Positions 1 to 45,354 of a DNA stretch of 45,354 bases are shown piece by piece. A program made the position numbers and the translations under genes. The DNA comes from an uncultured Dorea sp. (GTDB lineage Bacteria; Bacillota; Clostridia; Lachnospirales; Lachnospiraceae): contig CANDQP010000011.1 in NCBI GenBank assembly GCA_947388185.1, forward strand, positions 1 through 45,354. Reading direction: 5' to 3'. Each line of letters starts with the position of its first letter. The stretch's first letter is position 1. Below the pieces are notes generated by a model that was not told the origin of the DNA, ran no database searches, and saw only the letters and a program-made list of their open reading frames with translations.

Positions 1-88
1 ACATTTGCCCTGGCGGCAGGATTCCAGATATTAATGAAGAGATGGGCAGAACGGAAGAAATATATTAAAAAAATGGAGGATTGAGAAG

Positions 89-1102
89 ATGCTATATGAA
101 GAAGTATTGGCGAATGCCAGAACATGTATGGGTGAATATTGCAAGGCTTGTCCGGTGTGCAACGGCAAGGCATGCAGGAATCAGATACCGGGGCCGGGCG
201 CGAAAGGAAGCGGGACGGTTGCGATCCGCAACTACGACAAGTGGCAGGAGATCTGCCTCAATATGGATACGATCTGCGAGAACCAGCCGGTGAGTACAGC
301 GTTTGGGCTGTTCGGGCAGCAGTTTGCCGCACCGATATTTGCGGCGCCGATCGGGGCTATGAAGCTTCACTATGGGGATAAATATGACGACCTTCAGTAT
401 AATGATATCCTGGTATCCGCCTGTGCGGACGCGGGGATCGCCGCATTTACAGGCGACGGGACGAATCCGGCGGTGATGGAGGCGGCAACCAGAGCGATCG
501 GCCAGAAGGGCGGCAAAGGGATACCGACAGTAAAACCATGGGATATCAATACATTGAAGGAGAAATTCTCCCTGGTTAAGGAAAGCGGTTCATTCGCGGC
601 GGCGATGGATATAGATGCGGCGGGACTGCCGTTTCTCAAGAACCTGACACCGCCTGCAGGAAGCAAGTCTGTGGAAGAGCTGGCAGGAATCGTTGCCGAG
701 GCGGGAGTTCCGTTCATCGTGAAGGGTGTTATGACGGTGAAGGGCGCGCTGAAGGCGAAGGAAGCGAATGCAGCAGGAATCGTTGTATCTAATCACGGCG
801 GACGTGTCCTTGACCAGTGTCCGGCGACGGCAGAAGTATTAGAAGAGATCGCGGCGGCTGTCGGCAAGGATATGAAGATCTTCGTGGACGGCGGGATCCG
901 TTCCGGCGTGGATGTGTTCAAGGCGCTGGCGCTTGGTGCGGACGCGGTTCTGATCGGACGTCCATTCGTGTCGGCTGTGTATGGCGGCGGCGCAGAGGGC
1001 GTAGCGGCTTACACGGCGAAGCTTACGGCGGAGTTAGAAGATACCATGGCTATGTGCGGCGCCCATTCATTGGAGGAGATCTCAAGAGATATGGTGAGAT
1101 AG
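89..1102 (+). CDS. alpha-hydroxy-acid oxidizing protein (FMN-dependent, lactate oxidase/glycolate oxidase-like)
   Basis: ORF 337 aa; FMN-oxidoreductase motifs GIVVSNHGGRVLDQCPAT, KIFVDGGIRSGVDVFKALALGADAVLIGRPF; RBS ggagg upstream. Confidence 0.9.
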   Translation: MLYEEVLANARTCMGEYCKACPVCNGKACRNQIPGPGAKGSGTVAIRNYDKWQEICLNMDTICENQPVSTAFGLFGQQFAAPIFAAPIGAMKLHYGDKYDDLQYNDILVSACADAGIAAFTGDGTNPAVMEAATRAIGQKGGKGIPTVKPWDINTLKEKFSLVKESGSFAAAMDIDAAGLPFLKNLTPPAGSKSVEELAGIVAEAGVPFIVKGVMTVKGALKAKEANAAGIVVSNHGGRVLDQCPATAEVLEEIAAAVGKDMKIFVDGGIRSGVDVFKALALGADAVLIGRPFVSAVYGGGAEGVAAYTAKLTAELEDTMAMCGAHSLEEISRDMVR

Positions 1103-1105
1103 TCC

Positions 1106-2083
1106 ATGAAGAGTCTGAATGAAGATATCAAATCAGGACAGTTTAAGAAGGTCTATCTCCTGTACGGGGAGGAGGCCTATCTGAAGAAGCAGTATAAGGA
1201 CCGGATGACGAAGGCCATGATCCCAAACGGGGATACGATCAATTATGCTTATTTTGAAGGGAAGGGGATCCGGCCCGGTGAGCTTATTGATCTGGCGGAG
1301 ACGATGCCTTTTTTTGCAGAGCGCCGGCTGATCGTGGTGGAGAATTCGGGGTTTTTCAAGAATGCAGTCCCGGAGCTGGCGGATTATATCAAGGAGATGC
1401 CGGATACGGCCTGTTTCCTCTTCATAGAGAGTGAAGTGGACAAGCGGGGGAAGCTTTTTAAGGCAGTGAAGGACAAGGGACGTATCGTTGAAATGGGGCG
1501 GCAGGATGAGAAGACACTGCTCTACTGGATCGCGGGCAATGTGAAGAGAGAAGGGCGGCAGATCAAGGAGTCGGCCGCCCGTTATCTGGTGTCTAAGACA
1601 GGGACGGATATGGAGAATCTGGAAAAGGAGCTGGAGAAACTATTCTCCTATACCCTTGGAAGCAGCGAGATCACGGTGCAGGATATCGATGCAGTCTGTA
1701 CCACCCAGATCTCTAATAAGATCTTCGATATGGTCGAGGCGGTGGCAGAGAAGAAGCAGAGAAAGGCGCTTGATTATTATTATGATCTGCTCGCACTAAA
1801 AGAGCCTCCGATGCGGATCCTGTATCTCCTGTCACGCCAGTTTAAGCTGCTGTTAGAGGTAAAAGAACTGTTAAGAAGAGGGTATGACAAGGGGCAGATC
1901 GCGAAGACTGCGAAGCTGCATCCCTTTGTTGCGGGCAAATATATGCAGCAGTGCAGGAGTTTTACCGCATCTGAGCTGCGCGGGATCATGGAGGAGGCCG
2001 CCGATACCGAGGAGCTGGTGAAGACGGGGCGGCTGAACGACGTGATGAGCGTAGAAATATTTATTGTGAAATTCAGTATATGA
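1106..2083 (+). CDS. holA: DNA polymerase III subunit delta
   Basis: ORF 325 aa; YLLYGEEAYLKKQYKDRM N-terminus and HolA-like layout; directly upstream of lepA. Confidence 0.88.
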   Translation: MKSLNEDIKSGQFKKVYLLYGEEAYLKKQYKDRMTKAMIPNGDTINYAYFEGKGIRPGELIDLAETMPFFAERRLIVVENSGFFKNAVPELADYIKEMPDTACFLFIESEVDKRGKLFKAVKDKGRIVEMGRQDEKTLLYWIAGNVKREGRQIKESAARYLVSKTGTDMENLEKELEKLFSYTLGSSEITVQDIDAVCTTQISNKIFDMVEAVAEKKQRKALDYYYDLLALKEPPMRILYLLSRQFKLLLEVKELLRRGYDKGQIAKTAKLHPFVAGKYMQQCRSFTASELRGIMEEAADTEELVKTGRLNDVMSVEIFIVKFSI

Positions 2084-2109
2084 TTCGGATGATAGAAGGG
2101 GAATAGTAA

Positions 2110-3924
2110 ATGGCAGGAATAGATCAGAGTAAGATTCGTAATTTTTGTATTATAGCGCATATCGACCACGGGAAATCGACGCTGGCGGACCGCATCATTG
2201 AGATGACAGGTCTTCTGACCAGCCGTGAGATGCAGTCCCAGGTGTTGGATAATATGGAGCTTGAGCGGGAGAGAGGAATCACGATCAAGGCGCAGGCGGT
2301 GCGCATCGTCTACCAGGCGAAGAGTGGGGAGGAATATATATTCAACCTGATCGATACGCCGGGACACGTGGATTTTAACTATGAGGTATCAAGAAGCCTT
2401 GCAGCCTGCGACGGTGCGATCCTGGTGGTGGATGCGGCTCAGGGAGTGGAGGCGCAGACGCTGGCGAATGTCTATCTGGCCCTGGATCATGACCTGGATG
2501 TGATGCCGGTCATCAATAAGATCGACCTTCCAAGTGCGGAGCCGGAGAGGGCGATCGAGGAGATCGAGGATGTGATTGGGATCGAGGCGGCGGATGCACC
2601 GCAGATCTCGGCAAAGACCGGGCTTAATGTAGAAGAAGTGCTGGAGCAGATCGTGGAGAAGATCCCGGCGCCGACAGGTGATCCGGCGGCGCCGCTTAAG
2701 GCGCTGATCTTCGACTCCTTATATGATTCCTATAAGGGTGTGATCGTATTCTGCAGGATCAAGGAGGGAACGGTCAGGAAGGGAACACCGATCCTGATGA
2801 TGGCGACCGGAGCGAAGGCAGAGGTGGTTGAGGTCGGATATTTCGGCGCGGGACAGTTCATCCCTTGTGAGGAACTGAGCGCGGGGATGGTCGGCTATAT
2901 CACGGCAAGCCTTAAGAATGTGAAGGATACCCGTGTGGGCGATACCATCACGAATGCTTCGAATCCGTGTAAGGAACCGCTCCCGGGTTATAAGAAGGTC
3001 AATCCGATGGTGTACTGCGGCATGTATCCGGCGGACGGAGCCAAGTACCCGGATCTCCGGGATGCGCTGGAGAAGCTTCGGCTTAATGATGCGTCTCTGC
3101 AGTTTGGGCCGGAGACGTCTGTCGCGCTGGGATTTGGTTTCCGGTGCGGTTTCTTAGGGCTTCTGCATCTGGAGATCATACAGGAGCGTCTGGAGAGGGA
3201 GTACAATCTGGATCTGGTGACGACGGCGCCGGGGGTTATCTACAAGGTCCATAAGACTAACGGCGAGGTGATCGAACTGACGAACCCGACCAATCTGCCG
3301 GACCCGTCGGAGATCGAATATATGGAGGAGCCTATGGTGAAGGCGGAGATCATGGTTACCTCAGAATTCATCGGGGCGATCATGGATCTGTGCCAGGAGC
3401 GCAGAGGGGTGTATGACGGGATGGAATATATCGAGGAGACCCGCGCGGTGCTTCGGTATCATCTGCCGCTCAACGAGATCATCTATGATTTCTTCGATGC
3501 GCTCAAATCACGCTCCAGAGGCTATGCATCCTTCGACTATGAGATGGACGAGTATGTACAGTCGAACCTGGTGAAGCTGGATATTCTGATCAACAAAGAA
3601 GAAGTAGACGCATTGTCCTTCATTATCCATGCAGATACAGCCTATGAGCGCGGGCGGAAGATGTGTGAGAAGCTTAAGGAAGAGATTCCAAGGCAGCTCT
3701 TCGAGATTCCGATCCAGGCGGCGATCGGCAGCAAGATCATTGCCAGAGAGACCGTGAAGGCCATGAGGAAGGACGTGCTTGCCAAGTGCTACGGCGGCGA
3801 TATCAGCCGTAAGAGGAAGCTTCTTGAGAAGCAGAAGGAAGGCAAGAAGCGTATGCGGCAGGTGGGCAATGTAGAGATCCCGCAGAAGGCATTTATGAGC
3901 GTATTGAAGTTGGATGATAAATAA
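2110..3924 (+). CDS. lepA: elongation factor 4 (LepA GTPase)
   Basis: ORF 604 aa; [22 protein letters not shown]1 motif, [22 protein letters not shown]-terminal [23 protein letters not shown]. Confidence 0.98.
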
Positions 3925-5111
3925 TGAGACCATTAGAGTTGTATATTCATATTCCGTTTTGTGTAAGAAAATGTCAATATTGTGACTTCCTGTCCGCCCC
4001 TTCCACGGCAAAGGAGCGGCAGGAGTATGTGAAAGGCCTTTGCCGGCAGATCCGTTCCTACGGTGAGACGGCGAAGGCTTATCGCGTTGTGAGCATCTTC
4101 GTGGGCGGCGGAACACCGTCTATCCTGGAGGCCGGACAGATCCTTGATATATTCGCAGCGGTCTATGATACATTTGCCGTGGAAGCGGGGGCTGAGATCA
4201 CCATAGAGATGAATCCCGGTACGGTGACGGAAGAGAAGCTTGCGGCTTATAAGAAGGCGGGGATCAACCGGCTGAGTATCGGCCTGCAGTCGGTGAAGAA
4301 CGATGAGCTTCAGACACTTGGGCGGATCCACACGTATGAGGAATTCTTAAAGACTTATGAGCTTGCCAGGGAAGCCGGGTATCGGAACATCAACATTGAT
4401 CTGATGTCAGCCATACCGGGTCAGACGGTGGAAGGATGGGAGGAGACGCTTCGGAAGGCGGCAGAATTAAGACCGGAGCATATCTCGGCTTACAGCCTGA
4501 TCATTGAGGAAGGGACACCTTTTTATGAGAGATACGGTGAAAGGTGTGCGGATGAGAGGCACGCGGAGAAACGGAGTATTGGTGAAGCCGGAAGGGTGAC
4601 GGCAGAAGGCGGGAATATTGGCGGAGTGCGCCATGGAATTGCCGGCGCCATGGAATTACCAGGAGAAGAGGAAGAACGGCAGATGTATTGGCGGACGAAG
4701 AGTATCCTCGAAGAGTACGGGTATCACCGGTATGAGATCTCGAATTATGCTCTGCCGGGATATGAGTGCAGGCATAACCTGGGGTACTGGGACCGGACGG
4801 AGTATCTGGGGATCGGAGCGGGTGCGGCGTCGCTTATGGATAACCGGCGTTGGGATGACGGCGGGGAGCCGGCGGCATTAAGCCGGACGGAGCAGATGGA
4901 GGAGTGTATGTTCCTGGGGCTTCGGAAGACAGAAGGGGTATCGAAGGTGCGGTTCGAAGGGGAATTCGGGTGCAGTATGGAGAGTGTCTACGGTGAAGTG
5001 CTTGAGAGGATGTATGGGCTGGGGATGATGGAAGAGGCAGAAGGGTACGTGCGGCTGACAGAGCGGGGGATTGATGTGAGCAATGGGGTGATGTGTGAGT
5101 TTTTGCTGTGA
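3924..5111 (+). CDS. hemW: radical SAM HemW-like protein (coproporphyrinogen III oxidase-like/heme chaperone)
   Basis: ORF 395 aa; CVRKCQYCDF radical SAM CxxxCxxC, IFVGGGTPSIL, SIGLQS, YEISNYALPGYECRHNLGYW; stop/start overlap with lepA. Confidence 0.93.
   Translation: MRPLELYIHIPFCVRKCQYCDFLSAPSTAKERQEYVKGLCRQIRSYGETAKAYRVVSIFVGGGTPSILEAGQILDIFAAVYDTFAVEAGAEITIEMNPGTVTEEKLAAYKKAGINRLSIGLQSVKNDELQTLGRIHTYEEFLKTYELAREAGYRNINIDLMSAIPGQTVEGWEETLRKAAELRPEHISAYSLIIEEGTPFYERYGERCADERHAEKRSIGEAGRVTAEGGNIGGVRHGIAGAMELPGEEEERQMYWRTKSILEEYGYHRYEISNYALPGYECRHNLGYWDRTEYLGIGAGAASLMDNRRWDDGGEPAALSRTEQMEECMFLGLRKTEGVSKVRFEGEFGCSMESVYGEVLERMYGLGMMEEAEGYVRLTERGIDVSNGVMCEFLL
4629..4662 (+). repeat. 17-bp imperfect tandem duplication inside hemW
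   Basis: cgccatggaattgccgg directly followed by cgccatggaattaccag (2 mismatches). Confidence 0.85.
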
Positions 5112-5151
5112 TGATTGGGGTCAGCGGTTTAAGGGGAGCTTACTTATAGAA

Positions 5152-5182
5152 CCCGGCCATTTTGTTAACGAAAATGGCCGGG
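5152..5182. terminator. perfect 12-bp stem-loop between convergent hemW and the AAA-ATPase-like gene; likely bidirectional terminator
   Basis: CCCGGCCATTTT-gttaacg-AAAATGGCCGGG, arms exactly complementary. Confidence 0.65.
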
Positions 5183-5202
5183 GAGATAGGTTTTCAGAGA
5201 TA

Positions 5203-6774
5203 CTACAGGTATTCTATCCTACAAGAGTGTTTTTTATTCTTTTTGTCATAGTTGATTCCAACCAGAAGAATTTTACCTCCAAAATCTTCCACAGCCTGTA
5301 TATATTGTTTGTTTCTGATCTGTGCAATGGCGCCTTCTGATGAATTATTCCATTTCAATTCTATAAGCAACAGCGGTTTATCAGATCCTCTCTTGGGGAG
5401 GAACACTATATCTGCATAGCCTTGTCCGCTCGGAAGTTCTTGAAATTCCAGATAATCTTTCACCCGGCTGATATAAGCCAGCTGAATAACTGCGCGCAGA
5501 GACTGCTCATTGTTATAGAATAAGGGCGAGGAATATTCCGTGTGGATCTTATCCAACAGTCTGGCCACCGTTTCTTCATCCATATGCAATGTAGCATCCA
5601 ATAACTGCTCTGATTGACGGATTACTTGTATCATTTCAGGGCTGTCTGCATTTTTTATGGCACGCAGGAATTCTTCCGTTACTTCTTGATTAGGGATAAA
5701 TACGCTTTCAGCAGATACATCATAAGTCAGATACCCCAGATGTACCAGCAGTGTAAGCACATCATCCCTACTGTGGAAAGTAGTCATATCATTTTGAAAG
5801 GTATTGGTATCTATTTTACATTTCATGCCACCGAGCATGGATAAGATCATGTCCTTGAGGCCGTTAAAATTCATAGTGATATAGGTTCTCAGGGATTCGT
5901 ATGTCTCTGTCTGTGCCCAGTAGCTTCCGAAGCGTTTACGGTTTATAGCATCTAATACTGATTTGGGGCTGTATATGTGAAGGTGATCGCCCAGAATATA
6001 GCCATCGTACCAATGCTGCAACTCATGGAAATCCAGACTGGATTCTTCGCACAGCCTGCGGACTTCATCCTCTGTAAAACCGACATATTCTTCTAACGGC
6101 GAGGAATCCACCATGGTAAATTCATAGAAATCGCTTAGTGCGGACTGATTGCCATATTTCTTAATGGGCAGAATTCCTGTCATATAAGCGGCCTCAATCA
6201 TCTTATCGGTCAGGCTGCTTCGGAAAAGCCCCCGCAAAAGCTGGACGTATTCTTCCTGCAGGGATTTATCTTCCTTCGCCTCCCGGAACAGGGCGTCCCA
6301 TTCATCGATGATGACGATAAACTTCGAATCAGACCTGGCAGTAATATCAGAGAGAGCAACCGGCAGCGAATGTTCTGATATTTCGACACGGTCCGGATAA
6401 ATCTCCCGTAACTCTTTGATGACAGCTTTTTGTAGGTTTTTAACGGTATCTTTCATGTTGTCTGCAGTTGAGATGAACCATGTAATATCCAGATACAGTA
6501 CGTTGTACTGGTTCAAATGTAGTTGATAAGAAGACTTTTTGGCAATCTTCATATTATGAAAAAGCTCTTCTGAATCACAGCTCTTATCATAATAGGCACA
6601 TAACATCTGGGCGGCGAAGGATTTCCCGAATCGTCTCGGCCGGTTGACACAGGTAAGCTTTTGCTTCGTTCCCAGAGTATGATTAATATAATCGATCAGC
6701 CCTGTCTTGTCGATGTATTCTCCTTTTCGTATGGATTGAAACCCGTCATTCCCAGGATTCAGATACTTTCCCAT
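5203..6774 (-). CDS. AAA-ATPase-like protein with C-terminal PD-(D/E)XK-type nuclease domain
   Basis: ORF 523 aa; Walker A-like region VNRPRRFGKSFAAQML, FIVIIDEWDALF, C-terminal ADIVFLPKRG..LLLIELKWN; RBS gggagg upstream of ATG. Confidence 0.87.
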   Translation of the reverse strand: MGKYLNPGNDGFQSIRKGEYIDKTGLIDYINHTLGTKQKLTCVNRPRRFGKSFAAQMLCAYYDKSCDSEELFHNMKIAKKSSYQLHLNQYNVLYLDITWFISTADNMKDTVKNLQKAVIKELREIYPDRVEISEHSLPVALSDITARSDSKFIVIIDEWDALFREAKEDKSLQEEYVQLLRGLFRSSLTDKMIEAAYMTGILPIKKYGNQSALSDFYEFTMVDSSPLEEYVGFTEDEVRRLCEESSLDFHELQHWYDGYILGDHLHIYSPKSVLDAINRKRFGSYWAQTETYESLRTYITMNFNGLKDMILSMLGGMKCKIDTNTFQNDMTTFHSRDDVLTLLVHLGYLTYDVSAESVFIPNQEVTEEFLRAIKNADSPEMIQVIRQSEQLLDATLHMDEETVARLLDKIHTEYSSPLFYNNEQSLRAVIQLAYISRVKDYLEFQELPSGQGYADIVFLPKRGSDKPLLLIELKWNNSSEGAIAQIRNKQYIQAVEDFGGKILLVGINYDKKNKKHSCRIEYL

Positions 6775-6886
6775 GAACAGACCTCCCTATCGATGTGTAA
6801 GCATGAGCACATGTCATTTTGATGCCTTGCATTATATTATAAATGCTTTTTGTAATTTTTACAATGTACCGGGGTGTAAATAACAT

Positions 6887-6912
6887 ATATTCCAACCATG
6901 CAGTTGGAATAT
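6887..6912. promoter_or_regulatory. perfect 10-bp inverted repeat, candidate operator upstream of the alpha/beta hydrolase
   Basis: ATATTCCAAC-catgca-GTTGGAATAT. Confidence 0.5.
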
Positions 6913-6957
6913 TTTGAACAAATGCGGGAATTGTACTAAAACATATTGTATCCAGCC

Positions 6958-6966
6958 TGTTATAAT
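6958..6966 (+). promoter_or_regulatory. extended -10 promoter element (TGTTATAAT) for the hydrolase gene
   Basis: TGnTATAAT consensus about 58 nt upstream of the ATG at 7024; no strong -35. Confidence 0.55.
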
Positions 6967-7023
6967 AGGATCAGGAACTTTTTAACCGGGAAATATAAAC
7001 AAAATTAAGAAAGGAAGAAAAAG

Positions 7024-8046
7024 ATGGATGCAAAATATTTAGTCCGCGATGATGCGGAAAAATGGGCGAATCCTGAACTGGCTGATGTATTTGAGATGGG
7101 GCTTCCCATTTCCTTTGAGGAATGGTTGGACGAGCCGGGAACGAATGCGGAGAAAAGGGCGAAATACAGTATGCCCCTTGAGGAGACCCACAATGAGCGG
7201 ACAGAGACGTACGAAGTGCCGGGATGCCCGGAGGAACCGGACGCGCCTGCAGTAAGGATTCTTGTCACTTACCCGGCAAATAGAAAACGCAAGATGCCGT
7301 GCGTGATCGGGATTGCAGGAGGCGGATTGATCCTCTCATTTGCGGCGATCATGGCACCGGAGAAGCTTGCAGACGATCTGGGGGCGATCGTGGTATCCTT
7401 CAACTACAGATGTCTGTTTGATGATTCCAAATATCCGGAAGCATTAAACGACTGTCACGCGGTGTACAAATATGTGTTGGATCACGCCAAGGATCTAGGT
7501 GTTGATGAGAAGAGAGTGCTCCTCTATGGCGTCAGTTCCGGCGGGCACCTCGCATTGGCGCTCTGTCACCGATTGAAGAGGCATAACTATCATCCGCGTG
7601 GATGTATCGCGATCGGACCTGTTGCGGATAACCGACTGATCTACCCTTCCAGCGTAAGAAGCGGCAATACATGGAACAGCCAGGCGCTGTACCGGACCGG
7701 CAAAGAATGGCTGGGCGATCAGGGGAACGATGCATTTCTGTCGCCGGAAGCATTCCCGAATCATGCGACGGTGAAGGAGTGTGAAGGGCTTGCACCGACA
7801 ATTATCTATACTTATGAGACGGATGTCTGCCTGGATCCAAGCCTGATGTATGCATCCAAACTGGTGCAGGCCGGTGTGTTCACACAGTTGTATCTGTTTG
7901 GAGGACAGAATCATATCTGTAACTGTAATGCTTATCTGAATACGCCGGACAGCGAGCAGGCGGAAGAATACCGTGATATGTTGAAACGTGATGTGGATAT
8001 GCTGGTAAAGAATGATCTTCGGAGATTATGGCAGCAGGAAGAATAA
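7024..8046 (+). CDS. alpha/beta hydrolase (esterase/lipase-like)
   Basis: ORF 340 aa; oxyanion-region GIAGGGLILS and nucleophile elbow YGVSSGGHLALALCHRL; RBS gaaaggaagaaa. Confidence 0.85.
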   Translation: MDAKYLVRDDAEKWANPELADVFEMGLPISFEEWLDEPGTNAEKRAKYSMPLEETHNERTETYEVPGCPEEPDAPAVRILVTYPANRKRKMPCVIGIAGGGLILSFAAIMAPEKLADDLGAIVVSFNYRCLFDDSKYPEALNDCHAVYKYVLDHAKDLGVDEKRVLLYGVSSGGHLALALCHRLKRHNYHPRGCIAIGPVADNRLIYPSSVRSGNTWNSQALYRTGKEWLGDQGNDAFLSPEAFPNHATVKECEGLAPTIIYTYETDVCLDPSLMYASKLVQAGVFTQLYLFGGQNHICNCNAYLNTPDSEQAEEYRDMLKRDVDMLVKNDLRRLWQQEE

Positions 8047-8055
8047 TCATCATAA

Positions 8056-8107
8056 GATAAAAAGGGGGACAGGACAAATGCGGAGGATTTGCCCTGTCCC
8101 TTTTTAT
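8056..8107 (+). terminator. Rho-independent terminator downstream of the hydrolase
   Basis: aaaaaggggga caggacaaat-gcggag-gatttgccctgtcccttttt, near-perfect stem with T-run. Confidence 0.8.
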
Positions 8108-8139
8108 GGCGAAGTATCCCAATCAGAGGTGAACGATAC

Positions 8140-8169
8140 TTGATAATCCTGTTTGTGTCGTGTTATGAT
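8140..8169 (+). promoter_or_regulatory. candidate sigma-A promoter for the ATPase/nuclease cassette
   Basis: TTGATA (8140-8145), 18-bp spacer, TATGAT (8164-8169) with TGT extension. Confidence 0.5.
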
Positions 8170-8200
8170 AAACGTATGAATTCCAGAGGGTGAAAGTAAT

Positions 8201-9595
8201 ATGCCGGCAGGAGGGAATATGAGAAGAAGAGTAATCATTGAGGACTTTGGGAAGATTGAACATGTCGAATTAGAAATGAAACCAATGATGATGTTTGTGG
8301 GAGATAATAATAGCGGGAAGAGTTATCTGATGAACCTTCTATGGGGATTTTCTTCGGAAAGCAGTGCGCTGTTGACTGATCTGACGGAGGACATATTGAA
8401 CTCGGATTTGTACAAAGAATGCGAGCAGTATATGATGGAGAAGATAGTTGAGGGAGAGATAGAAGAAATATTATCTGCGAAATGGTTTATAAAGTTCCTA
8501 AAGTTACTGAACTTATGTATTGAACATAATAAAGATCATTTTGTCTCAGAGATATTTAATAAGGAGATGCATATAGGAAAATTGAAATTGGATATGGAGG
8601 ATGAAGAGAAAATTGAAATTATAGTAGAAAACAGATCGATATATTTTGAGGTGACGAACAGGGGGAGGACGAATAGAGAAAAACCGGATTATATTATTAC
8701 TGAAAAAACATTGTGGATTAGATTGTTCAGATATTATCAGATGGGAATGCAGATTGAGGGGAAGGATGCATTACAGAGGAAAAGGTATGTTAAGTTCGTG
8801 TTAAATATGCTGTTGAAATATTGGACAGAAATATCTGTCCAAGAAGGTGATCCGGTATTTCTTCCATCTTCCCGGACCGGGTTCGTTTTGTCTAAGAATC
8901 TGATCATTAATCATATGTATGAGAATAGTTTTAACAGAGAATCAGATCTTGTGCCGTCGTATTTTACGAAGCCTGTAATCAGTTTTTTGAAATTATTGAA
9001 CAGTGTGGGGGAAATAGAGGGAAAGAACCAGGAATTATGCAAATTGGCAGAGTTTATTGAGCAGTCCGTTCTACATGGTCAGGTTGAAAGACAGGATACG
9101 ATCTCACGGGCGTTTCTATATAAACCAGATAATATGAATGATTCTATTCAGATGTATCTTGCTTCAGCAGTGGTTACGGAGATTACCCCATTATACCTGC
9201 TGTGCAAATATCAGCATAGGATATCGCAGATGTTTATAGAGGAGCCGGAGATGTGTCTTCATCCGCAATTACAGACAGCGGTCGCAAAGGTTCTGGTTAG
9301 AATGTGCAGTATGGGAATACCGGTGATCATGACTACACACAGTGATATTATCATCCAGTATATCAACAATATGCTCCGTGTAAATAATAGTGATAAAAAG
9401 CAGGAGCTTATGGAGAAGTTTCAGATTGAAGGACAGGATCTGTTGGAAGAGGATCAAGTCGGGGTATATCAGTTTGCTTGTCAGGGAGAAGGGAATTCCA
9501 AAATTGAAGAACTGAAATCCGGAGCGGTGGGATTTGAGACAACAACTTTCAGCAATGCATTCGAAGAGATGCTGGAACTGACATATGATATATAA
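8201..9595 (+). CDS. AAA/OLD-like ATP-binding protein (ABC-type ATPase fold)
   Basis: ORF 464 aa; RRVIIEDFGKIEHVELEMKPMMMFVGDNNSGKSYLM (Walker A), MFIEEPEMCLHPQ (Walker B), MTTHSD (H-loop). Start may be 8219 (MRRRVII), preceded by ggaggg. Confidence 0.85.
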   Translation: MPAGGNMRRRVIIEDFGKIEHVELEMKPMMMFVGDNNSGKSYLMNLLWGFSSESSALLTDLTEDILNSDLYKECEQYMMEKIVEGEIEEILSAKWFIKFLKLLNLCIEHNKDHFVSEIFNKEMHIGKLKLDMEDEEKIEIIVENRSIYFEVTNRGRTNREKPDYIITEKTLWIRLFRYYQMGMQIEGKDALQRKRYVKFVLNMLLKYWTEISVQEGDPVFLPSSRTGFVLSKNLIINHMYENSFNRESDLVPSYFTKPVISFLKLLNSVGEIEGKNQELCKLAEFIEQSVLHGQVERQDTISRAFLYKPDNMNDSIQMYLASAVVTEITPLYLLCKYQHRISQMFIEEPEMCLHPQLQTAVAKVLVRMCSMGIPVIMTTHSDIIIQYINNMLRVNNSDKKQELMEKFQIEGQDLLEEDQVGVYQFACQGEGNSKIEELKSGAVGFETTTFSNAFEEMLELTYDI

Positions 9596-10253
9596 CGAAG
9601 GAAAACGTGCAGCAGGGAGGTGCTTGCAGATGATTCCCGAATATTTGAGGCAGAATCTGGACTTGTTCAGAGAAGATGAGTATACGGTTGTCATAGATAA
9701 AGATGAAGAGATTCATATCTTGGAGGCAGAGGCAGAAGGCGAGGCGGACCTGGAAAGTTATTTTGAGGAAGATGCAGTGATCTTCCATGTTCCGGAGAAG
9801 AGAACCTTGCCTTATCTGGATGCGGAGAAGAAGGCCTGTCAATGTGCAGATAAATTCATATTCATCAAGAATAGCGTAAATGCTGGATGGCAGTTACATA
9901 TTCTGGAATTTAAGAAAAGTATCAAGTACGATAAATGGAAGAAGATCAGGAATCAATTCAAATATGGGATTATGAATGCAAGGGCATTGGCTGCATTCTT
10001 GAATATAGAGATTGATGAGATTATATTGGAGACGGCATACCGAAATGACTGGAATCCCCGCAGTGCGCTGCAGACACCTACGATGATGCGGGCGGCAAAT
10101 TCTGCGGCAGAGGTGAAAGCATATGAAGAGTGGCGGGGAGATTGTGTTTGGTTGGAATTAGATTCGGCGGAAAGAAGCTTTCGCCATGATAAGATTAAGT
10201 TGGACGAGTCGGGAAAGGGGATAAAAGTATATAGGAAAGTCAGGGAAAGGTAA
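9585..10253 (+). CDS. hypothetical protein, putative PD-(D/E)XK-type nuclease partner of the upstream ATPase
   Basis: ORF 222 aa overlapping the ATPase stop by 11 nt; candidate core CADKFIFI...WQLHILEFKKS (D codon 9849-9851, ExK codons 9906-9914). Confidence 0.6.
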   Translation: MIYNEGKRAAGRCLQMIPEYLRQNLDLFREDEYTVVIDKDEEIHILEAEAEGEADLESYFEEDAVIFHVPEKRTLPYLDAEKKACQCADKFIFIKNSVNAGWQLHILEFKKSIKYDKWKKIRNQFKYGIMNARALAAFLNIEIDEIILETAYRNDWNPRSALQTPTMMRAANSAAEVKAYEEWRGDCVWLELDSAERSFRHDKIKLDESGKGIKVYRKVRER

Positions 10254-10255
10254 TA

Positions 10256-10412
10256 AATCCGGAGGAAAACACTGACGGTATGTGTTGCATGCCATGAGGC
10301 TATCCATAACGGGCCAAGTCCATTAGCTGTAGACTGAGGGAAAGCCGTATGCGCTGTAAGGTGCAAGTACGGTTGGGGAAGGAGTAGGCTCTGCGGAGCC
10401 TGCTTACTTCAT
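10256..10412 (+). mobile_element. 3' remnant of a group II intron (domains V and VI; no IEP/reverse transcriptase); 5' limit uncertain
   Basis: 34-nt domain V at 10342-10375, AAGCCGTATGCGCTGTAAGGTGCAAGTACGGTTG (AGC triad, GUAA tetraloop, AG bulge), then D6-like hairpin GAGTAGGCTC-tgcg-GAGCCTGCTTACTTC with a bulged A near 10406 and 3' end ..CAT. Confidence 0.8.
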
Positions 10413-10490
10413 GGTATGGTCCTACGAAACATAAGGAAGGTCAGAGAAGTAAAAATGGGGAAAACTTCTGATAGAAGCAATGATATAATA

Positions 10491-10512
10491 GGGGGGAACA
10501 GATTCCCCCCCC
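10491..10512. terminator. G-run/C-run hairpin at the 3' end of the chromate transporter operon
   Basis: GGGGGGAA-caga-TTCCCCCC, with the C tract extended to 9. Confidence 0.5.
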
Positions 10513-10528
10513 CGATATATGGAGATGA

Positions 10529-11083
10529 TTACATCCCAAGCACAACCCCCACGCAAGCCCCTGCCGCGATCCACACCAGGGGATGCAGCTTCCCAAGCTT
10601 CTTCACCTGCAGAAGTGCGAACGTAACACCACAAACCGCCACATTGACTACATTCACCTGTACATTTCCTTCGACAACCGATACGATCGCGATCTTGAGC
10701 AGTTCCCACACCGCATACCCGATCAGGGCGGCTACGGCCGGGCGGATGCCGTAGAAGGCGGCTTTCACATTCTTATTCTCACTGAAATTCTCCAGAAACT
10801 TTGCAATCAGCACGATAATGATCAGAGCCGGCGCCGTGAGCGCCAGGGTGGCTACAATCGCCCCGGGGACACCGGCGGCGTTATATCCGGCGTAAGTCGC
10901 CATATTGATACCTACAGGTCCGGGGGTGCTCTCGCTGATGGCAACCATGTTGGTGAGTTCGCTTATTGTAAACCAGTCATATTTGTTCGTCAGATCCATC
11001 AGGAAGGGCAGTGTCGCCATCCCTCCGCCGATGGAGAACAGGCCGATCTTGAAGAATTCATATGCAAGGATCAGATAGATCAT
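10529..11083 (-). CDS. chromate transporter (CHR family) half-size subunit
   Basis: ORF 184 aa; FFKIGLFSIGGGMATLPFL, ESTPGPVGINMATYAGY. Confidence 0.9.
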   Translation of the reverse strand: MIYLILAYEFFKIGLFSIGGGMATLPFLMDLTNKYDWFTISELTNMVAISESTPGPVGINMATYAGYNAAGVPGAIVATLALTAPALIIIVLIAKFLENFSENKNVKAAFYGIRPAVAALIGYAVWELLKIAIVSVVEGNVQVNVVNVAVCGVTFALLQVKKLGKLHPLVWIAAGACVGVVLGM

Positions 11084-11631
11084 GCGTTACGCCTCCCTTC
11101 GATATGTTTGGCAATGATGCCGGTGACTCCGGATAAGACGATCACCAGCGCCGTTGGGACCGGCGTAAAGCAGGCCAGTATAAAGGCAGCAAGGAAGACC
11201 AAGGCGCCCAGCTTGTCGATGATCCCTTTCTTCATCATGCTGACTACAGTGTTCAGCATCAGCGCACATACAACGATACGGATGCCTGCCAGGGCATGAA
11301 GGACCACCGGCATGTGGATGAAATTATTAAGGATCGAAGCGACCAGGCAGATGATGATGAGGGAAGGAGAGACCATCCCCAAAGTACCGGACACACCGCC
11401 GATGAACCCGGCCTGTTTATAGCCCACATAGGTAGCAGTGTTGACTGCGATGATTCCGGGGGTACACTGGCCGATGGCGTAGATATCCAGAAGTTCTTCT
11501 TCCGTACACCAACCATGCTTCTGCACTACCTCCCGCTGCAGCATGGGCAGCATGGCAAGCCCGCCGCCGAAGGTGAGGCCGCCGATCTTGAAAAAACTAA
11601 CATATAATTCCGCTAATTTTTTGGTATTCAT
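11080..11631 (-). CDS. chromate transporter (CHR family) half-size subunit
   Basis: ORF extends to 11709, but MNTKKLAELYVSFFKIGGLTFGGGLAMLPML at 11631 is the likelier start; IGQCTPGIIAVNTATYVGY; 4-bp overlap with its partner. Confidence 0.9.
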   Translation of the reverse strand: MNTKKLAELYVSFFKIGGLTFGGGLAMLPMLQREVVQKHGWCTEEELLDIYAIGQCTPGIIAVNTATYVGYKQAGFIGGVSGTLGMVSPSLIIICLVASILNNFIHMPVVLHALAGIRIVVCALMLNTVVSMMKKGIIDKLGALVFLAAFILACFTPVPTALVIVLSGVTGIIAKHIEGRRNA

Positions 11632-11680
11632 AGTATTCAATGCTCCTATCTTAATTCTGATCGAAATGCCGCAGCCAGGC

Positions 11681-12193
11681 CTATAATAGCTGTGACATAA
11701 TATGTGCATAGATCTCCTGGTTCTTCTTCGTCCAGTTGTTGGCGATCGTCTCTGCCTCCGCCTCGGTCGGCGCGGTAACGGTCAGCTCGATCAAGGGAAT
11801 GCGCTGCTCGATCACCTGACATTTGACAAAATATTCCCCGTTGGAATTGCGGTAATAATCGGACTTGACAGATACTTCATTCTTGAGTTCATACTGCTTC
11901 TGCTTCAAAAATACATTGATATCCTTCTGGATGGCAGGAGATATATCGTTGCGGAAGTAATAGACGATCTCAGCGCCTTCTTCTGTGATATGGTAGAAGG
12001 TTCTGTTGTGGGTAGACTCTTCGCGGATCAGATTAGATTCTACCAGTTCAGAGATCGCCTGTTGAAGTTTGAAATAAGTCGTATATCCCTCATCCAGAAT
12101 GAATTCAGAGATCTGTGCGTTCGTCAGGGGGAAATCCACCCTGTTCAGGATATATAATATGATAAGCTTGTATAATTTGAGAGTTTTATCCAT
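11681..12193 (-). CDS. DUF4364 family protein (winged-helix-like N-terminus)
   Basis: ORF 170 aa; LYKLIILYILNRVDFPLTNAQISEFILDEGYTTYFKLQQAISEL. Confidence 0.8.
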   Translation of the reverse strand: MDKTLKLYKLIILYILNRVDFPLTNAQISEFILDEGYTTYFKLQQAISELVESNLIREESTHNRTFYHITEEGAEIVYYFRNDISPAIQKDINVFLKQKQYELKNEVSVKSDYYRNSNGEYFVKCQVIEQRIPLIELTVTAPTEAEAETIANNWTKKNQEIYAHIMSQLL

Positions 12194-12196
12194 GCG

Positions 12197-13132
12197 TCAC
12201 ATTCCTTTCTCATAGTCTTTGCCCTGCCAGATGTCATGTTCCTTCAGATAGGCGTGCAGGCCGTTCAGTATTCGGCGCTTGTGTCCCGTCCACAGGGGAG
12301 CGACAAGGAGCGGCTTAGGGCCGTCGCCGGTAAGCCGGTGTACGGCAATGTCAGGGCGAAGGGTACTCAGCGCCTTGCCAAGCATCACGAAGTATTCTTC
12401 CATATCAGGAAGCGGAAACGGATGCTCCCTGTAATATTTTGCAAGGTCGGTACCCCTTAATATATGTAGTAATTGAAATTTTACACCCTGGATATCCAGG
12501 GTATTCAGATAGCGGACGGTGGCAAGCAGATGCGGCATGTCTTCTCCCGGAAGTCCGAGGATCGTATGGACGATCACCGGAATGGAGAGTGCCCGTAAGT
12601 TTAAAACGGCCTGTTCAAATACGGGAAGCTCATAACCCCTGCGGATGAACTTTGCCGTCTGCGAATGGATCGTCTGGAGTCCCAGCTCTATCCATACGGG
12701 CTTGATCATGCTTAGTTCTTTCAGAAGTTCCAGTACATCGGGGCCAAGACAGTCTGGCCTGGTCGCGATATCCAGGATACAGATATCAGGGGATGCCAAT
12801 GCTTCGGTGAATATCCCGCGCAGACGGGAGGCCGGAGCATAGGTATTGGTATAAGCCTGGAAATAAGCGATATAAGCGTTGCCGGAATATTTGCCCGCGG
12901 CCTGTGATTTGCCCGTCCGGATCTGTTCTGTGATGGAGAGGCGCCGGTCTGCGGCATAATCCCCGGAACCTCCAGCGCTGCAGAAGATGCAGCCGCGGTC
13001 ACCCAGGGTGCCGTCCCGGTTGGGGCAGGTCATGCCCGCATCCAATGAGATCTTGTACATCTTCCTGCCGTAAGTCTGCTTCAGGTAATAGTCAAGAGAG
13101 TAATACCGCCGGTTGTCCCAGTATATTGCCAT
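12197..13132 (-). CDS. TIGR01212-type radical SAM protein (YtqA-like)
   Basis: ORF 311 aa; DAGMTCPNRDGTLGDRGCIFCS, ELGLQTIHSQTAKFIRRGY. Confidence 0.88.
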   Translation of the reverse strand: MAIYWDNRRYYSLDYYLKQTYGRKMYKISLDAGMTCPNRDGTLGDRGCIFCSAGGSGDYAADRRLSITEQIRTGKSQAAGKYSGNAYIAYFQAYTNTYAPASRLRGIFTEALASPDICILDIATRPDCLGPDVLELLKELSMIKPVWIELGLQTIHSQTAKFIRRGYELPVFEQAVLNLRALSIPVIVHTILGLPGEDMPHLLATVRYLNTLDIQGVKFQLLHILRGTDLAKYYREHPFPLPDMEEYFVMLGKALSTLRPDIAVHRLTGDGPKPLLVAPLWTGHKRRILNGLHAYLKEHDIWQGKDYEKGM

Positions 13133-13329
13133 TGTCTTCCCGCCGCCTTTCCCTCAGACTGAATATCCAACCGCCGCGTTGCGATTGGAGAACTGTATCC
13201 ATATAATAACATTCTTAATGAATCAAATCAATAAAAAGGCTTTTAAATTTCCAATAAATGTAGTATAATAACATCTAATTCCAACTGGGTCAATTCAGGC
13301 CCCTCAATCCCAGTGAATATATATTAGGT

Positions 13330-14724
13330 ATGGATACATCGAATATTAGTATATTTAATGGAAAAAATTTAGAAAGGAATAGCCATATGAGAGAAAAATA
13401 TGAATCACTGCCCTTATCTACACTCAAGGATCTTGCGAAGGCGAGAGGCTTGAAGGGGATATCGACAATGAAGAAGGCAGAGCTTGTTGAGCGTATGCTG
13501 GAGGAGGATGAGAAGGAGAAGCAGGCTTCCAGAGAAGCAGTGAAGGAGATGTCTGCGAATACAGGAGATAAAGAGGTTCATGATATAGATAGATTGGATA
13601 GCGGCATTACAGCCTGCGGAATCTTAGAGGTGCTTCCGGACGGATATGGATTTATCAGGAGCGCCAATTACCTGCCGGGAGAGAACGATGTGTATGTATC
13701 GCCGTCCCAGATCCGGAAGTTCAATCTTAAGACGGGAGACATTCTGGAAGGACATACGAGGATCAAGACGCAGCAGGAGAAGTTCAGCGCATTACTATAC
13801 TTAACGAGAATCAACAATATCGATCCGATGAAGGCGATGCGGAGAACGAATTTCGAGGATATGACGCCGATCTTCCCGGATGAGAGACTCAGGCTTGAGA
13901 GCGGCAAGACGAGCACTGCCATGAGGATCGTAGATCTCTTGTCTCCGATCGGAAAGGGGCAGCGCGGTATGATCGTGTCTCCTCCGAAAGCCGGTAAGAC
14001 AACCCTGCTTAAGCAGGTAGCGCTGTCCGTAAGGAGGAATAATCCGGAGATCCATCTGCTGATCCTGCTGATCGACGAGCGTCCGGAGGAGGTAACGGAT
14101 ATCAAGGAGACCATCGAGGGAGACAATGTTGAAGTCATCTACTCTACGTTTGACGAATTGCCGGAGCACCACAAGCGTGTGTCGGAGATGGTGATCGAGC
14201 GGGCGAAGCGCCTGGTAGAGCACAAAAAGGACGTCATGATACTGCTTGACAGTATCACGCGTCTGGCGAGAGCTTATAACCTGACGGTTCCGCCTTCAGG
14301 AAGAACGCTTTCCGGCGGTCTTGACCCGGCGGCGCTGCATATGCCCAAGAGATTCTTCGGTGCGGCGAGGAATATGCGCGGCGGCGGAAGTCTCACGATC
14401 CTGGCGACGGCTCTTGTCAATACCGGGAGCAAGATGGATGATGTGATCTATGAGGAGTTCAAGGGAACCGGTAATATGGAACTGGTGTTAGACAGGAAGC
14501 TGTCTGAGAAGAGGGTATTCCCGGCGATCGACATCCCGCAGTCCGGAACCAGAAGGGAAGACCTTCTGCTGTCCAGGGAGGAGCAGGAGGCGGTTGATAA
14601 TATGCGCCGCGCGTTAAATGGCATGAGGGCGGATGAGGCAGTGGAGAATATCCTGAATATGTTCAGCCGGACCCGTAATAATGCCGAACTGATCCAAATG
14701 GTAAAAAAGACAAAAATCATCTAG
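13330..14724 (+). CDS. rho: transcription termination factor Rho
   Basis: ORF 464 aa (start may be 13387, [22 protein letters not shown]); [46 protein letters not shown]. Confidence 0.97.
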
Positions 14725-14818
14725 ACAATGCCGCGTTTTTATGTTACAATAACAACGCTGTTTAGAAAACGAATAAGTAGCGTATAACGCTCGCGAAAAT
14801 AAAGAAGAGGTGAAGATC

Positions 14819-15022
14819 ATGAAAGAAGGAATACATCCAACATATCATCAGGCAACAGTGACCTGCAACTGCGGCAACACATTTGTAACAGGTTCAACAA
14901 AAGAAGATATCCACGTAGAGATCTGTTCCAAGTGCCATCCTTTCTACACAGGACAGCAGAAAGCAGCTCAGGCTCGCGGCCGTGTTGATAAGTTCAATAA
15001 GAAGTACGGAATGGGTAAATAA
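14819..15022 (+). CDS. rpmE: 50S ribosomal protein L31 (zinc-binding type)
   Basis: [45 protein letters not shown]; start at 14819 preceded by agaagaggtg. Confidence 0.97.
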
Positions 15023-15035
15023 GAAAGCAGGTATC

Positions 15036-15065
15036 GGGTTGAGGTTGTATGATCTCAACCCTTTT
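15036..15065 (+). terminator. Rho-independent terminator after rpmE
   Basis: GGGTTGAG-gttgtatgat-CTCAACCC-TTTT. Confidence 0.8.
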
Positions 15066-15082
15066 CTATAAGGAGTATTAGG

Positions 15083-16018
15083 ATGAAATCATCTAACATA
15101 GGCGGTCAGGCCGTGCTGGAAGGGATCATGATGAAGCATAAGGATGATTATGCCGTTGCGGTCCGTAAGCCAGACGGGGAGATCTTCGTACAGAAGGAGA
15201 CATATAGGAGTATTGTATACAGATGGAAGAAGCTGACGGAGATCCCATTTATACGGGGTGTTTTTAATTTCATAGATTCGATGGTGCTGGGGATGAAGAC
15301 GTTGACCTATTCTGCCAGCTTCTATGAGGATGAAGATGAGAAAGAGCTGACGGAGAAGGAAGCGTCCAGGCAGGAGAAGAAGGAGAGCCTGCTGATGGGA
15401 GTGACGGTGGCATTCTCTCTGGTCGCGGCGGTGGCAATTTTTATGGTGCTTCCCTATTTCTTGTCTTCTTTGCTTAAGAGTTATATCCCTTCTTACGGTG
15501 TGCGTACCGTGATCGAGGGATTTGTGAGGATCGGTATCTTCATATTATATGTGCTTCTGATCTCCCGGATGGAGGATATTCAGAGAACCTTCATGTATCA
15601 CGGCGCAGAGCATAAGTGTATCAACTGCATTGAGCACGGGCTTCCGCTCACGGTGGAGAATGTAAGGAGCAGCTCCAGACAGCATAAGAGATGCGGGACC
15701 AGCTTCCTGTTCCTGGTGCTTGCCATCAGTATTATCATGCTGCTGTTAGTCCGGGCAGAGACTCCGCTTATGCGGATCGTGATCCGGATTGTGTTGCTGC
15801 CGGTGATCGCGGGAGTCTCCTATGAGTTCCTGAAGCTTGCGGGGCGCAGTGAGAATCCGGTGGTGAATCTGTTCAGCAAGCCGGGGCTTGCCATCCAGAA
15901 GCTGACGACGAAGGAGCCGGACGACGGCATGATAGAGGTGGCGATCCAGGCGGTGGAGGCTGTATTTGATTGGAGAGCATATGAGGCAGAGAATTTTCAC
16001 ACTGCGGCAGATCATTGA
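15083..16018 (+). CDS. DUF1385 domain-containing membrane protein
   Basis: ORF 311 aa; NIGGQAVLEGIMMKHKDDYAVAVRKPDGEI, YHGAEHKCINCIEHG, RCGTSFLFLV. Confidence 0.93.
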   Translation: MKSSNIGGQAVLEGIMMKHKDDYAVAVRKPDGEIFVQKETYRSIVYRWKKLTEIPFIRGVFNFIDSMVLGMKTLTYSASFYEDEDEKELTEKEASRQEKKESLLMGVTVAFSLVAAVAIFMVLPYFLSSLLKSYIPSYGVRTVIEGFVRIGIFILYVLLISRMEDIQRTFMYHGAEHKCINCIEHGLPLTVENVRSSSRQHKRCGTSFLFLVLAISIIMLLLVRAETPLMRIVIRIVLLPVIAGVSYEFLKLAGRSENPVVNLFSKPGLAIQKLTTKEPDDGMIEVAIQAVEAVFDWRAYEAENFHTAADH

Positions 16019-16940
16019 GACAGGAAGGGCGGAATTAGAAGCGACCGGTATTGAAGAAGCGGCGCTTGATGCCTGGTATCTGTTGGAATACACTGCCGGT
16101 ATCAGCCGGGCGGCCTATTATGGGGAACCGGACCGGATTCTCGAAGAACCCCTGGCAGAGCAGTATCTTCATTATATCGGGATGCGTAAGAAGCGGATCC
16201 CGCTTCAGCATATTACGGGGGAACAGGAATTCATGGGGTATCTCTTCTATGTCAATGAGCATGTATTGATTCCGCGCCAGGACACGGAGACTCTTGTGGA
16301 GGAAGCAGTGAAGTTCATCCGGGCGAAGCTTCGCGGGAATGAAAGAGAAGTGCAGGTATTGGACATGTGTACCGGATCTGGCTGTATCCTGCTGAGTATC
16401 ATGAAGTTGTGTCCGCAGACAGAAGGAACAGGCTGCGACATATCTAAGGAGGCGCTTGCGGTTGCAAGGAAGAATGCAGAGCGTCTGGAAGTGGACGCCA
16501 GGTGGGTGGAGTCTGATCTGTTCAGTGAATTATGCGGTTCTGGCTCCGGTGGAGCTGAAGCAGGCAGTCAAATGGATGAGACCGGACGATCGGACAGACT
16601 ATGTTATGATATGATCGTGTCTAACCCGCCCTATATCCGTACTGCCGAGATTGAGACCCTTCAGGATGAAGTACGCCTTCATGATCCGCGGATCGCGTTA
16701 GACGGCAGGGAGGACGGATTATATTTCTACAGAAGGATCGTGAAAGACAGCGTTTCCTTTATAAAGGACGGGGGGACCCTGATATTTGAGATCGGGTGGG
16801 ACCAGGGAAAGGATGTGGCAGAGCTTATGACAGAGCATGGATATGAGAATGTGACGATAAAAAAAGACCTGTCAGGTCTTGACCGGGTAGCCGCAGGTGT
16901 ATACAATAGAAGGAGTGCCTGCGGGAGCGGATTCCTGTAG
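15981..16940 (+). CDS. prmC: peptide chain release factor N(5)-glutamine methyltransferase
   Basis: MRQRIFTLRQII start at 15981 within the longer ORF; VLDMCTGSGCILLSI, IVSNPPYI; directly upstream of prfA. Confidence 0.95.
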   Translation: MRQRIFTLRQIIETGRAELEATGIEEAALDAWYLLEYTAGISRAAYYGEPDRILEEPLAEQYLHYIGMRKKRIPLQHITGEQEFMGYLFYVNEHVLIPRQDTETLVEEAVKFIRAKLRGNEREVQVLDMCTGSGCILLSIMKLCPQTEGTGCDISKEALAVARKNAERLEVDARWVESDLFSELCGSGSGGAEAGSQMDETGRSDRLCYDMIVSNPPYIRTAEIETLQDEVRLHDPRIALDGREDGLYFYRRIVKDSVSFIKDGGTLIFEIGWDQGKDVAELMTEHGYENVTIKKDLSGLDRVAAGVYNRRSACGSGFL

Positions 16941-17013
16941 CGTATTTGACAGGCGTGGAATTGAAGAGATTGAAGGTAATAATGATTGAGATGATATTTT
17001 AGGAGGATAGATC

Positions 17014-18084
17014 ATGTTTGACAGATTAGAGGATCTGCTCATTCGTATGGAAGAGATATTGAGTGAGCTTCAGGAACCGGATGTGGCGAATGACCAGAAG
17101 AGATTCCGGAAACTTATGAAAGAACAGAACGACCTGTCTCCGATCGTTGAGGCATATAAGGAATATAAGACGTGTAAGCAGACGATTGAGGACAGCCTTC
17201 AGATGTTGGAGGAGGAATCGGATGAAGAGATGCGCGAGCTTGCGAAGGAAGAACTGAACGACGCGAAGGCAAGGGTGGAGGAATTAGAGCGCGAGCTTAA
17301 GATTCTGCTGCTCCCCAAGGACCCCAATGACGACAAGAACGTTATCGTGGAGATCCGTGCAGGCGCGGGCGGTGATGAGGCGGCGTTATTTGCCGCAGAG
17401 ATCTATCGTATGTATCTGCATTATGCGGAGAGCAAGCGCTGGAAGGTAGAGCTGGTAGAGTGTGAAGAGATCGGGATCGGCGGCATGAAGAATGTGACCT
17501 TCATGATCAATGGGAATGGAGCCTATTCCGTGATGAAATACGAATCCGGGGTGCACCGTGTACAGCGTGTGCCGGAGACGGAGTCCGGCGGACGTATCCA
17601 TACGTCTACGATTACGGTAGCGGTGATGCCGGAGGCGGAGGAAGTGGATATCCAGATTGACGAGAAGGACATCAGGATTGATGTCATGAGAGCATCCGGT
17701 AACGGCGGACAGTGTGTCAATACCACGGATTCGGCCGTTCGTCTGACCCATTATCCGACGGGGATCGTAATATATAGCCAGACGGAGAAGTCACAATTAC
17801 AGAATAAGGACAAAGCATTCGCATTGCTCCGCGCGAAGCTGTATGACCTGGAATGCCAGAAGCAGCATGACGCCGAGGCGGAGGCGAGAAAGAGCCAGAT
17901 CGGAACCGGAGACCGTTCAGAGAAGATCCGTACTTATAATTTCCCGCAGGGGCGCGTGACGGATCACAGGATCGGCCTGACCTTGTATAAGCTTGACAAG
18001 ATCATGAACGGGGATATCCAGGAGATCATTGACGCCTGCATCGCTGCGGACCAGAGTGCGAAGCTGGCGAATATGAATGAATAA
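17014..18084 (+). CDS. prfA: peptide chain release factor 1
   Basis: ORF 356 aa; [40 protein letters not shown] (GGQ motif). Confidence 0.98.
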
Positions 18085-18099
18085 GGAATGAATTATTAG

Positions 18100-19839
18100 A
18101 TGAAGGAAAAATTAAAGAAATTATTTGCTTACTACGGCCCCTATAAGAAACTGTTCTACAGCGATATGTTTTTTGCGATCCTGGGGGCTGCGGTAACGCT
18201 GATCATACCGTTGGTGGTCAGATATATCACCAATGAGGTCGTTTATTTTGACGCGGCCGGGGCCAGGGCTTCGGTCCTTAAGCTCGGTGCAGTGATGGTC
18301 GCCCTGGTGCTGCTGGAGATCTTCTGTAATTTTTATATTGCGTATTTCGGGCATATCATGGGGGCGAGGATGGAAGCGGATATGCGCAGGGATATCTTCG
18401 GGCATTATCAGAAGCTTACCTTCGCGTTCTATGATAATCAGAAGGTAGGGCATCTCCTGTCCCGGATCACAAGCGACCTGTTCGATATCAGCGAGCTTCT
18501 GCATCACGGACCGGAGGACCTGGTCATATCCGTGATCAAGATCATTGGTTCGTTTACGATCCTTCTGATGGTCAATGTGAAGCTGGCGTTTGTGGCGTTC
18601 GCATTTATTCCGGTGATGGCGGCATTTGCGTTCTACTATAACGGTAAGATGGGAAAGGCATTTCAGAAGAACCGTGAGAAGATCGCGGAGATCAACAGCC
18701 AGATCGAGGACAGCCTGTCAGGGATCCGCGTGGTGAAGTCATTTGCCAATGAACGGGAAGAGATGAAGAAGTTCAAGAGAGGGAATGACAACTTCGTGGC
18801 GGCGAAGAAGGTCAGCTACAAGTATATGGGGATCTATAATTCCGGTCTTGGAGCTATGAGCACGTTGATCACGGTGGTGGTCCTGGTCGTGGGTGTCTGC
18901 ATGATGCTGGACGGGGCGGTGACGCTGACAGACCTGATCACATTCCTTCTGTATATCAATAATTTTACCGATCCGGTCAAGAAGCTGGTCACATTCACAG
19001 AGCAGTTCCAGAACGGGTATTCCGGATTCGAGCGTTTCCTTGAGATCCTCTCGATCGCGCCGGATATCAAGGATAAGCCGGAGGCGGTATCGGTGGGACA
19101 GATGAAAGGCGAGATCGAATTCAAAGATGTGTCTTTCCAGTATGAGGAGCAGAATGAGAAGGTGCTGAACCACATTAATCTTAAGGTGGATGCGGGAGAT
19201 TATATGGCGCTCGTAGGTCCGTCCGGGGTTGGCAAGACGACGATGTGCAGCCTGATCCCCAGATTCTATGAGGTGTCCTCGGGAGCGATCACGATCGATG
19301 GGATAGATATCCGGGATATGAAGCTTGATGATCTGCGCAGCAATGTGGGGATCGTCCAGCAGGACGTGTATCTGTTCGCGGGAACGGTGCTTGACAATAT
19401 CCGCTACGGCAGGATGGATGCGACGGATGAGGAGGTTGTAAGGGCGGCGAAGAATGCCAACGCCCATGAATTTATCATGGGGCTGCCCCACGGCTACCAT
19501 ACGGATATCGGACAGAGGGGCGTGAAGCTCTCAGGCGGGCAGAAGCAGAGACTGTCAATCGCGAGAGTATTTCTGAAGAACCCGCCGATCCTGATCTTCG
19601 ATGAGGCGACTTCGGCTCTGGATAACGAGAGCGAGCAGGTGGTGCAGAGATCGCTGGAAGGCCTGGCAAGACAGAGGACCACGTTTGTGATTGCCCACAG
19701 GCTCACAACGATCCAGAATGCACAGAAGATCCTGGTATTGACGGAAGACGGGATCGCAGAGGAAGGTACACATGAGGAATTGCTTCAGAAGAAAGGAATC
19801 TACGAAGCATTGTACCATCGTAATTTTGAGAATATATAA
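18100..19839 (+). CDS. ABC transporter, fused permease/ATP-binding protein (MsbA/multidrug exporter-like)
   Basis: ORF 579 aa; VGPSGVGKTTMCSLIPRFY, KLSGGQKQRLSIARVFLKNPPILIFDEATSALD, AHRLTTI. Confidence 0.95.
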   Translation: MKEKLKKLFAYYGPYKKLFYSDMFFAILGAAVTLIIPLVVRYITNEVVYFDAAGARASVLKLGAVMVALVLLEIFCNFYIAYFGHIMGARMEADMRRDIFGHYQKLTFAFYDNQKVGHLLSRITSDLFDISELLHHGPEDLVISVIKIIGSFTILLMVNVKLAFVAFAFIPVMAAFAFYYNGKMGKAFQKNREKIAEINSQIEDSLSGIRVVKSFANEREEMKKFKRGNDNFVAAKKVSYKYMGIYNSGLGAMSTLITVVVLVVGVCMMLDGAVTLTDLITFLLYINNFTDPVKKLVTFTEQFQNGYSGFERFLEILSIAPDIKDKPEAVSVGQMKGEIEFKDVSFQYEEQNEKVLNHINLKVDAGDYMALVGPSGVGKTTMCSLIPRFYEVSSGAITIDGIDIRDMKLDDLRSNVGIVQQDVYLFAGTVLDNIRYGRMDATDEEVVRAAKNANAHEFIMGLPHGYHTDIGQRGVKLSGGQKQRLSIARVFLKNPPILIFDEATSALDNESEQVVQRSLEGLARQRTTFVIAHRLTTIQNAQKILVLTEDGIAEEGTHEELLQKKGIYEALYHRNFENI

Positions 19840-19842
19840 GAG

Positions 19843-19870
19843 GCCGCCGGGACTGTCAGCGGCGGCTTTT
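19843..19870 (+). terminator. GC-rich hairpin plus T-run after the ABC transporter
   Basis: GCCGCCG-ggactgtcag-CGGCGGC-tttt. Confidence 0.7.
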
Positions 19871-19885
19871 GAAGGAGAGAGACGG

Positions 19886-20056
19886 ATGGAGTTTCATAAG
19901 AGAATGCAGGCTTCTATGCTGATCGTCATCATAGTCTGCATGATGTGTGTATCGACGGTGCTTGCCAGGGAAGACAGGCTTGCCAGGGCCAGGGAAGAGC
20001 AGAATTCCGGATTATATATTACCTGCGGAGCAGAGGATTCTGAACCGGATATGTAA
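19886..20056 (+). CDS. small (56 aa) hypothetical protein with N-terminal hydrophobic segment
   Basis: MEFHKRMQASMLIVIIVCMMCVSTVLAREDRLARAREEQNSGLYITCGAEDSEPDM; RBS gaaggagag upstream. Confidence 0.5.
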   Translation: MEFHKRMQASMLIVIIVCMMCVSTVLAREDRLARAREEQNSGLYITCGAEDSEPDM

Positions 20057-20168
20057 GGCTGCCGCTTTCAGGTGCGCGATCCTGTACGGATACATAAAGA
20101 CAAGACAGATTCGGCATAATAATTGGAGTGCAGGGATCTGTAAATTGATAGATAAGAGAAGGTTAAGG

Positions 20169-21080
20169 ATGGAAGAGGTACAATTTAAAAGAGCTGAATT
20201 AGAAGATAAAGATATCATCAGTCATTATTTTGCTCATCATACGAGCCGGAGCTGCGAGAGGACATTTGCCAACGTATACTTATGGTCCAGGCAGTATCCG
20301 GTCAAATGGGCGATCGTAGAGAATGCGCTGGTATTCAAGAGTGAGGATGAGGAGCACCTTGCTTTTGCCTATCCGGCAGGAGAGCCTTCGGATGTGAAGA
20401 AGGCGCTTGAGGTTCTGATGGAATACAGTAAGGACCATGGAGTTCCGTTTCAGATGTATAATCTGACGCCGGATAATTTTGCACAGTTGGAAGAGTGGTA
20501 TCCCGGAAGATTCCAGATCGAATATGACAGGGACAGTGCGGACTATGTCTATGAGTCTGAGAAGCTTGCGACTTTGTCCGGGAAGAAGCTGCACGGCAAA
20601 CGCAATCATATCAACAAGTTTAAGGCGTTATATGGCGATCGCTGGTCCTATGAGGCTATCACGAAGGATAACGTGGAAGAATGCTTCCAGATGGCGCTTA
20701 AGTGGCGGGATCAGAATGGATGTGAGGACGACCCTGAGAAGCGGGGAGAGATCTGTGTTACGATGAACGCCCTGCGTCTGTTTGAGGAGCTGGAGCTGAA
20801 GGGCGGTATCTTGAAGATCGACGGGGAAGTGGTGGCATTTACCATCGGGGAACCGGTCTGTTCGGATACGTTCGTAGTCCACATCGAGAAGGCATTCGCG
20901 GATGTGGAGGGCGCATATCCGATGATCAACCAACAGTTCGTAGAGCATGAGTGTATGGATTATCCTTATGTGAACAGAGAAGAGGATACAGGTGCGGAAG
21001 GTCTGAGGAAGGCGAAGCTGTCTTATCGTCCGGTCTTCATGGTGGAGAAGGGCGATGTGACTGAGATCACGACGGCATAA
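20169..21080 (+). CDS. DUF2156 / phosphatidylglycerol lysyltransferase-like (GNAT-fold) protein
   Basis: Start MEEVQFKRAELEDKDIISHYF at 20169; KLHGKRNHINKFKALYGDRWSYEAI, VAFTIGEPVCSDTFVVHIEKAFADVEGAYPMINQQF. Confidence 0.85.
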   Translation: MEEVQFKRAELEDKDIISHYFAHHTSRSCERTFANVYLWSRQYPVKWAIVENALVFKSEDEEHLAFAYPAGEPSDVKKALEVLMEYSKDHGVPFQMYNLTPDNFAQLEEWYPGRFQIEYDRDSADYVYESEKLATLSGKKLHGKRNHINKFKALYGDRWSYEAITKDNVEECFQMALKWRDQNGCEDDPEKRGEICVTMNALRLFEELELKGGILKIDGEVVAFTIGEPVCSDTFVVHIEKAFADVEGAYPMINQQFVEHECMDYPYVNREEDTGAEGLRKAKLSYRPVFMVEKGDVTEITTA

Positions 21081-21122
21081 TTCCGACAGGAAGCGGGATC
21101 CGCCGGCAAAGGAGAGAAGAGT

Positions 21123-22310
21123 ATGATAGCAGAGAAGATGAAGAATATGGTGGCGAACAGTTCGGCCATCCGGGCAATGTTTGAAGAGGGAAACCGTCTT
21201 GCACAGATCTACGGAGCTGAGAATGTGTTTGATTTCAGCCTTGGGAATCCCAATGTGGCGGCGCCGGAGGCGGTTAAGGAAGCGATCACAGAGTTATTGG
21301 ATGAGAGTGACCCGGTGGTCCTTCACGGATATACCAACAGCAATTCCGGTTATGCGGATGTGCGGGAGACGGTAGCGAAGTCATTGAACGAACGCTTTGG
21401 GACGAATTTTGAAGGGAAGAATATCGTGATGTCCGTGGGCGCGGCAGGCGGATTGAATGTAATCTTGAAGACCCTGATCAATCCGGGGGACGAGGTGATC
21501 GCGTTTGCGCCTTATTTCGGTGAATACCGTTCTTATACGAATAATTATGACGGTGTGTTGGTGGAGGTTTCTCCGAATACCGTGGATTTTCAACCGAAGC
21601 TTGACGAATTCGAGCAGAAGATCACGCCGAAGACGAAGGCGGTGATCGTGAACACACCGAACAATCCGACGGGAGTGGTCTATTCGGAAGAGACGATCAA
21701 GAAGCTGGCGTCTATCATGGAAGCAAAGCAGAAGGAATATGGGACAGAGATCTATCTGATCTCAGACGAGCCGTACCGTGAGCTTGTGTACGATGGGGTC
21801 AGGGTACCGTATCTTACGAAATATTATGACAATACCATCGTGGGCTATTCTTATAGTAAGTCCTTGTCTCTGCCGGGAGAGCGTATCGGATATCTGGTGA
21901 TTCCGGATGAGGTGAAGGACAGTGAGGAAGTGCTTGCGGCGGCTAATGTGGCGACCCGTATCCTGGGATTCGTCAACGCGCCGACTCTGCAGCAGAAGCT
22001 GGTTGCCAAGTGTATCAATGAGAAGACGGATATATCCTATTATGACAGGAACAGAGAGACACTGTATAATGGTTTGCGGGAGTGTGGTTTCGAGTGCATC
22101 AAGCCGCAGGGGGCGTTCTATCTCTTCGTGAAATCTCCCGCGGCGGATGAGAAGGAATTCTGTGCGGCAGCGAAGAAGTATAACCTTCTGCTGGTGCCGG
22201 GAAGTTCCTTCGCATGCCCGGGCTATGTAAGGCTTGCGTACTGTGTGGCTTATGAGACTATTGTGAATTCTCTGCCGAAATTCAGAGAATTAGCCGGGGA
22301 GTATTTTTAA
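21123..22310 (+). CDS. pyridoxal phosphate-dependent aminotransferase (aspartate aminotransferase family)
   Basis: ORF 395 aa; NTPNNPTGVVYSEE, SDEPYRELVYDG, SYSKSLSLPGERIGYL. Confidence 0.93.
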   Translation: MIAEKMKNMVANSSAIRAMFEEGNRLAQIYGAENVFDFSLGNPNVAAPEAVKEAITELLDESDPVVLHGYTNSNSGYADVRETVAKSLNERFGTNFEGKNIVMSVGAAGGLNVILKTLINPGDEVIAFAPYFGEYRSYTNNYDGVLVEVSPNTVDFQPKLDEFEQKITPKTKAVIVNTPNNPTGVVYSEETIKKLASIMEAKQKEYGTEIYLISDEPYRELVYDGVRVPYLTKYYDNTIVGYSYSKSLSLPGERIGYLVIPDEVKDSEEVLAAANVATRILGFVNAPTLQQKLVAKCINEKTDISYYDRNRETLYNGLRECGFECIKPQGAFYLFVKSPAADEKEFCAAAKKYNLLLVPGSSFACPGYVRLAYCVAYETIVNSLPKFRELAGEYF

Positions 22311-22313
22311 GTT

Positions 22314-23372
22314 ATGAGAGCATTTGAGAATAATATCCGTAAGGTGGAGCCTTACGTGCCGGGGGAGCAGCCCCAGAATAAAGTGATCAAGCTGAATACC
22401 AATGAGAACCCGTATCCGCCGTCTCCCAAGGTGACGGAAGCACTTGCGAAGCTGGATCCGGACCGGTTCAGGCTCTATCCGGACCCGACCTGCGGGCCGT
22501 TGGTGGAAGCGCTTGCGGAATTCTATCATGTGGATCCGGACCAGGTATTCGTGGGAGTGGGTTCTGATGATGTGCTGTCCATGTGTTTCCTGACGTTTTT
22601 TAACTCCGGGAAGCCGATTCTATTCCCGGATATTACATATTCTTTCTACAAGGTCTGGGCCGAGCTTTACCGGATTCCTTATGAATGCCAGAGGCTTGAC
22701 GGGAACTTCCGGATCGTGAAGGAAGATTATTATAAGGAGAACGGAGGGGTCATCTTCCCGAATCCCAATGCGCCGACGGCCATTTACGAGGAGCTGGATT
22801 TTGTGGAGGATATCATTCGTGCGAATCCGGACGTGATCGTGATCGTGGATGAGGCGTATATTGATTTTGCGGGCCGTTCTGCACTGGAGCTGATCGGTAA
22901 GTATGATAATCTGATCGTGGTGCAGACCTTCTCCAAGGCGAGATCTATGGCGGGGATGCGGATCGGCTACGCCATCAGTAATCCGGTATTGATCAAATAT
23001 TTAAATGATGCAAAGTATTCTTTTAATTCTTATACCATGAACCAGGCGGCGCTTGTGTGCGGTGTGGAAGCGGTGAAAGACCGGGAATATTTCGAAGAAG
23101 GGATCCGTAAGATTATAGAGACGAGGGAGTGGGCGAAGGATAAGCTTGACAGGCTTGGCTTTATCTGCCTTGACTCCAGTGCGAACTTCATCTTCGCCAT
23201 GCATCCGGACTATGATGCGAAGGAGCTGTTCGAGGCGATGAAGGCGAACGGGATCTATGTCCGGTACTGGGGGAGCGAGCGGATCGAGCAGTATATGCGG
23301 ATCACGATCGGAACCAGGGAAGAGATGGAAGAGTTGTTCCGTTTCCTTGAAAAATATATGGGAGTGAAATAA
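22314..23372 (+). CDS. hisC: histidinol-phosphate aminotransferase
   Basis: ORF 352 aa; KLNTNENPYPPSP, VDEAYIDFAG, TFSKARSMAGMRIGYAI. Confidence 0.9.
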   Translation: MRAFENNIRKVEPYVPGEQPQNKVIKLNTNENPYPPSPKVTEALAKLDPDRFRLYPDPTCGPLVEALAEFYHVDPDQVFVGVGSDDVLSMCFLTFFNSGKPILFPDITYSFYKVWAELYRIPYECQRLDGNFRIVKEDYYKENGGVIFPNPNAPTAIYEELDFVEDIIRANPDVIVIVDEAYIDFAGRSALELIGKYDNLIVVQTFSKARSMAGMRIGYAISNPVLIKYLNDAKYSFNSYTMNQAALVCGVEAVKDREYFEEGIRKIIETREWAKDKLDRLGFICLDSSANFIFAMHPDYDAKELFEAMKANGIYVRYWGSERIEQYMRITIGTREEMEELFRFLEKYMGVK

Positions 23373-23382
23373 GGAGGATATT

Positions 23383-23895
23383 ATGACAGAATCTTTAGTA
23401 CAGAGTATTATCGACGTCTTGGGTGGGAGCGTTGGAAAGGAAGCGATCGTATTCATCATATCGATGATCCCGATCCTGGAGCTTCGAGGCGCGCTTCTGG
23501 TTGCCGGACCGCTGCTTGGTGTTCCGGTGGCGAAGGCGATACCGCTCTGTATCATAGGGAATATCATTCCGGTGCCTTTTATCCTGCTTCTGATCACGCC
23601 TGTTTTCAAATGGATGAAGGGGACGAAGCTCTTCAAGCCTATGGTGGATAAGCTGGAATCAAAGGCCATGAGCAAGAGCGACAAGATCGAGAAATATGAG
23701 TTCTGGGGATTGGTGCTGTTCGTGGGGATCCCGCTTCCGGGAACCGGAGCATGGACGGGGTCGCTGATCGCGGCGCTGCTTGGCGTGAAGTTCAAGAAAG
23801 CGTTCCCGGCGGTGATCCTTGGGATCTGTATGGCGACAGTGATCATGTGGTTTATCTCTTATGTGCTTCTTGGCGGGGTGCATGTGCTGGGTTAA
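23383..23895 (+). CDS. small multidrug export protein (COG2426-like membrane protein)
   Basis: ORF 170 aa; IPILELRGALLVAGPLLGVPVAKA, FVGIPLPGTGAWTGSLIAALLG. Confidence 0.85.
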   Translation: MTESLVQSIIDVLGGSVGKEAIVFIISMIPILELRGALLVAGPLLGVPVAKAIPLCIIGNIIPVPFILLLITPVFKWMKGTKLFKPMVDKLESKAMSKSDKIEKYEFWGLVLFVGIPLPGTGAWTGSLIAALLGVKFKKAFPAVILGICMATVIMWFISYVLLGGVHVLG

Positions 23896-23906
23896 ATGAA
23901 TGAATC

Positions 23907-23942
23907 AAAAATGCAAAGCTCGTGACCGGGCTTTGCATTTTT
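23907..23942 (+). terminator. Rho-independent terminator
   Basis: AAAAATGCAAAGC-tcgtgaccgg-GCTTTGCATTTTT, perfect 13-bp stem. Confidence 0.9.
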
Positions 23943-24035
23943 GTTAAGTTTACGGAAAGGAAAGTCTATCTGTTTTTTTTTGCCAAGGTATGTTAAAATG
24001 ATTACAAACATAGAAATAGATAAGGAGATTGTGAT

Positions 24036-24995
24036 ATGGACAAGTTATATGACGTAACCGCATTGGGCGAGATGTTGATTGATTTTACGATGAACGGGCA
24101 GAGCGATCAGGGGAATAATCTGTTTGAGGCATGCCCGGGCGGCGCTCCGTGCAATGTACTTGCTATGCTGAACAAGCTTGGAAGGAAGACTGCATTTATC
24201 GGCAAGGTAGGGGAGGATCAGTTCGGGCGTCTGCTTAAGGGGACGATCGATGAGCTTGGGATCGAGACGAAGGGCCTGATACTGGATAAGGAGATCCATA
24301 CGACGCTGGCATTCGTACATACATTTCCGGACGGGGACAGGGAGTTTTCTTTCTACCGTAAGCCGGGGGCGGATATGATGCTGGCAGAGGATGAAGTGGA
24401 TTATGACTTGATCCGTCAGTCGAAGGTGTTCCATTTCGGTACGTTGTCTATGACGGACGAGCCGGTGAAGACGGCAACGAAGAAGGCGTTGGAGGTTGCG
24501 AAGGAAGCGGGATGTCTGATCACATTTGATCCGAATCTTCGTCCGCCCCTCTGGTCATCCCTGGATGAGGCGAAGGAGCAGATGAAGTATGGTTTTGAAT
24601 ATTGTGACGTGCTGAAGATCTCCGATAACGAGATTCAGTTTATTTCCGGCAAGGAGGACTATGATGAGGGGATCCGCTATCTCCAGGACAGATATCATAT
24701 CCCGCTTATCTTCCTGACGATGGGGAAGGAAGGAAGCCGGGCTTACTATAAGGATCTGCGTGTGGAGCGCGAAGGCTTCACCGTGAAGGCTATCGAGACG
24801 ACGGGAGCGGGAGATACTTTCTGCGGCTGTGCGATCAACGGAGTCCTGACGCATGGGCTTGAGAACCTGACGGAAGAGGTATTGGGAGATATCCTTACCT
24901 ATGCCAACGGAGGCGCTGCGCTGATCACCATGAAGAAGGGCGCGATCCGCTCTATGCCGAATCCGGAAGATATCGAAGCGCTTCTTAAGAATTAG
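24036..24995 (+). CDS. PfkB family carbohydrate kinase (fructokinase-like)
   Basis: ORF 319 aa; GGAPCNVLAMLNKLGRKTAFIGKVGEDQFG, ETTGAGDTFCGCAINGVL. Confidence 0.93.
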   Translation: MDKLYDVTALGEMLIDFTMNGQSDQGNNLFEACPGGAPCNVLAMLNKLGRKTAFIGKVGEDQFGRLLKGTIDELGIETKGLILDKEIHTTLAFVHTFPDGDREFSFYRKPGADMMLAEDEVDYDLIRQSKVFHFGTLSMTDEPVKTATKKALEVAKEAGCLITFDPNLRPPLWSSLDEAKEQMKYGFEYCDVLKISDNEIQFISGKEDYDEGIRYLQDRYHIPLIFLTMGKEGSRAYYKDLRVEREGFTVKAIETTGAGDTFCGCAINGVLTHGLENLTEEVLGDILTYANGGAALITMKKGAIRSMPNPEDIEALLKN

Positions 24996-25033
24996 TACGT
25001 TTAATTATCATAAACAGGGGAATAATCAAGATT

Positions 25034-26374
25034 ATGAGACTACGCAGAATGCTGGCCGTCTGGGCAGCGAAAATTACTGAAAAAGCCAGTGTCCATATCT
25101 TCCACCGGCAGGGTGTGACGTGGGCGGGGAAGATCGCGCTTCGGGTCTACCCCTCCATCCTTAAGGAGCTTGCAGGCCAGGTGAAGAAGGATGTCTTCAT
25201 CGTCTGCGGTACGAACGGCAAGACGACGACGAACAACATGCTCTGTGCGGCGATCGAGGCAGAGGGGTATCGTGTCGTCTGCAATCATACCGGTTCGAAT
25301 ATGCTGAACGGAGTGGTGGCAGCATTTGCCTTGAGTGCAGGGATCAGCGGCAATCTTAATGCGGATTATGCCTGTATCGAGATTGATGAGGCGTCCACAA
25401 GAAGGGTATTTCCGCACTTTAAGCCGGATTATATGGTGCTTACGAACCTGTTCCGGGATCAGTTAGACCGGTATGGCGAGATCGACATCACCATGAATAT
25501 CTTAAAAGAAGTGATGCAGTCCGCGCCGAAGATGAAGGTGATCGTCAACGGGGATGATGCGCTGTCTGCGTTTCTTGCCATGGACAGCGGCAATGAATAT
25601 ATCACCTACGGGATCAGCGAACAGGTCACAGACGACAGGGATTCCCACGAGATCCGGGAGGGACGTTTCTGCAAGCGCTGCGGCGCGCCGCTGAAATACC
25701 GGTTCTATCATTACAGCCAGTTGGGGGATTATGCCTGTACCGGATGTGAATTTGGAAGACCCAGGCCGGATTATGACGGATCGGATATCGAGATGGGCGA
25801 GGGGCTTGCATTTACCGTTGAGGGCAGAAGGCTTCATGCGGACTATAAAGGCTTCTATAATATCTACAATATCCTTGCGGCTTACGCCGCCGTCCGCACC
25901 GGAGGGATCGATGCGGGGCATTTTAATGCGATGCTTGCAGGCTTCAACCCGGAGAACGGGCGTATGGAGGAATTCGGGATTGACGGTACGAAGGTGGTAC
26001 TGAATCTTGCCAAGAATCCGGCGGGCTTCAACCAGAATATTTCTGCGGTGATGCAGGATGAGACACGTAAGGACGTGATTATTGTCATCAATGACAATGC
26101 CCAGGACGGCACGGATATCTCCTGGCTGTGGGATGTGGATTTCGACCGGTTTAAGGAGGCTAATACGGAGTGTATCACCGTCAGCGGGATCCGTTGTTAC
26201 GATATGGGGCTTCGGCTGAAATATGTGGATATCCCCGCGATGCTTGAGCCGGATGTGGAGAAGGCGGTCAGAGAACGGATTGCCAATGGCTGCGGCAACC
26301 TGTATGTACTGGTGAATTATACGGCGCTTTTTAGCACCAGGAACGTGCTTAAGAGATTGGAGGGAGAGAAGTGA
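25034..26374 (+). CDS. murT: lipid II isoglutaminyl synthase, Mur ligase-like subunit
   Basis: ORF 446 aa; FIVCGTNGKTTTNNML, Zn-ribbon CKRCGAPLKY..YACTGCEFGRP, DUF1727-like C-terminus; overlaps gatD by 4 nt. Confidence 0.95.
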   Translation: MRLRRMLAVWAAKITEKASVHIFHRQGVTWAGKIALRVYPSILKELAGQVKKDVFIVCGTNGKTTTNNMLCAAIEAEGYRVVCNHTGSNMLNGVVAAFALSAGISGNLNADYACIEIDEASTRRVFPHFKPDYMVLTNLFRDQLDRYGEIDITMNILKEVMQSAPKMKVIVNGDDALSAFLAMDSGNEYITYGISEQVTDDRDSHEIREGRFCKRCGAPLKYRFYHYSQLGDYACTGCEFGRPRPDYDGSDIEMGEGLAFTVEGRRLHADYKGFYNIYNILAAYAAVRTGGIDAGHFNAMLAGFNPENGRMEEFGIDGTKVVLNLAKNPAGFNQNISAVMQDETRKDVIIVINDNAQDGTDISWLWDVDFDRFKEANTECITVSGIRCYDMGLRLKYVDIPAMLEPDVEKAVRERIANGCGNLYVLVNYTALFSTRNVLKRLEGEK

Positions 26375-27105
26375 CGGATGTGACAGGGAAGAAGATCACC
26401 ATCGGGCATCTCTATCCGGATCTCTTGAATCTGTATGGAGACCGGGGCAATATTGCATGTATGATGCAGAGGTGCATCTGGCGAGGGATAGAAGCGGAGA
26501 CGATAGAATTCAATACGGGAGATGCGATTGATTTCACGAAGCTGGATATCGTGCTCCTTGGAGGCGGTTCGGACCGGGAGCAGGCGATCGTCTGCCGGAA
26601 TCTATTGGAGATCCAGGGACGGTTCAAGGAATATGTTGAGGATAACGGCGTTGTGATTGCGGTCTGCGGCGGTTATCAGCTCCTTGGGAAATATTACAAG
26701 ACGGATGCGGGGACGATCGAGGGCCTCGATCTGGTGGATATATACACAGAACAGGAAGAAGGGCGTCTGATCGATAACATCGTTCTTCAAAGCGATCTGG
26801 CAGATATGCCGGTTGTGGGATTCGAGAATCACGGCGGACGCACTTATATCAATGATAACAAGCCTTTTGGGAGAGTTCTGTATGGATCCGGCAATGACGG
26901 GAAGAGCGGCTATGAGGGGGTTGTCTATAAGAATGTGATCGGAACCTACCTGCATGGTCCGCTGCTCCCCAAGAATCCGCAGGTCTGCGATCATCTGATC
27001 CGGAAGGCGCTGGAGCGCAGATACGGTGAGGCGGAGTTGGAAGCGTTGGATGATTGTCTGGAAAAGAGGGCGAATGCGTATATTTACAATAGATTTGTCA
27101 AATGA
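26371..27105 (+). CDS. gatD: lipid II isoglutaminyl synthase, glutamine amidotransferase subunit
   Basis: ORF 244 aa; HLYPDLLNLYGDRGNIACM, VIAVCGGYQLLGKYY, GTYLHGPLLPKNP. Confidence 0.95.
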   Translation: MTDVTGKKITIGHLYPDLLNLYGDRGNIACMMQRCIWRGIEAETIEFNTGDAIDFTKLDIVLLGGGSDREQAIVCRNLLEIQGRFKEYVEDNGVVIAVCGGYQLLGKYYKTDAGTIEGLDLVDIYTEQEEGRLIDNIVLQSDLADMPVVGFENHGGRTYINDNKPFGRVLYGSGNDGKSGYEGVVYKNVIGTYLHGPLLPKNPQVCDHLIRKALERRYGEAELEALDDCLEKRANAYIYNRFVK

Positions 27106-27118
27106 TGTATAAGGCGGG

Positions 27119-27358
27119 ATGTGTATGAGACAGGACAGATTCAAGATGGAGAGAGAAGGACTGGTGGAAGAGGGCCAGGAGGTTGAGATCAGTGAGAGGA
27201 GCGCTGTGACAGGGCAGTACACGTATCTGGTGGAGCCGTCCATCGCCATGTCCGGAATCTACAGGACCAGCGAGAGGATTCTTGCGCGTAAGGGTATCAT
27301 CAGGAAGATCGAGAAGACGGACAAGGGCTTCTATCTTCTGGTGGAGACGGAAGGATAG
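27119..27358 (+). CDS. hypothetical protein (79 aa)
   Basis: Short ORF co-directional and close to gatD; start may be 27125 (MRQDRF). Confidence 0.6.
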   Translation: MCMRQDRFKMEREGLVEEGQEVEISERSAVTGQYTYLVEPSIAMSGIYRTSERILARKGIIRKIEKTDKGFYLLVETEG

Positions 27359-27438
27359 GGGCGCTGTCCGTTGACACTGAACGAAAAAGCACATATAATA
27401 GATGAAGAGGATGAAAAGAGAGCGGGGGAAATGGACGG

Positions 27439-27897
27439 ATGATTGCAAAAAATGACGAAGCGAAGAGGAGCCAGATCTGGAGGATCGTTATGACGGTTTC
27501 ATCTGTCTTGATCATAGTAGGAGCGGTCCTGTTGCTGATGAAGCTGTTTACAACGAATCCTTTAGAAGGAGAGTGGACGGATGAAGACGGCTTCTTCGAT
27601 ATGGCGATCTCTAAGGACGGGACTTTGGTATTTACGATTCCGGAGGCGGAAGAAGCGGCCAGTGTGGATGTGGATATGAGATATACGATGAATAAGGAAG
27701 AGAAGACGATCACGATCATGGCCGATGAATCTGGATTTCAGAAGCTTGCGGATCAGTCTCAGGGACAGTATACGGAAGACGAGATCAGGAATGCACTGAA
27801 GTCGGTGGTCACCACATTCGATTACAGCGTCGACCAGGAGCGGCTGACACTGACCGAACGTGAATATGGAGAACAGCTTGTATTAGTAAAAGAGTAA
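27439..27897 (+). CDS. hypothetical membrane-anchored protein (DUF5640-like)
   Basis: ORF 152 aa; N-terminal TM VMTVSSVLIIVGAVLLLMKLF then LEGEWTDEDGFFDMAISKDGTLVFTI. Confidence 0.7.
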   Translation: MIAKNDEAKRSQIWRIVMTVSSVLIIVGAVLLLMKLFTTNPLEGEWTDEDGFFDMAISKDGTLVFTIPEAEEAASVDVDMRYTMNKEEKTITIMADESGFQKLADQSQGQYTEDEIRNALKSVVTTFDYSVDQERLTLTEREYGEQLVLVKE

Positions 27898-27901
27898 ATA
27901 A

Positions 27902-27964
27902 ATGAAAGAGGGATTGTTGCACCCGGAGTCGATCGAGTCGGGCAGTGCGGCAGTCCTTTTTCTT
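27902..27964 (+). terminator. long stem-loop with T-run in the gap before ispG
   Basis: gagggattgttgcacccg...cgggcagtgcggcagtccttttt, imperfect stem with G-U pairs. Confidence 0.6.
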
Positions 27965-27983
27965 CAAGAATGAGGAGGTATCT

Positions 27984-29039
27984 ATGTTAAGAGAGGCGAC
28001 GAAGAAGATCAGGATCGGGAATGTTGAGATCGGAGGCGGAAGTCCGGTTGCGATCCAGTCTATGACGAACACGAAGACAGAGGATGTGGATGCGACTGCG
28101 GCGCAGATCCTGGAGCTTGAGAAGGCAGGCTGCGAGATCATCCGCTGTGCCGTGCCGACCATGGAGGCGGCGGAGGCGTTGGCGAAGATCAAGGAGAAGA
28201 TACATATTCCGCTGGTCGCGGACATTCATTTCGATTACCGGCTCGCGATAGCCGCGATCGAGCACGGAGCGGACAAGATCCGGATCAATCCGGGCAATAT
28301 CGGAACTTCGGACAGGGTGCAGGCTGTCGTGGATAAGGCGAAGGAATATAAGATCCCGATCCGGATAGGAGTAAACAGCGGTTCCCTGGAGAAGCCGTTG
28401 GTTACGCGTTACGGCGGCGTTACGGCGGAAGGCCTGGTTAAGAGCGCGATGGACAAGGTACATATGATCGAGGAGATGGGGTATGACAATCTGGTGGTAA
28501 GCATCAAGTCCTCGGATGTGATGATGTGTGTCAGGGCTCATGAACTGATCGCCAGGGAATGCATCTACCCGCTGCATGTGGGTATCACGGAGGCGGGAAC
28601 GCTTCTGGCAGGGAATATCAAGTCGTCCATAGGCCTGGGACTGATCCTGAATCAGGGGATCGGTGATACGATCCGGGTCTCCCTGACCGGTGATCCGGTA
28701 GAGGAGATCCGCTCTGCCAGGCTGATCCTTAAGACCCTTGGACTTAAAAAAGGCGGTATCGAGGTGGTATCCTGCCCTACCTGCGGGAGGACGAAGATCG
28801 ATCTGATCGGCCTTGCCAACCAGGTGGAGAAGATGGTGGAGGATATACCGCTTGATATCAAGGTGGCAGTCATGGGATGTGTGGTCAACGGGCCGGGAGA
28901 GGCGAAGGAAGCGGATATCGGTATCGCGGGAGGCATCGGCGAGGGCTTGCTGATCAGGAAGGGCGAAGTAGTCAGGAAGGTCAGGGAAGACCAGCTATTG
29001 GAGACATTGAGACAGGAGTTGTTACACTGGGATGAGTAA
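27984..29039 (+). CDS. ispG: 4-hydroxy-3-methylbut-2-enyl-diphosphate synthase (flavodoxin/ferredoxin)
   Basis: MLREATKKIRIGNVEIGGGSPVAIQSMTNTKTEDV; VSCPTCGRTKIDL; GCVVNGPGEAKEADIGIAGG; start at 27984 with gaggaggt. Confidence 0.97.
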   Translation: MLREATKKIRIGNVEIGGGSPVAIQSMTNTKTEDVDATAAQILELEKAGCEIIRCAVPTMEAAEALAKIKEKIHIPLVADIHFDYRLAIAAIEHGADKIRINPGNIGTSDRVQAVVDKAKEYKIPIRIGVNSGSLEKPLVTRYGGVTAEGLVKSAMDKVHMIEEMGYDNLVVSIKSSDVMMCVRAHELIARECIYPLHVGITEAGTLLAGNIKSSIGLGLILNQGIGDTIRVSLTGDPVEEIRSARLILKTLGLKKGGIEVVSCPTCGRTKIDLIGLANQVEKMVEDIPLDIKVAVMGCVVNGPGEAKEADIGIAGGIGEGLLIRKGEVVRKVREDQLLETLRQELLHWDE

Positions 29040-32000
29040 ATCGTTCTTTGAAGTATTTCCAACATTGAAGATAGATGAAGAGCTTGGAAGACTCTTTGCG
29101 GAGGTGGAGGTCAGTAAGGTGACCACCAATTCGGACCGGGATTTTATCAAGGTACATCTGCTGAGCCGGTATCTGATTCCGAAGAAATGTGTGTTCGAGG
29201 TGGAGCGGGCGTTAAAGGAGCAGTTATTTGGACGCAGTTATATCCAGATCGAAGTGAAGGAGCAGTATGAGCTGTCGGAGCAGTATACGCCGGAGAATCT
29301 GATGAATGAGTATTTCGACAGCTTTCTTCTGGAATTGGACAGGAGAAGTATAGTGGAGCGCAGCATGCTCCAGAATTCTAAGTATGAGTTCCGGGAGGGG
29401 AATATCCTATGTCTTACTCTGAAGGATTCTATCGTGGCAGAGGGCAGGAAGGAGTCGATTACTGCCTACCTTACGGATGTGTTTCAGTACAGATTCGGCA
29501 GGCCCATAGAGGTCCGGGTGCTGTATGAGGAACCTGGGGAGAGTAAGCTTAAGTACAACGAAGTGAGGATCAAACAGGAGGTGGAGGCGATTCTTGCGCA
29601 GAGTGCGGCTGTTCAGGAGGAGAGAGCAGGCGGAGAAGCGCAGAAGGCGTCAGAGGCGAAGGCAAAGGGTTCGGGAGGCGGCAAGGCAGAGAAATCATCC
29701 GGGACACAGCCGGCAGGCCCATCCAAAGCGCCGTCGGCCGGGAACACCGGAGATACAGCTAACCGTCAGTCGGGAAGTCCCGCGAAGGAAAAGCCGTTTC
29801 AGCGGTCAGGATTCGGGAAAGGAACAAAGGGCGGCTATTCCTATGCCAAACGCTCCAACGACCCGAATATGGTATACGGACGGGATTTTGACGATGAACC
29901 GATCGAGCTTCGGGATGTGGTGGGCGAGATGGGAGAGATCACTTTCCGCGGGAAGGTGATTCATTTTGATACCCGCGAGATCCGCAATGAGAAGACGATC
30001 GTATTATTTGCGGTGACGGATTTTACCGATACGATCGGAGTCAAGATGTTCATTGGCAATGATATGCTCCCGGATCTTCTGGCAGAGGTGAAGATGGGAG
30101 CATTCCTGAAGATCAAGGGCGTGACCAATATTGACAAATTCGACGGGGAGCTGACGGTATCTTCGGTTGCCGGGATCAAGAAGATCAGTGACTTCACAGA
30201 AGCGAGGAAGGATACGGCGCCGGAGAAGCGGGTGGAGCTGCACTGCCATACGAAGATGAGTGATATGGACGGTGTGACGGAGGTGCAGGACTTGTTAAAA
30301 CGCGCCCACGACTGGGGGCATAAGGCGCTTGCCATCACGGATCACGGCGTAGTACAGGCGTTCACAGACGCGAACCATTTCATAGAGAGGCTTGATAAGG
30401 ATGATCCTTTTAAGGTGATCTACGGGGTGGAAGGGTATCTGGTGGACGACTTGACGGATGTGGCGGTCAATGAGAAGGGACAGTCTTTGAACGGTACCTT
30501 TGTGGTGTTCGATCTTGAGACGACAGGATTCAGCCCGATCAAGGATAAGATCATCGAGATCGGCGCGGTGAGGGTGGAGCAGGGGAAGATCACAGATCGG
30601 TACAGTACGTTCGTGAATCCCAGAGTGCCGATTCCTTTTCAGATCACTCAGCTTACCAGTATCACGGACCAGATGGTGTTGGAGGCGCCGGATATAGAGA
30701 CGGTTCTGCCCGAGTTTCTGGAATTCGTAGGAGACGCGGTGCTGGTGGCCCACAATGCTTCCTTTGATGTGGGGTTTATAGAGCAGAATTGTAGATATCA
30801 GGACATTGTGCCGGATTTCACTTCGGTGGATACGGTAGCGATGGCGAGGATCCTGCTTCCGACATTGTCCAAGTTCAAGCTGAATGTGGTCGCAGGCGCC
30901 CTTCATATCTCTCTTGAGAATCACCACCGGGCGGTGGATGATGCCGGCGCTACGGCGGAGATATTTGTCAAGTTTGTAGAGATGCTGCGGGACCGGAACG
31001 TTACGGACCTTGCGAAGCTGAATCAATTCGGGAGCAATAATGCGGGGGCGGTCAAGAAGCTGCCGACCTATCATGTGATCATCTTAGCGAAAAATGAGGT
31101 GGGAAGGGTGAATCTCTATACGCTGATCTCCAAATCCCACCTGGAATACTATGCCCGACGTCCAAGGATTCCTAAGAGTGAGCTGTCTAAGTACCGGGAG
31201 GGGCTGATCGTCGGAAGCGCCTGCGAGGCTGGGGAGCTGTACCAGGCGGTTCTGAACGAGAAGCCGGAAGAGCGAATCGCGAAGATCGTGAATTTCTATG
31301 ATTATCTGGAGATCCAGCCTCTTGGGAATAACCGGTTTATGATCGCAAGCGACAGGATCACAAGGGTTCAGGATGAGGAGGATCTGAAGGATTTGAACCG
31401 CCGGATCGTGGAGCTGGGAGAACGCTTTAACAAGCCGGTGGTGGCGACCTGCGACGTACATTTCATGGATCCGGACGACGAGGTGTACCGGCGGATCATC
31501 ATGGCGGGCAAGGGATTCTCGGATGCGGACAACCAGTCGCCGCTGTTCCTTCGCACCACGGAGGAGATGCTGGAAGAGTTCGAATATCTCGGTTCTGCCA
31601 AGGCCAGGGAGATCGTGATCGACAATCCGAACCGGATCGCGGACATGGTGGAGAAGATCACCCCGGTACGTCCGGACAAATGTCCGCCTGTGATCCCGGA
31701 TTCGGACAAGCTGCTGCGGGAGATCTGTTACCAGAAGGCGCACTCCATGTATGGGGAGGAACTTCCGCCTGTGGTGACGGAGAGGTTGGAGAGGGAGCTG
31801 AATTCCATCATTTCCAACGGATTTGCCGTGATGTATATTATCGCTCAGAAATTAGTATGGAAGTCAAATGAAGACGGCTATCTGGTGGGTTCCAGAGGAT
31901 CGGTCGGCTCATCCTTTGTGGCTACCATGGCGGGGATCACGGAGGTAAATCCGCTAAGTCCCCACTATTATTGCGAGTATTGTCATTACAGTGATTTTGA

Positions 32001-33633
32001 TTCCGAAGAGGTGCGCGCCTATGCCGGAGGATGCGGATGGGATATGCCGGATAAGGCGTGTCCGGTCTGCGGCAAGCCTCTTAAGAAGGACGGGTTTGAT
32101 ATCCCCTTTGAAACATTCCTGGGATTCAAGGGGAATAAGGAGCCGGATATCGACCTGAATTTCTCCGGTGATTATCAGAGCCTTGCGCATAAGTATACGG
32201 AGGTTATCTTTGGAGCCGGTCAGACCTACCGCGCGGGAACCATCGGAACGCTGGCGGATAAGACGGCGTTCGGCTATGTGAAGAATTATTTTACCGAGCG
32301 GGGGCAGGGGAAGCGTAAATGCGAGATCGACCGGATCGTGCTTGGATGTACGGGGATCCGGAGGAGTACCGGGCAGCATCCGGGCGGTATCATCGTATTG
32401 CCGCTTGGCGAGGAGATCAATACCTTTACACCGGTGCAGCATCCGGCCAATGATGTGACGACGGATATCGTGACCACACATTTTGACTACCACTCCATCG
32501 ACCATAACCTGCTGAAGCTGGATATCCTGGGGCATGATGATCCGACCATGATCAAGACTCTGGAGGAATATATCAATTCACCCGCAATGGACAATGGATA
32601 CAACGAGACGGACAACCGGTTTGTCGCGACGGATATTCCGCTGGATGACAAGGGAGTGATCTCTCTGTTCCACGATACGTCGGCTCTTGGGATCACGCCG
32701 GAGGATATCGGCGGCTGTCCGGTTGGCTGCCTTGGGATACCGGAATTTGGAACGGATTTCGTTATCCAGATGGTGGTGGATACCAAGCCGCAGACCTTGT
32801 CAGACTTAATCCGTATCTCGGGTCTGTCCCATGGAACGGACGTGTGGCTTAACAACGCCCAGGAATTGATTAAGAGCGGGAAGGCGACAATCTCTACGGC
32901 GATCTGTACCCGTGACGATATCATGACCTATCTGATCAATAAGGGGATGGACAGCGAGCAGTCCTTCACCATCATGGAGAGGGTCAGGAAAGGAACCGTT
33001 GCGAAGGGCAAATGCAAGGAGTGGCCGCAGTTCAAGGAGGATATGAAGGCGAACGGCATACCGGACTGGTATATCTGGTCCTGTGAGAAGATCAAGTATA
33101 TGTTCCCCAAGGCCCATGCGGCGGCCTACGTCATGATGGCCTACCGGATCGCTTACTGTAAGATCAATTATCCCTTAGCCTATTACGGGGCGTATTTCGG
33201 GATCCGTGCGGATGCATTCTCTTATGAGCTGATGTGCCAGGGGAAGGAGAGGCTTAAGTACCATCTCGACGAATATAACAGGCGGGCGGATTCTCTTAGC
33301 AAGAAGGAGCAGGATACGGTGAAGGATATGCGTATCGTGCAGGAGATGTATGCGAGGGGGTATGATTTCACGCCGATGGATATCTACCGGGCGAAGGCGT
33401 CGAAGTTCCTGATCGTAGACGGGAAGCTGATGCCGCCGCTGATCAGTATCGAAGGGTTGGGTGAGAAGGCGGCTGAGGCGGTAGAAGAGGCGTCGAAGGA
33501 CGGACCGTATCTGTCGCTGGATGATTTCCGGCAGAGAACGAAGGCGAGTAAGACGGTGATTGACTATATGGTGAAGCTTGGGATCCTGGAAGGACTTCCA
33601 GAGTCGAACCAGTTATCATTATTCGATCTATAG
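29032..33633 (+). CDS. polC: DNA polymerase III PolC-type alpha subunit
   Basis: ORF 1533 aa; PHP VELHCHTKMSDMDGVT, exonuclease FVVFDLETTGFSPIKDKIIEIGAV, polymerase KEPDIDLNFSGDYQ and GSRGSVGSSFVATM. Confidence 0.98.
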   Translation: MSKSFFEVFPTLKIDEELGRLFAEVEVSKVTTNSDRDFIKVHLLSRYLIPKKCVFEVERALKEQLFGRSYIQIEVKEQYELSEQYTPENLMNEYFDSFLLELDRRSIVERSMLQNSKYEFREGNILCLTLKDSIVAEGRKESITAYLTDVFQYRFGRPIEVRVLYEEPGESKLKYNEVRIKQEVEAILAQSAAVQEERAGGEAQKASEAKAKGSGGGKAEKSSGTQPAGPSKAPSAGNTGDTANRQSGSPAKEKPFQRSGFGKGTKGGYSYAKRSNDPNMVYGRDFDDEPIELRDVVGEMGEITFRGKVIHFDTREIRNEKTIVLFAVTDFTDTIGVKMFIGNDMLPDLLAEVKMGAFLKIKGVTNIDKFDGELTVSSVAGIKKISDFTEARKDTAPEKRVELHCHTKMSDMDGVTEVQDLLKRAHDWGHKALAITDHGVVQAFTDANHFIERLDKDDPFKVIYGVEGYLVDDLTDVAVNEKGQSLNGTFVVFDLETTGFSPIKDKIIEIGAVRVEQGKITDRYSTFVNPRVPIPFQITQLTSITDQMVLEAPDIETVLPEFLEFVGDAVLVAHNASFDVGFIEQNCRYQDIVPDFTSVDTVAMARILLPTLSKFKLNVVAGALHISLENHHRAVDDAGATAEIFVKFVEMLRDRNVTDLAKLNQFGSNNAGAVKKLPTYHVIILAKNEVGRVNLYTLISKSHLEYYARRPRIPKSELSKYREGLIVGSACEAGELYQAVLNEKPEERIAKIVNFYDYLEIQPLGNNRFMIASDRITRVQDEEDLKDLNRRIVELGERFNKPVVATCDVHFMDPDDEVYRRIIMAGKGFSDADNQSPLFLRTTEEMLEEFEYLGSAKAREIVIDNPNRIADMVEKITPVRPDKCPPVIPDSDKLLREICYQKAHSMYGEELPPVVTERLERELNSIISNGFAVMYIIAQKLVWKSNEDGYLVGSRGSVGSSFVATMAGITEVNPLSPHYYCEYCHYSDFDSEEVRAYAGGCGWDMPDKACPVCGKPLKKDGFDIPFETFLGFKGNKEPDIDLNFSGDYQSLAHKYTEVIFGAGQTYRAGTIGTLADKTAFGYVKNYFTERGQGKRKCEIDRIVLGCTGIRRSTGQHPGGIIVLPLGEEINTFTPVQHPANDVTTDIVTTHFDYHSIDHNLLKLDILGHDDPTMIKTLEEYINSPAMDNGYNETDNRFVATDIPLDDKGVISLFHDTSALGITPEDIGGCPVGCLGIPEFGTDFVIQMVVDTKPQTLSDLIRISGLSHGTDVWLNNAQELIKSGKATISTAICTRDDIMTYLINKGMDSEQSFTIMERVRKGTVAKGKCKEWPQFKEDMKANGIPDWYIWSCEKIKYMFPKAHAAAYVMMAYRIAYCKINYPLAYYGAYFGIRADAFSYELMCQGKERLKYHLDEYNRRADSLSKKEQDTVKDMRIVQEMYARGYDFTPMDIYRAKASKFLIVDGKLMPPLISIEGLGEKAAEAVEEASKDGPYLSLDDFRQRTKASKTVIDYMVKLGILEGLPESNQLSLFDL

Positions 33634-33689
33634 AAACAAAAATATTTCTTTAGCAACATAAATAAACTTATGAGGTGGGAGGGTTGAGA

Positions 33690-34247
33690 GTGTCACAGAT
33701 CACAGAATGGTGTCATGAAGTCATTAAATCACAGGCACGGGCAGGGGGCTTCTATATCGATGCGACGATGGGGAAAGGGAACGATACACTGATGCTCTGC
33801 CGTCTCGCGGGGAATGCGGGCAGAGTGTTGGCGTTCGATATCCAGGAAGAAGCGCTTCGGATCACGGAAGAGAGACTTAAGGAGGAGGGGATGAGCCACC
33901 TGGCAGAATTAATCCTGGACGGCCATGAACATATGGACAGATACGCCGGGGCAGAGTCGGCGGATGTGATCTGTTTCAATCTGGGGTATCTGCCGGGAGG
34001 AGATCATGAGATCGCAACGTCTGCTGCGACCAGTGCAGAAGCAATTAAGAAAGGACTTAAGATATTAAAATCTGGCGGAATGATGAGCCTGTGCATCTAC
34101 AGCGGCGGCGATACGGGATTTGAAGAGAAGGAGAAGATCCTGGAATTCCTTAGAAAGGTTCCGGCAAGGGAGTATACGGTGATCGTAAATGAATATTACA
34201 ATAGAGAGAATCATCCTCCCATGCCGGTGTTTGTGTTCAAACATTAG
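33690..34247 (+). CDS. class I SAM-dependent methyltransferase (YtqB/rRNA methylase-like)
   Basis: FYIDATMGKGNDTLMLCRLAG, FNLGYLPGGDHEI; GTG at 33690 with ggaggg RBS (ORF opens at 33675). Confidence 0.87.
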   Translation: MSQITEWCHEVIKSQARAGGFYIDATMGKGNDTLMLCRLAGNAGRVLAFDIQEEALRITEERLKEEGMSHLAELILDGHEHMDRYAGAESADVICFNLGYLPGGDHEIATSAATSAEAIKKGLKILKSGGMMSLCIYSGGDTGFEEKEKILEFLRKVPAREYTVIVNEYYNRENHPPMPVFVFKH

Positions 34248-34248
34248 A

Positions 34249-34728
34249 CTACATATTCTGCTTACAGGAATACTCGTCCGTGTCAACACGGATGACCGTA
34301 ACGGCTTTCTCAAGATTGGGATTGGTCTCGAATTCTGAGAAGTCTCTTCCGGTCTGATGCTTCATGATGACAGCCAGCGCCCTTGACTTCTCGTCCGGTT
34401 CTGAGACGATCACGGCCTTGCCGCTTCCGATGATACTGGCATAGCGATAACTATATTGGCATGCCAGTGTCCCTTCTGTAAGCTCATGGCCGCAGTCCAA
34501 TTCGATGCCGACCGCGGGATTGGACCTGATCAGTTCAAGCTTACGTCCTTCCCCTGCCCCATGGAAATATAGGATAAGACGGCCATCCTCGAAGCGGAAT
34601 CCATAGTTCATCGGCACGATGTAGACTCCTCCGTTCCCGTCGGTCATCCCAAGCCTGCACACCTTGCAAGACATAAGGATCTCCTGAATCCTGTCCATAT
34701 CCTTAACTTCTCTGTCTGTTCTTCTCAT
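34249..34728 (-). CDS. pyridoxamine 5'-phosphate oxidase family protein (NimA-like)
   Basis: ORF 159 aa; CKVCRLGMTDGNGGVYIVPMNYGFRFEDGRLILYFHGAGEGRKLELI. Confidence 0.88.
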   Translation of the reverse strand: MRRTDREVKDMDRIQEILMSCKVCRLGMTDGNGGVYIVPMNYGFRFEDGRLILYFHGAGEGRKLELIRSNPAVGIELDCGHELTEGTLACQYSYRYASIIGSGKAVIVSEPDEKSRALAVIMKHQTGRDFSEFETNPNLEKAVTVIRVDTDEYSCKQNM

Positions 34729-34854
34729 CTTGGTTTCTCCTTAATTCTTAAAGTTTCTCCGTATATTCTACAGTAGATGGTTCTCCTTTTCAATTTCAAT
34801 TTAGGAAAAATGTTGAATTCTGTAAATTAATGCTTTAATCCGTGAAAGCAATAT

Positions 34855-34862
34855 GTTATACT
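34855..34862 (+). promoter_or_regulatory. extended -10 promoter element for iorAB-paaK
   Basis: TGTTATACT-like element (TATACT at 34857-34862) about 64 nt upstream of iorA ATG. Confidence 0.5.
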
Positions 34863-34869
34863 AAAAAAG

Positions 34870-34884
34870 TGTTTCAAAGAAACA
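34870..34884. promoter_or_regulatory. perfect palindrome overlapping the predicted iorA transcription start; candidate operator
   Basis: TGTTTC-aaa-GAAACA. Confidence 0.5.
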
Positions 34885-34925
34885 TGTTTTGGGCTTCTAA
34901 GAAATACGAAAGGAAGGACGATAGA

Positions 34926-36680
34926 ATGTCAGAAATGAAGAAAGTTATTATGCTTGGCAATGAAGCTATTGCCAGAGGCGCCTATGAGGCGGGAGTCAAG
35001 GTATCTGCCGCGTATCCGGGTACGCCAAGCACTGAGATCAGCGAGTATCTGGTACAGTATAAGGACGATCTGTACTGTGAGTGGTCCCCCAACGAGAAGG
35101 TAGCGGCCGAGGTGGCGATCGGAGCGTCTGTAGTCGGAGTGCGTGCCATGTGCTGTATGAAGCATGTTGGGTTCAATGTGGCGGCGGATCCGGCATACAC
35201 GGTATCTTATATGGGAGTGAACGGCGGTCTTGTCATTGTAGTGGCGGACGATCCGGGACTCTACAGTTCCCAGAATGAACAGGATACCAGGATGGTGGCG
35301 CGGGCGGCGCAGCTCCCGGTGCTGGAACCGGCAGACAGTTCAGAAGCGAAGGAGTTCATGAAGCAGGCATTTGAATTGAGCGAGCAGTTCGACCGTCCCT
35401 TCGTGTTCCGCACGACCACCAGGCTTGCACATTCCCAGGGAGTCGTGGAACTGAGGGAGCGTAAGGGAATAGAGGATAAGCCTTATGAGAAAGATATCCG
35501 CAAGACCGTCATGATGCCGGTCAATGCCAAGTTCCGGCATATTGAGATAGAGAAGCGTAACCTGGAGCTTGCCGAAGCAGCCAATACTCTTCCCATTAAC
35601 AAGGTGGAGATGAAGGATACGAAGATCGGTGTCATTACCAGCGGGATTCCTTACCAGTATGTGAAGGAAGCGCTTCCGGACGCCTCGGTGCTGAAGCTTG
35701 GAATGGTTAATCCGCTGCCAAGGAAGCTGATCGAAGATTTTGCCTCCAGGGTAGAAGAATTATATATTATAGAGGAATTAGACCCGGTGATCGAAGAGCA
35801 GGTGAAGTCCTGGGGGATCAGGGCTGTGGGAAAGGAGATCTTCACGGTGCAGGGAGAATACAGCGCCAACATGATCCGCAAGGCAGTTCTTGGAGAGGAG
35901 CCAAACTTTAAGACGCCTGCACAGGTTCCGGTAAGACCGCCTATCCTGTGTCCGGGATGCCCTCACAGGAGCGTCTACTATGTGGTGAAGAAGTTAGGGC
36001 TTCATGTGGCGGGAGATATCGGATGTTATACGCTGGGAGCCGTTGCACCGCTCGGCGTGGTCGACACGACGGTCTGTATGGGTTCCAGTATCTCCAGTCT
36101 TCACGGCATGGAGAAGGCCAAAGGGAAAGATTACATAAAGAACTGGGTGGCAGCCATCGGAGATTCCACCTTCCTGCATACGGGTATCAATTCCCTGATG
36201 AACATGGTATATAACAATGCCACCGGTACGGTTCTGATCCTGGACAATTCGACGACCGGAATGACCGGGCATCAGGACCATGCGGCGACCGGCAGAACCC
36301 TGCAGGGAGATCCGGCTTATGCCATTGATATTCAGGGGCTTTGCCGGGCAGTCGGCGTGAAGCATGTGACTGAGGTCAACGCATTCGACCTTGAGACGCT
36401 GGAGAAGACGATCAAGGAAGAGACGGCGAGAGACGAAGTGTCTGTGATCATCACGAAGACGCCTTGTGTATTGCTCAGCAAAGGAAAGAAACCGTTGTAC
36501 GTCGCACATGAAGACAAGTGCAGGAAATGCGGCATGTGTATGAAGCCGGGATGTCCCGCCATGACAAGAAGAGAGAACGGGACCATCCGTATTGACGACA
36601 CCATGTGTACCGGCTGCGGGCTCTGCAAGGACCTGTGCAGATTCGGGGCTATAGAATTAGTAAAGGCAGGTGACAGATAA
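34926..36680 (+). CDS. iorA: indolepyruvate ferredoxin oxidoreductase subunit alpha
   Basis: MSEMKKVIMLGNEAIARGAYEAGVKVSAAYPGTPSTEI; TPP motif GDSTFLHTGINSLMNMVYNNATGTVLILDN; C-terminal 2x[4Fe-4S] CRKCGMCMKPGCP / CTGCGLCKDLCRF. Confidence 0.96.
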   Translation: MSEMKKVIMLGNEAIARGAYEAGVKVSAAYPGTPSTEISEYLVQYKDDLYCEWSPNEKVAAEVAIGASVVGVRAMCCMKHVGFNVAADPAYTVSYMGVNGGLVIVVADDPGLYSSQNEQDTRMVARAAQLPVLEPADSSEAKEFMKQAFELSEQFDRPFVFRTTTRLAHSQGVVELRERKGIEDKPYEKDIRKTVMMPVNAKFRHIEIEKRNLELAEAANTLPINKVEMKDTKIGVITSGIPYQYVKEALPDASVLKLGMVNPLPRKLIEDFASRVEELYIIEELDPVIEEQVKSWGIRAVGKEIFTVQGEYSANMIRKAVLGEEPNFKTPAQVPVRPPILCPGCPHRSVYYVVKKLGLHVAGDIGCYTLGAVAPLGVVDTTVCMGSSISSLHGMEKAKGKDYIKNWVAAIGDSTFLHTGINSLMNMVYNNATGTVLILDNSTTGMTGHQDHAATGRTLQGDPAYAIDIQGLCRAVGVKHVTEVNAFDLETLEKTIKEETARDEVSVIITKTPCVLLSKGKKPLYVAHEDKCRKCGMCMKPGCPAMTRRENGTIRIDDTMCTGCGLCKDLCRFGAIELVKAGDR

Positions 36681-37258
36681 TGGCGGCGAAGAATATTATG
36701 ATCGTCGGAGTCGGAGGGCAGGGTACGCTTCTGACCAGCAGGATATTGGGCGGGCTTGCCACCGCAGGCGGATACGATGTGAAGCTCTCGGAAGTACACG
36801 GGATGGCGCAGAGAGGCGGAAGCGTGGTGACATTCGTCCGCTATGGAGAGAAAGTGGCGGAGCCGATCGTGGAGGAAGGACAGGCAGACGTGTTGATCGC
36901 TTTTGAGAGGTTAGAAGCTCTCAGGTATGCACATTTCCTTAAAGAAGACGGAGCGCTGATCGTCAACGACTGGCGGATCGATCCGATACCGGTCGTGATC
37001 GGTGCGGCCGAGTATCCGGAAGGAATTATTGAGACCTTGAAAAAAGATCACAAGGTCTATACGGTAAATGCGACGGAAGAGTCGAAGAAGCTTGGCAATC
37101 CCAGAGTGTTCAATCTGATCGTCCTGGGAATTGCAGCACAGCATATGGATTTTACTGTAGAAGAGTGGTATGACGTGATCGAGCGCACCGTACCGCCCAA
37201 GACGATCGATATCAACAAGAAAGCCTTTGACGTGGGCTATCATCTTGTGTCTGAGTGA
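36680..37258 (+). CDS. iorB: indolepyruvate oxidoreductase subunit beta
   Basis: ORF 192 aa; MIVGVGGQGTLLTSRILGGLATAGGYDVKLSEVHGMAQRGGSVVTFVRYG. Confidence 0.95.
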   Translation: MAAKNIMIVGVGGQGTLLTSRILGGLATAGGYDVKLSEVHGMAQRGGSVVTFVRYGEKVAEPIVEEGQADVLIAFERLEALRYAHFLKEDGALIVNDWRIDPIPVVIGAAEYPEGIIETLKKDHKVYTVNATEESKKLGNPRVFNLIVLGIAAQHMDFTVEEWYDVIERTVPPKTIDINKKAFDVGYHLVSE

Positions 37259-37279
37259 TTGGAAAAGGAGTATGAAAAT

Positions 37280-38611
37280 ATGGCGAAAATAGCATTAGAG
37301 AACTGGAATGAGACGATCAGAGATCCGAAGATCGAGTGTATGAGCAGAGACGAGATGAGCGCTCTTCAGGGGGAGCGTCTCGTGAAGCAGGTGAAGAATG
37401 TATACGAGCATGTGGAATTCTACCGTAAGAAAATGGATGGGCTGGGAGTAGAGCCGGGCGATATTAAAGGAATCGAAGATATCACCAAGCTTCCGTTCAC
37501 GACCAAGGAAGATCTGAGGGATAATTATCCCTTCGGACTTCTCGCGGTTCCAAAGGAGAAGATCGCCAGGGTACAGGGAACATCCGGGACGACCGGCAAG
37601 CTTACCCTTGCTTCATACACGCAGAATGACGTGGACGTGTGGGGAGAATGCGTGGCAAGGGGTCTTACTATGGCGGGACTGAATTCGTCAGACCGCATTC
37701 ATGTATGCTATGGTTACGGGCTGTTCACCGGAGGAATGGGGCTTGACCTTGGGGCACAGGCTCTTGGGGCGATGGCGATCCCCATGTCTTCCGGCAATAC
37801 CAAGCGTCAGTTGATGTGTATGGAGGATTTCGGTGCAACTGCATTCGCATGTACGCCGTCTTATGCGCTTTATCTTGCAGAAGCGGCGCAGGAAGCCGGA
37901 GTCGTAGACCGTCTTCAGATCAGGGCAAGCATCAACGGTGCAGAGCCGTGGACGGATGAGATGCGCAAGAAGATCGAGGATATCTTACATATCAACAGCT
38001 TCGATATCTATGGTCTGTGTGAGATTACGGGACCGGGCGTTGCCATGGATTGTATCCATCACAAGGGGCTCCACGTATATGAGGATTATTTCTATCCGGA
38101 GATCCTGAACCCGGCAGACCAGTCTGCATGCGGGGACGGCGAGACGGGAGAGCTTGTATTCACGACCCTGGCCAAAGAAGGTATGCCGCTTCTCCGTTAC
38201 AGAACGAAGGATCTTACCAGTATGGAGCATAGTATCTGTGAATGTGGGAGAACACTTCCAAGGATCCAGAAGTTCACCGGACGTACGGACGATATGAAGG
38301 TCATCCGCGGCGTCAATGTATTCCCGACACAGGTAGAGACCGCGCTTCTGTCCATGGGCGGCGGCGTAGCACCTCACTATATGCTGATCGTTGACAGGGA
38401 GAACAACCTGGATGTCCTGACTGTAATGGTAGAAGTAGACGAGAAATATTTCTCAGATGAGATCCGTAAGCTGGACAGTCTGAAGAATAAGGTCGGAGCG
38501 GTTCTGAAGCAGGCGCTGGGCGTATCTGTAAGAGTGAAGCTTGTCGAGCCCAAGACGATCCAGAGAAGCGAAGGCAAAGCAAAACGTGTCATTGATAACA
38601 GAGAGCTGTAA
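37280..38611 (+). CDS. paaK: phenylacetate-CoA ligase family protein
   Basis: VQGTSGTTGKLTLASYTQNDVD, YGLCEITGPGVAMDC, RGVNVFPTQVE; ATG 37280 with aaaaggag favoured over TTG 37259. Confidence 0.93.
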   Translation: MAKIALENWNETIRDPKIECMSRDEMSALQGERLVKQVKNVYEHVEFYRKKMDGLGVEPGDIKGIEDITKLPFTTKEDLRDNYPFGLLAVPKEKIARVQGTSGTTGKLTLASYTQNDVDVWGECVARGLTMAGLNSSDRIHVCYGYGLFTGGMGLDLGAQALGAMAIPMSSGNTKRQLMCMEDFGATAFACTPSYALYLAEAAQEAGVVDRLQIRASINGAEPWTDEMRKKIEDILHINSFDIYGLCEITGPGVAMDCIHHKGLHVYEDYFYPEILNPADQSACGDGETGELVFTTLAKEGMPLLRYRTKDLTSMEHSICECGRTLPRIQKFTGRTDDMKVIRGVNVFPTQVETALLSMGGGVAPHYMLIVDRENNLDVLTVMVEVDEKYFSDEIRKLDSLKNKVGAVLKQALGVSVRVKLVEPKTIQRSEGKAKRVIDNREL

Positions 38612-38626
38612 GAGGAGGTAGATACC

Positions 38627-39070
38627 ATGGGTGTAAGCAATACAATTCAGCAATTGTCAGTTTTTTTGGAGAACAGAGAAGGACGTCTTGATGATGTATT
38701 AAAGGTTCTGGCAGAAAAGGATGTGAATATCGTGGCTCTGAGCCTTGCGGACACTTCCGACTATGGAATGCTGCGTATGATCGTTTCCGATCCTGCTAAG
38801 GGGCGTCAGGCGCTTAAGGAGGCAGGAATTACGGCGATGCTCACCGACGTGGTAGCGCTTCGGGTGCCGCATGCGACAGGATCGTTGAGCAAGGCCATGC
38901 ATCAGATCGTAGAAGGCAAGGTCAACGTAGAATATATGTATGCATTTGCCAATGGAAATGACGCTGCGGCAGTATTGAAGAGCGATGCTCCTGAGAGGGT
39001 GGTCGACATCCTGAAGGGCAGCGGCTTCGATGTATACAGCGCCGGCGAGGCATATCGCGCCAATCAGTAA
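38627..39070 (+). CDS. ACT domain-containing protein
   Basis: ORF 147 aa; QLSVFLENREGRLDDVLKVLAEKDVNIVALSLADTSDYGMLRMIV, second ACT-like half VEYMYAF. Confidence 0.9.
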   Translation: MGVSNTIQQLSVFLENREGRLDDVLKVLAEKDVNIVALSLADTSDYGMLRMIVSDPAKGRQALKEAGITAMLTDVVALRVPHATGSLSKAMHQIVEGKVNVEYMYAFANGNDAAAVLKSDAPERVVDILKGSGFDVYSAGEAYRANQ

Positions 39071-39086
39071 ATCTGAACAGATCTAA

Positions 39087-39114
39087 GGGGTACGGGAAAC
39101 TTCCTGTACCCTAT
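39087..39114 (+). terminator. stem-loop after the ACT-domain gene
   Basis: GGGGTACGGG-aaactt-CCTGTACCC. Confidence 0.6.
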
Positions 39115-39142
39115 TGCTTTTCATTTATGCAGCGTGTATAAT
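39114..39142 (+). promoter_or_regulatory. sigma-A-type promoter for ferritin
   Basis: TTGCTT (39114-39119), 17-bp spacer, TATAAT (39137-39142). Confidence 0.65.
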
Positions 39143-39177
39143 AGACGAGTATTATTTAACAAAGGAGGATATATAGC

Positions 39178-39690
39178 ATGCTAGATAAAAAAGTAGTAGA
39201 ATTACTGAATCAGCAGGTGAATAAAGAGTTCTATTCTGCATATCTGTATCTGGATTTTTCTAATTATTATTATGACCACGGATTAGATGGATTTGGCAAC
39301 TGGTATAAGATCCAGGCGCAGGAGGAGAGAGACCACGCCATGCTGTTCATCCAGTATTTGCAGAATAACGGAGAGAAGGTAGAGTTAGAGGCGATCGACA
39401 AGCCGGGAGTTTCTTTAGAGAGCGCGAAGGCTGTGCTTGCGGAAGGACTGAAGCACGAGCAGTATGTGACGAGCCTGATCCACACCATCTATGATGCGGC
39501 ATATTCTGTGAAGGATTTCCGTACCATGCAGTTCTTAGATTGGTTTGTGAAGGAACAGGGAGAGGAAGAGACGAATGCGGATAATCTGGTGAAGAAGTTC
39601 GAGCTGTTCGGCGACGATCCTAAGAGCCTCTATATGCTGGATAATGAGCTTGGGGCGCGTGTGTACTCCGCACCGTCGCTGGTACTTTAA
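39178..39690 (+). CDS. ftnA: non-heme ferritin
   Basis: ORF 170 aa; LLNQQVNKEFYSAYLYLDFSNYYYDHGLDGFGNWYKIQAQEERDHAMLFIQYL. Confidence 0.96.
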   Translation: MLDKKVVELLNQQVNKEFYSAYLYLDFSNYYYDHGLDGFGNWYKIQAQEERDHAMLFIQYLQNNGEKVELEAIDKPGVSLESAKAVLAEGLKHEQYVTSLIHTIYDAAYSVKDFRTMQFLDWFVKEQGEEETNADNLVKKFELFGDDPKSLYMLDNELGARVYSAPSLVL

Positions 39691-39692
39691 TC

Positions 39693-39878
39693 ATGAACCG
39701 CAGGAAAGTGATCTGTTCATGCCGGAATGTGACGAAAGGCGATATCGCGGATGCGGTGAAAGACGGCGCCGATTCCTTCAAGCAGGTGAAGAAGCTGACA
39801 AAGGTCGGAAAAGGCTGCGGCAAGTGTAAGAAGAAGGCTAAGAAGCTGACGAAGAAATTATTAAAAGAAAGGGCATGA
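39693..39878 (+). CDS. small (2Fe-2S)-binding BFD-like protein
   Basis: 61 aa; ICSCRNVTKGDIADAVKDGADSFKQVKKLTKVGKGCGKCKKK (CxC...CxxC). Confidence 0.82.
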   Translation: MNRRKVICSCRNVTKGDIADAVKDGADSFKQVKKLTKVGKGCGKCKKKAKKLTKKLLKERA

Positions 39879-40627
39879 TGGCTGTGGACAAGAGGAAACA
39901 GACGCTTGAGAAGCTGCGAAGTTCGGAGGCGGTTTATGTTCTGATGTCCGGCGGAACGAAGCTGCCCTATGTAGAATGTGACTCTGATACATATGACGAT
40001 CAGATTCTGGTATTCTGCAGAGAAGCGGACGCAAGGAACAGGATGGCGGCGCTTATAGCTGAGAAGAATCCTGTACAGACCGTTAAGGTTGAGAAGAAGA
40101 GCTTTCTGATATTTTACACAAGCCTGTATCCTATGGGGGTGAACTGTATCGTAGTGGACGACGGAACTTCGGAGAGGATTGCGGTGCAGTTGAATGAACT
40201 GATCTCAAGGAACAGCCCGGATCAGCTTCCCAAGGGTCAGGTATGGGTGGAGAACCCGGCTTTGAACCTTACCGCGATCTATTTCATGCAGGAACTTCAC
40301 AAGAACCGCGGACAAGGTATGACAGAAGAGATGAAGGAATTGTACGAAGAGATGATGGCTCATCTCGGACGCGGGCGGTTTATCTTCGCGGTCAGGAAAG
40401 ACAAGGGGATTCCGGCGCTTAAGGGGAAGGACGGAGAGCTGTACCAGCCGCTTTTTACGGATATCCAGGAATTCGGGAAATTCAACAGACAGAACCAGTT
40501 CCGTGCGATGGTAGTTGAAGCAGATAAGATCCTGAACCTGATACCGGCAGGAAGCGCCGGCATTGTGCTTAACCCCATGGGAGTCAACGTCCAGTTTAAG
40601 ATGGCGAAGACATCACAGAATCAATAG
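39875..40627 (+). CDS. conserved hypothetical protein
   Basis: ORF 250 aa overlapping the previous stop by 4 nt; DKRKQTLEKLRSSEAVYVLMSGGTKLPYVECDSDTYDDQILVF. Confidence 0.8.
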   Translation: MMAVDKRKQTLEKLRSSEAVYVLMSGGTKLPYVECDSDTYDDQILVFCREADARNRMAALIAEKNPVQTVKVEKKSFLIFYTSLYPMGVNCIVVDDGTSERIAVQLNELISRNSPDQLPKGQVWVENPALNLTAIYFMQELHKNRGQGMTEEMKELYEEMMAHLGRGRFIFAVRKDKGIPALKGKDGELYQPLFTDIQEFGKFNRQNQFRAMVVEADKILNLIPAGSAGIVLNPMGVNVQFKMAKTSQNQ

Positions 40628-40650
40628 AATGAATAGAACTCCGGAAAGTG

Positions 40651-40684
40651 AAAAAGACCAGATAACTGAGTTACCTGGTCTTTT
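40651..40684. terminator. bidirectional terminator between convergent genes
   Basis: AAAAAGACCAGATAA-ctgag-TTACCTGGTCTTTT. Confidence 0.8.
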
Positions 40685-40786
40685 CCATAACCTCAATTAC
40701 ATGTAGTGCTTTTAGATATCTAAATCATGTAGCTATTTAATATATAAAAGGTACATTTAATTTACGATTAAAAGAATTGCATTAAA

Positions 40787-40984
40787 TTAAATCTTTGTTA
40801 CATTCACGGCTTGAGGTCCCTTGGATCCCTCAGTTACATCGTACTCAACATCCTGACCCTCATCCAAAGACTTGAAGCCTTCCATGTTCAACCCGGAGTA
40901 GTGTACGAATACATCATTGCCGGTTTCATCAGAAATGAAACCATAACCCTTTTGGTTGTTGAACCATTTCACTGTACCTTTCAT
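40787..40984 (-). CDS. cold shock protein (CspA/CspB family)
   Basis: 65 aa; [32 protein letters not shown]. Confidence 0.97.
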
Positions 40985-41026
40985 GACAATACCTCCATAA
41001 TAAAATTAATTAGAAACACTGCATCC

Positions 41027-41056
41027 ATAAAACAAATCTATAGATAACTGTTTTAT
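41027..41056 (-). promoter_or_regulatory. inverted repeat at the predicted 5' end of the csp mRNA
   Basis: ATAAAACA ... TGTTTTAT with internal perfect palindrome ATCTATAGAT; minus-strand TTGACG (41080-41085), 17-bp spacer, TAGTCT (41057-41062). Confidence 0.5.
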
Positions 41057-41150
41057 AGACTAGCATATAATTATAAAAGCGTCAATAGATTTAGCAATCT
41101 TTTTACTATTTTTTTGGGAAAAAACGGTTTTTTAAGGGATATCATTTCAC

Positions 41151-41179
41151 TTGACGAAACAGATGTAAGAGTGTAAAGT
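41151..41179 (+). promoter_or_regulatory. candidate promoter of ptsI
   Basis: TTGACG (41151-41156), 17-bp spacer, TAAAGT (41174-41179). Confidence 0.45.
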
Positions 41180-41230
41180 ATACATAGACAGATGAAGATA
41201 AAATCATTGGGATAACAGAGGAATAAGAGT

Positions 41231-42856
41231 ATGATTACATTGACGGGGAAAAAAGTATCCGAAGGGATTGCCATCGGCAAATTATCCTTTTATAAGAGAG
41301 ATTCAAAAGAGATCCGCCGTATCTATGTAAAGGATGTTGAGAAAGAGGTACAGCGTTTTCAGAAGGCAAGGCAGAAGGCGCTGCAGGAGTTAAGGGAACT
41401 CTGTGAGAATGCCGCGAAGGAAGTCGGCGAGGCCAATGCCGCGATTTTTGAGATGCAGCAGATGGTGCTTGATGACCGGGATCTGGTGGATAAGATCACG
41501 AATATCATCGTAGAACAGAAACTGAATGCAGAGTATGCCATCCAGAATGCCGCAGAGCATTTTATCTCAACGGCAGTGACGGCAGATAAGAATTATGTAC
41601 AGGGGCATGACGCGGATGTCAAGGATGTGACGAACCGTCTTATGCGGACCCTGGCCAGAGGATGGAAGGATAAGATGCTGATGGACGAGCCGTTCGTGCT
41701 GGCTGCCGGAGAGTTATATCCAAGCGAAGCCGTGCAGCTCGATAAGACGAAGGTTCTTGGATTCGTCACCAGATATGGAACGATTAATTCCCACACGGCG
41801 GTGCTAGCCCGGACGAAGGGGATCCCCTCGGTGATCGGGCTTGGAGAGGCGCTCAAGAAGGATTATGAAGGGAAGACGATCATCATAGACGGTTTCGAGG
41901 GTAAGATCTATATCGAGCCGGACTACACGACGATTACCAAGATGCGGCAGAAGCAGGATGCCAATCACACGCAGGTGCAGAACTTAGAGAGGCTTAAGGG
42001 GAAGGAGAATATCACCCAGAGCGGACAGAAAATTGACGTCTGTGCGAATATCGGCAACAGAGAGGACATTGAGAATGTACTGAGGTGTGATGCCGGAGGA
42101 ATTGGATTATTCAGGAGTGAATTCTTGTATATGGAGAGCGGCACCAAGCCGCCTACCGAGGAGTATCAGTTTCAGGTATATAAGCTGGCGGCAGAGTCCA
42201 TGGGGATCAAGAAGGTGGTGATCCGGACGGCTGATCTTGGCGGGGAGAAGACAGCAGAGTGTCTGGATCTTGGCACGGACCCCAATCCAGCCATCGGATA
42301 CCGGGGAATCAGGGTGTCGCTTGATAAGGACGAGGTGTTCAAGACCCAGCTTCGAGCCATACTCCGTGCATCGGCTTTCGGGAACCTGTCTATCATGTTT
42401 CCGATGATCACTTCTATAGAAGAAGTGAGAACGGCGAAACTGATGCTTGAGAAAGCGAAGAAGGAGTTGAAGAACGAGAAGACGGCTTTTGACGAGGACA
42501 TTCCGGTAGGGGTTATGATCGAGACTCCGGCGGCGGTTATGATCAGCGGCGAACTGGCGAGAGAAGTGGATTTCTTCAGTATCGGGACGAATGACCTTCT
42601 CCAGCTTACGTTGGGAATGGACCGGCAGAACAGCAGGCTTGACCGGTATTATAATCCACATCACTCGGCGATCCTCAAGATGATCCGGATCATTACCAAC
42701 AATGTACATCTTGAAGAGAAGCATATCAGTATATGCGGAGATCTTGCAGCAGACCTGGATCTTACGGAATATCTGATCCAGATAGGGATTGACGAGCTGT
42801 CGGTTGCGCCGAACCAGGTGCTCGCCCTCAGGAAGAAGATCAGAGAGATACAGTAA
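41231..42856 (+). CDS. ptsI: phosphoenolpyruvate-protein phosphotransferase (PTS Enzyme I)
   Basis: ORF 541 aa; active-site [56 protein letters not shown]. Confidence 0.97.
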
Positions 42857-42872
42857 CGAGGAGATTGAATAT

Positions 42873-43343
42873 ATGGAATTTACCCATTTTGATCAGGATG
42901 GCAATGCGGTCATGGTAGACGTCTCCGGTAAGGAGATTACGGAACGGTCGGCTCTCGCCCAGGGAAAGATACGGGTGAGCCGGGAAGTGTTCGAGGCTGT
43001 GGCTGGGCAGAAGGTGAAGAAGGGAGATGTTCTGACCGTTGCCCAGGTAGCGGGGATCATGGGGACGAAGAAGACGGCAGAGCTGATTCCCATGTGCCAT
43101 TATCTGAATCTTACGAATTCTAAGGTCATGTTTCGGATGGATCCGGAAGAACTTGTGATCGAAGTCCTCTGTCAGGTTAAGACAGAGGGGAAGACGGGAG
43201 TTGAGATGGAAGCTCTGACAGGCGTGTCGGTTGCACTTCTTACCATATATGACATGTGCAAAGCGATCGACAAGCGGATGGTGATGGAGGATATCCATCT
43301 GTGTGAGAAGACAGGCGGCAAGAGCGGAGAGTTCAGATTTTAG
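42873..43343 (+). CDS. moaC: cyclic pyranopterin monophosphate synthase
   Basis: [83 protein letters not shown]; start at 42873 with aacgaggag. Confidence 0.96.
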
Positions 43344-43356
43344 AAGATATAGACAG

Positions 43357-43403
43357 AAAGAGGCTGTGTTGTATGATCAGGCGTCATACAGCACAGCCTC
43401 TTT
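43357..43403. terminator. bidirectional terminator between convergent moaC and glgD
   Basis: AAAGAGGCTGTG..GTATGA-tcaggcg-TCATAC..CACAGCCTCTTT. Confidence 0.85.
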
Positions 43404-43464
43404 GTAAGTATCTGTATCTGGCTGACACGGCAGCGTTGTCGTTCAACGGCCGCCGCGTATCATA

Positions 43465-44580
43465 TTATAAAGTATCTTCACGTCTGATGTATCCCGGATT
43501 CTCAGGATCCGCGATGATCTCTTTCGCATGGATGATCTTGGCGTGCTTGTCAACGACCTGATAGTCAATGGTGATATCCTCGCCGATCATTGCACCGGGC
43601 AGAACAACACTGTTCTTAACTACGGCGCCCTTCTTGATCACGCATCCGCGTCCGATTACGGAATTCTCTATGGTTCCTTCGATCAGGCATCCGTTGGATA
43701 CGACGGAGCCTTTCACGTCTGCCGTCTCGAAATACTGTGTCGGGCAGGAGTCGTTGGTCCTGGTATATACAGGCCATTCGTCGTCAAAGAGATTGGTTGC
43801 TCTCTTGAAGTCGATCAGCTCGATGTTGGCATTATAGAAGCTCTTAAGGTCTGTGATAGAAGCAAAATACCCCCTGTGGGAAATGCCGCGCACATCCAGC
43901 TCCTCGCATGCGTTGTTGACGATATCTGCCAATGTATACATGGAAGATAAGGACTTGGCCTTCTTGATCAGGTCGATGAACAGATCCTTCTTCATAATAT
44001 ATGTATCCATGAAGATATTCCTGTTCTTGGCGTTGCCGCGGTTCTGCTCTAAGGACAGGACACCCTTCTGGCGGTTAAGGTTCAGAGTATTGCAGTTCAG
44101 GAAAGCATCCTTGGCATTGTCAACGCTGTGGTACAGCAATGTAATGTCTGCCTCAGACTCAATATGGTTCGAAAGCAGTGTGCTGAAATCAGCAGAATAC
44201 ACCATGTAGCTTGGAGCGATAACAACGTAAGGCTGGTGTGATCTCTCGATGCATTCCAGATTCGCTGAGAATGCAGCAATATCCGTGTTGTAAAGGTCGT
44301 TGTCGCCTTTGGATTCGGAGAACAGGATATGCAGTCTTCCGCGCTTGGAGTTGATGTTGTAGTGGCGTCCAGTTCCAAGGTGCTCAACGAGGGAGCGGGG
44401 CTTTCTTCTGACATATACCTGGATGCGGTCAATTCCGCTGTTGCTCATATTCGAAATCGGAAAATCGATCACACGGTATCTTCCAAGGAATGAAAATGCT
44501 CCGATCGGACGATATTCTTCCATTCCCTTTACCCAGATATGATTTCCGGAAAAATTAACGATTCCTAATGCTTTGCTCAT
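43465..44580 (-). CDS. glgD: glucose-1-phosphate adenylyltransferase subunit GlgD
   Basis: ORF 371 aa; MSKALGIVNFSGNHIWVKGMEEYRPIGAFSFLGRYRVIDFPISNMSNSGIDRIQVYVRRKPRSL. Confidence 0.95.
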   Translation of the reverse strand: MSKALGIVNFSGNHIWVKGMEEYRPIGAFSFLGRYRVIDFPISNMSNSGIDRIQVYVRRKPRSLVEHLGTGRHYNINSKRGRLHILFSESKGDNDLYNTDIAAFSANLECIERSHQPYVVIAPSYMVYSADFSTLLSNHIESEADITLLYHSVDNAKDAFLNCNTLNLNRQKGVLSLEQNRGNAKNRNIFMDTYIMKKDLFIDLIKKAKSLSSMYTLADIVNNACEELDVRGISHRGYFASITDLKSFYNANIELIDFKRATNLFDDEWPVYTRTNDSCPTQYFETADVKGSVVSNGCLIEGTIENSVIGRGCVIKKGAVVKNSVVLPGAMIGEDITIDYQVVDKHAKIIHAKEIIADPENPGYIRREDTL

Positions 44581-44581
44581 A

Positions 44582-45354
44582 TTATTCTACCCCCTTTACG
44601 CGTTTTGCCACGAGCTCGATATGTTCGCTGTCAGCGCTTCCAACGACAGCTTCTTTGCCGATCTTGACTCCGTCAGCCACAAGAGCGCGCTGTACGACTG
44701 CGCCCGCTTCTACTTTGACGCCCGGCATTAATACGCTGTCAATGATCTTAGCGCCTTCACCGACCTCGACGCCGGTAAACAGGACAGAGTTCTTCACTTC
44801 GCCTTCGATGACACAGCCCTGGGTGACAAAAGAACGCTTGATGCTCGCTTCCGGTCCTACATAGTGGGGAAGTGTGGTCACATCTTCGGTATAGATCTTC
44901 CAGGTCGGGTCGTTCAGATCCAGTTCGTTGTTGGAATCAAGAAGGTCCATATTCGCCTCCCACAGAGAGTCGATGGTTCCCACGTCCTTCCAGTAGCCTT
45001 TGAACCTGTATGCGTACAGAGTCTTGTTGTCGGCAAGAAGCTGAGGGATGATATCCTTACCGAAATCATGGTGGGAATCAGGATCCTTCATATCAGCGAC
45101 CAGAAGCTTGCGAAGAGGCTTCCAGTTGAAGATGTAGATACCCATGGACGCAAGATTGCTCTTAGGGTGCTCAGGCTTCTCCTGGAATTCGATAATATGC
45201 CCTTCTTCGTCCGTATGCATGATACCGAAACGGCTCGCCTCCTTGAACGGCACTTCAATAACGGCGATGGTAGCGTCGGCATTGTTCGCCTTATGTTCTG
45301 CCAGCATCTTGGCATAATTCATCTTGTAGATATGGTCGCCGGAAAGAACGAGTA
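44582..45354 (-). CDS. glgC: glucose-1-phosphate adenylyltransferase GlgC (partial, 5' end outside window)
   Basis: Frame stays open to the window edge, giving [20 protein letters not shown]...; [23 protein letters not shown], left-handed beta-helix C-terminus. Confidence 0.95.

Follow-up and report, generated by a model that had tools for sequence, protein, structure and literature searches.

Operons that join an OLD-type ABC ATPase to a nuclease-fold protein form a published architecture. Operons of an OLD-ABC ATPase and a Novel REase are attributed to Krishnan et al. 2020 where that work is cited in PMC12137116 and PMC12409358. PD-T4-4 is an E. coli anti-phage system (Vassallo et al. 2022, PMC9519451) listed as containing a PD-(D/E)XK nuclease, and WonAB, described in 2025 from the V. 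cholerae WASA-1 prophage, consists of an OLD-type ABC ATPase and a PD-(D/E)xK protein (PMC12137116). Phage defence has been shown in published experiments for both PD-T4-4 (PMC9519451) and WonAB (PMC12137116). Defence by WonAB requires both genes and is lost with variants of WonA at K34, R182, E300 or H333 or of WonB at K71; WonB has no toxicity unless WonA is active, and arrested cells cease translation with their genomic DNA intact (PMC12137116).

Here we describe a gene pair in a 45,354-nucleotide stretch of DNA from an uncultured Dorea sp. of the Lachnospiraceae, hereafter the window. A reading made from the letters of the window (the sequence-only reading) had put the pair forward as a candidate undescribed defence-like system. 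Because pairs of an OLD-ABC ATPase and a PD-(D/E)xK protein have already been published (Krishnan 2020, PD-T4-4, WonAB), and with a match of the ATPase to the PD-T4-4_A model at E 3e-40, that description is unsupported; as judged from sequence, the architecture itself is known, and what is new is a separate ATPase branch with its own nuclease.

Gene pair and start sites

Both open reading frames are genuine, and their extents are as follows.

8201 to 9595, + strand: gene A, 464 aa, predicted OLD-type ABC ATPase (ORF, Pfam AAA_15/AAA_21, PD-T4-4_A match); probable start 8219, giving 458 aa
9585 to 10253, + strand: gene B, 222 aa, predicted PD-(D/E)xK nuclease (seven invariant residues, PD-T4-4_B profile match); probable start 9630, giving 207 aa

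For gene A the start at 8219 is probably to be preferred over 8201. In gene B the ATG at 9630 is preceded by GGGAGGT, and the protein then begins MIPEYL, which is the exact start of the gene B homologue at locus L003. From this start B is 207 aa long, lies about 34 nt past the end of A and therefore does not overlap it; the 11-nt overlap given by the sequence-only reading holds for the first ATG of B, from whose choice it arises, but disappears with the likelier one. At the other end of B conservation is lost over the last ~8 residues, the closest relative being homologous only up to 10230, and this altered tail falls outside the conserved part of the protein.

Gene A, a predicted OLD-type ATPase

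Pfam profiles AAA_15 and AAA_21 match gene A, similarity to SMC_N being weak, and the top PADLOC model is PD-T4-4_A, with AriA, Old, GajA and PtuA far behind; the closest PDB sequence is 6p74, an OLD-family protein. The motifs that had been located in this frame, Walker A, Walker B and the H-loop, are all present, their residues being invariant or almost so in ten homologues.

8297 to 8323, + strand: Walker A, VGDNNSGKS (K40); G34, N36, N37, G39 and K40 invariant in ten homologues
8873 to 8875, + strand: R225 of a PxSRTG motif; P222, R225 and G227 invariant; aligns with the region of WonA R182 (mapped through L022)
9233 to 9265, + strand: Walker B, FIEEPEMCLHP (E348); E348, E350, H354 and P355 invariant
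9335 to 9346, + strand: H-loop, THSD (H380); T379, H380 and S381 invariant

Searches with Pfam and defence-library profiles returned no TOPRIM match in gene A, in agreement with the earlier statement that a C-terminal TOPRIM is missing. By these profiles and motifs gene A is classed as an OLD-type ABC ATPase without a TOPRIM domain. When aligned through the homologue at locus L022 (K33, R175, E309, H341), K40, R225, E348 and H380 of gene A fall at approximately the positions of WonA K34, R182, E300 and H333.

Gene B, a predicted nuclease

Alignment of 11 gene B sequences, the closest 88% and the most distant 17% identical to that of the window, leaves only seven invariant columns, namely E47, G52, D89, E108, K110, A134 and L139. 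Those of predicted catalytic interest are listed below.

9723 to 9725, + strand: E47, acidic; invariant in 11 relatives and across 19 partner proteins
9849 to 9851, + strand: D89, predicted metal ligand; invariant in 11 relatives
9906 to 9914, + strand: E108-F-K110, predicted (D/E)xK; K110 invariant across 19 partner proteins

The D...ExK pattern noticed earlier is thus D89-X18-E108-x-K110, a PD-(D/E)xK signature kept in all 11 relatives, and the codon singled out at that time, 9906 to 9908, is that of E108. Comparison of the B family profile with that of PD-T4-4_B by hhalign gave a score of 39 over 39 columns covering the D and the xK, set against at most 15.8 for unrelated decoys and at most 15.0 for 40 column shuffles. 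Scores with a WonB-like profile (19.9, shuffle maximum 17.1) and with the partner type of the L017/L024/L033 group (21.4, shuffle maximum 19.2) are suggestive at best. Because D89, E108 and K110 are invariant and the core is homologous to PD-T4-4_B, gene B very probably encodes a PD-(D/E)xK nuclease, a fold assignment from profile and motif.

Neither gene B nor its ten relatives match the PD-T4-4_B model up to E = 1, a model that true PD-T4-4_B proteins match down to E 1e-108; the likeness is therefore limited to the active-site core. Gene B has no convincing match in Pfam, PADLOC or NCBIfam, its hits to the Phage_blade and MHO_4530 families being dismissed as below cut-off, and no relatives of B were found in phage or plasmid records or, by sequence, in the PDB. 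AlphaFold2 models from one-sequence and two-sequence input, with no deep alignment, had a pLDDT of 38 and are uninformative on the fold; in these low-confidence models strands and helices succeed one another around D89, E108 and K110 as a PD-(D/E)xK fold predicts.

Relation to described systems

The window pair is like PD-T4-4 in consisting of two adjacent genes, in that A is best matched by PD-T4-4_A (E 3.2e-40), and in that the D..(D/E)xK core of B is homologous to PD-T4-4_B by profile comparison. Unlike PD-T4-4, it carries the Walker A sequence GDNNSGKS rather than G(P/K)NN(V/T)GKT, its ATPase lies outside the PD-T4-4 clade, and its nuclease is unrecognised by any PD-T4-4_B model. Of the two genes, only A has a convincing match in the PADLOC defence library.

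With WonAB the pair shares an OLD-ABC ATPase adjoining a predicted PD-(D/E)xK protein. In contrast, WonB is a protein of 16.1 kDa whereas the window partner is 207-222 aa, the Walker A region of WonA reads PQANGK (from a published primer) and that of the window GDNNSGKS, and the pairs that resemble WonAB, at loci L022 and L027, belong to a clade apart from the window. The published wonA/wonB qPCR primers translate to PQANGK, TTVSKD and CDWILS, for which the L022/L027 counterparts are GPQASGK, IIVSRD and CCDFLVL; from these short primer-derived peptides, L022 and L027 appear to be WonAB-like.

The pair likewise agrees with the published description of the Krishnan 2020 operon architecture, an OLD-ABC ATPase with a REase-fold protein, the fold in the window being predicted from profile and motif. 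Gabija, PARIS, Septu and OLD resemble the pair in having an OLD-family ABC ATPase paired or fused with an effector, but TOPRIM, UvrD helicase and HNH are all absent from A and B, and a Gabija, PARIS or Septu assignment was rejected on that ground. As far as sequence comparison goes, the window pair is a distinct branch of the published OLD-ABC ATPase and PD-(D/E)xK kind, with a nuclease absent from the libraries searched; the Krishnan class was compared by description only, so the pair could prove to be a member of it.

In a tree of 27 ATPase sequences, that of the window falls in a clade of ten (support 100/99) separate from the PD-T4-4 clade (97/97), and the WonA-like ATPases (GPQxxGK) form another clade (99/99) without the window. 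The window clade is nearest to the L017/L024/L033 group, with support (93/90) short of the starred level. Across this tree the downstream protein changes type seven times, the minimum for eight types, and all sampled partner proteins show a D..(D/E)xK-like stretch as judged by eye. Because ATPase clade and nuclease type agree, the tree suggests joint evolution of sensor and effector.

Other OLD-ABC ATPase pairs are present in Lachnospiraceae at L017, L022, L023, L024, L026-L030 and L033-L035. Their partners have a D..(D/E)xK-like stretch and no library match to B of the window, and the partner of each pair tracks its own ATPase clade. A phage-borne copy of a PD-T4-4-like pair is carried by Vibrio phage 1.202.O between its repressor and integrase genes (L039:2035-4066).

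Genomic context

The surroundings of the pair include four features.

8066 to 8100, strand not assigned: terminator-like stem, assigned to the upstream hydrolase gene, in the flank outside the cassette
8104 to 10527, strand not assigned: segment missing in sister genome G003, which has 18 bp instead; flanks 94-96% identical
8140 to 8169, + strand: possible promoter, TTGATA-18-TATGAT (consensus scan; 10/12 matches, TG before the -10)
10340 to 10412, + strand: remnant of group II intron domain V/VI (RF00029, 56 bits), just 3' of B

The pair lies within a slot, between hemW and two chromate-transporter genes, that is variable in the genus. This slot is empty in genomes G004, G005 and G007, holds A and B alone in G009, and in G008, of the same genus as the window, holds A and a frameshifted B with another AAA/nuclease-like gene; in G003 it holds the hydrolase and an AAA-PDDEXK_9 gene only. 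Because of the exact absence in G003 and the variable contents of the slot in congeners, we conclude that the pair behaves as a small presence/absence cassette. G+C drops to 34% inside it.

The regulatory sites assigned by the sequence-only reading fared unevenly. The strong terminator that the pair was said to follow is a real stem, but as it is also found in G003, which is without the pair, it is that of the hydrolase gene upstream. The proposed promoter of the pair's own exists as a site, but promoter-like sites in the region number 7 against 7.3 (sd 2.8) in shuffles and are thus in no excess.

No reverse-transcriptase ORF belonging to the intron remnant was seen nearby, and the stretch 10254-10528 is single-copy in the genome. 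Further cargo of the slot is a gene at 5203-6774 on the - strand with AAA-ATPase_like and PDDEXK_9 regions, homologues of which (24-95% identity) occupy the same slot in sister genomes. In G010, AAA-ATPase-like ORFs directly behind the chromate-transporter genes (L081:3160-5001) are probably same-slot cargo, with a contig break between.

Distribution and selection

Gene B is present in 7/298 genomes of the family and in 2/398 genomes of a phylum sample that includes the window's own, and every copy found is directly 3' of an A gene on the same strand. Between the window and its nearest relative, 89-90% identical, the NG86 dN/dS of A is 0.14 and that of B 0.16 (YN00: 0.23 and 0.25, respectively); both genes are under purifying selection. 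The frameshift in the G008 copy splits gene B into two ORFs and leaves A open (L009:6410-7062; L079:3477-4090), reflecting decay or a sequencing error.

The expectation that such pairs would lie near defence islands was not borne out at seven other family loci, where the neighbours are mostly ordinary genes and one, an AbiLi-like ATPase, is clearly defence-like. RecD-type matches near these loci were discounted as defence genes, each being most likely an ordinary helicase.

Proposed mechanism and alternatives

We consider it likely that the pair is a two-gene anti-phage cassette in which an OLD-ABC ATPase dimer senses infection and licenses a PD-(D/E)xK nuclease, the most likely outcome being abortive arrest. 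Gene A would form an ATP-bound dimer with composite active sites contributed by K40, R225, E348 and H380, and these sites would change state on an infection cue. Gene B, through a predicted active site of D89, E108 and K110, would dock on A and become licensed to cut nucleic acid, either RNA or DNA, and this cutting would halt phage production, the likeliest route being an abortive arrest like that of WonAB. We take abortive infection through an ATPase-gated nuclease as the most likely reading because WonAB is the best guide and the window residues lie at about the WonA positions.

A defence role would be in keeping with the PD-T4-4_A match, the WonA-equivalent residues, the core of B, the constant pairing, the agreement of ATPase clade with partner type, purifying selection, the patchy occurrence of the cassette and the published phage defence by PD-T4-4 and WonAB, which share its architecture; the scarcity of defence genes near relatives, the frameshifted B of one sister genome, the low confidence of the AlphaFold2 models of B and the failure of PD-T4-4_B models to match B argue against it. 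The compact module of ATPase sensor and nuclease effector envisaged by the sequence-only reading gains support from the invariant residues, the PD-T4-4_B profile match, the obligate pairing and purifying selection.

The main rival is direct immunity, in which phage DNA, or else a replication structure, would be recognised by A and the phage DNA cut by B, sparing the cell. In the screen that yielded PD-T4-4, 7/11 systems having components that putatively bind or cleave DNA gave direct immunity (PMC9519451), and by profile scores B is nearer to PD-T4-4_B than to WonB-like proteins. Yet WonAB, the best-studied relative of the same architecture, arrests the cell and stops translation while DNA stays intact (PMC12137116), and no methyltransferase or other self-marking gene lies beside the pair; direct immunity is a possible, less favoured reading.

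Patchy occurrence of two adjacent genes in a variable slot, the smaller encoding a predicted nuclease, could also describe a toxin-antitoxin pair with B as the toxin and A merely restraining it. Simple sequestration would not need the full set of ATPase residues that A retains under purifying selection, and the WonAB nuclease is toxic only when WonA is active (PMC12137116), which makes this improbable.

More improbable still is a decayed, non-functional cassette in the window genome, as might be read from the altered end of B beside the group II intron remnant and from the frameshifted B of a sister genome: both frames are open, the catalytic residues are intact, dN/dS against the nearest relative is ~0.15, and the altered tail lies outside the conserved part of B. 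The least probable reading is a housekeeping or DNA-repair ABC ATPase with an accessory protein and no defence role, to which the weak SMC_N similarity of A lends something, RecF, RecN and SMC proteins being related ATPases that act in repair, but which is disfavoured by the rare and patchy distribution of B (few family genomes, an empty slot in three congeners, exact absence in G003) and by defence models being the closest library models of A.

Implications

Returning to the ATPase-gated nuclease as the preferred reading, the pair adds to the modules known from work in E. coli and Vibrio, PD-T4-4 and WonAB, a distinct branch from gut Clostridia with a nuclease that the defence libraries searched here miss. 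Tentatively, pairs of the GDNNSGKS type, which we found chiefly in Lachnospiraceae, might constitute a defence system apart, with a trigger and a nucleic-acid target of their own. In that view several OLD-ABC ATPase clades, this one among them, would each have recruited or diverged their own PD-(D/E)xK effector. The co-evolution of sensor and effector that the tree suggests would be testable by exchange of partners between branches.
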